Shown: positions 1 to 51,213 of the stretch, piece after piece
Layout: each line of letters starts with the position of its first letter
How positions within the stretch are numbered: the stretch's first letter is position 1
Source: Prochloraceae cyanobacterium
GTDB lineage: Bacteria; Cyanobacteriota; Cyanobacteriia; Cyanobacteriales; JASJDA01
Direction of reading: 5' to 3'
DNA length: 51,213 bases
Assembly: GCA_030065755.1 (NCBI GenBank)
Contig: JASJDA010000004.1
Span: 1-51,213 of the forward strand
The notes under the pieces: model-generated
Told to the model about the DNA's origin: nothing
Seen by the model: the letters and a program-made list of their open reading frames with translations, nothing else
Databases searched by the model: none
Program-made: the position numbers and the translations under genes

Positions 1-255
1 AGACACCTATGAAAAACCTAAACAAACCTGGTCATAACTAGGAATGTTTTTTGTCATAGGTTGCAGAGTCAGATTCTATTTTAAGAATCTCCCTTAATTG
101 AGTTATGACACCTTTGGATGAACGCTAGTCCAAAGCACTGTCGTTAGAGATTAAGTAACGAGTAAAAAGGTTTATAGCTCTAGTGTCTCTAGCCTAACAA
201 GCTTAATTAAGTTTCTCGAAGCACACATTATTCTGAAAAGAAGTTAATCACAACC
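1..255 (+). ncRNA. candidate omega RNA scaffold upstream of iscB
   Basis: This non-coding stretch directly precedes an IscB gene, which is where IscB omega RNAs are encoded. It is dense in exact inverted repeats: 5-12 with 54-61 (8 bp), 31-39 with 101-109 (9 bp), 71-77 with 84-90 (hairpin, 6-nt loop), 112-118 with 129-135 (hairpin, 10-nt loop) and 141-146 with 156-161. The first two pairings interlock (5-12/54-61 crosses 31-39/101-109), so they would form a pseudoknot or alternate with each other. Such folds are known for IscB omega RNAs. The guide would be at the 5' end, so it may lie at or before the window edge. The pairings are seen; the RNA identity is inferred from position and structure. 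Confidence 0.6.
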
Positions 256-1515
256 ATGATTAAACCAAACCATGTACTTGTTCTCGATACCAACAAAACA
301 CCTTTAATACCATGTAAGCCATCAATGGCAACCATGCTATTAAAATCTGGCAAAGCTGCTGTTTATCGTAGATTCCCCTTTGTAATCATCCTAAAAAAGG
401 AATGTACCCCAAGTAACCTTGCCCAAATTGAGTTAAAAATTGACCCAGGTTCAATGACAACTGGTTTAGCCTTAGTTCAAGACGATAAAGTTATTTGGGT
501 AGCTGAACTCAATCATCGTGGCTCATTGATCAAGAAAAAACTTGATTCTCGCCGTGCTAGCCGTCGCTTGAGGCGAAGCAGACTCAGGTATAGAAAGCCA
601 AGATTTCTTAATCGTACCCGACCCAAAGGATGGTTAGCCCCAAGCTTAGAACATCAAGTTTTAACTACTTTAACCTGGGTAAAACGCCTAATCAAGTTTG
701 CGCCTGTTGATTCCATATCAATGGAGCTAGTAAGATTTGACACTCAAAAACTAGAAGCACCTGAAATATCAGGAATAGAGTATCAGCAAGGAGAGTTACT
801 CGGTTATGAGATTAGAGAGTATCTATTGGAGAAGTGGGGAAGAAAATGTACTTATTGCTCCAAAGAAAATATTCCTTTGCAGGTGGAGCATATTGTACCT
901 AAAGCTAAAAACGGCTCAAACAGAATTAGTAATTTGTGTCTAGCTTGTGCAAAATGCAATCAGAAGAAAGGAACTCAATCGATAGAACAATTTTTAGCCA
1001 AAAAGCCTAGCTTGCTTAAAGCTATATTGGCTCAAGCAAAAAAACCATTACGTGATGCGGCTGTGGTTAATGCTACCCGTTGGCAGCTATTTAATTCTCT
1101 CAAGGGAACTCGATTGTCTGTAACTACTGGCACTGGAGGAGAAACTAAGTTTAATCGACAAAGATTCAGGCTAGAAAAGACTCATTTCTATGATGCTGCT
1201 TGTGTAGGACAAGTTGATAGCTTAGAAGTTCTATCTAATCAGCCTTTAATTATTACCTGTAAAGGACATGGAGGAAGACAAAAAGCAGCATTAAATAAAT
1301 ATGGCTATCCCATAAGATACAACCCTCTCAAGCCAATTAAAGGTTGGCAATCGGGAGATTTAGCTCTAGACGATCGAGGTAATTTAGGACGGGTCAATCC
1401 TCGCTCTAGATCCAATAGCTTTAACTTTACTGTTTTTGGGCAAAAAGCTAAAAGTATTCACCTCAAAAGACTAAAGCGAGTTCATCAAAAGGATGGATAT
1501 ACCTACGCACAATAA
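256..1515 (+). CDS. iscB: IscB-like RNA-guided HNH/RuvC endonuclease
   Basis: This 419-residue protein has the full IscB layout. A short N-terminal PLMP-like region is followed by RuvC-I around Asp63 (IDPGSMTTG), an arginine-rich bridge helix (about 94-120, with RRASRRLRRSR), RuvC-II with Glu157 (SMELVRFD) and an HNH domain (about 198-240: CTYC, EHIVP with His212, then a CLACAKCN zinc knuckle). RuvC-III follows with His310 and Asp313 (HFYDAA). All expected catalytic residues are present, so the nuclease looks intact. IscB proteins are ancestors of Cas9 and cut DNA guided by an omega RNA encoded upstream; the structured 5' region fits this. No TnpA transposase lies next to it, so any mobility would depend on a helper elsewhere. 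Family assignment is secure; activity and target are not known. Confidence 0.93.
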   Translation: MIKPNHVLVLDTNKTPLIPCKPSMATMLLKSGKAAVYRRFPFVIILKKECTPSNLAQIELKIDPGSMTTGLALVQDDKVIWVAELNHRGSLIKKKLDSRRASRRLRRSRLRYRKPRFLNRTRPKGWLAPSLEHQVLTTLTWVKRLIKFAPVDSISMELVRFDTQKLEAPEISGIEYQQGELLGYEIREYLLEKWGRKCTYCSKENIPLQVEHIVPKAKNGSNRISNLCLACAKCNQKKGTQSIEQFLAKKPSLLKAILAQAKKPLRDAAVVNATRWQLFNSLKGTRLSVTTGTGGETKFNRQRFRLEKTHFYDAACVGQVDSLEVLSNQPLIITCKGHGGRQKAALNKYGYPIRYNPLKPIKGWQSGDLALDDRGNLGRVNPRSRSNSFNFTVFGQKAKSIHLKRLKRVHQKDGYTYAQ

Positions 1516-1569
1516 CCAAGTATGTCAAGGAATGTATAAGAAAAATGACACTAGAATACAACAGGAACG

Positions 1570-2301
1570 ATGGGGGAGGGAGAGATGGGGAGAAACCAAC
1601 AGCAAACAGCAAACAGAATTATTGTTGCTTTAGACGTATCAACTAAAAAAGAGGCGATCGCCTTAATAGACAAATTACCCCAGGTCAGCTTTTGGAAAGT
1701 TGGTCTGGAATTATTTGTCAGTTGTGGAACTGAAATTTTACAAATTCTTCAAGAAAGGCAAAAGCGTATTTTCTTGGATCTAAAGTTTCACGATATTCCT
1801 AACACCGTAGCAGGTGCTTGTAATTCAGCTTTAGCTTATGGGGTTGAGTTCCTAACAATTCACGCAACTGCTGGTAAAAAAGCACTACAAGCAGCAACTG
1901 AGGCGGTAGCAAAAGGAAATTCTCGCCCTAAATTACTGGCTATTACCCTGCTTACTAGTATAAACTCGCGAGAGTTAGCCTTCGACCTAAAAATTCCCTT
2001 AGAATTACCAGAATATGTTTTGCAAATGGGGGTTTTAGCCCGAGACTCCGGTATAGATGGGGCTGTTTGCTCTCCTCAAGAAGTAGTTCAACTGCGACAA
2101 GTTTGTGGAGATGACTTCGTGCTAGTTTGTCCTGGAGTACGACCGACTTGGGCGCAAACAGGAGATCAAAAGCGAGTAATGACGCCAGCAAAAGCAATTC
2201 AGGCTGGTGCCGATTATTTAGTTATCGGTCGTCCTATTACTGCTGCAGAGGATCCAGCTTTAGCTTGGGACAAAATTTGTCAAGAGTTGGCCGATATTTA
2301 A
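1570..2301 (+). CDS. pyrF: orotidine 5'-phosphate decarboxylase
   Basis: PyrF converts OMP to UMP in the last step of de novo pyrimidine synthesis in the cytoplasm. The sequence shows the class-I TIM-barrel signature [10 protein letters not shown] with the Asp70-Lys72-Asp75 catalytic set, the N-terminal IIVALDV strand and the phosphate-binding GRPI motif near the C-terminus. Two starts are possible: ATG 1570 and ATG 1585. The second has a purine-rich GGAGGGAG stretch just before it and may be the real one. The first residues ([14 protein letters not shown]) look like translated spacer and repeat DNA rather than conserved protein. The gene ends tail-to-tail with nblA, with only 2 bp between the two stop codons. 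Confidence 0.95.
1598..1618 (+). repeat. heptamer tandem array in the 5' end of pyrF
   Basis: Three consecutive 7-bp units (AACAGCA, AACAGCA, AACAGAA) lie inside the pyrF reading frame just before the conserved first strand and encode the QQQTAN-like tail. Closely related ACAGCCA heptamers occur at 43814-43862 in front of another gene. The array is seen directly; membership in the cyanobacterial STRR class of repeats is inferred. Confidence 0.7.
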
Positions 2302-2303
2302 AT

Positions 2304-2495
2304 TTATTGTCCGCTCTTCTTACGTGAATGGCCAAATCCTAACTCGTTTTTGATAAAGTCCTTATACATATTTTCCTTGAGCATTATTTGTTTGTAAAGT
2401 TCGATCGCCAATTCTTGTGCTTGTTCCTTGCTTAATTCCTGCACTCGTTCGGCAAATACTCTTTTCTGAAATTCTTGCTCCAAAGACAGGTTCAT
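2304..2495 (-). CDS. nblA: NblA phycobilisome degradation protein
   Basis: This 63-residue protein matches the NblA/Ycf18 pattern: LEQEF near the N-terminus, a central SKEQAQELAIELYKQ helix and then MYKDFIKNELGF. NblA is a small helical-hairpin adaptor that binds phycobiliproteins and brings them to Clp protease during nutrient starvation, so the host should make phycobilisomes. The length is typical (about 59-65 residues). It is transcribed leftwards from the 241-bp divergent spacer shared with the alcohol dehydrogenase at 2737. NblA genes are usually induced by nitrogen or sulfur starvation, but I found no clean NtcA box (GTA-N8-TAC) upstream. A sulfate-assimilation gene, cysH, is nearby but not in the same transcript. 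Confidence 0.92.
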   Translation of the reverse strand: MNLSLEQEFQKRVFAERVQELSKEQAQELAIELYKQIMLKENMYKDFIKNELGFGHSRKKSGQ

Positions 2496-2736
2496 AATAA
2501 TTTCACTGTTTGTAAATTTTTGTGTATTTGTTTATCATAATATGGACTTTTAAGTTTAACCAACAGTATGGATAACCGTATTGAGTAGAAATATTCTTTA
2601 GGGAATGTTGAAGAAAATTAAATAGTACAAAGAAACGAGAGAATAGGAAAATAGCATCTAATTTTTGTAACAAAATTAACAGGAAAAGTTTGATAATCTA
2701 AAAATAGAATTAAACGATTCGATCGAAGGAAAAACC

Positions 2737-3723
2737 ATGCGTGCCATGATTCTGGAGGCAGCAGGTCAACCTTTGCAAAAAGCAGATCTGCCAATACCAA
2801 GCCCGTCCCCCAAACAAGTACTAATCCGCGTTCGTGCTTGTGGGGTTTGCCGAACAGACTTACACGTGGCAGATGGAGAACTGAGCCATCCTAAACTGCC
2901 TTTAGTCTTAGGACATCAAATTGTAGGCACAGTAGCAGAAGTAGGCGATCTCGTAGAGAAATTTAAACAGGGCGATCGCGTGGGGGTTCCCTGGTTGGGT
3001 TCTACTTGCGATCGATGTCGTTATTGCCGAACGGGGAGAGAAAATCTCTGCGATCGAGCTGAGTTTACGGGGTACAATCTCGACGGCGGTTATGCTGAAT
3101 ATACCGTCGCTGACGAGCATTTTTGCTTCTCCATTCCCGATGGTTATCCAGACTTACAAGCAGCACCTTTATTGTGTGCGGGTTTAATCGGCTATCGTTC
3201 TTATAGAATGACAGGAGATGCAGAAAAGATCGGTTTTTACGGCTTCGGTGCTGCTGCTCACATACTCATTCAAGTTGCCTGTTATCAAGGAAGAGATATC
3301 TACGCTTTTACCCGTCCAGGAGATACTCAAGGACAGCAATTTGCTCGCTATCTGGGTGCAGTTTGGGCGGGAGGATCGGACGAGTTACCGCCACAAGAGT
3401 TAGACGCAGCGATTATTTTTGCTCCCGCAGGTAAATTAGTTCCCACAGCGTTGCAAGCTGTTGCTAAAGGAGGAGTAGTAGTTTGTGCTGGCATACATAT
3501 GAGCGATATTCCCTCATTTCCCTATCAAATTTTATGGTCAGAAAGGGTGTTGCGATCGGTAGCTAATTTAACCCGCAAAGATGGAGAAGAATTCCTCGCT
3601 TTAGCCCCTAAAATTCCTATTCGTACTCAAGTAGAAGCATTTCCTCTTTTGGATGCTAACGAAGCTTTAGACGCTTTGCGGAGTGGCAAAATTAAGGGTG
3701 CAGCAGTGTTAATTGTCGATTAG
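2737..3723 (+). CDS. zinc-dependent alcohol dehydrogenase family protein
   Basis: This 328-residue medium-chain dehydrogenase probably oxidises or reduces a primary alcohol/aldehyde with NAD(P). Catalytic zinc ligands are Cys38 (GVCRTD), His60 (GHQIVG) and Cys147 (LLCAG). Structural zinc cysteines are 91, 94, 97 and 105. The Rossmann loop is GFYGFGAAAH (about 166-175), the variant typical of the propanol-preferring AdhA/AdhP-like bacterial subgroup. The length is normal. The ATG at 2737 follows a GAAGGA ribosome-binding site. The gene stands alone, divergent from nblA, and is followed by a strong hairpin at 3758-3775. The exact substrate cannot be read from the sequence. Confidence 0.88.
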   Translation: MRAMILEAAGQPLQKADLPIPSPSPKQVLIRVRACGVCRTDLHVADGELSHPKLPLVLGHQIVGTVAEVGDLVEKFKQGDRVGVPWLGSTCDRCRYCRTGRENLCDRAEFTGYNLDGGYAEYTVADEHFCFSIPDGYPDLQAAPLLCAGLIGYRSYRMTGDAEKIGFYGFGAAAHILIQVACYQGRDIYAFTRPGDTQGQQFARYLGAVWAGGSDELPPQELDAAIIFAPAGKLVPTALQAVAKGGVVVCAGIHMSDIPSFPYQILWSERVLRSVANLTRKDGEEFLALAPKIPIRTQVEAFPLLDANEALDALRSGKIKGAAVLIVD

Positions 3724-3757
3724 CAAAAAATAGAGAATACTATAAGCGATTATAAGC

Positions 3758-3775
3758 GCGGGGTTGTCACCCCGC
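3758..3775. terminator. GC-rich hairpin after the alcohol dehydrogenase
   Basis: A perfect 7-bp stem (GCGGGGT / ACCCCGC) with a TGTC loop lies 34 bp after the stop at 3723 and before the oppositely oriented SDR remnant. There is no T-run, so it may be a weak terminator or an RNA 3'-end stabiliser serving both strands. Confidence 0.45.
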
Positions 3776-3801
3776 CAGGCGTGAAAAGTCGATCTCAATT
3801 G

Positions 3802-4080
3802 TCAAAGTGTTGCCCAGCCACCATCAACCAAGATTTCTTCACCCAACATGTAGGAAGAATCTTCGCTAGCCAGAAACAACACGACCTTGGCAATTTCCTC
3901 TGGTTTACCGAAACGTCCAACAGGAAATCTTTGTAAGACTTTCTCTGCCATTTCTGGTGGCAGCTCCATTTTAGACCAAATGGGAGTTTCGATCGGTCCT
4001 GGGGCAACTGCATTTACCCCGATCTGACGATCGAGTAGTTCCATGCTCCAGGAGCGTGCTAGCGATCGCACTGCTGCTTT
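3802..4080 (-). pseudogene. C-terminal remnant of a short-chain dehydrogenase
   Basis: Read leftwards, this frame encodes the last 92 residues of a classical SDR. It starts at what looks like the Lys of the YxxxK active site (KAAVRSLARSW), continues through NAVAPGPIETPIW and GRFGKPEEIA and ends with the usual LVDGGW. The Rossmann half with the cofactor-binding glycines, the catalytic Ser and the Tyr are missing, so it cannot be a working enzyme. At its 5' edge it runs into a different remnant (an HTH domain) in another frame, the two sharing about 22 bp (4059-4080). This points to a deletion that joined two unrelated genes at a short similar sequence. Confidence 0.8.
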
Positions 4081-4195
4081 TTGTCTTGACGAGTAATTCT
4101 TCCTTCTTGCTCTAATTTTTTCAAGGCTTTTGAAAGAGTCTGTGGAGTAAAACCTAGTTCTGTTGCGATTTCTTTGAGAGGTCGATCGAAATTCC
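4059..4195 (-). pseudogene. helix-turn-helix remnant (Crp-like C-terminus)
   Basis: Immediately after the cysH stop, another leftward frame encodes a winged-helix-like segment: PLKEIATELGFTPQTLSKAL, then KLEQEGRITR. This resembles the C-terminal DNA-binding end of Crp/Fnr-type regulators. No effector domain precedes it, since the sequence upstream is cysH. The frame stops at 4059 within the SDR remnant. It is most likely the leftover 3' end of a regulator, possibly of sulfur or redox genes, brought next to cysH by deletion. MarR- or Lrp-like origin is an alternative. Confidence 0.6.
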
Positions 4196-4954
4196 CTAGG
4201 CTGCAAGTGAAGCTGTCGCTGTCTGGGGTAAGTGTAAACCACATTCCTGTTTGAGACCTCGAAAGCGGGTCGATCGCTCGTTAGTATCTGTTGCTGTCAG
4301 TGGTCGGCTAGAATGCCAATCTCCAACCGTTACATATCCGAGATCGAAAAATGGGTGGTAAGGTAAATCGTAAGCAGTCAAATATTGGTAAATATCCCTA
4401 GAAGTCAAGTCCAAGATCGGTAAAATTTTGTATTGTTCCCCTTGACGATTGACCAGTTGTAAAGTCTTGCGATAATCAGTTTGGTCGCGGCGCAGTCCTG
4501 CTAGCCAAGCGGTTGCGTTTAATTCTTTGAGCGCCCTCTGCATCGGTTCGACTTTACGGATGCGATCGTAGCGGTTTAATGCCTCTACATTATCTTGCTC
4601 CCACAGCCGCCCAAAAAGCGCCTCCATGCGGGCTGAACTGATGGGAGATTGATATACTTTGAGATTTAGCTTCAGTCGATCGGTCAGTTGTTCGGCAAAT
4701 CGATAGGTCTCTGCTGGCAAATAACCCGTATCTACCCAAATGACTGGGATATTGGGGACGATCTGGGTAACGAGATGCAGCATGAGTGCAGACTGAATGC
4801 CGAAACTGGTACTCATGACTAGACCATCTCCAAAAGTCCCTGCTGCCCATTCGACGATTTGGGATGCTGACTTATTAGAAAGTTGTTTCTCGATCGATTC
4901 GAGGTCAATAGATTGGTCTTTGCTTACACTTGCTGGGTATTTTAGCTGTATCAT
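4196..4954 (-). CDS. cysH: phosphoadenylyl-sulfate reductase
   Basis: CysH reduces PAPS to sulfite with thioredoxin in assimilatory sulfate reduction. The 252-residue protein shows the PP-loop-like nucleotide site (STSFGIQSA, about 48-56), the [17 protein letters not shown] region, [10 protein letters not shown] and the C-terminal ECGLH motif with catalytic Cys238. The extra CC and CxxC cysteines that hold the 4Fe-4S cluster of APS reductases are absent, so it should use PAPS. The start ATG at 4954 is preceded by a GAAATGA-type site. The 200-bp leader carries two copies of a TTGACCGATT element resembling the operator near the upstream tetR gene. The 3' end abuts decayed sequence. Confidence 0.92.
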
Positions 4955-5070
4955 TATTTCATTTCCTTGGGCGATCGTAGAACTATATTTTTGACTTAAT
5001 GGTAAAAAATATAAAAATTAGCTACCTATTACTAGTTTTGCTGGCATTTTTTATTTCTCTGTCTATTTTT

Positions 5071-5133
5071 TACTAATCGGTCAAAAAAATATCTCGAATT
5101 AATTGTGACATATTTTTTATCAATCGGTCAAGA
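5071..5133 (-). promoter_or_regulatory. two operator-like TTGACCGATT elements upstream of cysH
   Basis: On the minus strand, TTGACCGATTAGT (about 5072-5084) and TTGACCGATTGA (about 5120-5131) occur about 48 bp apart in the AT-rich spacer between tetR and cysH. They share the TTGACC half-site with the palindrome at 5749-5760 in front of tetR. This suggests that the TetR protein binds here and controls whatever is expressed from this promoter, now cysH. The repeats are seen; binding is inferred. Confidence 0.5.
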
Positions 5134-5155
5134 ATAAAAGTTAAAAATTTTACCT

Positions 5156-5737
5156 CTACTCCAGCAAAGATAAAGCTACCTCAAGAATGTCGTCAATATA
5201 GGAACGACCAGGATTTGCCTTACCTCGGACATTGAAACCTAAAACGACGTGATAAAGAAAACGAGCTAGTTGGCGGGAATTAGTATCGGTTGGCAACTCT
5301 TTAGCTGCTACAGCCCTTTCTATCGCTCGCTCAAAAGCCTTTTCCATCCGTATTGTTAACAAACTAACCTCTTGTGCGACTGCTGGGTCGTGGGGAGCTA
5401 ACTCCATGATGGTATTAGCGAGCATACATCCACGATATTGGGGATTAGCTGCCTCTTCAGCTAAAAATCTAAATAAGTTGCGGATATTTCCCAAAGGAGA
5501 ACCAGGTTCCTCTAGCCATTCTTCAAAGCGGCGCATTGAAGTATTTCCATAGTGTCTAATCGCCTCTAGAAACAGCTCGTGCTTGCAGCCAAAGGTGTTA
5601 TAGAGACTTTGGCGTTGAATGCCCACGTGTTCGAGAATTTCTTTAAGTCCAGTGGCTTTATAGCCTTTAGTCCAGAATAAATCCATAGCTTTTTCTAGGA
5701 CTTCTTCGCGATCGAATTCTAGTTTTCTTCCTGCCAT
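5156..5737 (-). CDS. TetR/AcrR family transcriptional regulator
   Basis: This 193-residue protein has the N-terminal TetR helix-turn-helix (about residues 8-55: FDREEVLEKAMDLFWTKGY, then ILEHVGIQRQSLYNTFGCK) followed by an all-helical ligand domain with the RGCMLANTIMELA segment seen in the YcdC/NemR-like subgroup. It likely represses its own gene and a neighbouring oxidoreductase. Its upstream spacer carries the palindrome TTGACCAGTCAA (5749-5760) and ACTATATAGT (5791-5800). The SDR remnant downstream of cysH may be what is left of the original target. The ligand is unknown; reactive electrophiles are common for this group. Confidence 0.9.
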   Translation of the reverse strand: MAGRKLEFDREEVLEKAMDLFWTKGYKATGLKEILEHVGIQRQSLYNTFGCKHELFLEAIRHYGNTSMRRFEEWLEEPGSPLGNIRNLFRFLAEEAANPQYRGCMLANTIMELAPHDPAVAQEVSLLTIRMEKAFERAIERAVAAKELPTDTNSRQLARFLYHVVLGFNVRGKANPGRSYIDDILEVALSLLE

Positions 5738-5748
5738 AGCGTTTTTGA

Positions 5749-5800
5749 TTGACCAGTCAAGAATGAAATATCGATAATAGCATTATTTTTACTATATAGT
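5749..5800. promoter_or_regulatory. probable TetR autoregulatory operators
   Basis: The element TTGACCAGTCAA (5749-5760) lies 12 bp upstream of the tetR start, and ACTATATAGT, followed by CAAAA, lies at 5791-5800. Both sit in the spacer shared with divergent ispD and match the half-sites found before cysH. Position and symmetry are typical of TetR autorepression sites. Confidence 0.5.
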
Positions 5801-5897
5801 CAAAAATATGTCGGCAAAAACTTCCTTGTTGTGGAAGCGATCGGTGTAGGCTATTACAAGGCTGTGGCTTATTACGTGTAATTAATTTAACTCTACT

Positions 5898-6584
5898 ATG
5901 TATTTATTAATTCCAGCCGCCGGAATGGGGCGAAGAATGGGAAGCGAGCGCAATAAACTTCTATTAACTTTGCTAGGTAAACCCATGCTAGCGTGGACGC
6001 TGCTAGCGGCTGAGGCTTCTGCGGCTATAAACTGGATTGGGATAATGGGACAGCCTGATGATTTTCCTGATTTTAAGACTATTCTAGGCGAGTTAGAGCT
6101 TACCAAACCAATCCAACTAATTCAAGGAGGAGAAACCAGACAAGAATCGGTTTATAATGGCTTAGCTGCATTACCTACAGAAGCAGAACGAGTTTTAATT
6201 CACGACGGTGCGAGGTGTTTGGTAACGCCACAACTGTTCGATCGCTGTTCGGAAGTTTTACAGACTTGTCAGGGGTTAATTGCTGCCATACCTGTCAAGG
6301 ATACGATTAAAGTAGTAGACGAGAAAAGATTTATTATAGATACGCCAGAGCGATCGAATCTTTGGGCTGCACAAACTCCCCAAGGATTTGGAGTAAAGTT
6401 ATTAAAGCAGTGTCACGAACAAGGTCGCCAACTGGGTTGGTCGGTTACAGATGATGCGGCTTTGTTTGAAAAATGCGATCTACCCGTGCTAATTGTCAAG
6501 GGAGAAGAAACAAATCTTAAACTTACTACTCCAGTGGACTTAGCGATCGCTGAATTTATTCTGCGACAGCGTTTGGAGGGTTGA
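5898..6584 (+). CDS. ispD: 2-C-methyl-D-erythritol 4-phosphate cytidylyltransferase
   Basis: IspD transfers CMP from CTP to MEP in the plastid-type MEP isoprenoid pathway, which cyanobacteria use for carotenoids and the phytyl chain of chlorophyll. The 228-residue protein shows the nucleotidyltransferase loop PAAGMGRRMGSERNK (residues 6-20), GGETRQESVYNGL, the HDGARCLV metal/substrate motif, QTPQGF and the VTDDA motif. The length is standard. The start fits the conserved MYLLIPAAG. It is divergent from tetR and ends convergently with the DUF1816 gene. Confidence 0.95.
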   Translation: MYLLIPAAGMGRRMGSERNKLLLTLLGKPMLAWTLLAAEASAAINWIGIMGQPDDFPDFKTILGELELTKPIQLIQGGETRQESVYNGLAALPTEAERVLIHDGARCLVTPQLFDRCSEVLQTCQGLIAAIPVKDTIKVVDEKRFIIDTPERSNLWAAQTPQGFGVKLLKQCHEQGRQLGWSVTDDAALFEKCDLPVLIVKGEETNLKLTTPVDLAIAEFILRQRLEG

Positions 6585-6689
6585 AAGGCTATTTGGGCAA
6601 GAAACGCCAAAAATTTGGTTTTATCCTTATTACTCCTTAAGCTTTTTAAACTTATTTTAGTATTTTTGTATGAGGGAAGTACAGTTTCA

Positions 6690-7118
6690 TTAAAAAACTT
6701 CAACGGTGAGGGTTTGAGGCTGACATTTTTTAATGTTGACATTAATTCCACTAGCTCCTTCTTCAATTAAATCTTCAATATAACCATTTTGACATTCGGC
6801 TGCTTCTTCAAGGGTATCAAAAGGGCCAAAATAGTAGGTACATTGAGGAATAGTAGTATTAATTTCTATCCACAATTTTCTTCTTTCTAATTTTAAATTG
6901 TCAGAAATTACAGTTTCAATGGCTAAAATTTCGCGCTCTATTTGATAGAAAATATCTGCCCACTGAGGGGAAATATTACTGATGAGTTTTAGTTCTTCAT
7001 GGCTCAAATTCTGGGCGGCTCTCCAAGCGTGAGTTGCATCTATTCCAGCTTTAAGCAGTTGCTCTTGATAAGATTGCTTTAGCTGATTATGTTCTAGAAA
7101 ATTTAAGGAATAACTCAT
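6690..7118 (-). CDS. DUF1816 domain-containing protein
   Basis: This 142-residue protein is of unknown function. Its C-terminal half fits the cyanobacterial DUF1816 pattern: CTYYFGPFDTLEEAAECQNG, then YIEDLIEEGASGI and CQPQTLTV. The N-terminal half (about 1-85) is helical and rich in Glu, Gln and Leu, with no recognised motif. No signal peptide or membrane segment is visible, so it is probably cytoplasmic. Family members are short soluble proteins, sometimes associated with phycobilisome-linker-like folds, but no role is established. It is monocistronic, convergent with ispD and followed upstream by a small zinc-ribbon gene on the same strand. Confidence 0.75.
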   Translation of the reverse strand: MSYSLNFLEHNQLKQSYQEQLLKAGIDATHAWRAAQNLSHEELKLISNISPQWADIFYQIEREILAIETVISDNLKLERRKLWIEINTTIPQCTYYFGPFDTLEEAAECQNGYIEDLIEEGASGINVNIKKCQPQTLTVEVF

Positions 7119-7199
7119 GGTTTTGGCTTTAATTACAGTCGTTTTTCTGACATCGAAATCAGGTTTTTTTAGTTAATTGAAAGGGTTTGGTATTTGTAA

Positions 7200-7340
7200 C
7201 TAGCGGTTGTGCTCGATTGTGAGGTTAGTAGCAATTTCTTGACGGCAGGAAAAGCAATACCAATAAATCTGGTTATGACGAATGTGGCGTAAGATTGAAT
7301 TAGAACAAATGGGACAATTATTCACGATCATTTCTCGCAT
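7200..7340 (-). CDS. small zinc-ribbon protein (46 aa)
   Basis: This short leftward frame encodes 46 residues with two Cys pairs: CPIC at 9-12 and CFSC at 29-32. Between them is the segment ILRHIRHNQIYWYC, followed by RQE. The CPxC...LLRHIRH...YWFCxxCxQE pattern is one I recognise from small cyanobacterial proteins, which supports this being a real gene rather than chance. The paired cysteines should bind one zinc. Met4 is an alternative start. It lies about 80 bp upstream of the DUF1816 gene and on the same strand, so the two may be cotranscribed. Function unknown. Confidence 0.7.
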   Translation of the reverse strand: MREMIVNNCPICSNSILRHIRHNQIYWYCFSCRQEIATNLTIEHNR

Positions 7341-8366
7341 TTAAATGAATATTTGATTCAAAAACGAATATTTTGAATTGGTTCGATATATTTTGGGGAG
7401 CAAACCAATTAAAATTGTCAGAATATATCTAAGCTAAAATTGTTCCTTAAACTAAGATTATTTTTTTAGAAACTAAGTTTAAAGTATTAGGTTAGATAGA
7501 TTTTTCGGCAAAAATTTTAGGTAAAAAAGACAACGTTTTTAGGACAATTGAAATATTTTATTCAATAAATTGAGGGTGGCGGGGGGATTTTATTAATCTG
7601 TTTGTTAAAGAGAGGACACTAAAACAATCAGGGGAAAAATCGCTAAAATCCTAGTCAATTAAAGGTTTTGAGCAAAAATATTCTTATAATTGTGAGTTAT
7701 ATATCAGATCGGAATTTGTTGCTCTTTCTGAAATAATTATTGCGCTTTTTCTGTAAGGCAACAAGACAATGATTACATTTGTTAAAGTAATTTAAATTAA
7801 ATCAATATATTTTGAGTGATGACTTTTATGTGGTGGTGAATAAAGGTAAGCAGTTGGGAAGTTACCCAAACAAGGGAAATTCAAACTTTTCGGGTGTCAT
7901 GAAGTTGACGTCAATTTGCCTATAGATTCTACTTAATGGCGGCCTAGTTACAATTATTAATATTGATCGGCGATAAGTAGGTAGCCATAAATAAACTGTA
8001 AAGAAAATCTGTTTGATATATTGTGAAATTATTATTTATCATATATAGTAATCCTAGAGCGAAAAAATAACCAAAAAAAACTTAAATAGCAGTTCACTAG
8101 CGCAGCTTAAATATATCTAAAAGCGATTTGAGGATAGGTTTTTAGGCCCTGATGGACAATAAAGTGATGAAAAATAAATAGGCAAATATAGGCCAATCGA
8201 AAAACTTGGGCGGGGACTTATATCCACGGCTAAAGTGGGAAGTGGTAATTATATATGCCAAAAATTCTGCGGTTTATAAAGTGCTTGTTGTCGAAGTCAC
8301 CAATCAGGAAAAGTATAGTATTTAAGTTTTTCAATTTTTGTAATAATAATTTAGAGGATAGCTGAA
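7341..8366. other. 1-kb AT-rich region without a gene, ahead of the polysaccharide cluster
   Basis: No convincing reading frame, tRNA or known riboswitch core was found on either strand. The region is strongly AT-rich and holds scattered short inverted repeats and poly-A/T tracts. An AGAGGATAGCTGA stretch at the right end supplies the ribosome-binding site for the cytidylyltransferase. It probably contains the main promoter and a long 5' leader of the sugar cluster, plus the promoter of the small zinc-ribbon gene on the other strand. Confidence 0.5.
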
Positions 8367-9218
8367 ATGAAAGTAGGTATTCTTGCCGGAGGTCTAGGCA
8401 CTCGTCTTGCTGAAGAAACTGTAAGTAAGCCGAAGCCAATGGTAGAGATTGGTGGCAAACCAATCCTTTGGCACATAATGATGCATTATGCTTACTACGG
8501 CTTGAATGATTTTGTCATTGCCCTGGGATATAAAGCTGAGGTTATTAAAAAGTATATGGTTGACTATTGTGCCCTCAATAGCAATCTCACTATCAGCTTG
8601 GAAAATGGAGCTATCAAACAGCACGGTGGCGAACATCTAAATTGGACTGTAGATCTAATTGACACGGGTATTAACACCAATACTGGAGGCCGCATTAAGC
8701 GACTGGCTCCTTACCTGGGTAATGAAACATTTATGCTCACCTGGGGCGACGGCGTTTCTGATATCAATTTACGGGAGCTCCTAGAATTTCATCGTTCCCA
8801 CGGCAAATTAGCTACCCTGACCGCAGTCAGACCGCCAGCCCGTTTTGGTCACTTAGAACTCCATAGGGACCAAATTACCGAATTCTCCGAAAAACCTCAG
8901 ACTAAAGAAGGTTGGATTAACGGTGCCTTTTTCGTGCTGGAGCCAGGAGTATTTGACTACGTTGATGGCGACGATACCCAGTGGGAAAAAGCACCACTGG
9001 AGAGATTAGCAAAAGACGGTCAACTCATGGCCTATAAACACACCTCTTTTTGGCAATGTATGGACACATTGCGCGATAAGCGTCGTTTGGAAAGCCTTTG
9101 GCAAAGCGGCAATGCACCTTGGAAAATTTGGGAGAAAGATAATGCGGGTATTAGTGACGGGTCACAAAGGGTACATCGGGACAGTTATGGTGCCTATGCT
9201 GTTGCTTCAAAAGCATGA
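8367..9218 (+). CDS. rfbF: glucose-1-phosphate cytidylyltransferase
   Basis: RfbF joins CTP and glucose-1-phosphate to CDP-glucose, the entry to CDP-dideoxyhexose and branched sugars. The signature AGGLGTRLAEETVSKPKPM (residues 7-25), KPILWHIM, DTG, GDGVSD (128-132) and FWQCMDTLRD are all present. RfbF enzymes normally end at APWKTWE, here APWKIWE at 250-256. This frame runs 27 residues further, overlapping the next gene by 77 bp in a different frame, so the ancestral stop was probably lost. Cofactors are metal ions; location cytoplasm. First gene of the cluster. No CDP-glucose 4,6-dehydratase gene (rfbG) is in the window. Confidence 0.93.
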   Translation: MKVGILAGGLGTRLAEETVSKPKPMVEIGGKPILWHIMMHYAYYGLNDFVIALGYKAEVIKKYMVDYCALNSNLTISLENGAIKQHGGEHLNWTVDLIDTGINTNTGGRIKRLAPYLGNETFMLTWGDGVSDINLRELLEFHRSHGKLATLTAVRPPARFGHLELHRDQITEFSEKPQTKEGWINGAFFVLEPGVFDYVDGDDTQWEKAPLERLAKDGQLMAYKHTSFWQCMDTLRDKRRLESLWQSGNAPWKIWEKDNAGISDGSQRVHRDSYGAYAVASKA

Positions 9219-10185
9219 AGTTGTTGGCTTAGATAGTGACTTGTTCCGAAACAGTACCTTTGGCGAAGGATTTAGAGAAATTCCCGAACTAAACAAAGAC
9301 ATCCGAGATATAGAAGCATCCGATCTTGAGGGATTTGAGGCAGTGATTCATCTGGCGGGATTATCTAACGATCCCCTGGGCAATCTCAATCCAGAGTTGA
9401 CTTATGAAATTAATCATCTTGCCTCAGTACGTCTGGCTAAATTAGCAAAAGCAGCAGGGATCTCTCGTTTTATCTTTTCCTCCTCTTGCAGTAATTATGG
9501 CGCAGGTGGTGACGACTTGCTCAATGAAGAGTCAAATTTTAATCCCGTTACACCATACGGCATTTCCAAAGTACGGGTGGAACAAGATGTCAGTCAACTA
9601 GCAGACGACAACTTTAGTCCTACCTTTTTACGTAATGCTACTGCTTATGGCGTGTCGCCAAGACTGCGCTTTGACTTGGTACTAAACAATCTAGTTGCTT
9701 GGGCTTATACAACTGGCCGAGTCTACATCAAAAGCGACGGTACTCCCTGGCGTCCTATTGTTCATATCGAGGATATTTCCAGGGCTTTTATTGCGGTTTT
9801 GCACGCCCCGCGCGAGCTAGTACACAATCAAGCTTTCAATGTAGGACGCAACGAAGACAACTATCGCATTAGAGACTTAGGCAATATCGTAGAACAAGTA
9901 GTCCCAGATTGCCGCATTGAATATGCCAAGGATGGAGGACCAGATAAACGCTGTTATCGGGTTGACTGCAGCAGAATAGCTAATACCTTACCCGAATTCC
10001 AACCCCAGTGGAATGCTAGGCGGGGAGCAGAAGAACTCTATGCAGCTTATCAAAAAATCGGCTTGACTCTCGAAGAATTTGAGGGTCCCAAATACCAACG
10101 AATTGCCCACGTCAAACAACTGCTCAGCAGCGGGCGCTTAGATGAAAATTTACGCTGGAAACCAGTAACTGCTATAAGAAATTAA
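9142..10185 (+). CDS. NAD-dependent epimerase/dehydratase (extended SDR)
   Basis: This 347-residue nucleotide-sugar enzyme starts at MRVLVTGHKGYIG, with the TGxxGxxG cofactor loop, HLAGLSNDPLG, the SSSCSNYG catalytic-Ser segment and the YGISK active-site Tyr/Lys. I chose ATG 9142 rather than 9112 because the Rossmann strand begins there and GGGAGA lies 6 bp upstream. It overlaps the rfbF frame by 77 bp. Its place after rfbF suggests it epimerises or reduces a CDP-sugar, but the substrate is inferred. It is not the usual RfbG dehydratase. Confidence 0.88.
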   Translation: MRVLVTGHKGYIGTVMVPMLLLQKHEVVGLDSDLFRNSTFGEGFREIPELNKDIRDIEASDLEGFEAVIHLAGLSNDPLGNLNPELTYEINHLASVRLAKLAKAAGISRFIFSSSCSNYGAGGDDLLNEESNFNPVTPYGISKVRVEQDVSQLADDNFSPTFLRNATAYGVSPRLRFDLVLNNLVAWAYTTGRVYIKSDGTPWRPIVHIEDISRAFIAVLHAPRELVHNQAFNVGRNEDNYRIRDLGNIVEQVVPDCRIEYAKDGGPDKRCYRVDCSRIANTLPEFQPQWNARRGAEELYAAYQKIGLTLEEFEGPKYQRIAHVKQLLSSGRLDENLRWKPVTAIRN

Positions 10186-10200
10186 CGAGATTACTAAACA

Positions 10201-11442
10201 ATGTCTCAAACAACACTTCAGACCAAACCAACTTGTCGTGCTAGCGGCGATGCTGACCTGGAGTTAATTATTTCCTTCGGTTACACTCCTCTGGCAGATA
10301 GATTGCTGACCAAAGAACAACTAGATCTACCAGAGTATACTGCTCCCTTAGATCTAGCTTTTTCCCCTGGTTCTGGGTTAGTACAAATCCTAGAAACCGT
10401 TCCTCCAGAAATCCTATTTTATGAGGACTACCCCTACTTTTCTTCTGTCTCGCCGTCGCTGCTCAAACATTTTGGAGATAGTGCTAAAGCACTGATTAAA
10501 TCTAGGAAACTCGACGGTAACAGTCTGGCGATCGAAGCTGCTAGTAATGACGGGTATATGCTTAAAAACTTTGTCGAAGCAGGCATTCCCGTACTAGGCA
10601 TCGATCCAGCTAAAAGACCAGCCGAGGTTGCTCAGAAAGCAGGCATTCCTACTCTTTGTACCTTCTTTACAAAAGAGCTAGCCGAGGAACTGCGTTCCCA
10701 AGGAAAACAAGCCGACATTTTTCTGGCCAACAATGTCTTGGCTCACGTTCCCGATTTGAACGGTTTTGTTGAAGGCATTGCCATTCTCTTGAAAGACACT
10801 GGAGTTGCGGTAATTGAAGTACCTTATGTAGTTGACTTGGTGGATAAGTGTGAATTTGACACCATCTATCACCAACACCTGTGTTACTTTTCTGTGACTG
10901 CCTTAGATAGGTTATTTAGAAAGCACTCTTTATATCTCAACGATATTCAACGCACTTCGATTCATGGCGGCTCCTTACGTCTATTTGTCGAGCCGAAAGA
11001 AGGGGTTAAAGACTCGGTTAAATTACTTTTACAAGAAGAGGTAGAGCGGAAGGTCGATAAAATCGATTATTATCTCGATTTTGCGGCAAGAGTCGAGGAA
11101 ATTAGGCGCTCTTTACTCGATATCCTCTGGGACATCAAAAAACAAGGGAAGAGAATTGCTGCCTACGGTGCTGCTGCTAAAGCTACAACCTTGCTCAGCT
11201 ATGTAGGGATAAATAAAACCCTCGTTGATTATGTAGTTGACCTAAACAAATTCAAACAGGGTCGCTACATGAGCATCAATCATTTGCCAATTTTCCCCCC
11301 CTCAAAACTGGTTGAAGATATGCCGGACTACGTTCTAATTTTGGCGTGGAATTTTGCTGACGAGATTATGCAGCAGCAGGAAATTTATCGACAAAAGGGC
11401 GGTAAATTTATTATCCCGATTCCCGAACCGAAAATTGTTTAG
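10201..11442 (+). CDS. NovU/TylCIII-like sugar C-methyltransferase, altered zinc and active sites
   Basis: This 413-residue protein has the three-part layout of sugar C-methyltransferases: an N-terminal small domain, a SAM domain with [10 protein letters not shown] and the C-terminal Methyltransf_14 domain ([10 protein letters not shown], then [14 protein letters not shown]). The family would add a methyl group at C3 or C5 of a keto-sugar. Two oddities are visible. The N-terminal zinc cysteines (normally CxxC and CxxCG) read CRASG and SPGSG. The normally His-Glu-His active-site segment reads YHQHLCYFS. It may be a divergent or weakly active enzyme. It follows the epimerase by 15 bp, and a hairpin separates it from the next gene. 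Confidence 0.85.
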
Positions 11443-11466
11443 CTGTGCTCGTTTTTTATTTGCCGT

Positions 11467-11487
11467 GCCGCTCTCAACTAGAGCGGC
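11467..11487 (+). terminator. intercistronic hairpin
   Basis: A perfect 8-bp stem (GCCGCTCT / AGAGCGGC) with a 5-nt loop lies between two methyltransferase genes. No T-run follows, so partial termination or mRNA processing within the operon is more likely than full termination. Confidence 0.4.
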
Positions 11488-11511
11488 GTAACTAAAATTT
11501 CAGGAAAAAAT

Positions 11512-12741
11512 ATGAAGGGACAATCATTACTACAAAATCCCGATCGCGAAACAAGAAACGCCTTAGCGGAGTATGTCTGTCCCAACTGCAGTCATAAAGG
11601 TTTGTTGCTGTTTTATGAAGTGAACAAGGTTCCCGTTCACAGTTGCTTAATGATGCCAACTAAGCAAGAAGCTCTGGACTTTCCTTGCGGTGATGTGGTT
11701 TTGGGCTTTTGCGATCGTTGTGGCTTCATCACTAACGTGGAGTTTGACCCCAAGTGGTCGGCTTATGCTCCCAATTATGAAGACCAACAAAGTTTTTCGC
11801 CAACTTTCAATAAGTTTGCTCTGGATCTGGCAAATAGTTTAATCGAGAAATACGACCTGCACGACAAAGACATTGTGGAAATTGGCTGCAGTAAAGGGGA
11901 TTTCCTCATGCTGCTGTGCGAATTGGGTAACAATCGGGGTACGGGAATCGATCCTTCTGCTGTCGTAGGCAGAGTTAAGAGTAAAGCTGCCGATCGCGTA
12001 ACTTTTATTCAAGATTACTACTCGGAAAAGTACGCTAAGTATGTGGGCGATTTTATTTGCTGTCGCCATACCCTCGAACACATTCATCCTACGGCTGAAT
12101 TCATCAGTACTGTGCGTCGTTCCATTGGCGATCGCCTCAATACGGCAGTTGTTTTTGAAATACCAGACACGGTGAGAGTCTTAAAGGATTTAGCTTTCGA
12201 GGATATCTACTACGAACACTGCTCCTATTTTACCCCTGGGTCGTTAGCGCGGTTATTCCGCAGCTGTGGCTTTGAGGTCACCGATCTGTATCGGGCTTAT
12301 GGCGAACAATATCTCTTAATTGAAGCTAAACCTGCAGCTAACCCATCTAACAAAGTACATCCTCTCGAAGAGAGTCTCGAAGAGCTAACTCAGGACGTGA
12401 AACACTTCGCCAGCCAGATCGGTAAGAAACTGGAGCATTGGAAACAGTCCTTAGAGCAGATACAAGCTCAAGGAAAGCGCTGTGTAGTTTGGGGTTCCGG
12501 TTCCAAGTGCGTGGCTTTTCTCACCACTCTCGATACTGCAGACAAAATTGAATATGTGGTGGATATTAATCCCCACCGTCACGGTAAATTTATTCCTGGT
12601 GTTGGCAAACAAATTATGCCACCAGAGTTTTTAAAGGAATACAAACCCGATCGGGTAATTGTGATGAATCCCATTTACTGCGGGGAAATTCAACAAATGT
12701 TGACTCAGATGGGAGTTACCACAGAGGTAATATCTCTTTAA
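11512..12741 (+). CDS. class I SAM methyltransferase, C-methyltransferase family
   Basis: This 409-residue protein keeps the N-terminal zinc site that its neighbours lack (CPNC near residue 23 and CDRCG near residue 66). The SAM domain has VEIGCSKGDFL and the YYEHCSYFTPGSL active-site segment with an intact Glu-His. The C-terminal domain has VVWGSGSKCVAFL and YVVDINPHRHGKF. It should methylate a nucleotide-bound keto-sugar or a related substrate. It is closely similar over its length to the product at 16516, so the two are paralogs within the cluster. The start is supported by a CAGGAAAAA site. Confidence 0.87.
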   Translation: MKGQSLLQNPDRETRNALAEYVCPNCSHKGLLLFYEVNKVPVHSCLMMPTKQEALDFPCGDVVLGFCDRCGFITNVEFDPKWSAYAPNYEDQQSFSPTFNKFALDLANSLIEKYDLHDKDIVEIGCSKGDFLMLLCELGNNRGTGIDPSAVVGRVKSKAADRVTFIQDYYSEKYAKYVGDFICCRHTLEHIHPTAEFISTVRRSIGDRLNTAVVFEIPDTVRVLKDLAFEDIYYEHCSYFTPGSLARLFRSCGFEVTDLYRAYGEQYLLIEAKPAANPSNKVHPLEESLEELTQDVKHFASQIGKKLEHWKQSLEQIQAQGKRCVVWGSGSKCVAFLTTLDTADKIEYVVDINPHRHGKFIPGVGKQIMPPEFLKEYKPDRVIVMNPIYCGEIQQMLTQMGVTTEVISL

Positions 12742-12830
12742 GAATTACCAGATTTCTTTTTTTATACACATTATCTGTTTTTTGTCAACCCTAAATAATT
12801 AAGGAATATCAATCTAAAGACCAGTGTATC

Positions 12831-12852
12831 CGCTACTACCGCAGCAGTAGCG
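12831..12852 (+). repeat. hairpin in the leader of the GT4 gene
   Basis: CGCTACT and AGTAGCG form a perfect 7-bp stem with an 8-nt loop, 27 bp before the GT4 start. It may affect translation or mRNA stability; no T-run follows. Confidence 0.4.
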
Positions 12853-12878
12853 ATCGCAAAATAGAGCTAATACCAGTA

Positions 12879-14189
12879 ATGAAAATAGCGTTTATTGCAC
12901 AACCTTTTGACGTTCTGCTACCCAATCCCAAGAATTCAATTTCAATCTGGGTTGATGAAATTTCCAGCAAGATCGTCCAAAACCACGAAGCGGTAGTTTA
13001 TTCTGCAAAAACAGATTCTCACGATGAGTTGACGCAAAAAAATAACGTCAGACATGTTGGCATCTCTACTGTTTTTGATAAAAAAATAATAGAGATAATC
13101 AATAAGTTTCAAGCCAGAATTCAGAGTTTATTCTCTAAGGTTTTGGGCATAAAAATAAAATTTTACTCGCCAAAGTCTCATTTTTTTAGATGGTATTACT
13201 ACTTGTTTTATATTACTGACATTTCTTTAAAAATTCAGCAAGAAAAACCAGATTCAGTTGTCCTGTCAAACTTCTCTCAGTTTCTGCCAATTATTAGATT
13301 CTTCAATAAAAACACAAAAATAATATTAATGATGCAGTGCGATTGGCTGATTGAAATAGATGCAAAAAGAATTGACAGCTGGATTAAAAATGCAGATATT
13401 ATTTTAGGTTGCAGCGACTATATAGTAGAGGGCATAAAAAAGAAGTTTCCTCAATTTCAGTCAAAATGCCATACCCTTTATAACGGGTCAAATGAAATAG
13501 AATTCAATGTCAATGAAGTCAGTGACGTACTTATAGAATCAATACGTAAAGAACTCAATTTAAAAGATGAAAAAATTATTTTATTCGTAGGCAGGATTAC
13601 TCCAGAAAAGGGAATACACGTCCTTATAGAAGCAATGAGGCTAGTTGTAGATCTACAACCAGATTGCGCGCTACTAATTGTTGGCCCCTTTGCCTTAAAT
13701 CCTCCTAGCCCAATTGACAGTAAAGAGAGGGATTCATTGACAAACAAAATTGAAACCCTTAAGAATAATTACAAGAAACATTTGCAAGAGCTATCGAAAC
13801 CGATAGAAGACAAAGTAAAGTTTGTAGGCAGTTTACCTCATAAGCGACTTGCAGCTTACTATAGCTCGTGCGATATCTTCGTACATCCATCTGTGTGGAA
13901 TGAACCCTTCGGAATGATTTTAACTGAGGCTATGTCCTGCGAACGTCCAGTTATATCCACATATGCTGGTGGAATTCCTGAAATTGTGGTTCACGATCGG
14001 ACTGGACTATTAGTAAAACCAGATGATACTCAAGCCTTAGCAGATGCAATTTTACAGCTACTAAATAGTGAAAAGCAAAGAGGTGAAATGGGTAAGGAAG
14101 GAAAGAAAAGAGTAGAGAATAAATTTTCTTGGGATAAAACTACTGAAGTATTTCTGGAAGTTTTAGAGCAAACAAAAATGAAACAATAA
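12879..14189 (+). CDS. glycosyltransferase family 4 protein
   Basis: This 436-residue GT-B enzyme has an acceptor-side N-terminal half and a donor-side GT1/GT4 domain: KIILFVGRITPEKGIHVLIE, then the CDIFVHPSVWNEPFGMILTE region with the E-x7-E motif and ISTYAGGIPEIV. It transfers a sugar from a nucleotide donor while retaining the anomeric configuration, probably onto a lipid-linked glycan at the inner membrane face. The first half is unusually Lys/Ile/Phe- and AT-rich compared with neighbouring genes, hinting at separate acquisition. It starts after a 137-bp spacer. Donor and acceptor unknown. Confidence 0.9.
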   Translation: MKIAFIAQPFDVLLPNPKNSISIWVDEISSKIVQNHEAVVYSAKTDSHDELTQKNNVRHVGISTVFDKKIIEIINKFQARIQSLFSKVLGIKIKFYSPKSHFFRWYYYLFYITDISLKIQQEKPDSVVLSNFSQFLPIIRFFNKNTKIILMMQCDWLIEIDAKRIDSWIKNADIILGCSDYIVEGIKKKFPQFQSKCHTLYNGSNEIEFNVNEVSDVLIESIRKELNLKDEKIILFVGRITPEKGIHVLIEAMRLVVDLQPDCALLIVGPFALNPPSPIDSKERDSLTNKIETLKNNYKKHLQELSKPIEDKVKFVGSLPHKRLAAYYSSCDIFVHPSVWNEPFGMILTEAMSCERPVISTYAGGIPEIVVHDRTGLLVKPDDTQALADAILQLLNSEKQRGEMGKEGKKRVENKFSWDKTTEVFLEVLEQTKMKQ

Positions 14190-14214
14190 CTTTCAAAAGG
14201 AAAAAGAAGTAAAG

Positions 14215-15174
14215 ATGAGTAATAATTATCCCCGTGTCAGCGTAGGATTGCCTGTTTACAACGGCGAACTATATCTCAGGGAGGCTATAGATTCAATTTT
14301 GGCTCAGACCTTCGAGGATTTTGAGCTTATTATCTCAGATAATGCCTCAACTGACAGCACTCAGAAGATTTGTGAAGAATACGCTACCAAAGATCGGCGC
14401 ATCCGCTACTTTCGCAATGAAAAAAACCTCGGCGCTGCCTATAATTTCAATCGAGTTTTTGAATTAGCTAGAGGCGAGTACTTCAGGTGGGCTGCTTGTG
14501 ACGATCGATGCGCTCCAGAATTACTATCAAAGTGTGTTGAAGTTCTTGACAAAGACAATTCTGTAGTCTTGTGCCACTCCAGGACGATGTATATTGTCCA
14601 CGACAAGCAGGGGAATTTTCAGAAAGAAAAAGAGTATGGTGGTAAACCAAATACCAATTCGCCAAAGCCGCAAGAGCGTTTTTACGACCTTCTCTGCGAT
14701 CGCGCCTCCTGCTTGCAAATTTTCGGAGTGATACGCACAAGTGCTCTTAAACAGATGCCCCTCATTGGCGATTATGCAGCATCAGACATTGTGTTATTGG
14801 TCAAGCTGGCTCTGCTCGGTCGCTTCGAGGAAATTCCCGACTTCCTATTCTATTACAGGCTCCATCCCCAGCAATCGGTCTGGACCTTGTCTTGGAATCC
14901 TCAAGCTTACACATTCTGGTATGCTCCAGCCAGAAAGGGGCAGATTGTGTTTCCACAGTGGAGATTGCTACGGGAGTATTCTCTTGCTATTGCTGAGGCT
15001 CCCATAAGTTGGAACCAACGACTGCACTGCTATCTCCACATGGGGCGTTGGTTGCAACAGAACTGGAAAATATTGATCGACGATCTAATTTTTGTCGCCA
15101 AGCAGGTTTTGCGACCTCTAAAAACTTTTCTCAAGTCTTCATTGGTTAAATCAAGGCAACAGAAGCAGACTTAG
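14215..15174 (+). CDS. glycosyltransferase family 2 protein
   Basis: This 319-residue GT-A inverting glycosyltransferase begins with VSVGLPVYNGELYLREAIDS, then SDNASTDSTQ (nucleotide-binding) and WAACDD (a DxD-like metal site near residue 98). The C-terminal region carries a basic, hydrophobic tail that may lie on the membrane. A good AAAGGAAAAAGAAGT region precedes the ATG. It is paralogous to the product at 17908, sharing long stretches such as LARGEYFRWAA/LARGEYFKWAA. Presumably it adds a sugar to the polysaccharide repeat made by this cluster. Confidence 0.9.
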   Translation: MSNNYPRVSVGLPVYNGELYLREAIDSILAQTFEDFELIISDNASTDSTQKICEEYATKDRRIRYFRNEKNLGAAYNFNRVFELARGEYFRWAACDDRCAPELLSKCVEVLDKDNSVVLCHSRTMYIVHDKQGNFQKEKEYGGKPNTNSPKPQERFYDLLCDRASCLQIFGVIRTSALKQMPLIGDYAASDIVLLVKLALLGRFEEIPDFLFYYRLHPQQSVWTLSWNPQAYTFWYAPARKGQIVFPQWRLLREYSLAIAEAPISWNQRLHCYLHMGRWLQQNWKILIDDLIFVAKQVLRPLKTFLKSSLVKSRQQKQT

Positions 15175-15238
15175 AACAAAATAAGTTCGCGACTTGGAAA
15201 GCCAGCCTACTTAACACCTAACACCTAATAAAAAAACC

Positions 15239-16459
15239 ATGTATGATTTTGCGATCGTTGGCGGAGGAATTGTGGGGCTGTCTACAGCCATGGCTTTAGG
15301 TAAACGTTATTCAAATGCCAACATTCTAGTACTCGAAAAAGAAAGCAGGTGGGCTGCTCACCAAACTGGTCATAATAGTGGCGTAATTCATTCTGGCATC
15401 TACTATAAGCCAGGTAGTTTAAAAGCTAAATTTTGTCGTCAAGGAAATCAGTCCATGGTGGCATTCTGCCAAGAAAATGGTATTGATTTTGAAGTTTGCG
15501 GCAAAATAATTGTAGCGACTGAGCCAGAAGAGCTACCTTTACTGGAGAATCTATACCGACGAGGCTTAGAAAATGGTATAGAAATTGCTAAGCTCAACCC
15601 AGGAGAAGTTAGGGAAATTGAGCCACACGTTAATTGCTTAGCTGCAATTAAAGTATATTCAACCGGAATTGTTGACTACAAGCAGGTTTGTCAAAAATAC
15701 GTCGAACTGGTTGGTAGCAGGAGAGGAGATTTGCGTCTCAATACCAAGGTTGAAAAAATCATTGAAACCAATGAAGGTCAGGTATTAGAAACAAACAATG
15801 GCACCTTTGCAACTCGCTTTACCATCGACTGTGCTGGATTGCATAGCGATCGCGTGGCTAAATTAGGTGGCGTTAAACCTCCAGCTAAAATCGTCCCTTT
15901 TCGAGGTGAATACTACGAACTGAAGCCAGAAAAACGCTATCTAGTCAAGCACCTAATTTATCCAGTTCCCAATCCAGAGTTTCCCTTTTTAGGAGTTCAT
16001 TTCACTCGCGCGATCGATGGCAGCGTTCACGCTGGACCTAATGCAGTGCTTAGCTTCAAGCGGGAAGGCTATAAAAAAAGTGATTTTGACCTGGGGGATT
16101 TTTGGGAAGTAATGACTTATCCTGGTTTGTGGAAACTGGCTGCCAAACACGCTAAAGCAGGCATTCAAGAAACGATCCGCTCCTGGAGTAAAGCTGCTTT
16201 TGTCCGCAGTTTGCAGCGGTTAATTCCCGAAGTCCAGGCCGACGATCTGGTTCCTACTCATGCAGGGGTGCGCGCTCAAGCTCTGATGAATGACGGCCAG
16301 CTAGTAAATGATTTTTTAATTGTCAACGATCGCAACGCAATATACGTCTTTAATGCCCCTTCTCCAGCTGCTACCGCGTCCCTGGAAATAGGAGAGGCGA
16401 TCGCCGATCGGGTTCCGTGCCTTCCAGCATTGAGAAACGAAGAGATGGAAGTAGGTTAG
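15239..16459 (+). CDS. lhgO: L-2-hydroxyglutarate oxidase-like FAD enzyme
   Basis: This 406-residue FAD-dependent oxidoreductase of the DAO/LhgO family starts with the dinucleotide loop GGGIVGLSTAMALG. HQTGHNSGVIHSGIYYKPGS (about 34-53) is the LhgO/YgaF hallmark, and IDCAGLHSDRVA and HAGVRAQ follow. LhgO oxidises L-2-hydroxyglutarate to 2-oxoglutarate and passes electrons to quinones. It sits in the middle of a glycan cluster between a GT2 and a methyltransferase, suggesting it may act on a hydroxy-acid or sugar-acid part of the product, or simply be a passenger. The short heptamer TAACACC x2 (15212-15225) lies just upstream. Confidence 0.85.
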   Translation: MYDFAIVGGGIVGLSTAMALGKRYSNANILVLEKESRWAAHQTGHNSGVIHSGIYYKPGSLKAKFCRQGNQSMVAFCQENGIDFEVCGKIIVATEPEELPLLENLYRRGLENGIEIAKLNPGEVREIEPHVNCLAAIKVYSTGIVDYKQVCQKYVELVGSRRGDLRLNTKVEKIIETNEGQVLETNNGTFATRFTIDCAGLHSDRVAKLGGVKPPAKIVPFRGEYYELKPEKRYLVKHLIYPVPNPEFPFLGVHFTRAIDGSVHAGPNAVLSFKREGYKKSDFDLGDFWEVMTYPGLWKLAAKHAKAGIQETIRSWSKAAFVRSLQRLIPEVQADDLVPTHAGVRAQALMNDGQLVNDFLIVNDRNAIYVFNAPSPAATASLEIGEAIADRVPCLPALRNEEMEVG

Positions 16460-16515
16460 CTAAAAGACGATCGACAGTTCAATGCAAGAGAAAGTCACGG
16501 GAGTAAGATCTCTAA

Positions 16516-17706
16516 ATGAATAGCTTATCCGCTCGAAATTCTAAGGTTCAGACAACTCCAAATTTGGAAGTGTTTTTTGAAATGGCCTCAGTTCCAGTTT
16601 ATTGTAATCTTCTGTGGAGGGAACAGCAAGCAGCTAAAAACTGTCCCAAGGGAGATATTAAACTGGCTTTTTCTCCTGAAACTGGTTTGATTACCAATAT
16701 TGCCTTCGATCCAGACAAATTAGGTTATTCTCAAGATTATGAAAACTCCTTGCACTATTCTCCTCGGTTTCAGCAATATGCCCAATTTTTAGCCGAATCT
16801 TTAGTGAAGCGTCACGACCTGTACAATAAAGATATTATCGAAATTGGTTGCGGCAAAGGAGATTTTTTAATTTCTCTGTGCCAATTAGGCAATAACCGAG
16901 GAGTTGGTTTTGACCCCAGCTACGTTCCCAGAGCAGAGCATCGCTCGATGTCTTCTCAAGTCCAGTTTGTCCAGGATTTCTATTCGGATCGCTACAAAGA
17001 CTATCAAGCGGATATAATTTGTTGTCGGCACGCACTCGAACACGTTCCCAATCCAGCCGATTTAGTCGTTCCCGTGCGGCGAGCGATCGGCGAGCGACTC
17101 AATACAGTTGTTTTCTTTGAAGTCCCTAATGGACTCCATACCTTTCGCCATTTAGCAGTTTGGGACATTATCTACGAACACTGCTGCTATTTTACCCCCG
17201 TTTCTCTGGCGCACGCCTTTTCCAGTTGTGGGTTTCAAGTTGGCGATCTAACTGAGGCGTTTGACGGTCAGTTTCTTTGTCTGGAAGCCTTGCCAACTGC
17301 TGAAGAAATAACTAGCACCACTGACGAACAAAAAGAGCAAATTGAGGCATTGTCGAAAGATCTTACCACCTTTACAACTAAATTTGACTCTTTGGTGCAA
17401 ACTTGGTCGCAGAAACTAGAGCAAATGAGTCAAACTGGAAAAAAGGTAGTAGTTTGGGGCGCTGGCTCGAAGGGAGTGACCTTCTTGAATCTTCTGGGAG
17501 ATCGAGCTGTAGTAGACTATGTTGTGGACCTCAATCCTCGCAAGCAAGGGATGTACGTTGCTGGGACAGGACAGAAAATTGTCCCGCCAGAATTTTTGCA
17601 AAAGTATCAACCAGACATGGTAATTGTGATGAATCCAATCTATGAAAATGAAATTCAAAAGCTAACTGCTAGTTTGGGTTTGAAACCTGAGTTTATCTGT
17701 GTTTAA
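16516..17706 (+). CDS. class I SAM methyltransferase, paralog with degenerate zinc domain
   Basis: This 396-residue paralog of the product at 11512 keeps the SAM motif (IEIGCGKGDFL), the active-site YEHCCYFTPVSL segment and the C-terminal VVWGAGSKGVTFL and YVVDLNPRKQGMY motifs. The N-terminal zinc site has decayed: where the paralog has CPNC and CDRCG, this one has VYCNLL and SPETG. Catalytic residues remain, so it may still work, with a changed N-terminal domain that could bind a different substrate or partner. It probably arose by duplication of a methyltransferase plus GT2 block. The heptamer array 17713-17747 follows it directly. Confidence 0.85.
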   Translation: MNSLSARNSKVQTTPNLEVFFEMASVPVYCNLLWREQQAAKNCPKGDIKLAFSPETGLITNIAFDPDKLGYSQDYENSLHYSPRFQQYAQFLAESLVKRHDLYNKDIIEIGCGKGDFLISLCQLGNNRGVGFDPSYVPRAEHRSMSSQVQFVQDFYSDRYKDYQADIICCRHALEHVPNPADLVVPVRRAIGERLNTVVFFEVPNGLHTFRHLAVWDIIYEHCCYFTPVSLAHAFSSCGFQVGDLTEAFDGQFLCLEALPTAEEITSTTDEQKEQIEALSKDLTTFTTKFDSLVQTWSQKLEQMSQTGKKVVVWGAGSKGVTFLNLLGDRAVVDYVVDLNPRKQGMYVAGTGQKIVPPEFLQKYQPDMVIVMNPIYENEIQKLTASLGLKPEFICV

Positions 17707-17712
17707 AAATTC

Positions 17713-17747
17713 AAAGGTAAAAGGCAAAAGGCAACAGGCAACGACCA
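17713..17747 (+). repeat. heptamer tandem array (AAAGGCA-type)
   Basis: Five degenerate 7-bp units (AAAGGTA, AAAGGCA x2, ACAGGCA, ACGACCA) follow the stop of the methyltransferase at 17706. Similar heptamer arrays recur through the window. They are too short and lack spacers, so this is not CRISPR. Confidence 0.6.
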
Positions 17748-17907
17748 ACAGTTGTGTCGATATCCTGTTGACTGTTCTCTTTGAATTGGATTTTAATCTA
17801 CGCAATTTTTGTTGATAGAATTGATATTATTTCCCTGGAAAAATATAGGTTGCGATCGCCTTCTGGTGAAAGTTTTACAGAGTCTAATTTTAGGAGAAAA
17901 AGTTGAG

Positions 17908-18783
17908 ATGACTAACAAGCAACCTCACATCAGCATTGGGCTACCCGTATATAACGGTGAGAAATTTATCACAGAAGCTATTGAGTCAATTTTGGCTCAA
18001 ACCTTTGAGGATTATGAACTAATTATTTCCGATAATCACTCAACTGACCGAACTGAGGAGATTTGCCGTCAATATGCTGCCAAAAATCCAAGCATTCGTT
18101 ACTATCGGCAGAACCAAAACCGCGGTGCGGCTTGGAATTTTAACCACGTCTTCCAACTAGCTAGAGGTGAATACTTCAAGTGGGCAGCAGCAGATGATGT
18201 TTGTGAGCCAAACTTTTTGGCTCGCTGCACAGAAGTACTCGATCGCGATCCTTCAGTCGTTCTAGCATACCCCAAAACCATATTTACCAAAGCCGACGGG
18301 CAAAAGTGGTGGGAAGGTAAATCGGTACAGAAGCTTGGTTCAGAACAAGTTCACGAACGTTTTCGGGCAGTAATTGCTGATTTTTGGTGCTTAGAAGTTT
18401 TTGGACTCATGCGCAAAGAGGCGCTCAAAAAAAGTTCATTAATTGCCTCCTACTACGGTTCCGATAAGCTATTGCTGGCTCAACTTAGCCTGTTAGGGCG
18501 CTTTGAGGAAATTCCCGAACCGCTTTTCTTCCGTCGCTGTCATGCAGAACAATCAAGTCGTCTCTCACCCCAAGAACGGGAGATGTGGATCGATCCCCAA
18601 AATGCTGGGCAATCCAAATCACTGGGCAATATAAGTTCCTTGAGATATTTTTCTGCGGTATGGCAAGCACAGTTGGACTGGCAGGATCGTACTCGCTGTT
18701 TTCTCTCGCTCATTGATTACTTATTTGCTGCTAAGACTTGGAAAAAGTTTTTCCACAAAAAAGCACCAACCAAAGTTTATTAG
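17908..18783 (+). CDS. glycosyltransferase family 2 protein (paralog)
   Basis: This 291-residue GT2 enzyme closely resembles the one at 14215: ISIGLPVYNGEKFITEAIES, SDNHSTDRTE, then LARGEYFKWAAADD with the metal site. I chose ATG 17908 instead of the longer frame from 17809 because the family motif starts nine residues in and an AGGAGAAAAAGTTGAG ribosome-binding site precedes it. It completes a second methyltransferase+GT2 pair. Expected role: addition of a sugar in the same polysaccharide pathway. Confidence 0.9.
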   Translation: MTNKQPHISIGLPVYNGEKFITEAIESILAQTFEDYELIISDNHSTDRTEEICRQYAAKNPSIRYYRQNQNRGAAWNFNHVFQLARGEYFKWAAADDVCEPNFLARCTEVLDRDPSVVLAYPKTIFTKADGQKWWEGKSVQKLGSEQVHERFRAVIADFWCLEVFGLMRKEALKKSSLIASYYGSDKLLLAQLSLLGRFEEIPEPLFFRRCHAEQSSRLSPQEREMWIDPQNAGQSKSLGNISSLRYFSAVWQAQLDWQDRTRCFLSLIDYLFAAKTWKKFFHKKAPTKVY

Positions 18784-18868
18784 CCTCATGGTTTGCTGTA
18801 ATTGCTCCAAAAATGCTGATAGGTAAGCTAAGGTGAAGGCTGACAATTCAGCCATCGCTCATAGTTTT

Positions 18869-19486
18869 TTACAATTTTTCGGTTACTTTTACTCCATCTT
18901 TTCTAATAATGTAGGCAGGAACCCCGACTACTACACAATTATCTGGAACGTCTTTAACTACTACAGCGTTAGCTCCTACAGTAACGTTATCTCCAATAGT
19001 AATATTGCCAATTACCTTTGCTCCCGCCGTAATTCTGACATTATTCCCTATTTTTGGGCGACCACTTTTATCTTTATAGCCAATAGTTACTTGCTGGTTA
19101 ATCCAGCAGTTTTCGCCTATATCTGCCATAAGTATGGTACTGAATCCATGCTGTATAAAAAGTCCTGGACCAATTTGACACGAACTATCTAAGAAGAAAT
19201 AGGGACATTCTTTATAAAAAAATCTCAGTACGTACATTAATAATCTTGCCGAAAAGTTGCCCTTAAATAATCTAAAATAATACAAATTTCTAAATTCTCG
19301 TGCTTCGGATAGCAACCTGAGTAATTGGATGTTTTCATTGCTTTCTTCCCAGCCTAAAGCTTCGATCCATTTCCTAACATCCGCAACAATTATTTCTTTT
19401 TCACTAGTTAGCAAAAAAGCTAATAACAGGGGGTAAGTCAAAATTATTTTAACCCAAAACAATACCTTTTTTAGAAAATCTATCAT
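18869..19486 (-). CDS. serine acetyltransferase-like hexapeptide acyltransferase
   Basis: This 205-residue protein lies on the opposite strand inside the glycan cluster. The C-terminal half is a left-handed beta-helix of hexapeptide repeats (ADIGENCWINQQVTIG, IGNNVRITAGAKVIGNITIG, VGANAVVVKDVPDN, ending VGVPAYIIR) with the catalytic His near HGFST. The N-terminal 25 residues are hydrophobic (FWVKIILTYPLLLAFLL) and may anchor it to the membrane. Such EpsC/WcaB-type enzymes O-acetylate sugars in capsule clusters, which fits here better than cysteine synthesis. It would be expressed from its own promoter, convergent with the GT2 at 17908. Confidence 0.85.
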   Translation of the reverse strand: MIDFLKKVLFWVKIILTYPLLLAFLLTSEKEIIVADVRKWIEALGWEESNENIQLLRLLSEAREFRNLYYFRLFKGNFSARLLMYVLRFFYKECPYFFLDSSCQIGPGLFIQHGFSTILMADIGENCWINQQVTIGYKDKSGRPKIGNNVRITAGAKVIGNITIGDNVTVGANAVVVKDVPDNCVVVGVPAYIIRKDGVKVTEKL

Positions 19487-19671
19487 TACTAAAATACTAG
19501 GATAATTAAAATAAGAAAAAGTCTAATTTACCCAAACGTGCTTGCTCAATAGAATAATATAGTAAGAGAGAACAGAAAAGAGACTTTTCCCTTAATGTGT
19601 TAAATTCTACTGTTCCCTGTTACCTCGTCTCTGTTCCCTTTTAAAAAATTAAGAAATTCAAACTAAGGTAG

Positions 19672-20640
19672 ATGTCCAACAACCCAGAGGGTAAGTCAGA
19701 TTTTTTACCAAAAGTATCTGTAATCGTCCCTATTTATAACGGAGAGAAAGACTTACCAGACCTAATTGAATGTCTGCGATCGCAAAATTATCCAGCTACT
19801 CAGGTAGAGTATCTATTAGTGGATAATAATAGTAGCGATCGCACCTCTGAAATACTCGAAGCTGCAGTCAAAAAAAATTCGCCAGAACAACCCACTATCC
19901 ACAACTTGCGGGAAGATAACATACAAAGCTCTTATGCTGCTCGCAATTTAGGCATTAAAGCCGCTCAAAACAATATTCTCTGTTTTACCGATGCCGATTG
20001 TCGTCCTGACCCAGATTGGTTGAAACAGCTCGTACAGCCTTTTACTAACCCAGACGTAGCAATTGTAGCTGGTAAAATTGCTTCGGTTCCAGGTGAAACT
20101 CTTTTAGAAAAATATGCTGACAAATATGAAGTACTATCAGAAAAGTACGCGATCGAACATCCTTTTTGCCCCTACGGTCAAACTGCTAACCTGGCTATCA
20201 GAAAACAAGCTTTGGAAAAAGTCGGGCTATTTCGCCCATATTTGACCACAGGTGGGGATGCGGATATTTGTTGGCGCATTCTTAGAGAAACTAATTGGCA
20301 AATAGAATTAGCAACTGAAGCAATTATTCGCCACCGACATCGTTCTACTCTTTCGGGTTTTCTCAGTCAATGGCGAAGATATGGTAATTCTAATCGCTAT
20401 TTACACGAATTGCACGGTGTCGATTTAGCGCCAAAAATGACGACAAAATATATGATTTATCGCTTAAGTCGGTGGCTACTCAAAGAATTACCTATTAATA
20501 GTATTAAGGCGATCGTGGGAAAAGAAACTGCAATTGAACTGTTCAAAACTCCTATTGAGCTGCTGGGGTCTCAAGCTAGAAGTGCCGGACAAAAAGAAAG
20601 CAAGCTATCAGAATTAGCTAAGGAAATTGAGAGATTATAA
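19672..20640 (+). CDS. glycosyltransferase family 2 protein
   Basis: This 322-residue GT2 protein has SVIVPIYNGEKDLPDLIECL (about 16-35), DNNSSDRT, the RNLGIKAA segment and a clear FTDADCRPDPDWL metal/nucleotide site. GGDADICWRI follows, and then an HRHRSTLSGFLSQWRRYG acceptor-binding segment. It is not a close relative of the other two GT2s; it resembles enzymes that extend exopolysaccharides or modify hopanoids and carotenoids. It has its own promoter region after the divergent acyltransferase and is followed by a long inverted repeat (20647-20699). Confidence 0.88.
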   Translation: MSNNPEGKSDFLPKVSVIVPIYNGEKDLPDLIECLRSQNYPATQVEYLLVDNNSSDRTSEILEAAVKKNSPEQPTIHNLREDNIQSSYAARNLGIKAAQNNILCFTDADCRPDPDWLKQLVQPFTNPDVAIVAGKIASVPGETLLEKYADKYEVLSEKYAIEHPFCPYGQTANLAIRKQALEKVGLFRPYLTTGGDADICWRILRETNWQIELATEAIIRHRHRSTLSGFLSQWRRYGNSNRYLHELHGVDLAPKMTTKYMIYRLSRWLLKELPINSIKAIVGKETAIELFKTPIELLGSQARSAGQKESKLSELAKEIERL

Positions 20641-20646
20641 TGTTAT

Positions 20647-20699
20647 TCCCCTGAATTCAATTGATTTATTGCTTTTTCTAGAAGCTTTTATTCAGGGGG
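20647..20699 (+). terminator. long inverted repeat after the GT2 gene
   Basis: CCCCTGAAT (20648-20656) and ATTCAGGGG (20690-20698) pair exactly, with AT-rich sequence and a smaller inner hairpin between. It lies 8 bp after the stop codon, the usual place for a terminator or 3'-end stabiliser, although no T-run follows. Confidence 0.5.
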
Positions 20700-20996
20700 A
20701 GTATCCAGGGACACATTTTACCACGATCGGTTGTTACTACAAAGTGAGGAATATAAAACTTAGGCTTTGAAGTGCGATCGCTAATGGCGAAAGATTAGAC
20801 ATCTTGTAAAAGATCCAATTCCTGGAAAAAGTAACAATTAGAGTTATTTTACTAGAACTAGATTTTATATTTGTATATTATTTCTTTAATAATCAAATTA
20901 TATAGAAATATTTCAAATAAACGGAATTTAAGTTATTTATTTTGCATCTAAAACTGTGTGTAAACAGTTTTGGGAGTTCGTAAATATGAAAGTTAG
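20700..20996. other. AT-rich spacer with no gene seen
   Basis: Nothing beyond AT-rich sequence and one GCGATCGC-like octamer was found. A start-like ATGAAAGTTAG at 20986 ends at once in a stop. The point where the S8 fragment begins (about 20997) marks the edge of a deletion. Confidence 0.5.
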
Positions 20997-21302
20997 TGTG
21001 CTGGTATGTTTGAACAAAGAAAGCCCGATCTTGCTAGTTACTCACACTTGTTTGGCAACTTTGGCCCCGATCGTCCTGGTGGTTTAGCTCAACCTTTTGA
21101 CAATGGAACTTCTGCAGCAACTCCTGTGGCTGCAGGAGTTGCTGCTTTGCTTATGAGCGCCCTTCCAGGTTTGTCTCCTCAAGACCTCAAAAATGCCTTA
21201 ATTGAGAGTGCTATCGATATTGGCAAGCCTGGATTTGATTTTGACACTGGTTATGGAGTAATTAATGCAGGAGCTGCTTATGCCATGCTAAAAAGAAAGT
21301 AG
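20997..21302 (+). pseudogene. C-terminal fragment of an S8 subtilisin-like protease
   Basis: The frame encodes about 100 residues matching the end of the subtilisin catalytic domain: QRKPDLASYSH, then NGTSAATPVAAGVAALL with the catalytic Ser, LSPQDLKNALIESAIDIG and DTGYGVINAGAAY. The Asp and His parts of the triad and about 300 upstream residues are missing, and a TAG codon precedes the fragment in frame, so it cannot be an active protease by itself. ATG 21006 could still start a 98-residue peptide. It is followed 19 bp later by a small companion gene, keeping the usual order for this type of locus. Confidence 0.8.
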
Positions 21303-21321
21303 ATAGTAAGGAAAAAGAGTC

Positions 21322-21543
21322 ATGAGATGGCTAATTACAACAAAAGCCAATGTCGATCTCAAACAGCTAACTGCTAAACTATCGACCTTCGGTTGCGAAC
21401 TAGTAAACGATTTGCCTCCCATTCCTATGGGTGATGACGAGCAAGTAGTTGAAGTTGAAGCTTCCCAAGACCTGTCTGAGATGCTGAAAACTGATGAAGA
21501 AATCTTGCAACTCCATCCTAGTTCGGAGATGACTCTATATTAG
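21322..21543 (+). CDS. small acidic protein, probable S8 protease companion
   Basis: This 73-residue protein begins MRWLITTKANVDLKQLTAKL and contains CELVNDLPPIPMGDDEQVVE and a C-terminal LQLHPSSEMTLY. Length and strand pattern resemble I9-type propeptide inhibitors, which fold into a small alpha-beta domain and chaperone or inhibit subtilisins. Its position right after an S8 fragment supports this. A clear GGAAAAAGAGTC ribosome-binding region precedes ATG 21322. If the protease is dead, this may be an orphan that controls another subtilisin, or may be decaying too. The function is inferred, not shown. Confidence 0.65.
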   Translation: MRWLITTKANVDLKQLTAKLSTFGCELVNDLPPIPMGDDEQVVEVEASQDLSEMLKTDEEILQLHPSSEMTLY

Positions 21544-21720
21544 TTATTTAAATTTCCCGACCTAGCTCAACACAAGCTAGGTCAATTAGGGAAATTTTGG
21601 CACAGATGTTTTCAGTCTCTGTTAAAAAAAATGGCATAAAAGAGCGCTTTTGGCTTTTGTTTGCATCTTTGTGCCTTGGCAAGAGAGAATAGATGTATCT
21701 CACAACTAGAACTAGATAGG

Positions 21721-23193
21721 ATGGAAATCAAAGCAACCGATACATCGACACTAGATTGGACAGGAGATATCCTCGCAGTAGGTTTATTTGAAGAAGGATT
21801 AGAAATAACTGGAGACCTAGCCAAATTAAATGAAAAACTTTCAGGTACGATCGAAGAGTTAATTGCTGAAGAAGAATTTGAAGGCAAATCAGGTAGCACG
21901 GCAGTAACTCGCGTCGGTAGTAAAGCTCCTATACGCAAAATAATATTAGTAGGTTTAGGGAAATCAGAAGACCTAAAATTAGATGGAATGCGTCGTACAG
22001 CAGCAGCGATCGCCCGCATTGCGAAAAAACAAAAAAGCAAAACCCTAGGAATTAGCTTGCCAATAGTTAATGAAGATCCAGCAGCCACAGCAGCAGTTAT
22101 TACCGAAGGCATACATTTAGCGCTACATCAGGATAACCGTTTTAAATCCGAACCAGAAGACAAAGAACCCAAATTAGAAACAGTAGATTTACTCGGTTTA
22201 GGCGGTCAGCAAGAAGGAATTAGCCGCGCTGAAAAAATCGTCTCAGGGGTAATTTTAGCGCGAGAATTAGTTGCTGCTCCTGCTAATGAAGTCACGCCAA
22301 TTACCATGGCAGAAACTGCGCAAGATATCGCCAGCAAATACGGTTTGTCCGTAAAAATACTGGAAAAAGAAGACTGCGAAAAGGAGGGAATGGGAGCCTT
22401 TTTAGGAGTAGCAAAAGCATCGGATTTGCCTCCTAAATTTATTCACCTCACCTACACTCCAGAAGGCACCCCCAGACGCAAATTAGCAATTGTGGGTAAA
22501 GGTTTGACCTTTGATTCAGGGGGATTAAATATCAAAGGTTCTGGTAGCGGCATAGAAACCATGAAAATGGATATGGGAGGGGCTGGTGCTACTCTAGGAG
22601 CAGCCAAAGCGATCGCCCAACTCAAGCCAGATGTAGAAGTTCATTTTATCAGCGCCGCGACCGAAAATATGATTAGCGGTCGCGCCATGCACCCAGGAGA
22701 TATTCTCAAAGCTTCTAACGGCAAGACGATCGAAGTTAATAACACCGATGCTGAAGGAAGACTGACCCTAGCAGATGCTTTAGTCTTTGCTGAGAAATTA
22801 GAAGTAGACGCGATCGTCGATTTAGCTACTCTCACTGGGGCTTGTTTGATCGCCCTAGGCAAAGATATTTCGGGTTTGTGGAGTACCGACGAAAAATTAG
22901 CTGCCGAAATTAAGTCAGCAGCCGAGGTTTCAGGAGAAAAATTCTGGCAAATGCCTTTAGAAGAAAAATACTTTGAAGGTATGAAGTCCCCGATCGCCGA
23001 CATGAAAAATACTGGTCCCCGCGCTGGCGGTTCAATTACTGCTGCCCTTTTCCTCAAACAGTTTATTAAAGACACCCCTTGGGCTCATTTGGACATTGCT
23101 GGTCCAGTTTGGTCAGATAAAGAAAATGGAGTCAATAATTCCGGTGCAACTGGCTTTCCAGTGCGAACTCTGGTTAATTGGGTACTGAGTTAA
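21721..23193 (+). CDS. pepA: leucyl aminopeptidase (M17)
   Basis: PepA removes N-terminal residues from peptides in the cytoplasm with two metal ions. The 490-residue protein shows the active-site Lys segment [25 protein letters not shown], and the M17 signature [14 protein letters not shown], with metal-binding Asp/Glu and the catalytic Arg. The longer frame from 21661 begins in the upstream spacer, so I use ATG 21721, where the conserved [13 protein letters not shown] starts. It probably shares a transcript with pilD, which begins 24 bp later. Confidence 0.95.
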
Positions 23194-23217
23194 AATGGGC
23201 AATTTTTAGGTATTCGG

Positions 23218-24036
23218 GTGGATAATTTAATTAACGGAATAATTTACACCTTCGTCTTTATTTTTGGTGCTTCAATTGGCAGCTTTTTGAACGTAGTCGT
23301 TTATCGGCTACCAGCAGGATTGTCCCTTCTTTGGCCCCCTTCTCGCTGTCCTAAATGTTCCCACCAGCTAGGAAAGACAGAAAACGTTCCAGTTTTCGGC
23401 TGGCTGTTGTTGAGGGGTCGCTGTCGCTGGTGTAAAACTCCGATTTCTTTTCGTTATCCTCTAGTAGAAGCAGCTACTGCAGCCATCTTTATGTTAGTAT
23501 TCTGGCAATTTGGCTTCACTTGGCAAACTTTAGGATATTGGGCTTTTTTGAGCTGGTTGCTAGCTTTGTCTTTAATCGATTTAGATACCATGACTTTACC
23601 CAATTCTCTAACTCAGTCTGGGTTGGTTTTAGGCTTAGTATTTCAGGGGGCGATCGGATGGCAAAATGAGGGACTAGCAGGGGCAGCCAATTATCTTATG
23701 AAGGGTATAGGGGGTGCAGTTTTAGGAATTTGGTTGTTAGACTCGATCGCTTTTTTGGGTACCATAGCATTTGGAAGAGAAGCTATGGGAGCTGGCGATG
23801 GTAAATTAATGGCAACTATTGGAGCTTGGTTGGGATGGAAGCAGGTTCTTGTCTCTGGCTTTCTCGCCTGTGCTATTGGTGCTTTTGCTGGCGGAGGAGC
23901 AATAGCAATAGGTCTACTCAGTCGCAGACAACCGATGCCTTTTGGTCCTTTCTTAGCCATGGGAGCCACCTTGAGTGTCTTTTGGGGCGAAACTATGTTA
24001 TCTACTTATTTAAAGTTATTTTTCCCGTTAAACTAA
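23218..24036 (+). CDS. pilD: prepilin peptidase / N-methyltransferase
   Basis: This 272-residue inner-membrane aspartic protease cleaves and methylates type IV prepilins, supporting twitching motility and DNA uptake. It begins with GTG. The first membrane helix ends in GSFLNVVVYRLP, followed by the cytoplasmic methyltransferase loop with two CxxC pairs (CPKC and CRWC). The two catalytic aspartates are in LIDLDTMTLPN and AGDGKLMA. About seven or eight hydrophobic segments follow. Length is typical. Tight spacing with pepA and accD suggests shared transcription. Confidence 0.93.
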   Translation: MDNLINGIIYTFVFIFGASIGSFLNVVVYRLPAGLSLLWPPSRCPKCSHQLGKTENVPVFGWLLLRGRCRWCKTPISFRYPLVEAATAAIFMLVFWQFGFTWQTLGYWAFLSWLLALSLIDLDTMTLPNSLTQSGLVLGLVFQGAIGWQNEGLAGAANYLMKGIGGAVLGIWLLDSIAFLGTIAFGREAMGAGDGKLMATIGAWLGWKQVLVSGFLACAIGAFAGGGAIAIGLLSRRQPMPFGPFLAMGATLSVFWGETMLSTYLKLFFPLN

Positions 24037-24066
24037 AATATTAATTTATAATGAGTAATTAGTAAT

Positions 24067-24984
24067 ATGTCATTATTTGATTGGTTTGCCAATAGAAGAA
24101 AATCAGAACCTCATATTCAACAACAGAAAGAAAGAGAAATTGCTGATGGATTGTGGACTAAGTGTCCTGCCTGCGGCGTTCTTACATATACTAAAGACCT
24201 GCAAGTCAATCAAATGGTTTGCGCTGAGTGCAATCATCACTTAAGGGTTAATAGTGACGAACGCATTCGCCAGCTAATCGATGCTAAAACTTGGAAACCA
24301 TTGAACGAGAATTTGCAACCAACCGATCCACTAAAATTCTGCGATCGCAAACCTTATAGCTCTCGTATCGAAGAATACCAAGAAAAAACTGGTCTAACTG
24401 ATGCAGTACAAACAGGAACGGGTTTACTACACGGTTTACCTGTAGCTTTGGGAGTGATGGATTTTCGTTTCATGGGCGGTAGCATGGGATCGGTAGTGGG
24501 AGAAAAACTTACTCGTGCGATAGAATACGCTACTAGTGAAGGTATTCCAGTAGTAATAGTTTGTGCTTCCGGCGGTGCCAGAATGCAAGAAGGAATGTTG
24601 AGCTTAATGCAAATGGCAAAAATTTCTGGAGCTTTATCTCGTCATCAAGAAGCTCAACTTCTTTATATTCCTGTATTAACAAATCCAACTACAGGAGGAG
24701 TGACCGCTAGTTTTGCCATGCTCGGAGATATAATAATAGCAGAACCAAAAGCAACTATTGGTTTTGCCGGACGTAGAGTTATAGAGCAAACTTTACGAGA
24801 AAAGTTACCTGAAGGATTTCAAACTTCAGAATATCTTTTACAACACGGTTTTGTAGATGCGATTATTCCTCGCACTCAGTTAAAGAAAACCCTAGCTCAA
24901 TTGATTAGCTTGCATCAACCAGTTTTCCCGCTAGTTTCCCAGCTAAATTCGGAAAATAGCAACAATAATGTCATGTCTCGTTAA
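24067..24984 (+). CDS. accD: acetyl-CoA carboxylase carboxyltransferase subunit beta
   Basis: AccD forms the carboxyltransferase with AccA, making malonyl-CoA for fatty-acid synthesis. The 305-residue protein has the N-terminal zinc ribbon (CPACG ... CAECN), the [12 protein letters not shown] segment and the crotonase-fold biotin/CoA site: [20 protein letters not shown], then [16 protein letters not shown] and [18 protein letters not shown]. The C-terminus is slightly extended. It starts 30 bp after pilD. The following 400 bp hold no gene. Confidence 0.96.
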
Positions 24985-25399
24985 AGCCAAGGAGGTGTCA
25001 AAGAAATTCTATATCTTTATACTTAGTTCGAGGGTCAAATAACAAAAAAAAGGAGAAAAATCTGCTAACTGATATTTTATAGAATTATCTCTTAGGTAGC
25101 ACTATTATGAGTTGAAAATTTACTCCAACCAATAATAAAAGGTTGAGAATTTTATAAATTTTCTGTTACGAGTAATTTAGGCTACAGGATCTACATTATT
25201 GAACTACTAAAATGGAATCGAACCCTTTTTGGTAAGGAAAACTTTAGATTTTCTACTATTAGCAGTTGACAACTGCAAAAATAGATTTAGCTTGCTGCCT
25301 AATTGACCGAAGTTTGCTCCCAAGCGTCAGAAGATATGCTTAGGATTTTGTCATCAAAATAGTAAAAGTTTGTTAAACAAAGTTGTTTGTAAAAATTTT
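24985..25399. other. 415-bp spacer with a palindrome, no gene
   Basis: This AT-rich region holds the perfect 7-bp-arm palindrome GCAGTTGACAACTGC (25262-25276) and a weaker CCAACC...GGTTG pair near 25128-25145. No frame or RNA gene is supported. The palindrome, about 125 bp before the response-regulator start, could be an operator. Confidence 0.45.
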
Positions 25400-26662
25400 A
25401 TGTCTAACAAAGTAGAACTAAACATCTTAGTAGAAGAGCGCATTCTAGCCCTGTTTAATCAGCTATGCGAGCAAGAAAATAAGAACTTAGACCAAGTTCT
25501 TTCTGATTATATGGCGAAGTGCATTAAAGTAGAGCAGCTGCTGTCAGAAAAAGATTTGGAGTCTGCTCCAGATAATATTCAACAAATAATTGACGAACGC
25601 ATAGCAGTTGCTCTAGAGAAGCAAAAAAGCCAGATAGAAGCACTAATCAAAGAGCAGATTAAACAGGAATCTGGCAAATTAGGAGATAGAACCCTACCTA
25701 TACCCTCCCACAATAAAAAAACTGCTGTCAATACTGCACAAACAGTAATAGATAAAAAAGATCCTCTCGTAATGATCGTAGACGACTCGATGACAGTAAG
25801 GGAGTTGTTTGCGCTCAGTTTTAGTAGAGAAGGTTACAGAGTAGAAAAAGCTCGTGACGGCCAAGAAGCCTGGGAAAAGCTACAGTCTGGCTGCAAATGC
25901 GATATAATTTTCTGCGATATTGAAATGCCGAGAATGGATGGATTAGAATTATTGGCTAATCTCAAAAAAGACCAAAAGCTATCTCGGATTCCAGTTGCTA
26001 TGCTTACTTCTTTTAGCGAAGAACAGCACCAAAAAAGAGCAGCTACACTAGGAGCAAGTGGATACTTTACCAAGCCCTACGCTGAAGAAGAATTGCTGTC
26101 AGCAGCAGATCGGATGCTCAAAGGTGATATCTTATTAGACAGCAGCACCAGTGAGTTTTCCGCAGCAATTAAGTCCAAACTAGAAGCATCAACACAAGCT
26201 TCTACTCCTTTGCCATCCCCACATAGAGCGCCTCGTCCGCAAAGAACAAACTCGAAGCCAAGCTTGCTTATTATCGATGACTCCATCATAATGCGCGAAA
26301 TGGTTTCGATGACTTTTACCAAAGTAGGCTACGACGTTAAAGGGGCTCGCGACGGTCAAGATGCTCTCGAAAAACTACAGTCTGGATTATACTGTGACTT
26401 GATTCTGTGTGATATTGAAATGCCCAGAATGAATGGTTTGGAATTTTTATCTCGCATTCAAGAAGATCCAGAACTTTCCGAAATTCCAGTTGCTATGCTT
26501 ACTTCTCGTGGCGCTCAGAAAATGAAACAAATAGCAGCTCAGAGAGGGGCAAAAGGATATTTTGTCAAGCCTTACGTGGAAAAAACATTAATACAGTCAG
26601 TTAAACGCTTGCTCGATGGGGAAATTTTGCTAGAAAATGAGCAAAATATAGCCCACAAATAG
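25400..26662 (+). CDS. tandem-receiver response regulator
   Basis: This 420-residue protein has an N-terminal helical/coiled-coil region (about 1-100, with ERIAVALEKQKSQIEALIKE) and two CheY-like receiver domains. Each keeps the acidic pocket and phosphoacceptor Asp: first MIVDDSMTV, CDIEMPRMDG, AMLTS, KPYA; second LIIDDSIIM, CDIEMPRMNG, AMLTS, KPYV. There is no output domain, so it likely works by protein contact, as CheY-type or phosphorelay regulators of motility or phototaxis do. I start at ATG 25400 rather than the TTG at 25370. A strong terminator follows. Confidence 0.9.
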   Translation: MSNKVELNILVEERILALFNQLCEQENKNLDQVLSDYMAKCIKVEQLLSEKDLESAPDNIQQIIDERIAVALEKQKSQIEALIKEQIKQESGKLGDRTLPIPSHNKKTAVNTAQTVIDKKDPLVMIVDDSMTVRELFALSFSREGYRVEKARDGQEAWEKLQSGCKCDIIFCDIEMPRMDGLELLANLKKDQKLSRIPVAMLTSFSEEQHQKRAATLGASGYFTKPYAEEELLSAADRMLKGDILLDSSTSEFSAAIKSKLEASTQASTPLPSPHRAPRPQRTNSKPSLLIIDDSIIMREMVSMTFTKVGYDVKGARDGQDALEKLQSGLYCDLILCDIEMPRMNGLEFLSRIQEDPELSEIPVAMLTSRGAQKMKQIAAQRGAKGYFVKPYVEKTLIQSVKRLLDGEILLENEQNIAHK

Positions 26663-26766
26663 CAACTAGCTATCTGCTAAACATTGGACTTTGCTAGACA
26701 ACTAGGAGGGTTCGGCGGATAGATAGGTAGCTATCGCCAAAAGTTATTAAGTACAAAAGATAAGCC

Positions 26767-26800
26767 AAAAGACAGCTGACAGAATAGTCCGCTGTCTTTT
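26767..26800 (+). terminator. rho-independent terminator of the response regulator
   Basis: AAAAGACAGC and GCTGTCTTTT form an exact 10-bp stem with a 14-nt loop, ending in TTTT. It lies 105 bp after the response-regulator stop and before the oppositely oriented cassette, so it could work for both strands. Confidence 0.75.
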
Positions 26801-26817
26801 GCACTAAATCAAACAAA

Positions 26818-26848
26818 CGGCGCGCCGCTACGCGGATCTCTGCGAGAT
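26818..26848. repeat. three back-to-back hairpins (GC-rich palindromic element)
   Basis: The palindrome CGGCGCGCCG (26818-26827) overlaps CCGC-TAC-GCGG (26825-26835), directly followed by ATCTC-TGC-GAGAT (26836-26848). Such GC-rich clusters in an AT-rich spacer look like the dispersed palindromic repeats of cyanobacterial genomes. Copy number elsewhere is unknown from this window. Confidence 0.55.
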
Positions 26849-26960
26849 CGAAACTTTTGCAAGAGGTCTATTGCTTCTGAATCATTTTTGGCACTCCTAT
26901 TGACACACTGGTCTTCGCTTAACTTCGCAAATGACGTTCGCGAACTGACTCTCAACCCTG

Positions 26961-26980
26961 TCCTTAACCGAGCAGTATTG
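26961..26980. repeat. left copy of the 20-bp repeat bracketing the cassette
   Basis: The sequence TCCTTAACCGAGCAGTATTG lies here and again at 30098-30117, identical and in the same orientation. This copy covers the last five codons and stop of the P-loop gene (coding on the other strand). Adjacent bases differ between the copies, so the identity is limited to these 20 bp. It looks like an attachment-site or recombination footprint. Confidence 0.85.
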
Positions 26981-27989
26981 GCTCTAATTTTGGTTTTAAG
27001 AGCTGCATCAACTGGGGCAGAGACTCCCGCTCGGACAAACTAAGAGCTTTAATCCCCGTCAGTTTCTCTACCAACTCAACTCCTGCTGTAGTACTTGTTG
27101 CCACGCCACTAATTAGATCCGGAGTCAAGCCGAAACTCTGGCTCACTCCAATGACGGCGTAAGGATCGGAGGCACACAGCACCGTACAACGAATTTGGGA
27201 CTTCATTTCCTCCAAAACAACCGAGCCGTTGTAAGGCTCAAAAGGAGAAGCTCCTGCCTCTGCAACTACTACATCTGGTTTTTCGGCTGCAATCCTCCCC
27301 AATAACTGGCGCAGGCAGACGCGAAATTCCTCTGGCGGACAAGCCGAAGAAGGAAGACCAACATCGACGAAATCGAAGATTCGATCGGCTCCCGCATCTC
27401 CCATAGACAGAATATCGCGGTAGCGTCCAGCTCCAGTTAACTTTGTACCGATAACTTTTAAACCGACTTGCTTGAGCTGCTGAATGATGACTCTAGCGGC
27501 CATTGTCTTTCCTGCCGACATCGAGGTGCCGATAATCATTACAGTAGGACAGTTGTAATCGGTCTTATATATAGAAGGAACGAAATCCTTCATGCACACT
27601 TTGTGTTTTTCTCGAAGTACGTGACCTCGATAGAGCAAAGAAGTTGGGGGTAAAAGCAGAAACGACATAGAGGTGGCGCGTCCAAAAATTCCTGCTGCCG
27701 TTAAATTATTCATGCGTCCGTCCGCTTGAATCGATTGCCAGTCTCCGACAATTGCCAAAGTAGCTCGGCGCACGCCGAAGGCCCCAACAATTAAGTCTCC
27801 CTCAAGCAAGTTGGCCATACGTCCATTGCTAAGTTCGACTCTCGATGGCTGGTGCAAAGGGGGAATTACTTCGCCTACAACATAATCTCCTGTTGCCCAT
27901 TGCTCTCGTGGTAGGGCTTGACAGCTAAAAGGGCGGCACTGGAGGTCAGAAATTCGCGTCAGGGTGCTGAACAAGTAATTTTTAAACAT
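26964..27989 (-). CDS. P-loop protein, DUF1611-like
   Basis: This 341-residue protein has an N-terminal region (about 30-110, GDYVVGEVIPP, GDLIVGAFGVRRATLAIVGD) and a C-terminal nucleotide-binding domain. Walker A is GTSMSAGKT (154-162), followed by GLKVIGTKLTGAGRYRD, GDAGADRIFDFVD and a strand VVVAEAGASPFEPYNG like Walker B. The layout resembles DUF1611-type P-loop proteins, some of which modify D-glutamate, but I cannot confirm the family. It is the third gene of the cassette, ending inside the 20-bp repeat. A small-molecule ATP-dependent step is plausible; function unknown. Confidence 0.6.
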   Translation of the reverse strand: MFKNYLFSTLTRISDLQCRPFSCQALPREQWATGDYVVGEVIPPLHQPSRVELSNGRMANLLEGDLIVGAFGVRRATLAIVGDWQSIQADGRMNNLTAAGIFGRATSMSFLLLPPTSLLYRGHVLREKHKVCMKDFVPSIYKTDYNCPTVMIIGTSMSAGKTMAARVIIQQLKQVGLKVIGTKLTGAGRYRDILSMGDAGADRIFDFVDVGLPSSACPPEEFRVCLRQLLGRIAAEKPDVVVAEAGASPFEPYNGSVVLEEMKSQIRCTVLCASDPYAVIGVSQSFGLTPDLISGVATSTTAGVELVEKLTGIKALSLSERESLPQLMQLLKPKLEPILLG

Positions 27990-28031
27990 ATTTTATTGAC
28001 GATCGTATTGCTATTACCGAGAATTAGTTGC

Positions 28032-29210
28032 CTATTGTAAGCTTGGTTCTAAGAGCAGCCGAGAAAGTAGAGCTGACCTTTCAACCATCCGATCTAGATA
28101 AACGAATTCTCCTGGAGCGTGGGCTCCGTCGCCTACTGCTCCTAAACCATCCAATGTTGGTGTCCAGAGACTAGTAATATTGCCATCAGAACCGCCACCA
28201 GCAGTTCCCTGTTCGATTTCAATCCCCAACTCGTAAGCTGCCGACTGAGCTAACTGCCAAAGCTTCTGATTACCTGGAGTTTTCTCCATCGGCTTCCGAC
28301 CAATGCCTCCTTCGATGACTAGTTGAGTACCTGGAGTACTCGGCTCTATGCTGAGAATTTTTTTCTCGATCTGTCGCGCGTCTTCTTGGCGCAGCACCCT
28401 TACATCTACCACGGCTTTACTTTCTGGCGCAATTACGTTTGGACGGATGCCGCCGTCGATAGTTCCGACATTAATAGTGATTCCTTTTTCGGCATCGTTA
28501 AGGGCAAATAGTTTCTGAATGATAAAGGAAAGTTCGAGAATAGCGCTAGCTCCTTTCTCTGGTTCTAAACCTGCATGAGCTGCCTTGCCCATTACCCGAA
28601 TTGTGAACCGGCCTACGCCCTTGCGTTCCGTTTTTAACTTTCCAGATGGCCCTAGGGATGGCTCCATCACGAAAGCGCGATCGGCTACCTTTGCTAAGCG
28701 TTGAATGTGAATCCTCGAAGAGTGGCTGCCGATCTCTTCGTCTGAGTTGATTAAGATAACTGGTGCTATTTCTGGCTCAATTTCCAAAGCTTGAAGGGCT
28801 TCTACGGCAAAGATGGTAGTAACCAACCCCGCCTTCATATCGTAAGTCCCAGGTCCGTACATCTTTCCTTGTCGAACTTTCAAAGGCATTTTGGCTAAGG
28901 TACCTACAGGCCAAACTGTATCGCAATGTCCGAGCAGAAGTTGAACTGGCTGATTTTTTCGTCGAGCGCTAGGGATAGCTAGTAAGTGTCCTCCCGTCTG
29001 ACGACCGAGAAGGCGCTGGACGCGGTAGTTCCTAGTTAACAAAGCTTTTTCAAGTAGGGCTAATACTTCTATCTGCGCTGCAGGTACCAAAGAGGGAGAT
29101 TCTGCAAGAACTAGCTTTTCTAATAAATTAGTCATCTCCGAGGTACGACCGTGGAGATAGTCCAAAAGCCGCCTAGCAGTTTGAGTAGAAGTAGTTTTGA
29201 GTTGCATCAC
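28032..29210 (-). CDS. M20 family metallopeptidase, carboxypeptidase G2-like
   Basis: This 392-residue zinc hydrolase has the M20 pattern: LLGHCDTVWPVG (His and Asp), YGPGTYDMKAG (bridging Asp), NSDEEIGS (catalytic Glu-Glu), AFVMEPS and a C-terminal GDGAHAPGEF (His). The dimerisation insert GVGRFTIRVMGKAAHAGLEP is present. CPG2-like enzymes split amide bonds next to a C-terminal acidic amino acid, such as N-acyl or folyl glutamates. Its ATG overlaps the upstream flavin-reductase stop (ATGA-type, 29207-29210), so the genes are translationally coupled. Likely role: deacylation or amide hydrolysis in a pathway shared with the two partners. Confidence 0.87.
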   Translation of the reverse strand: MMQLKTTSTQTARRLLDYLHGRTSEMTNLLEKLVLAESPSLVPAAQIEVLALLEKALLTRNYRVQRLLGRQTGGHLLAIPSARRKNQPVQLLLGHCDTVWPVGTLAKMPLKVRQGKMYGPGTYDMKAGLVTTIFAVEALQALEIEPEIAPVILINSDEEIGSHSSRIHIQRLAKVADRAFVMEPSLGPSGKLKTERKGVGRFTIRVMGKAAHAGLEPEKGASAILELSFIIQKLFALNDAEKGITINVGTIDGGIRPNVIAPESKAVVDVRVLRQEDARQIEKKILSIEPSTPGTQLVIEGGIGRKPMEKTPGNQKLWQLAQSAAYELGIEIEQGTAGGGSDGNITSLWTPTLDGLGAVGDGAHAPGEFVYLDRMVERSALLSRLLLEPSLQ

Positions 29211-29824
29211 CTCTTGAATCCAGCGTGAAAGGGAAATGAGTTACTGCGATCGATCTCGGCGTAGCGTCCTGGGGAAAGATAAACTAGTAACGGTGCTTTA
29301 TAAAGCAGGTCTCGATCGTCTCGATCGTAACTTCGCAGCGCTTCTTCTCGAACCTGAGCGGCGACTATTTTTCCAGCGATTAGACTATTTTTACCGAAAC
29401 CGTCCACGATCCGATCTAATTGGCACTCTAAGAACAAATAAGCATCTTTGAGAAAAACTCCATCGATCGCGGAAGCCCGAAAGGTAGGTAGAGCAGCAAG
29501 AGAAGGTTTGGAATCGTTATCGCAACGAGGTGCAGCAGAAAGGCTGATTGAGACCACCTGAGTAGGTTGGGGAAAGCTAACAGTAAATGCCTGCTCGCGA
29601 CGGATATTTTGATAAGTACGATGCTGCGGAGTGCAGACAAATCCGAAGTAATTTTCCCACCCTAAAGGTATTGCCATATGTTTCGGTGCTAGATCGTAGC
29701 CGCCTCCTTCCTCTCGCGTCCCCACAACGATTAGGGGAGCAACGCAGAAGAATCGATCCCATATTGGTTGGTTGAGGTCAAGACTTACGAGAGAATCACT
29801 GGTAAACTGGGGCATAGTTTTCAT
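29207..29824 (-). CDS. flavin reductase-like FMN-binding protein
   Basis: This 205-residue protein resembles the split-barrel flavin reductase family: APLIVVGTREEGGGYDLAPKH, the WENYFGFVCTP segment, AFTVSFPQP, the LECQLDRIVDG strand and IAGKIVAA. Such proteins bind FMN and act as flavin reductases, monooxygenase partners or oxidoreductases. It is the first gene of the cassette, reads leftwards, and is coupled to the M20 gene by a 4-bp overlap. The product is small and soluble. The partner oxygenase, if any, is not in the window. Confidence 0.8.
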   Translation of the reverse strand: MKTMPQFTSDSLVSLDLNQPIWDRFFCVAPLIVVGTREEGGGYDLAPKHMAIPLGWENYFGFVCTPQHRTYQNIRREQAFTVSFPQPTQVVSISLSAAPRCDNDSKPSLAALPTFRASAIDGVFLKDAYLFLECQLDRIVDGFGKNSLIAGKIVAAQVREEALRSYDRDDRDLLYKAPLLVYLSPGRYAEIDRSNSFPFHAGFKR

Positions 29825-30097
29825 CTCCCCGACTGCAAGATCTGTTCTAGATCGACAAAAGTCTTTTTTAATCGGTAGCGGAAATTGTTTTACTGTTACT
29901 GCTAAAGCAAGTCAAGTTACTAGTTTTCTTCTGGAACAATTTTTATTTAACTACAGCCAACAATTTGGTTAAGTAGGGAAAAGAACGAAGCTTTTGCTAG
30001 AAAACTTTTTAATTCTACTTATATAATATCGCAATAATGAGGTTTTTTTGTTTGCAGGGATAGGAGCGCTCATAGCGCGAACAATATCCCCTCTCTT
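29825..30097. other. promoter region of the cassette
   Basis: The spacer between the cassette and phoD holds a nested hairpin at 30058-30089 (outer GGATA/TATCC, inner GCGCT-CAT-AGCGC). The hairpin could terminate phoD transcription on the minus strand, while AT-rich sequence to its left drives the flavin-reductase operon. No gene seen. Confidence 0.5.
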
Positions 30098-30117
30098 TCC
30101 TTAACCGAGCAGTATTG
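30098..30117. repeat. right copy of the 20-bp repeat bracketing the cassette
   Basis: This copy is identical to 26961-26980 and in the same orientation. It lies 21 bp past the phoD stop. As it matches the last bases of the cassette's final gene, it may mark where the segment recombined in. Confidence 0.85.
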
Positions 30118-30138
30118 AGAAGTAATCTGCAATTATGC

Positions 30139-31689
30139 TCAAACCTGCTGCGCGCCAGTCTTACCATTTTCTACCACAAAAGAAGCCAAAGTTTGCAGTG
30201 TCGATCGAGGATGCTTAACTGTATTGACGACTCGCAAATCGCTCGTCCATTTCTTTCTATCTGCGGTGCATTTCACATAACCTCTCAGTCGGCTTTCAAA
30301 AAACTTGACGTGAGGATTGTCCTTTAAATAGGAGGCAAATCGTTCGTAAGGAACTCCATTAGAACTAATAGACGTACCTACAAATTCAGAAGCGACAACA
30401 GGAGAATTACGATCGTCAAAGTCAGTTTTTAGATCTGTTACCCAAAAAGAGTGAATATCCCCTCCGATAAAAACAGGATTAGAAGGACGGTGCTGGGAGA
30501 TAAATTCTAGTATCTTTCTTCTAGATAGGGGATAACCGTCCCAACCGTCACTCCAATAAGCAGTTTTATCTTCTAACTTCTGTTTTAGTTGGGCTACTAA
30601 AGTCTGTTGCGCTACCACATTCCAAGTAAAAGGCGATCGCGCCAACCCTTCAAATAGCCAGCTTTCTTGTTGCGAACCCAGCAAGGTACGATCTCGATCG
30701 AAGCGATCGGGACATTCTGCTATTAATTGACCGCCCCCGCGTCCGTTATTGTCGCATACTTGATCCGATCGATATTGTCTGCTATCTAAGAGGCTAAACT
30801 GTGCCAACTGACCGTAGCTGAAGCGCCTGTACAAGCGCATATAGGGACCATATGGTCGAGAAACAGGACGCAAGGGTAAATGTTCGTAATATGCTTGATA
30901 AGCGGCTGCACGGCGTATTAAAAACTTCTCGACTGGATCGAAATCTTGAGACTCTCCATTGGCGTAGTCGTTATCTACTTCGCGATCGTCCCAGGTGCAG
31001 ATGAATGGGAAGGCTGCGTGTGCGGCTTGTAGATCTGGGTCGCTTTTATACAATCCGTAGCGCTGTCGGTAGGTCTCTAAATCTGTTGATTCTTGCCCTA
31101 TATGCTGCCTGGGATGATTAGAATTAGCTTTAGGCGCGTATTCGTAGATATAGTCCCCCAAGTGCAAGACAAAGTCTAAATCTTCTTCTGCTAAGTGACT
31201 GTAAGCGTTGAAATATCCGTGTTCGTAGTTTTGGCAGGAGACAAAAGCAAAAGTTAATTTTCGTAAAATATCTTTGACATTTGGTGCAGTTTTTGTTCTC
31301 CCAATCGGACTAATTTCTTTTCCTACTTTAAATTGATACCAATACCAGCGATCGCTCTCCAGTCCATTAACGACTACGCGGATAGAATGAGCTAATTCTG
31401 GAGTAGCGATCGCCTCCCCCTTAGCGACGACTCGACCCATTTTCTCATCGGTTGCTATTTGCCACATTACGGGTACGTTTACTGGTGGCATACTAGTCGA
31501 TCGCAAGGGGTTAGGTGCTAGTCTAGTCCACAAGACGACGCTATCTGGCATAGGATCCCCAGAAGCCACCCCAAGACTAAAAGGATAGCCGCTATACTTA
31601 CGAAAAGATAAGGTGGGTCGCAACCTTGCTTGCGCTAGAGTTAAACCAGTAAGGCTTCCCGTCGCTAAGAGAAAGTTGCGACGGGACAA
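30139..31689 (-). CDS. phoD: alkaline phosphatase D family protein
   Basis: PhoD is a secreted metal-dependent phosphodiesterase/phosphatase used under phosphate limitation. The 516-residue protein begins with a Tat-type signal (SRRNFLLATG) and has an N-terminal beta domain (GVASGDPMPDSVVLWTRLAP). The catalytic core has FAFVSCQNYEHGY, LHLGDYIYEY, TWDDREVDNDYA and FIGGDIHSFW, which supply the metal ligands. The start here is TTG 31689; no ATG is in frame before a stop, so a rare start (TTG, or CTG a few codons upstream) must be used. Transport by Tat to the periplasm or outside is expected. Confidence 0.9.
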   Translation of the reverse strand: MSRRNFLLATGSLTGLTLAQARLRPTLSFRKYSGYPFSLGVASGDPMPDSVVLWTRLAPNPLRSTSMPPVNVPVMWQIATDEKMGRVVAKGEAIATPELAHSIRVVVNGLESDRWYWYQFKVGKEISPIGRTKTAPNVKDILRKLTFAFVSCQNYEHGYFNAYSHLAEEDLDFVLHLGDYIYEYAPKANSNHPRQHIGQESTDLETYRQRYGLYKSDPDLQAAHAAFPFICTWDDREVDNDYANGESQDFDPVEKFLIRRAAAYQAYYEHLPLRPVSRPYGPYMRLYRRFSYGQLAQFSLLDSRQYRSDQVCDNNGRGGGQLIAECPDRFDRDRTLLGSQQESWLFEGLARSPFTWNVVAQQTLVAQLKQKLEDKTAYWSDGWDGYPLSRRKILEFISQHRPSNPVFIGGDIHSFWVTDLKTDFDDRNSPVVASEFVGTSISSNGVPYERFASYLKDNPHVKFFESRLRGYVKCTADRKKWTSDLRVVNTVKHPRSTLQTLASFVVENGKTGAQQV

Positions 31690-31731
31690 TTTATCAAACA
31701 GTATTGCGATCCTAATTCATTAATTTCGATT

Positions 31732-33009
31732 TTACTCTATGCTTTGGAAAATTTTCTGGGTGAGAGAGTTCGATCGCGCTATTAATTCATCTCTTTGCGC
31801 TAGATAATCTAGCTGTTGTAGAGAAGGCATGAAAAAGCTCTTTGTTTTCTCAAAGCTATTTTTCAAAATTTGAGTGTATCTTTTCACTCTTTGAGCGTCA
31901 AACTCATCTAAAGCATAAACATTTTTTCCTAGTCGATCGTACTCCTGAATTATCTCGTCTTTTTTGTCGATTACCTCTCGATATATTTCTGGGAAATATT
32001 GTTCTGTAAAAATCAAAAACCCGTCAAAAATCTGTCTCGCCATTTCCGCAATGCGATCGTCTGATTGCGGTACGTGTTGTCTTTCTCCTAGATCGATATC
32101 GAGAATATCTAGCCCCTTACCCAAAACGAAATAATTTACCACCGTTTCTATCTCATATTTAGTGGGAAATATAATCGAATCTAGTATATCTCTAGGAAGG
32201 ATAAATTCTCCACTCAAAGCATATCGAGGACAGGAGTCGCCAAACCCTTGTATTTGACAATTGACTAGAGCTTTGTATAGCGTTTGAAATGCAAGTCTAT
32301 TTGCTCTTCCGCCAAAACTTTGTCCTGTATTTAATCCTTCATTAATGTCTGTATTAGAGTATTTCCCTTTTTCATAATGGGAAGTTACGAAACACTCTTT
32401 TTCAGTAGCAAAAAAGGGTTTTAACAACCTAAACAAAAAAGCAAAATCGTATTTTTTGGTATCGCAATCGCTAAAAGCAATGTAAGGTGCAGTAGAAAGA
32501 GCAACCCCTTGATACATTCCCGCACCTTTTCCGTGTAAAAGGACATCTAGGGAATATTGTTGCGTAGATTTTTTAAATATATCTTGCATCATTTGGGGGT
32601 TTCTTCTCAATAGATTTATTCTAAAAGGAAGACAATTCTTAAAGTCATCTAAATTCACCCCCATTTCTTTGGTAGTTTCTAGAACAGTTTTTGCTGCTAG
32701 ATAGGCGCTATCGACAAAATTTTCTCCATCTTCGGGATGGGAAGCATCAATTAGTACTACCTCAGAAATTGGATTTAAGGAACCTATCTCCTCGAAAGAA
32801 TACTTGTCGGTCAATTGAGGTATGGTATAACTTCCGAAGAGATACTGGGTAACAGTTCGACAAACGCGGTCTACTCTCGACTCATTTTTGGCTGGAAGAA
32901 TCAGAGAAATTGACCCCTTATTATGCTTTTGTTTGAGGTCAATTAATTCGAGCAAAAAATCTTCTAAATTGCCGCTAACTTCTTGATAGGGAATTGTTTG
33001 CAAGCTCAT
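31732..33009 (-). CDS. GT81-like glycosyltransferase
   Basis: This 425-residue protein resembles glucosyl-3-phosphoglycerate synthases (GT81/GpgS-like). A nucleotide-binding start SLILPAKNESRVDRV (about 34-48) is followed by EVVLIDAS, a GKGAGMYQG loop and the metal-binding ALSTAPYIAFSDCDTKKYD. RYALSGEF and the later YEIETVVNYF segment also match. It would transfer a sugar from an NDP donor to phosphoglycerate or a related acceptor, giving a compatible solute or methylglucose lipid precursor. Its start lies inside the SGNH gene (35-bp overlap), so the two are coupled. A long C-terminal helical tail (about 330-425) is unusual. Confidence in the sugar acceptor is low. Confidence 0.68.
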   Translation of the reverse strand: MSLQTIPYQEVSGNLEDFLLELIDLKQKHNKGSISLILPAKNESRVDRVCRTVTQYLFGSYTIPQLTDKYSFEEIGSLNPISEVVLIDASHPEDGENFVDSAYLAAKTVLETTKEMGVNLDDFKNCLPFRINLLRRNPQMMQDIFKKSTQQYSLDVLLHGKGAGMYQGVALSTAPYIAFSDCDTKKYDFAFLFRLLKPFFATEKECFVTSHYEKGKYSNTDINEGLNTGQSFGGRANRLAFQTLYKALVNCQIQGFGDSCPRYALSGEFILPRDILDSIIFPTKYEIETVVNYFVLGKGLDILDIDLGERQHVPQSDDRIAEMARQIFDGFLIFTEQYFPEIYREVIDKKDEIIQEYDRLGKNVYALDEFDAQRVKRYTQILKNSFEKTKSFFMPSLQQLDYLAQRDELIARSNSLTQKIFQSIE

Positions 33010-33622
33010 TGTTATTCTCTACAGTTTCTGTTGAAGAATTTTGGTTGTGTCCTCTTTCTTTGAGGATTGCCTGTGCAAAGCGCTTAGCTATTTCTGTGTG
33101 ACCTTTGTTATTGAAGTGGATTCCATCCGAGTATAAAGTTTCATCTAGGTCAGATAATTCTACTTTAGTTAAGGAATATTTAGCGCACAGTTTATTGATT
33201 TGTTCGTTGTAGAGATTTACGCGCTCGTTAGTTGCCTTATTGTAACTAGGAGCTAAAATTCCTTTTTGATATGGTATGGTTCCTACAAATAATTTTTTTT
33301 GCCTTACTATAGAGGCTTTAATACAATGTTCCAAGTTTTTCTTAAAGGTGTCTACTGGTGTATTTTTATTATCCTTGGAATCATTTACACCTTCAAAAAA
33401 ACATACTTCTTGTGCTTCGGGATATTTTTTTAGCAAACTGTAAAATCTCTTGACAATGTCGCAGGTTGTTTCTCCATTTATTCCTTCATTGAGACAAATC
33501 CACATTCCACCGACAGAATTTTCTAATATTGTTTCCATCTCTAATGGATAGCTACTTTTTTTATCATCTCTAGCTCCATTAGTTATAGAATCACCAATAC
33601 ATAGTACAATATTAAAATTCAT
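32975..33622 (-). CDS. SGNH/GDSL hydrolase
   Basis: This 215-residue protein has all SGNH blocks: CIGDSITNG with the catalytic Ser (block I), NEGINGETT (block II), FFEGVNDSKDN (block III) and DGIHFNNKGH (block V, Asp/His). I start at ATG 33622, which has a perfect AGGAGG site 7 bp upstream; the longer frame from 33718 reads through that site. No signal peptide is seen, so it likely acts in the cytoplasm. SGNH enzymes remove acyl or acetyl groups. It is the first gene of a two-gene unit with the GT81-like glycosyltransferase, suggesting it edits an acylated sugar. Confidence 0.87.
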   Translation of the reverse strand: MNFNIVLCIGDSITNGARDDKKSSYPLEMETILENSVGGMWICLNEGINGETTCDIVKRFYSLLKKYPEAQEVCFFEGVNDSKDNKNTPVDTFKKNLEHCIKASIVRQKKLFVGTIPYQKGILAPSYNKATNERVNLYNEQINKLCAKYSLTKVELSDLDETLYSDGIHFNNKGHTEIAKRFAQAILKERGHNQNSSTETVENNNELANNSLSRS

Positions 33623-34016
33623 TTTTTTCCTCCTAATTAGGCTGTGGTAATTTGAAGTGATGTCCTTAACTAACGATCGATAGGTTGGGATTTCTCTCTC
33701 ACTGGTACAACATACCATAATGGGAGTTGCTAACCACAGCTAATAATCTGTTATTTTATAAATAATCTTTATGATTAGTTTAATTTATAATAAGAAGGTA
33801 TTATCTTGTTAAGATTTCTGAATTCGATCGTTGACATATTTCAGCAATTATGATTTTTAAACTGTTTTTTTATATAGGAACCTATACCGATCGTCTAAAA
33901 GTAATCCCATAAGTCCTTCAGCTTTTAATAGAAGGCGTTTGTATAACTGCTAGATAAGAACCAGTAAATGCAGATAAATATCTAAAATATAAAAGCGAGA
34001 TTATCTTAAAGAGAAG
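33623..34016. other. 394-bp divergent promoter region, no gene
   Basis: This spacer separates the SGNH/GT81 pair and the potassium-channel gene. It holds the short palindrome TATAGG-AA-CCTATA (33873-33886) and an AT-rich centre, and no reading frame of note. It likely contains both divergent promoters. Confidence 0.5.
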
Positions 34017-34952
34017 ATGAAGAATTATAAGACAGAAAAATCAAGAAGGAAAAGAGAATATGCAAAAATTTCCCAAAAAACGCAGATTCAGGTTATAGGA
34101 AAGTCTAAAAATCAATTTGCACAGGCATTTAAACATCCTCTAACCGATCTATATCATTGGTTGCTGGTGATATCCTGGTGGAACTTTTTGATCGCAATCA
34201 CTTTATTTTATCTAATCACTAATATACTGTTTGCTTTTGCCTATTTAATAGCTGGCGACGGCATTGCTAATGCTAAACCTGGTTCTTTTAGCGATGCATT
34301 TTTCTTTAGCGTTCAAACTATGTCCACCATCGGCTATGGTTCTATGTATCCCACTACATTTTACACCCAGGTTTTGATGACAATAGAAGTGCTGGGAGGT
34401 ACTTTATTGGTGGCTATTTTAACGGGATTAATTTTCGCCCGCTTTTCTCGACCTACAGCCCGTCTGATTTTTAGTCGCGTATGCGTGATTTGTCCTTTTA
34501 ATGAGGTGCCTACTCTTATGTTTAGGGTAGCCAACCAGCGACACAACCGGATTTTAGAAGCACAAATTCGCGTGACTTTGCTGCGTAACGAGGTCAGTTT
34601 AGAAGGTCATAACTTGCGCCGATTATACGACCTACCACTCCTACGATCGGAAACTCCAAGTTTTCACTTAAGTTGGTCTGTAATGCACCCTATTGACCCC
34701 AGAAGCCCTCTATATCAAGCTACGCCCAATTCTTTATCCAAACACGATACACAAATAATCGTAACCTTAACCGGATTAGATGAAACTTTTTCTCAGACGA
34801 TTCACTCTCGTTATTCGTACACTGTATCCGAAATTCTTTGGAATATGCGTTTTGTAGATATTTTCTCGAAAAGACCAAATACTAAGCAATATAAGGTTGA
34901 TTATGACCGTTTCCACAACGTGGTTCCTGTAGGAAAAATAAAGAGAAAATAG
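34017..34952 (+). CDS. inward-rectifier potassium channel (Kir-like)
   Basis: This 311-residue membrane protein matches bacterial Kir channels. A cytoplasmic N-terminus is followed by a slide-helix/TM1 (about 43-80), a pore helix and the selectivity filter TMSTIGYGSMYP (Thr104-Gly108), TM2 (about 117-140) and a C-terminal immunoglobulin-like cytoplasmic domain (FRVANQRHNRILEAQIRVTL and onward). It would pass K+ across the inner membrane as a tetramer. The start ATG follows an AGAGAAG site. It has its own promoter and a perfect palindrome after the stop. Confidence 0.93.
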   Translation: MKNYKTEKSRRKREYAKISQKTQIQVIGKSKNQFAQAFKHPLTDLYHWLLVISWWNFLIAITLFYLITNILFAFAYLIAGDGIANAKPGSFSDAFFFSVQTMSTIGYGSMYPTTFYTQVLMTIEVLGGTLLVAILTGLIFARFSRPTARLIFSRVCVICPFNEVPTLMFRVANQRHNRILEAQIRVTLLRNEVSLEGHNLRRLYDLPLLRSETPSFHLSWSVMHPIDPRSPLYQATPNSLSKHDTQIIVTLTGLDETFSQTIHSRYSYTVSEILWNMRFVDIFSKRPNTKQYKVDYDRFHNVVPVGKIKRK

Positions 34953-35037
34953 AGACAATAGCTATTTCTTATTTTTCTTAAAATAAATATTAAATATATG
35001 GACGTTTTTTTTGGTAAAGAGGATGTCAATTAACTAG

Positions 35038-35059
35038 ATCCCCGATCGCGATCGGGGAT
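35038..35059. terminator. 22-bp perfect palindrome between convergent genes
   Basis: The palindrome (centre CGATCGCGATCG, arms CCCC/GGGG) lies between the K+ channel and the SDR gene and is followed on the plus strand by AATTGTTTTTCTTTTT. That is an 11-bp stem plus a T-rich tail, a good terminator. A similar 22-bp palindrome occurs at 48505-48526. Confidence 0.7.
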
Positions 35060-35073
35060 AATTGTTTTTCTTT

Positions 35074-35916
35074 TTAAAATAATATTTCGGGATGAATCAA
35101 TTTGAAACCTGCAGCTTTGATTTTTTGATTCGACAAACGCAATCCGTAGGAAAGTTTTGATAAGGTAGATGGATCCCAGGTAACACTTGGCTGTCCGTGA
35201 TGTTGAAATAAGCGATCGTAAAATTCCTGTCTCTTAAGTGGCATGTCACTTGAGAGATTGTACATTCCTTGTAATTTCTTTTGTCGCACAAACTCTATAG
35301 CGCTAACAATATCATCGAGGTGAACCCAATTGATATATGCTTCTCCATTTCCTGGACGATTGGTACCCGCCCAACTTCCAAAAATCTTAATTAATTGTCT
35401 TCTTCCTGGACCATAAATTCCTGCTAGACGGAGGATACAAACTTTTAGGTCGGAACTATTGGCAGATAAAAGTACTTGTTCTGTTTGGTGGAGAATCTCT
35501 CCATGTTCGTTGGGAGGAGTTATTGATGATTCTTCATCTACCCATTCTCCACTTCTATTTCCGCACACACCGTAACTACCTGTATAAATTAACTGCTTGA
35601 CGCGAGGAGTTTGTTTAAGAGCGATCGCTAAGTTTTTAGCTGTTTCTAGATAGCTTTCTCGATACGCACTGCGGTTTGGCGCACCCACAGACAAAAGTAC
35701 CGTGTCTCGATCTTTTATTACATCTAGGAGGCGATCGAGATTATCTGCTTTGGTAACTACTACTTTTTGCACTATTTTCTCTAACTTTGCTACCTTGGTT
35801 GGGGTCGTAGTAGTAGCGGCGATAGAATGACCTGCTTGAGTCCAAACGCGGGCCACAGCACTGCCAACGTAGCCACAGCCAATAATTGCTATATTTTCCT
35901 TTATCGATCGTCCCAT
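35074..35916 (-). CDS. SDR family protein (YeeZ-like)
   Basis: This 280-residue Rossmann-fold protein of the atypical SDR group has the cofactor loop IIGCGYVGSAVARVW (about 10-24). YTGSYGVCG and INWVHLDDIVSAIEF follow, with RLAGIYGPGR in place of the standard YxxxK-dominated region. YeeZ-like proteins bind NAD(P) but their substrates are unknown; cyanobacterial homologs are common. The stop is near the 35038 palindrome and the start lies next to an inverted heptamer array (35941-36094) that separates it from cdsA. Confidence 0.8.
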   Translation of the reverse strand: MGRSIKENIAIIGCGYVGSAVARVWTQAGHSIAATTTTPTKVAKLEKIVQKVVVTKADNLDRLLDVIKDRDTVLLSVGAPNRSAYRESYLETAKNLAIALKQTPRVKQLIYTGSYGVCGNRSGEWVDEESSITPPNEHGEILHQTEQVLLSANSSDLKVCILRLAGIYGPGRRQLIKIFGSWAGTNRPGNGEAYINWVHLDDIVSAIEFVRQKKLQGMYNLSSDMPLKRQEFYDRLFQHHGQPSVTWDPSTLSKLSYGLRLSNQKIKAAGFKLIHPEILF

Positions 35917-35940
35917 TGTGCCTGAAAATAACGATTAAAC

Positions 35941-36094
35941 CAGTTATCAGTTATCAGTTATTAGTTATTAGTTATCAAGGTCGTACTTAGTGGATTTTAA
36001 ACTACGATTGAGACCTCCTACCTATAGAAGTAGGGAATTTGGAAGACCACAGATAACACATAACTGGTAACTGATAACTGATAACTGATAACTA
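35941..36094. repeat. inverted pair of heptamer arrays
   Basis: Five CAGTTAT-type units (35941-35975) and five ATAACTG-type units (36060-36094) are exact reverse complements at most positions, with 84 bp between them. The units are 7 bp. Together they could fold into a long hairpin of about 35 bp, ending right against the cdsA stop codon. This is the clearest STRR-like structure in the window. Confidence 0.8.
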
Positions 36095-36988
36095 TTAAAT
36101 TCTCTCCAATAGAGGTAAAAACAAAGTTATGTAATAAAAAACTAAAGGAGCCGTAAAAACGTAGCTATCGGTTCGATCTAAAATTCCCCCATGTCCTGGA
36201 ATTAACTGTCCTGAATCTTTTACTCCTGCGTCTCTTTTGATCATTGATTCGGTCAAGTCGCCCAAGAGACTGACAACCCCTATCAACAATCCTAAAAGCA
36301 CCCCGCTGAAATGCCAGTAGGGCCAACCTAAATACCAAGCACCAGCTTCAGCAACAGCTAAACTGCCAGCAATACCAAATAGCGCCCCTTCAAGAGTTTT
36401 TTTGGGACTAATTTTGGAGATTTGAATTTTGCCAAAAAATTTACCTATAATATATGCGCCGATATCTGCTGCCCAAATACAACCAAATGCCAGAAATGTA
36501 ACTTGTAAAGCAGTAGGAAAACTACTAGGATCTAGCCAAGATTCCGGCCAGTAACCCATTAAAGGCAAATTGCTCCCCTCTAGAGTACCCTGTCCTGACC
36601 CTTGAGTTAAACCAACTCTCAGTCGTATCCAGTAGCTAGGCAAGTAGCCGCCGTAAAATAGTCCCAACACAGAGGTGGAAATATCGGCAATGGTTGCTAG
36701 CTTGGGCTGAAACAGCAGATAAAAACAGATCGTGCCTCCTGCTAAGGGAAATATTGCATCGGTTAAATCTGGTGCTACAGTCGCGGTGACTAGCATTACT
36801 AAAGAAAGGAAGATAGTGGTTTTACCAGCAGGAGCAATGCCTTTAGAACGAACTAGATTGAAATATTCTAATAGTCCTAAAAAGACTATAATGCCAAAAC
36901 CAATAGTAAAATACCATCCTCCCAGAACTATCATTCCGAAAGCGACGGCGATCGCAATTATTGCACTGATGATACGAGTCCAAGGCAT
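36095..36988 (-). CDS. cdsA: phosphatidate cytidylyltransferase
   Basis: CdsA makes CDP-diacylglycerol from phosphatidate and CTP for phospholipid synthesis in the membrane. The 297-residue protein has about eight hydrophobic helices and the family signature SMIKRDAGVKDSGQL, then PGHGGILDRTDS near the C-terminus (metal-binding Asp). It is transcribed leftwards and lies downstream of cbiT. The length is normal. The TAA stop is directly next to the right heptamer array. Confidence 0.94.
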   Translation of the reverse strand: MPWTRIISAIIAIAVAFGMIVLGGWYFTIGFGIIVFLGLLEYFNLVRSKGIAPAGKTTIFLSLVMLVTATVAPDLTDAIFPLAGGTICFYLLFQPKLATIADISTSVLGLFYGGYLPSYWIRLRVGLTQGSGQGTLEGSNLPLMGYWPESWLDPSSFPTALQVTFLAFGCIWAADIGAYIIGKFFGKIQISKISPKKTLEGALFGIAGSLAVAEAGAWYLGWPYWHFSGVLLGLLIGVVSLLGDLTESMIKRDAGVKDSGQLIPGHGGILDRTDSYVFTAPLVFYYITLFLPLLERI

Positions 36989-37039
36989 AAGAAAATTTTC
37001 TACAAAAGATTGATTTGTGATATGACAATCGAAATAAAT

Positions 37040-37630
37040 TTAAACTTTATCCCCACTGAGAATAAAAATTGGATCGACTGCGGCAAAAGTTTGATGAATA
37101 CCGCGTGTCTCCAATCGGTTTACTGCTGATTGCACTACTTCAATGTTACGAGCTTGCAGTTCTGCTAAAGCTTCCGAAATAGCGTACAAACCTTCTAGAT
37201 TACTAGCTGTAGCGACTATTCTGCCTTCTGGCTCTAAATAATGCCAAACTTGTTTTAAAATCTCCTTAATCGGTCGTCCTCCTTCGAGACAGACTCGATG
37301 AGGCAAAGTATTAAGTTTTGTAAAACACTCAGGCGCCTTACCCTCAAATACTTCCACATTTTTCACGCCGAAGCGAAAGCAGTTGCGGCGAATTAAATTT
37401 GCCACCTCTTCGTCTCTTTCTACGGCAAAAATTTTGCCTTCAGGACAAAGGAGGCCGATTTCTACTGGAATTGTACCAGTACCAGCACCAATGTCCCACA
37501 CTACTGATTTTGGTTTCATTCGCAAGGAAGAAATTAGTAGAAGGCGGACTTCTTTTTTACTTAGGGGAATACCAGGCAAACGCTCAAATAAACTATCTGG
37601 AATGCCAGGAGTAACATAGGGCCACAGCAT
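37040..37630 (-). CDS. cbiT: precorrin-6Y C5,15-methyltransferase subunit CbiT-like
   Basis: This 196-residue SAM methyltransferase carries the CbiT/CobL-C pattern: PGIPDSLFERLPGIPLSKKEVR at the start, the motif WDIGAGTGTIPVEIG, FAVERDEEVANLIRRN and FEGKAPECF. It is expected to methylate C15 and decarboxylate cobalt-precorrin during cobalamin synthesis. The length fits the stand-alone CbiT rather than fused CobL. Start ATG 37630 is supported by the conserved first residues. It probably shares a transcript with cdsA, 51 bp downstream. Confidence 0.9.
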   Translation of the reverse strand: MLWPYVTPGIPDSLFERLPGIPLSKKEVRLLLISSLRMKPKSVVWDIGAGTGTIPVEIGLLCPEGKIFAVERDEEVANLIRRNCFRFGVKNVEVFEGKAPECFTKLNTLPHRVCLEGGRPIKEILKQVWHYLEPEGRIVATASNLEGLYAISEALAELQARNIEVVQSAVNRLETRGIHQTFAAVDPIFILSGDKV

Positions 37631-37681
37631 AGTATAATTTTCAACTATACGGTATTATTTATCAATTGTTAACTATTTATA

Positions 37682-39151
37682 TTAATATTTTCTTAAAACT
37701 TTTAAAGTATTTAAAGTTAAATCGCTACAGCCCGTAATAATAGCTCCTCGATCGCGGTTCTCTTGCAAATATTCGATCGCTGTTCTGGAAATCTCTTCTC
37801 CTGGCATTAAAATCGGAATTCCTGGCGGATAAGGACAGAGAATTTCGGTGTTAATGCGACCTGCACTGGTCTCGATCGGTACGGTTTCTGTGCTGGCAAA
37901 AAATGCCTCGCGAGGGGAGATTGAGGGGGTGAGGGGGTGAGGGGGTGAGGGGGTGAGGGGGTGAGGGGGAGATATACTATCTTTTTTTCCTGCTAAAGAA
38001 ACAAGGTCGGTAAAAGCCTTGACAAGATGGTCGATATCTGATTGTTGATTACCTATGGTAATAATAAAGGTTAAATGTTGTAGCATCGGCAACTCAGCAG
38101 TAACTCCGAGTTTTTGGTGTAAAATTTCGTCAGCTTCAAACCCTGTTAAACCTAATTTTGAGACATTAACTGTTAATCTGGTTCTATCTAGAATGTAGAA
38201 GCCAGATATGGGTCGATCGCTTTTTTTTAAGATAGATAAGCTGGAAATTTTACCGAGTTGGTTTCTAGCTCGATCGGCTAGCTCTAAAGTTCTAGTAAGT
38301 AATTGTTTTCCTTGCAATGCCATTTGCTGTCTGGCAGCATCGAGGGAGGCTAAGAGAATATAATTGGGGCTAGTAGTTTCTAGTAATTGTAGAGCTTTAC
38401 TAATTTTGGAAGTATCTACGCGCACTCCCTGAGTATGCAGCATCGATGCTTGAGTCATTGCTCCCAATACTTTATGAATCGATTGTACGGTTAAATCTGC
38501 GCCACAGGAGAGAGCAGAAGGAGGTAGATCGGGGTGAAAGGTAAAGTGAGCGCCGTGGGCTTCATCTACGAGTAAAGGAATATTATATTTATGGGTAAGT
38601 TGGGCGATCGCCTCCAAATCACCGCAAACCCCTTGATATGTCGGATAGACTGTCATAACTGCTTTGGCATCGGGATGTTGCTCTAGGGCTGTTTTAAGAG
38701 CAACTGGTGCGATACTGTAAACTAGGTCGAAGTCTCGATCGTATTCTGGGTTAATAAAAACTGGTACTGCACCAGAAAGAATTAAACCAGCGATCGCCGA
38801 TTGATGAATGTTGCGCGGCAAAATAATCTTATCTCCCTCGCCGCAAGTTGCTAAAATTGCCGCTACAATTCCGCAAGTGGAGCCATTTACCAAAAACCAA
38901 GTCTTTTGCGCGCCAAATGCCTCTGCTGCTAACTGCTGCGCTTCTTCTATTACCCCTTCAGGAGCAAATAAATTATCTAATTCTGGTAATTCTGGTAAAT
39001 CTGCTTTGAAAACTTCTTTTCCTAGCAATTGAGCTAAAATTTTAGGTGTTCCCTCTCCTCTTTTGTGTCCTGGGGCATAGAAGGCTGCATGAGGTTTGCC
39101 AGCTAATTCTTTTAAGGTATCTACCAGGGGTGTTTTAGTTTGAAATTGCAA
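37682..39151 (-). CDS. Orn/Lys/Arg decarboxylase-family PLP enzyme with an octamer insert
   Basis: This 489-residue protein is a fold-type I PLP enzyme: APGHKRG at the start, VNGSTCGIVAA, the PLP-Asp segment VDEAHGAHF and the Schiff-base Lys in SIHKVLGAMTQ. A small C-terminal domain ends in ILCPYPPGIPILMPGE. The family decarboxylates ornithine, lysine or arginine in polyamine pathways; the exact substrate is unknown. Between the two domains lies a Pro/Ser-rich insert (SPPHPLTP repeated, about residues 383-420) encoded by a 48-bp octamer array. The frame is open only because the array has a suitable number of units. Family secure; substrate and insert role not. Confidence 0.9.
   Translation of the reverse strand: MQFQTKTPLVDTLKELAGKPHAAFYAPGHKRGEGTPKILAQLLGKEVFKADLPELPELDNLFAPEGVIEEAQQLAAEAFGAQKTWFLVNGSTCGIVAAILATCGEGDKIILPRNIHQSAIAGLILSGAVPVFINPEYDRDFDLVYSIAPVALKTALEQHPDAKAVMTVYPTYQGVCGDLEAIAQLTHKYNIPLLVDEAHGAHFTFHPDLPPSALSCGADLTVQSIHKVLGAMTQASMLHTQGVRVDTSKISKALQLLETTSPNYILLASLDAARQQMALQGKQLLTRTLELADRARNQLGKISSLSILKKSDRPISGFYILDRTRLTVNVSKLGLTGFEADEILHQKLGVTAELPMLQHLTFIITIGNQQSDIDHLVKAFTDLVSLAGKKDSISPPHPLTPSPPHPLTPSISPREAFFASTETVPIETSAGRINTEILCPYPPGIPILMPGEEISRTAIEYLQENRDRGAIITGCSDLTLNTLKVLRKY
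37923..37970 (-). repeat. octamer tandem array inside the decarboxylase CDS
   Basis: Five exact GAGGGGGT units plus a sixth with one change lie inside the reading frame (as read on the plus strand). Eight is not a multiple of three, so gain or loss of one unit shifts the frame, and three units restore it. On the coding strand this translates as an 8-residue period rich in Pro and Ser. Similar arrays occur outside genes. Confidence 0.85.
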
Positions 39152-39236
39152 GAAGGATTCGGAGATAAACTACATATTTATCCTATTTCTTCTTCCACTC
39201 TTTCTGTTCGATCGCTTTTTATTTCGTAGTTTCTAA

Positions 39237-39308
39237 CTCCCCAGGTAGGATTCGAACCTACGACCAATCGGTTAACAGCCGACCGCTCTACCGCTGAGCT
39301 ACTGAGGA
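39237..39308 (-). tRNA. trnN: tRNA-Asn(GTT)
   Basis: On the minus strand the sequence folds as a full cloverleaf: acceptor TCCTCAG with CTGGGGA plus discriminator G, the AGCTCAGCGGTAGAGC D arm, an anticodon loop with GTT (CTGTTAAC) and the GGTTCGAATCC T arm. No CCA is encoded. The length is 72 nt. It lies in the spacer between the decarboxylase start and the aldolase stop, so its promoter is probably just after the aldolase gene. Confidence 0.95.
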
Positions 39309-39375
39309 TTGCTGACAACAGTAATTTATTGTAGCGATAAAAAAATAGTTTGGCAATAGGTTGAAGAAATTTTTT

Positions 39376-40047
39376 TTACTGTGGAGCAGAAGTTAGAGAG
39401 TGGACGAGGGTTTGAGCGCGATCGCGTATTGCCAGCCAATTTCGCTCTTCAACTAATTGGGGAGGAAATAATTGACTCGAAAGACCGACAGCAATCGCTC
39501 CTGCTTCAATAAAGTGACTGGCATTTTCTACGGTAACTCCACCAGTGGGAATCAAAGGAATTTGACCTAAAGGCCCTTGCAGACTTTTAATATAATTGGT
39601 TCCTCCTACTGCTTGGATGGGAAATACTTTAACAGCGCTTGCTCCTGCTTGCCATGCGGTAACGATTTCTGTAGGTGAAAGTGCCCCTGGTACGATCGGA
39701 GTCTCGTAAGTGTCAACTGCTGCTCTAATTAATTCTGGGTTAACGTGAGGGGAAAATAAGAATTGAGCCCCACAAGCGATCGCTTCAGTTAACTGCTCTA
39801 GATTTAAAATAGTTCCCGTGCCAATAATACACTCTGGTAATTCATTTCTTAGCTGAGTAATGGTAGCTGCCGCTCGATCGCTATTCCAAGCAATTTCAAT
39901 GAGCCTCATTCCTCCCTCTGCAACTGCTTTTGCCATTGATAGAGCTAATTTGGAGCTAGGAGAGCGAATAACGGCGATCGCTCGATGCTGTTGCAGTAAT
40001 TGCGTCCAGGAGCGGGAAATTGTTGTATATTTGTTAAGAAAAGACAA
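39376..40047 (-). CDS. eda: KDPG / 4-hydroxy-2-oxoglutarate aldolase-like protein
   Basis: This 223-residue TIM-barrel class-I aldolase matches the KDPG aldolase family: AIAVIRSP, the EIAWNS region with Glu51, GTGTIL, FLFSPHVNPELI, PGALSPTE and the Schiff-base Lys140 in AGASAVKVFPI, then PTGGVT near the phosphate site. It would split KDPG into pyruvate and glyceraldehyde-3-phosphate in the Entner-Doudoroff route, or split hydroxy-oxoglutarate. The ED partner edd is not in the window. The start lies in a head-to-head spacer with the alcohol dehydrogenase at 40133. Confidence 0.9.
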   Translation of the reverse strand: MSFLNKYTTISRSWTQLLQQHRAIAVIRSPSSKLALSMAKAVAEGGMRLIEIAWNSDRAAATITQLRNELPECIIGTGTILNLEQLTEAIACGAQFLFSPHVNPELIRAAVDTYETPIVPGALSPTEIVTAWQAGASAVKVFPIQAVGGTNYIKSLQGPLGQIPLIPTGGVTVENASHFIEAGAIAVGLSSQLFPPQLVEERNWLAIRDRAQTLVHSLTSAPQ

Positions 40048-40132
40048 AGTTTATACCAAAAGTTTCGAGGTATTTTAAGAACTTTGTATTTTACCTTATA
40101 TTAACTCAACTAAAGCAGAAAGGAATACAAAA

Positions 40133-41140
40133 ATGCAGGTTCGAGCGAAAGCGGCTAAAGAAGTTGGTGCTTCACTAGAAACATACGGCTTTGAAGTAGA
40201 ATCGCCCAAAGAATACCAATGTTTAATTAAGGTCGAATACTGCGGAATCTGTCATTCCGACCTTCACGTAATTGATGATGATTGGGGAATAGCAAAATAT
40301 CCCGCAATCGCAGGTCACGAAGTTATCGGTATTGTAGAAGAAGTGGGAGGCCAAGTAAATCATCTCAAAGTAGGCGATCGTGTCGGAGTTGGCTGGCAGA
40401 AATCTTCTTGTCTGCAATGTTCTGAGTGTCTCAATGGTAACGAAAATCTTTGCGATCGAAATCAGGCTTTAATTGTACCTGGTCCTGGGGGTTTTGCCAA
40501 TTATCTACTAACTGACTCCCGCTTTGCTTTTCCTATCCCCGAAGGAATCGATCCTAAAGTTGCTGGGCCATTATTATGCGGTGGAATCACTGTATATTCT
40601 GGTTTGACTTCTGCTGGTATGAGTTCGGGTCAAGAAATTGGTATTATCGGTATTGGTGGCTTAGGTCACATGGCAGTACAGTTTGCCAAAAAACTCGGCA
40701 ATCGCGTCACTGTATTTACCACCTCTCCTGACAAAGCAGAATTTGCTCACAAACTAGGGGCAGATAATGCTATTGTCGTTCCTAGAGGAAAAGCACCGCC
40801 CCAACCCACTCAACTGTTGAACATTATTTTGAGTACGGTTCCTGCTTCTTTAGATTGGTCAGCTTATCTAGAATATTTAGATTCTGACGGAACTCTTTGT
40901 TTTGTCGGTGTAACAGATGCACCTTTAAACCTTCCTCTATGGCCCTTATTAACCAAGCGTCGACGCGTCATGGCTTCTATTATTGGCGGACGTGCGGCGA
41001 TGATGGATATGCTTTCAGTAGCTTCTCGCTTCAAAATTGAACCCGTGGTGGAAGTATTTCCTTTGGAGCAAGTTAACGAAGCTATTGAGAAAGTGCGCTC
41101 GAATCAAGTTCGCTATCGCGCTGTGTTAGCTATGAATTAA
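40133..41140 (+). CDS. NAD(P)-dependent zinc alcohol dehydrogenase (YahK/CAD-like)
   Basis: This 335-residue medium-chain dehydrogenase has the catalytic zinc site CGICHSDLH with the later GHE and LLCGG, the structural zinc cysteines (CLQCSECLNGNENLC) and the nucleotide loop GIGGLGHMAVQ. The set fits cinnamyl-type alcohol/aldehyde dehydrogenases such as YahK, which reduce many aldehydes with NADPH. It is distinct from the gene at 2737. An AGAAAGGAATAC region supplies the ribosome-binding site. Substrate not readable from the sequence. Confidence 0.9.
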   Translation: MQVRAKAAKEVGASLETYGFEVESPKEYQCLIKVEYCGICHSDLHVIDDDWGIAKYPAIAGHEVIGIVEEVGGQVNHLKVGDRVGVGWQKSSCLQCSECLNGNENLCDRNQALIVPGPGGFANYLLTDSRFAFPIPEGIDPKVAGPLLCGGITVYSGLTSAGMSSGQEIGIIGIGGLGHMAVQFAKKLGNRVTVFTTSPDKAEFAHKLGADNAIVVPRGKAPPQPTQLLNIILSTVPASLDWSAYLEYLDSDGTLCFVGVTDAPLNLPLWPLLTKRRRVMASIIGGRAAMMDMLSVASRFKIEPVVEVFPLEQVNEAIEKVRSNQVRYRAVLAMN

Positions 41141-41174
41141 CCTTTACCCAAAGTTTATCGCTCGCTCGATCGCA

Positions 41175-41202
41175 GGTCAGGGGTCAGGGGTCAGAGGTCA
41201 GG
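41175..41202 (+). repeat. heptamer tandem array (GGTCAGG-type)
   Basis: Four 7-bp units (GGTCAGG, GGTCAGG, GGTCAGA, GGTCAGG) follow the alcohol-dehydrogenase stop by about 35 bp. Same unit length as the other arrays; intergenic. Confidence 0.65.
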
Positions 41203-41323
41203 GTAAAAAAGGGAAGTGACATACCCACACCAGAATAGATAAAAATTTCTAACAGTATTATTGAGATACAGAGAAATATAAAAACTGTAAATATGTTACG
41301 GTTGTGTTCTAATATTTTGAGTC

Positions 41324-41917
41324 ATGAGTAAACAACTTCCAAACAGTTCTTCCTTACCGCCAGGAATACAGAGAGTTTCTAGAACCCTTAAATGGACGGG
41401 TTTAATAGGGTTTTGGTTGCAGCTCATAACAGGAGTTGTATCGGGTGTGTTTTTAGTTATTGCAGCCGCGTCCAATATATTAGCTCCCAAACAAGCAACC
41501 CAAGGAACGGAGTTCGGGATATTTTTTGCTATTTGCGCTCTAATCTGTTTGGGAGTTAGTATCTACTTTTATTATCGTTATACTCAAATTGGCGATCTAC
41601 TGCGCAATCCCAACGCTGCTGCTCGTCCTAAAAAAACAGATACTCTCAAATTAATTAAACTGGGACGAATTGTTAATATAACAGGAACGGCTCTATCTAT
41701 TGTAGGAACTCAATCAGTTGTTGGCGTTATCTTATTATTCAAGGCTGTAGTGCAAAATCCCTTTCTGGGTCTAGGAACAACAAATCAAAATGCCACAACA
41801 CTGGTGCTTCCTGCTGATATGTTTAATATTGCAGCTAATACCGCTACGGTAACTGCTCACTTTACTGGGCTATTGATTACTTTATGGCTTATCGATCGTA
41901 TCGAACACAATAATTAA
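41324..41917 (+). CDS. DUF3611 family membrane protein
   Basis: This 197-residue protein has four hydrophobic segments (about 24-48, 60-82, 110-135 and 168-190), separated by a short cytoplasmic loop with KKTDTLKLIKLGRI. The general pattern, including the N-terminal FWLQLITGVVSGVFLV segment, fits the cyanobacterial/plant DUF3611 family, related to the chloroplast Tic21 group. It probably sits in the inner or thylakoid membrane. Function is not established; transport or metal handling has been proposed for relatives. The gene stands 15 bp before the next. Confidence 0.75.
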   Translation: MSKQLPNSSSLPPGIQRVSRTLKWTGLIGFWLQLITGVVSGVFLVIAAASNILAPKQATQGTEFGIFFAICALICLGVSIYFYYRYTQIGDLLRNPNAAARPKKTDTLKLIKLGRIVNITGTALSIVGTQSVVGVILLFKAVVQNPFLGLGTTNQNATTLVLPADMFNIAANTATVTAHFTGLLITLWLIDRIEHNN

Positions 41918-41932
41918 ACCCGATCCTAACTA

Positions 41933-42685
41933 ATGTATAACTTATTGAGTGACGAAGCCCCTTGGGGTGTCAGTGAAGGTTTTAGTCTGGATATTGATTT
42001 TTGTATTTGGGTACTAGAAGTAGATGGGTTACAAGTTCCTCCCTTTAACAAACATCCAGACGGAAATCGAGTTTTGAGAGCAAAAGGGATGGAGGCAAAG
42101 TCTTGGAAGACTTGGGTCAAAACTGTTGCTCTCTTGCTAGACCAAAGACTGAACTGGCACGTAGAGGATATTGAGACATCTCTAGAAGAAAGTCAAGAGA
42201 GTTTCGATCGCATGGCTTCTAATGCTGCTATGGGGGATATAGATCGATCGCAGCAGCGCATGGGTCTAGCAAGTTACTATACTTGGAAGGAACAACAATA
42301 TCAACAGGCGATCGCAGCAGCAAGAGAGGTTTATTCTGGCTCCGATTTAACCTGGGGTGCGCAAGTTCCTCCTGAGTTGTGGAATGGCTCGCCAGCAGTT
42401 AAAGTAGCTTTGAAGGAACTTTGGCAGCAATACCTATCTATAGGATGCAAAGAGCGGGAATGGAGTAGAGATTCAACGACAGATAAATTTTGGAAGGTTT
42501 TAAAGCCATATGCCACTAAAATACCTGCTCTAGAACTACATTTTGTTGCTTATCCAGCAGCAGTTGAGTACGTAGTCCCTCCCGTATCGGCAATTTTGTC
42601 CTTTACCAATAGACCCCCCGAAAATGATGTTTTAAAAGAGTCTGTTTTACGTGCAGTAGAAGTTTTGGCTCAGTTTAATCGTTAG
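41933..42685 (+). CDS. hypothetical protein
   Basis: This 250-residue soluble protein matches no family I recognise. It is rich in Trp (about 4%) and has no signal peptide or membrane helix. Features are a Trp/Pro-rich N-terminus (APWGVSEGFSLDIDFCIWVL), a helical stretch with a KTWVKTVALLLDQRLNWHVE segment and a helical C-terminus. It is immediately downstream of DUF3611 (15 bp) and 77 bp before the MoxR gene. It may be part of the MoxR/vWA module, as an adaptor or substrate, or belong with DUF3611. Its function is open. Confidence 0.6.
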   Translation: MYNLLSDEAPWGVSEGFSLDIDFCIWVLEVDGLQVPPFNKHPDGNRVLRAKGMEAKSWKTWVKTVALLLDQRLNWHVEDIETSLEESQESFDRMASNAAMGDIDRSQQRMGLASYYTWKEQQYQQAIAAAREVYSGSDLTWGAQVPPELWNGSPAVKVALKELWQQYLSIGCKEREWSRDSTTDKFWKVLKPYATKIPALELHFVAYPAAVEYVVPPVSAILSFTNRPPENDVLKESVLRAVEVLAQFNR

Positions 42686-42762
42686 GAACAAATTGATTTA
42701 TATTAGTATTTACAATGTAGTATAAAAGAGAGTGATGTTTTGTTCGCTTTTGCCAAGCTTAA

Positions 42763-43764
42763 ATGACTCCTGCCGAACTTAAAACTTACCTCAACCAACT
42801 CGTCAGTAAAAACCTCAAAATCAGTACAATGATTTGGGGGGCTCCTGGTATTGGAAAATCCAGCATTGTCGCACAAACTGCCAAAGAAAACGATATCGAC
42901 TTTATAGACGTGCGACTGTCCCAACTAGCCCCTACAGACTTGCGCGGTTTGCCTGTAGCGAAAGAAGATACGTCGACTTGGTATCCTCCAGAATTTTTAC
43001 CTCGTACTGGTAAAGGCATCCTGTTTCTCGACGAACTTAATATGGCTCCTCCTGCCATGCAAGGAGTGGCACAACAATTAATTCTCGATCGCCGCGTCGG
43101 TAATTATATAGTACCCGAACGCTGGTTTGTCTGGGCAGCAGGGAACCGTAAAGAAGACCGCGCTGCTGTATTTGAAATGCCTTCTCCCCTAGCAAACCGC
43201 TTTTTGCACCTAGAAGTGCAACCAGATTTTGATAGTTTTAAAGCCTATGCTCTTCTTACCGAAGTAGGGGAACAAATAATTGCTTTTCTCTCTTTTCGTT
43301 CTACCCTACTACATAAAATCGACCCTCAACAACCAGCTTGGCCATCTCCGCGATCGTGGGTAATGGCAAGTCAACTCCATAAGGTCGGGTTGGATATTGC
43401 TCCCGCAGTGGGAAATGGTGCAGCAGCAGAATTCTATTCCTATATCACTCTCTACGAAACTTTGCCCGACTTAGCACCTATTTTAGAAGGACGCGGTAAC
43501 AATATTTCCTTTCCTACCGAACCTTCTGTTCGTTATGCTACTACCACTGGTTTGACTGTTAGGGCTGCTAATGCTAGCCAAGCTTATAGTGCTTTTCTCT
43601 GGTTGAGCGAAAAAGCCGCAGCAGAATGGGTACAGTTATTTGCAACAGATATGTTTCGCCAGATGCGCAATAAAGGACAGATGGGCGCTTTAGCTCAACT
43701 AGTACAAAAAGACCCTCAGCTTCAGAAGTTTTTGAAAGATTATCAGGAATTGATGGGAGTTTAA
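42763..43764 (+). CDS. MoxR-type AAA+ ATPase
   Basis: This 333-residue protein has Walker A (WGAPGIGKSS, about 25-34), the VRLSQLAPTDLRGLP segment, Walker B (ILFLDELNMA, about 86-95), sensor AAGNRKED and the arginine-finger region SPLANRFLH. MoxR ATPases act as chaperones that mature or load metal centres and work with a vWA partner, here the next gene about 100 bp downstream. The C-terminal helical lid is present (AYSAFLWLSEKAAAEWV). Probably cytoplasmic hexamer. Client unknown. Confidence 0.9.
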   Translation: MTPAELKTYLNQLVSKNLKISTMIWGAPGIGKSSIVAQTAKENDIDFIDVRLSQLAPTDLRGLPVAKEDTSTWYPPEFLPRTGKGILFLDELNMAPPAMQGVAQQLILDRRVGNYIVPERWFVWAAGNRKEDRAAVFEMPSPLANRFLHLEVQPDFDSFKAYALLTEVGEQIIAFLSFRSTLLHKIDPQQPAWPSPRSWVMASQLHKVGLDIAPAVGNGAAAEFYSYITLYETLPDLAPILEGRGNNISFPTEPSVRYATTTGLTVRAANASQAYSAFLWLSEKAAAEWVQLFATDMFRQMRNKGQMGALAQLVQKDPQLQKFLKDYQELMGV

Positions 43765-43813
43765 TCGAGTGGGAGAGGGGGAGCAAGGGAGCAGGGAGCA
43801 AGAGAGATAATTA

Positions 43814-43862
43814 ACAGCCAACAGCTAACAGCCAACAGCCAACAGAAAATAGCCAACAACAA
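43814..43862 (+). repeat. heptamer tandem array upstream of the vWA gene
   Basis: Seven ACAGCCA-type 7-bp units fill the spacer right up to the ATG at 43866. They leave no Shine-Dalgarno sequence in the usual place. An upstream purine-rich segment (43781-43808) is the only candidate binding region. Confidence 0.75.
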
Positions 43863-43865
43863 ACA

Positions 43866-45020
43866 ATGGATAAATCGATCGAAAAAGTTCTCAGCGCTTC
43901 TGTGTTGCGCTTGCGGATGAAATCTCCTTTTTTTGCTACTTTAGCTTTATTTGCCCGTTTTATACCTACCGATCGACTTCCTACTGCTGGTACTGACGGT
44001 AAAGATATCTTTTTCAATAGAAAATATCTACTTTCTTTGTCACCAGCGCAACAGGATGGTTTATTGTTACACGAAGTATTACACGCGGCACTACTTCACG
44101 TACTGCGACGAGGTACTAGAGATGCTATTATTTGGAATATTGCTGCTGATATTGTGGTTAATGGCACGATCGTCGCTCAGGGTTGTTTTGAATTGCCTGA
44201 TGGCGGAGTTAGAGAACCAAAACTAGAACATCTCAGTGTCGAAGAAATTTACGAATTGCTAGAAAAAGACGAAAAACTTTCTTATTGCCTCGCTCACCCA
44301 GATCTCTTGACAGAAGCGCCAGAAGATGCTAAAGCAGGTTTGGGAGATGATGGAGATAGTTTATCGATCGCCAGACGAGCAGTATTAGAAGCACACTGGC
44401 GCAATGCTCTACAAAAAGCAACTACGATCGCTCGAACTACTACAGATCGAGGTAATCTTCCTGTCGGGATGGAAAGGGAACTAGGAGCTTTAAATCCAGC
44501 CCAATTAGACTGGAGATCCTATCTTTGGCGCTATTTGGTGAAAACTCCTAGCGATTTTTCTGGATTCGATCGCCGCTTTATAGGACGAGGACTTTATTTA
44601 GAAAACTTAGAAGGAGAGTCAGTCAAAGTATACGTAGCTGTAGATACTTCAGGTTCGATCGACCACCAGCAACTAAGAATGTTTCTAGGTGAAGTAAGAG
44701 GGATTTTAAATTCTTATCCCCATTTAGAGTGCCAACTGTATTATACCGATGCAGATGCTTACGGCCCTTATACACTAGCTAGCAAAAGTTCTTTACCTAA
44801 ACCAGAAGGTGGAGGTGGGACATCTTTCAGACCCTTTTTCTCCAAAGTAGAAGAAAATTGGGACAATTTTAGTGCAGGGGTTTGCATCTATTTAACCGAC
44901 GGATACGGAGATTTTCCCCCAGAACCTCCAGAATTACCAGTGTTGTGGGTAGTTACTCCAGGAGGATTGGATTTATCTGAGTTCCCTTTTGGTGAAGCAG
45001 TGCGCTTACTTTCTGTTTGA
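43866..45020 (+). CDS. vWA-like / putative metallopeptidase protein (DUF2201-like)
   Basis: This 384-residue protein has an N-terminal helical domain with a zinc-peptidase-like HEVLHAALLH motif (about 69-78) and a C-terminal vWA-like domain with VAVDTSGSI (DxSxS, about residue 255). LTDGYGDFPPE and LPVLWVVT follow. The DUF2201-type layout is usually found with a MoxR ATPase, as here. Together they probably form a chaperone or proteolytic machine. The last 60 residues (44843 onward) are duplicated at 45629-45810. The ATG at 43866 sits at the end of a heptamer array and has no clear ribosome-binding site. Confidence 0.82.
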   Translation: MDKSIEKVLSASVLRLRMKSPFFATLALFARFIPTDRLPTAGTDGKDIFFNRKYLLSLSPAQQDGLLLHEVLHAALLHVLRRGTRDAIIWNIAADIVVNGTIVAQGCFELPDGGVREPKLEHLSVEEIYELLEKDEKLSYCLAHPDLLTEAPEDAKAGLGDDGDSLSIARRAVLEAHWRNALQKATTIARTTTDRGNLPVGMERELGALNPAQLDWRSYLWRYLVKTPSDFSGFDRRFIGRGLYLENLEGESVKVYVAVDTSGSIDHQQLRMFLGEVRGILNSYPHLECQLYYTDADAYGPYTLASKSSLPKPEGGGGTSFRPFFSKVEENWDNFSAGVCIYLTDGYGDFPPEPPELPVLWVVTPGGLDLSEFPFGEAVRLLSV

Positions 45021-45024
45021 ACTA
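44843..45024 (+). repeat. left copy of the 182-bp duplication (functional gene end)
   Basis: This copy covers the 3' end of the vWA gene and its stop. The other copy is 45629-45810, same orientation, same length, about 94% identical (11 differences, three of them one GGA/TCC loop flip). The Uma2 gene and its promoter lie between them. Confidence 0.9.
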
Positions 45025-45564
45025 GTTAAAAATTTCATCAATATCGATCTCCAAATCTGGAAAAGTCACAGGGGAAATCTTTCCAGTGGTATATTCAGTT
45101 TTGCTTTGATATTCCTCACCTAGAGGTTGGCGAAAAATAGTTAACTTTTTAGCAGTGATATCGACAACCCAATATTCTTCTATTTGCGATCGAGCATAAA
45201 CTTTTTTCTTTTCATCTAAATCGTATGAGAGGGTACTGTCGGATATTTCAATTAACCAGTAGATATCTTCAGGATAGGGGTGACGCGATCGATAAAGAGA
45301 TCTCGGAGCTTTTACAATAGCAATATCTGGTTCTGGCTCGGAATTAGCTAAAGTGATGGGATGAGCTTCAAAAACTTTAGCACTACTTCCCAATAATGTT
45401 CGTAAATATTCAGCAAGTGCATCATTGGTATATCTGTGCAATGGTCCTTCTGGACTCATCTCAACTATTTCTCCATCTAATAACTCTACCCGCCGTTCCT
45501 TGAAAATTCCAGCAGAAATGATTCGATGGTAGTCTTCTACTGACCATTTAGCGAGCACTTTCAT
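45022..45564 (-). CDS. Uma2 family PD-(D/E)XK nuclease-like protein
   Basis: This 180-residue protein matches the Uma2/DUF820 family that is strongly expanded in cyanobacteria: FKERRVELLDGEIVEMSPEGPLH, then EPEPDIAIVK, an IYWLIEISDSTLSYD and EEYWVVDI. These supply the nuclease-fold core (PD, E and K-like residues). The family is thought to behave like a selfish or mobile gene; no role is proven. It lies between two copies of the vWA gene end and reads opposite to it, its stop 2 bp past the vWA stop. Confidence 0.85.
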   Translation of the reverse strand: MKVLAKWSVEDYHRIISAGIFKERRVELLDGEIVEMSPEGPLHRYTNDALAEYLRTLLGSSAKVFEAHPITLANSEPEPDIAIVKAPRSLYRSRHPYPEDIYWLIEISDSTLSYDLDEKKKVYARSQIEEYWVVDITAKKLTIFRQPLGEEYQSKTEYTTGKISPVTFPDLEIDIDEIFN

Positions 45565-45608
45565 TTTTTAATTTCCACTTTATTAGCTCGATTTTATTAA
45601 TAATAACG

Positions 45609-45806
45609 TTGCGATCGCGATATAAATACAAAGTAGAAGAAAATTGTCCCAATTTTAGTGCAGGGGTTTGCGTCTATTTAACCGACGGATACGGAGATTT
45701 TCCCCCAGAACCTCCAGAATTACCAGTATTGTGGGTAGTTACCCTAGGAGGATTGGATTTATCTGAGTTCCCTTTTGGCGAAGCAGTTCGCTTACTCTTT
45801 GTTTGA
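45609..45806 (+). pseudogene. duplicated 3' end of the vWA gene
   Basis: The frame encodes the last 58 or so residues of the vWA protein (SAGVCVYLTDGYGDFPPE, then VVTLGGLDLSEF). The vWA start, peptidase motif and metal site are absent, so it is a non-functional remnant. The identity begins at 45629, next to the Uma2 promoter, and ends at 45810. One stretch reads ENCPNF where the intact gene reads ENWDNF, through a reversal of three bases in a hairpin loop. Confidence 0.88.
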
Positions 45807-45923
45807 ACTACATGAACCAATTGCGTATTACTTTCTAATAAAGTTTTATAGATACAAAATTATCTTAAATTGGTAAGATATTTAGTTGTTGAATAATCTT
45901 CGCTAAATTAAGTAGAAATCAGA

Positions 45924-46025
45924 ATGAAAAAAACAAAACAAATTAAAATTGTTTTTTTACTTTTCTTAGGAAGTTTATGGATTTCTATAGTTAGAGAAAT
46001 AATACTTTATAGATTTTTGCTTTAA
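45924..46025 (+). CDS. possible 33-residue membrane peptide
   Basis: A short frame begins MKKTKQIKIVFLLFLGSL and ends with REIILYRFLL. The positive start plus a hydrophobic core make a plausible single-span peptide, but AT-rich spacer can give this by chance. Nothing else of note lies in the 238 bp between the vWA remnant and the PEP-enzyme gene. Confidence 0.2.
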   Translation: MKKTKQIKIVFLLFLGSLWISIVREIILYRFLL

Positions 46026-46044
46026 TTTTTTACTTTTTTCATCC

Positions 46045-48357
46045 CTACTTATTTAAAGCTATTCTAGCAGCTTCGAGTAATATGCTATGTTCGGCACGAG
46101 CGATCGCCTGATATGTTCTTTCTACTCCTTCTAGTTCTACAGAAATAGAACTAATTCCCCACCGCACCAAATGCTCGATTATTTCTGGATATTCCACTGG
46201 TGCTTGACCGCAAATTGAACAAGGAATTTTTAGACTTTTTGCTAGTTTAATTAATTGTTCGATCGCTTCTAACATAGCTGGATGAAGAGCGTTAAATTTA
46301 GGTGATAAATCTCCTATTTCCCGATTAGTTCCTAATATTAACTCAGTTAAATCGTTAGTACCAATAGAAATCCCTTGCACTCCTGCTTCTACATATTTTG
46401 GTAACAGAAAAAGTACTGAAGGAACTTCTGCCATAATCCAAAGTTTAAAAGACTCTTGAGTTGTCAAACCCACTTGTTCTACCCAACGGCGACAGAAATT
46501 AAACTCTTCTAAACTGCGCACGAAAGGCAAAATTAAATTGACATTAGTATAGCCAGATCTTCGTACTCTAGCTAAGGCTTCTAACTCCAAAGCAAATAGA
46601 GTAGGATTTAACAAATAATTGTAGGTTCCTCGGTGTTTGAAATGGGGATTTACTTGTAATTGTTTTGAGAGAGAAGAGAATTCAAAAGAGCGCCAATCAA
46701 GAGAGCGATAGAATAAAGGTCGGGGAAAAAAAGCAGCAGCAAAACGAAAAATCAACTGAGTTAAATGTTCGGTTAATGCTAACTGCTGAGATTCCTCTAG
46801 CCATTTATCTACAGAGTCTATCTCAAACAACTCTAACAGCATCAATTCAGAACGCAATAATCCCACTCCATCCACCGGTAAATTGGCGGTCTTGGGAATC
46901 GAACTTGGTTGGCTTAAATTTACTAGCAGTTGAGTAGCAATAGGATAATTAGGATATGGGGTGTGGGGTGTAGGGTGTACTAAATTTTCTCCAACTCCCC
47001 GACTTCTCAACTCTCCCTCCCCACTCTCCTCCTCTGGAAGCTGAAAAAGTTCCCCACTATTACCGTTGAGCAGTACTAATTCCCCAGTTTTGAGTATTTG
47101 GGTTGCACCAGCAGCACCGACGATCGCTGGAATACCTAATTCTCTAGCAATAATAGCTGCATGGCTGGTAACTCCACCAACTTCTGCTACTACCCCAGCA
47201 GCTTTTTTTAGTAGGGGCAACCAATCAGGTTTTATACTTTTAGTTACTAAAATTCTGCCTTGGGGAATGGTTTGTAGGTGTCCTCCAAAACCTGAAATAG
47301 TATGTATGGGGGCGATCGCTTGTCCTGGAGAAGCTGCTAGTCCTTGTAGTATGGGTTGGGTTTCTTTCATCGAGGGTTCTTTCTGCGGAGATACTACTCT
47401 ATTTACTGACTTTGGATAGGGAATAGATTGAACGATCGAAAATTGGGGTATTGAACCTTCTTTAGTTTTAGGTAAAGTCCACTCCAGCAAGCCAATGTAG
47501 TCACTTTCACTCCCTAAACGATCAACTAGTTCGATTAGTTGGGTTAAGGAAGTTTCATCTAAAGAATATTGTTCCTGTTCTGCTTCAGTTAGTAAATAAG
47601 GTTCCAAACTACTTTTTGTCAGACAATAAGCCCGAATTTTATGACCCAATTGTTCAATTTCTACTGTTTTTGTCCCTCGCTTTATTTGATAAAAGTCTGG
47701 CCAGACTTTCCCTTCAACTATACTGTGTCCTAAACCCCAAGTCGATTTAATCTCAATTCGGTCTGGGAAAATTTCTGCTGTTCCAGAGGCGATCGCGTCG
47801 GCGATCGGCTGGACTAAAATTGCCACATTTAGCCGCTCTATACTGATTCCAGCTTTGTACCAGAAAAAGATGTTTCTCGCGCTAAATAAGTGTGCCCAAG
47901 TTTGTTTGAGAGCTAATTCTATTGCTTCTGGTTCGCAAGCACAAATCTGAGAAGGAAGTAAACCAGTAAACTTAGCTCTTTTGTTCTGGGGTAAACAAAT
48001 AGAAGATCTTAAAATCAGAGACTCTGAATTTAATTTACTAGCAGCATCGAGTAAAGTTTTGAGATTCTCTTCAAGTAAAGTAGCGTTAATAATCTCCTTA
48101 CTACTTTGTTGTGCTAGCGATTGCAACTCTTTACTATTATTTACGTCTAAGTTTAAAAGCGAGTGGGAAAAATCTGCCAATAGCTCCTGAGAATTAGCGA
48201 AAATTTCGATAAATTCCCCTATATTAGCAGACCCCAGCGCAAAACCCTCCACAATAGGATAACCTTGCTGTCTGAGCTGGCTCAAATTAAAAGCTTTATC
48301 TCCTACTAGCAGACGTTGTGAGGGTTCAATTCGATCGAGCCAGTAAATTTTTTTCAC
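46045..48357 (-). CDS. phosphoenolpyruvate synthase-like enzyme
   Basis: This 770-residue protein has the order of PEP synthase / pyruvate phosphate dikinase: an N-terminal ATP-binding region (with LRSSICLPQN), the phosphohistidine domain (GGVTSHAAIIARELGIPAIVG), and the C-terminal PEP barrel with VDGVGLLRSEL, SIGTNDLTELILGTNRE and CSICGQAP. The ATP part looks diverged from the usual RSSATAEDLP, so its ATP specificity is uncertain. An insert at about residues 440-472 (ESGEGELRSRGVG, then HPTPHTPYPNYP) is encoded by heptamer-rich spacer-like DNA. It may convert pyruvate to PEP or be a paralog. Transcribed leftwards. Confidence 0.85.
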   Translation of the reverse strand: MKKIYWLDRIEPSQRLLVGDKAFNLSQLRQQGYPIVEGFALGSANIGEFIEIFANSQELLADFSHSLLNLDVNNSKELQSLAQQSSKEIINATLLEENLKTLLDAASKLNSESLILRSSICLPQNKRAKFTGLLPSQICACEPEAIELALKQTWAHLFSARNIFFWYKAGISIERLNVAILVQPIADAIASGTAEIFPDRIEIKSTWGLGHSIVEGKVWPDFYQIKRGTKTVEIEQLGHKIRAYCLTKSSLEPYLLTEAEQEQYSLDETSLTQLIELVDRLGSESDYIGLLEWTLPKTKEGSIPQFSIVQSIPYPKSVNRVVSPQKEPSMKETQPILQGLAASPGQAIAPIHTISGFGGHLQTIPQGRILVTKSIKPDWLPLLKKAAGVVAEVGGVTSHAAIIARELGIPAIVGAAGATQILKTGELVLLNGNSGELFQLPEEESGEGELRSRGVGENLVHPTPHTPYPNYPIATQLLVNLSQPSSIPKTANLPVDGVGLLRSELMLLELFEIDSVDKWLEESQQLALTEHLTQLIFRFAAAFFPRPLFYRSLDWRSFEFSSLSKQLQVNPHFKHRGTYNYLLNPTLFALELEALARVRRSGYTNVNLILPFVRSLEEFNFCRRWVEQVGLTTQESFKLWIMAEVPSVLFLLPKYVEAGVQGISIGTNDLTELILGTNREIGDLSPKFNALHPAMLEAIEQLIKLAKSLKIPCSICGQAPVEYPEIIEHLVRWGISSISVELEGVERTYQAIARAEHSILLEAARIALNK
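46958..46978 (-). repeat. heptamer array inside the PEP-enzyme CDS
   Basis: Three units (GGGGTGT, GGGGTGT, AGGGTGT on the plus strand) lie within the coding frame and encode part of the Pro/Thr/His-rich insert. The total (21 bp) keeps the frame. Confidence 0.75.
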
Positions 48358-48728
48358 CCTTAGTAATGTAACGATCGATTACTTAGTACTACTAATCTCT
48401 GAATGTTGTTAACCTTCCCGTTTCTAAATTACAAACAAGCTATAAAATATAACGCTGCTCCTTCTATCTTAGATATGAGTAATTATCCGATCGTAAATCA
48501 TTGTGCCTCCCGATCGATCGGGAGGCAAAAATCAAGAAAAATCCCCAAGAGGAAATACAGAAAGATCCAGACAGCTTTCACGCTAAACTTTATACTGAAA
48601 TACTTAACCTATAAATTTTATAACGTTTATTGTGGCTATCTGGATTTTTCTAAATTCCTTGTAGCTGTTGCATCAGCATTTGTTTTGCCTAAAAGAATAA
48701 GTAAACTTCCAATATTGGGTTGGTATTG
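48358..48728. other. 371-bp divergent region with a 22-bp palindrome
   Basis: The spacer between the PEP-enzyme gene and the kinase gene holds a perfect palindrome at 48505-48526 (arms GCCTCCCGATC/GATCGGGAGGC). An open frame of 108 codons lacks any recognised motif and has a spacer-like composition. Likely contents are both promoters. No RNA gene seen. Confidence 0.5.
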
Positions 48729-50813
48729 ATGCAGCAAACTACTAACATAGCTCCAGGCGCTAAACTAACTCGACGCTACCAAATTATCTCTAAACTCGGA
48801 CAAGGGGGATTTGGCAAAACTTTTTTGGCTCGAGATCTTTACTTTCCTGGCGATCGCATTTGCGTTGTCAAACAGCTCAAACCGCAAATTAATTCCCTAT
48901 CAGCTAAAACAGCAAAACGCTTGTTTGAAAATGAAGCTAAAATTTTGTGCCAGCTGGGAAATCACAGTCAAATTCCTCAACTTTATGCCTATTTTGAGGA
49001 AGATGGGGAATTTTATTTGGTTGAAGAATATATTGAAGGTCACGACCTATCTGAAGAACTATCTAATTTTCCCCAAAAAGACGAGGAAGAAAAAGTCATT
49101 ACTTTAATACGAGAAATTCTGGAAATATTAGAATTCGTTCACCAAAATAAAGTCATTCATCGCGATATTAGTCCTCGTAATATCATCCGCAGAAAAAGCG
49201 ATGGCAAGTTAGTTTTAATTGATTTTGGTGCTGTTAAAAAAATTACTTGCGATCTAAATCGCCAAGAAAAAGCATATACTATTGCCATCGGTACTCCTGG
49301 CTATCGTCCTAGCGAACAAGCTAGCGGCAAGCCAAAATTAAGTAGCGATATTTATGCTGTAGGAGCGATCGCTATTCAAGCTCTGACAAGTCGTTTACCT
49401 CACACCATACCAACTGATAAGAAAACTGGAGAAATTAGCTGGCAACCAAGAGTGAAAATTAGTCGTCAGTTATTTCGATTTATTAATACTATGGTGCGCT
49501 ACGATTTTAGAGATCGCTATAAGTCTGCAACAGAAGCACTCGACGCTCTTAATAATTTATATTCTACCAATATACCCACTTTACCAGCACCTGAAGTCGA
49601 ACCCATAACCGATCGCCCAGACATACCTCACTTTTTGGCTTCTTGTCTGTCGCGCATATTCATCTTATTTTTCATAATTGGCATCGGTACTACAGGTTTT
49701 GTCTCTATCGATCGCTGGAAAACTTCTAGTAAAGCAGCACAATTATACAAACAAGGTCAAACTTTTTCTCAATCTCAACGCTATGAAGAAGCACTTCAAT
49801 CTTACTATTTGGCTGTAGAAATTACTCCTAATTACCAGCAAGCTTGGAAAGGTCAAGGAGACGCGCTACAAAATTTAAAACGCTATGAAGAAGCTATTAA
49901 TGCTTACGACAAAGCTATTCAAATTCGCTCTGATTATTGGGAAGCCTGGATGGCTAAAGCTGTACTCCAAAAAAAATTAGGCAAGCAAAAAGATGCCATT
50001 GAATCTTTCAAGGGAGTGACTCAAATTAAACCAGATTACCTAGAAGCTTGGCAAGAATTGACTTCTTTACAGCTCGAACAAAAGCAATATTCTCAAGCTG
50101 TTACTTCTTTCGATCGAATCAATGAATTACAACCTGATGATGCTGGATCTTGGTATCAAAAAGGTTTGCTTCTCCATAAATTGAAAGACTATCGAGGTGC
50201 AATTAATTCTTTCGATCGTGCTGTTGAAATTAAACGAGATGATTATCGTTTTTGGTATCAGCGAGGCAATTCTTTGACGATGTTAAAACGGTATCAACAG
50301 GCGATTAGATCCTATCAAAAAGCACTGCGATACAAACCTAATTTGTACCAAGCACGCTACAGTCAAGGGATGGCTTTTATTTCTTTAAAAGACTATCAAA
50401 ACGCTATTGCGGCTTTCGATCGCACTGTAAAAATTAAACCAAACTACTCGAAAGCTTGGTATCATCGCGGCTGGTCTCTTCATCAGCTTAAAAAATTTCA
50501 CTCGGCAATTTCTTCCTATAACAAAGCTCTTAAATACAATCGCAATTATTATCAAGCTTGGTACAATCGCGGCAATTGTTATTTCAATTTGAAAAAATAT
50601 TCTCAAGCTCTTGCTGACTACGATCGCGCTCTGAAAATTAAACCAAATTACCCAGAAGCTTGGTACTCTAAAGGCAATACTCTTTTGAAATTAAAAAGAT
50701 TTAAAAAAGCAAATTATGCTTTCTCTCGCGCTTTACACTACAAGCCAAATTACCCAGAAGCTAAGCAAAAGAAAAGGCGATCTCTTCGCTTATCTGAAAT
50801 TATAGGAGATTAA
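48729..50813 (+). CDS. serine/threonine kinase with TPR repeats
   Basis: This 694-residue receptor-like kinase starts at ATG 48729 (TTG 48720 would only add three residues). The kinase domain has the GQGGFGKTFLARD loop, Lys in CVVKQLKP, catalytic HRDISPRN and DFGAVKK, then APE-like GYRPSEQ. The usual Lys of HRDxKPxN is Ser here, a change I know from other cyanobacterial kinases. A single membrane helix (about 305-325, IFILFFIIGIGTTGFVS) is followed by about nine TPR-like 34-residue repeats (AWYNRGNCYFNLKKYSQAL). It should sense a protein signal outside the cytoplasm. Confidence 0.88.
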   Translation: MQQTTNIAPGAKLTRRYQIISKLGQGGFGKTFLARDLYFPGDRICVVKQLKPQINSLSAKTAKRLFENEAKILCQLGNHSQIPQLYAYFEEDGEFYLVEEYIEGHDLSEELSNFPQKDEEEKVITLIREILEILEFVHQNKVIHRDISPRNIIRRKSDGKLVLIDFGAVKKITCDLNRQEKAYTIAIGTPGYRPSEQASGKPKLSSDIYAVGAIAIQALTSRLPHTIPTDKKTGEISWQPRVKISRQLFRFINTMVRYDFRDRYKSATEALDALNNLYSTNIPTLPAPEVEPITDRPDIPHFLASCLSRIFILFFIIGIGTTGFVSIDRWKTSSKAAQLYKQGQTFSQSQRYEEALQSYYLAVEITPNYQQAWKGQGDALQNLKRYEEAINAYDKAIQIRSDYWEAWMAKAVLQKKLGKQKDAIESFKGVTQIKPDYLEAWQELTSLQLEQKQYSQAVTSFDRINELQPDDAGSWYQKGLLLHKLKDYRGAINSFDRAVEIKRDDYRFWYQRGNSLTMLKRYQQAIRSYQKALRYKPNLYQARYSQGMAFISLKDYQNAIAAFDRTVKIKPNYSKAWYHRGWSLHQLKKFHSAISSYNKALKYNRNYYQAWYNRGNCYFNLKKYSQALADYDRALKIKPNYPEAWYSKGNTLLKLKRFKKANYAFSRALHYKPNYPEAKQKKRRSLRLSEIIGD

Positions 50814-51006
50814 TCCTCTTGTTTTTCTCTGAGAAATTTATTATTATGTATGTGGTAGAAAAGGTGTGCGCCAGCGAAGTAGATTGACAGAGATATTTTT
50901 GACAAACTAGACTTAAAAAGTAAAAGAATTACAAGATAAATTTCAGATACCCAGTTAAAGTTCGATCGATAGAATAAGAGCTTTTAGGTATTTGGGGCGA
51001 TCGATT

Positions 51007-51159
51007 ATGAGTGATATTCCAGCAGAGTTTCTAGAAAAGATTCAAGAAGCTAAAGACAAGCAGCTTGAGGAATTAAATTTATGTGGGAGGAGATTGTTAA
51101 TACCAATTCTCGAAAATAACGAGAGACTTAGGGAACAGGGAATAGGGAATAGGGAATAG
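51007..51159 (+). pseudogene. truncated leucine-rich repeat gene start
   Basis: The 50-residue frame begins MSDIPAEFLEKIQEAKDKQL and continues EELNLCGRRL. This is the capping helix plus first repeat of cyanobacterial leucine-rich-repeat (LRR/ROCO-type) proteins. It ends after about one repeat, in the heptamer array AGGGAAT, so it is a remnant. The start has a plausible AGGTATT... region, but a full protein is not encoded in the window. Confidence 0.6.
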
Positions 51160-51171
51160 GGAATAGGGAAC
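51130..51171 (+). repeat. heptamer tandem array (AGGGAAT-type)
   Basis: Six 7-bp units (AGGGAAC, then AGGGAAT x4, AGGGAAC) overlap the 3' end of the LRR remnant. The array may have caused or marked the truncation of the LRR gene. Confidence 0.8.
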
Positions 51172-51213
51172 AGAGGGATTTGAGCTTTTTTTATTAATAA
51201 AAACTATTTCTTA

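What the first reader, a model, noticed from the sequence alone, without database searches (positions are those of the whole stretch)
1..1515. Complete IscB locus with interlocking pairings in the presumed omega RNA
The nuclease keeps Asp63, Glu157, His212 and Asp313, and the 255 bp upstream hold five exact inverted repeats. Two of them cross: 5-12 pairs with 54-61 while 31-39 pairs with 101-109. This is a pseudoknot or a switch between folds. Known omega RNAs are highly structured with pseudoknots, so this may be an intact, possibly divergent RNA-guided system on the bacterial chromosome without a transposase beside it.
Basis: partly seen in the sequence, partly recalled or inferred. Interest (0 to 1): 0.65.

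Follow-up and report, generated by a model that had tools for sequence, protein, structure and literature searches.

The report
Ordinary IscB–omega RNA mobile element

Summary
The locus is real and is a known kind. Window 21-231 matches Rfam HEARO (the IscB omega RNA family, 86.9 bits, gathering 83). ORF 256-1515 is IscB (NCBIfam NF040563, 448 bits) with Asp63, Glu157, His212 and Asp313 in place.

The proposed pseudoknot is not supported. 5-12/54-61 is the base of the normal guide adaptor hairpin. 31-39/101-109 conflicts with two covarying stems, is imperfect in every close relative, has predicted pairing probability 0.00, and a 9-bp match occurs in 13% of shuffles. The true pseudoknot is short: 124-126 with 220-222, 98% paired over about 60 homologs with 36 compensatory cells, corresponding to the nexus pseudoknot of OgeuIscB.

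The window starts at a contig edge because the element (about 7-1554) has two copies. The missing left flank is contig C285 (tyrS 3' end), so the element lies between tyrS and pyrF and its guide should be ...TTCAATAATTGCCACTACCAACAC. The second copy splits a coiled-coil gene. No transposase lies inside; Y1 transposases occur elsewhere in the genome.

It belongs to a divergent cyanobacterial subfamily with a single-hairpin guide adaptor: a new member of a known kind. Cleavage, expression and mobilisation in trans are inferred.

The parts
7..1554 (+). Mobile element: omega RNA scaffold plus iscB, ends CTATGAAAAA... and ...ATGACACTAG
   Evidence: Contigs C259 and C285 share window from 1/3 on and diverge to the left; C369 shares 1419-1554 and diverges after it. 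Empty site of the other copy inferred from the coiled-coil reading frame
3..6 (+). ACAC, host tetranucleotide (NCAC) left of the element; 5-6 also pair with 60-61
   Evidence: ACAC or TCAC at the same place in both copies, in C187 and in the Xenococcaceae relatives
21..231 (+). Rfam HEARO (RF02033) match; the true scaffold begins at about 5
   Evidence: 86.9 bits, E 2.8e-16, above gathering 83
5..61 (+). Guide adaptor hairpin: 5-12/54-61, 14-16/50-52, 20-24/45-49, 27-31/38-42
   Evidence: Covariation and pairing on A1 and in wider set; folds alone at -19 kcal/mol
66..68 (+). Nexus stem 5' strand, pairs with 215-217
   Evidence: 93-98% paired with several pair types
71..90 (+). Stem-loop 71-77/84-90
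93..103 (+). Central stem 5' strand, pairs with 201-211
112..135 (+). Nexus-pseudoknot hairpin 112-118/129-135
124..126 (+). GCU, 5' strand of the conserved nexus pseudoknot with 220-222
   Evidence: 98.3% paired, 36 cells changed on both sides, 0/500 shuffles; highest mutual information in the scan
143..193 (+). Stem-loop 143-150/186-193
201..211 (+). Central stem 3' strand
215..217 (+). Nexus stem 3' strand
220..222 (+). AGC, 3' strand of the nexus pseudoknot
256..1515 (+). iscB, 419 aa
   Evidence: NF040563 448 bits; RRXRR and HNH; catalytic residues aligned to solved IscBs
31..39 (+).
1570..2301 (+). Right neighbour pyrF (orotidine 5'-phosphate decarboxylase), outside the element
   Evidence: PF00215 200 bits; tyrS-pyrF adjacency in 17 of 19 related loci

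Best explanation
The locus is one of two copies of a 1.55-kb IscB-type mobile element (OMEGA/HEARO system, related to IS200/IS605), inserted between tyrS and pyrF. The omega RNA is transcribed from the left flank into the element. Its 5' guide is the last 16 or so bases of host DNA at the left junction (...TTCAATAATTGCCACTACCAACAC). [quoted passage not shown] IscB binds it and cuts matching empty sites (alleles that lost or lack the element), which favours retention and copying by repair. The element has no transposase and is presumably moved by a Y1 TnpA acting in trans. Shown here: protein family and catalytic residues, RNA family and covarying structure including the pseudoknot, two-copy status, flanks. 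Inferred: transcription, cleavage, TAM, retention role, mobilisation in trans.
For: IscB model 448 bits; catalytic residues on solved IscBs. HEARO over gathering, and the same RNA upstream of most related iscB genes. Canonical stems with 12 doubly changed pairs in six close sequences. Pseudoknot 124-126/220-222 with 36 doubly changed cells, 0/500 shuffles, at the place of the functionally required OgeuIscB nexus pseudoknot (PMC9640706). Two copies with different flanks; tyrS-pyrF neighbours in 17 of 19 relatives; second copy splits a coiled-coil frame. Sixteen TnpA hits elsewhere in the genome.
Against: No expression or cleavage data. The interior of the second copy was not assembled separately. 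Guide length and TAM are not determined, and the right flanks of the two copies share no evident TAM. No resident TnpA has matching ends. The 20-nt guide has no other exact target in the genome, so the retention role rests on the family, not on data here.
Confidence: 0.9

Rival explanations
1. One reading: 31-39 pairs with 101-109, crossing 5-12/54-61, either beside the canonical fold or as an alternative state.
For: 9 exact base pairs in the window; 85% of cells still pair in the close relatives, mostly because the columns do not vary.
Against: No doubly changed pair and the middle pair present only in the window; 62.3% paired against 60.9% in shuffles in the wide set; uses bases of two supported stems; pairing probability 0.00, and 18 kcal/mol worse when forced as a nested helix; 9-bp repeats occur in 13% of shuffles.
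Confidence: 0.03
2. A decayed or inactive remnant: the parts look intact but the locus is no longer expressed or active.
For: A deletion derivative of the element exists at C187:4717-4941, so copies do decay; no expression data.
Against: Full-length ORF, all four catalytic residues, intact covarying RNA, and two copies identical where they can be compared, which points to recent movement.
Confidence: 0.07

Closest known systems
IscB-omega RNA (OMEGA; HEARO RF02033 / NF040563), e.g. OgeuIscB
   Same: RuvC-HNH protein with catalytic residues aligned, omega RNA directly upstream, guide adaptor hairpin, nexus, central stem and nexus pseudoknot (PMC9640706)
   Different: Protein shorter (419 against about 496 aa); pseudoknot of 3 rather than 4 pairs
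Xenococcaceae MAG copies L026, L027, L028, L104, L065
   Same: 78-84% identical IscB, near-identical omega RNA, ACAC or TCAC on the left; one fully supported clade with the window (100/100; L065 is cut off and not in the tree)
The other HEARO/IscB copies of the same genome (C94, C135, C167, C64, C182, C51, C369)
   Same: Same RNA family (120-157 bits) and, for six of them, a full-length IscB of 56-60% identity
   Different: Guide adaptor built as two small hairpins, different ends, right ends running into (A/G)TGA; separate clade

Membership tests
IscB RNA-guided endonuclease | Curated IscB model over cut-off | tested here: met
   NF040563 448 bits, cut-off 175
IscB RNA-guided endonuclease | RuvC and HNH catalytic residues kept | tested here: met
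   D63, E157, H212, D313 aligned to solved IscBs
IscB RNA-guided endonuclease | RNA-guided DNA cleavage | not testable with these tools
   Needs a biochemical assay
HEARO / IscB omega RNA (RF02033) | Covariance-model score at or above gathering | tested here: met
   86.9 bits against 83; close relatives 63-87 bits
HEARO / IscB omega RNA (RF02033) | Conserved stems supported by covariation | tested here: met
   12 doubly changed pairs, 0/500 shuffles
HEARO / IscB omega RNA (RF02033) | Nexus pseudoknot between hairpin loop and post-nexus linker | tested here: met
   124-126/220-222, 98.3% paired
HEARO / IscB omega RNA (RF02033) | Transcribed guide taken from the left flank | tested here: inconclusive
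   Flank identified (C285); no expression data
IS200/IS605 element (complete, autonomous) | Own Y1 transposase TnpA | tested here: not met
   No TnpA inside 7-1554; 16 TnpA hits elsewhere. Not filed as an autonomous IS605 element
IS200/IS605 element (complete, autonomous) | Defined ends next to a short target motif, no target duplication | tested here: inconclusive
   Left NCAC in all copies seen, right end CTAG; one empty site inferred from a reading frame

The most novel reading that the evidence does not exclude
A Xenococcaceae-centred IscB subfamily whose insertion motif (NCAC) lies on the guide side, so that the target motif itself supplies the first two pairs of the guide adaptor hairpin. 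This would couple the transposase's site choice to RNA folding, unlike the other IscB elements of this genome, whose (A/G)TGA motif lies on the far side.
Probability: 0.2. Interest if true: 0.4.

Novelty: new member of a known kind. Interest (0 to 1): 0.18.

Why it matters
It shows how an IscB locus cut by a contig edge can be completed: the natural left flanks of both copies were recovered, and the pseudoknot was placed by covariation rather than by repeat length. The recovered guides and the single-hairpin adaptor make it a usable test case for small cyanobacterial IscBs. It does not change what is known about the family.

Tried and rejected
Matching the element ends to the resident TnpA loci to find the trans-acting transposase: only chance-level matches. 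A second exact target for the 20-nt guide in the genome: none; three sites with 3 mismatches, close to the reversed-pattern control. Extending the right end to an AACAG motif at +6 to +10 past CTAG was considered because several copies share it; rejected because the other copy lacks it and its reading frame closes at CTAG. No structure prediction was run: solved relatives already settle the protein family.

Full report
What is there. The window is the whole of contig C163 of an 8.46-Mb, 455-contig genome. ORF 256-1515 is IscB: NCBIfam NF040563 at 448 bits against a cut-off of 175, with RRXRR and HNH domains in Pfam. Alignment with solved IscBs places D63, E157, H212 and D313 on catalytic positions; H212 matches OgeuIscB H247 (PMC9640706). 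Upstream, 21-231 matches Rfam HEARO, the IscB omega RNA, at 86.9 bits with gathering 83.

The pairings. Of exact inverted repeats, two are 8 nt or longer and six are 7 nt or longer; shuffles give 0.7 and 2.7 on average, and 13% of shuffles hold a 9-bp repeat. Six close sequences (window and five Xenococcaceae MAG loci) were aligned (A1). The canonical omega RNA stems, 59 pairs including 5-12/54-61, are 96.6% paired with 12 pairs changed on both sides, 0 of 500 shuffles as high. It also needs bases that belong to the apical stem of the guide adaptor hairpin (27-31/38-42) and to the central stem (93-103/201-211). That program does not model pseudoknots, so the comparative evidence carries more weight.

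The real pseudoknot. A covariance model made from A1 gave 71 hits over 88 related sources, most of them directly upstream of iscB. In 60 long matches the pair 126-220 has the highest mutual information of all pairs scanned between the hairpin loop and the linker after the nexus. The helix 124-126/220-222 is 98.3% paired with 36 cells changed on both sides, 0 of 500 shuffles as high. It was not in the model, so the alignment was not fitted to it. Related sequences can exceed such shuffles without structure, but the slid controls also fall well short. Its place corresponds to the nexus pseudoknot of OgeuIscB, whose disruption abolished editing (PMC9640706).

A mobile element in two copies. Contigs C259 and C285 end in window 1-135 and 3-136; C369 begins, in reverse, with 1419-1554 and then differs. 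Hence at least two copies share both ends, and the assembly broke at the repeat. C285 carries the 3' end of tyrS; tyrS lies next to pyrF in 17 of 19 related pyrF loci. So this copy sits between tyrS and pyrF, and its guide should be the tyrS 3' flank ...TTCAATAATTGCCACTACCAACAC. The other copy splits a coiled-coil gene: joining C259 ...AAAAGACAC to C369 TTCGATCG... restores a frame that aligns without gaps to an internal repeat of the same protein (the join was read by eye from the translations). That puts the element at about 7-1554 with a host ACAC on its left; relatives have TCAC or ACAC there. C187:4717-4941 is a deletion derivative with only the two ends. The interior of the second copy was not assembled separately, so identity over its whole length is inferred.

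Transposase and relatives. No transposase is inside the element; 16 Y1 TnpA hits lie elsewhere, and none of their surroundings clearly shares its ends. The IscB tree puts the window in a fully supported clade with the Xenococcaceae copies, apart from the six other full-length IscBs of this genome. The HEARO scores of this clade are 63-87 bits, against 120-157 for the other copies over gathering in the genome. Low alignment confidence in the guide adaptor suggests that the single-hairpin adaptor is the cause. More distant IscBs occur on plasmids and in viral records.

'No covariance to known omega RNAs' did not happen: the RNA is HEARO. 'Homologs of the upstream region without an adjacent iscB' do exist (C187; six HEARO copies without a nuclease gene beside them), but these are what deletion derivatives and solitary omega RNAs of such elements look like, and they do not count against the identification.

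Verdict. A new member of a known kind. The protein, RNA family, structure, copy number and flanks are shown; expression, cleavage, TAM and mobilisation are inferred from the family.

Noticed in passing
Genome contigs C94:10813, C223:57817, C296:9796, C66:2276, C449:22376, C279:35695 (loci L134, L137, L138, L140, L144, L145): HEARO RNAs over the gathering score with no RRXRR (IscB/IsrB) gene beside them: 14 HEARO over gathering but only 7 full-length IscB in the genome. They may be solitary omega RNAs served in trans, or remnants.
   Followed up: partly
L133 (C187) 1418-1645: Internally deleted copy: guide adaptor hairpin joined to the last ~150 bp of the element. Its adaptor stem differs from the window's by compensatory changes (CUACUA/UAGUAG against CUAUGA/UCAUAG).
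   Followed up: partly
window 1555-1565, L133, L028, L104, L026: AACAG (AGCAG in L026) lies 6-10 nt past the CTAG/CTAT end in five copies but not at the second copy (C369). Unexplained: flank preference, TAM-like motif or a longer element end.
   Followed up: partly
L028 about 2403-2450 and 4237-4482: A 48-nt hairpin-like insert within the omega RNA before the central stem 3' strand, and a second HEARO RNA about 440 bp downstream of iscB.
   Followed up: no
window 1572-1616: Low-complexity repeat (gggagggagagatggggag...cagcaaacagcaaacag) between the element and pyrF, with about 17 similar places in the genome.
   Followed up: no
window 3802-4244 (-): Two overlapping gene remnants beside cysH: the C-terminal third of a short-chain dehydrogenase (PF13561) and a winged-helix fragment (MarR/Crp-like).
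   Followed up: partly
window 2304-2495 (-): nblA, a small phycobilisome-degradation protein gene (PF04485), confirming a cyanobacterial host.
   Followed up: no
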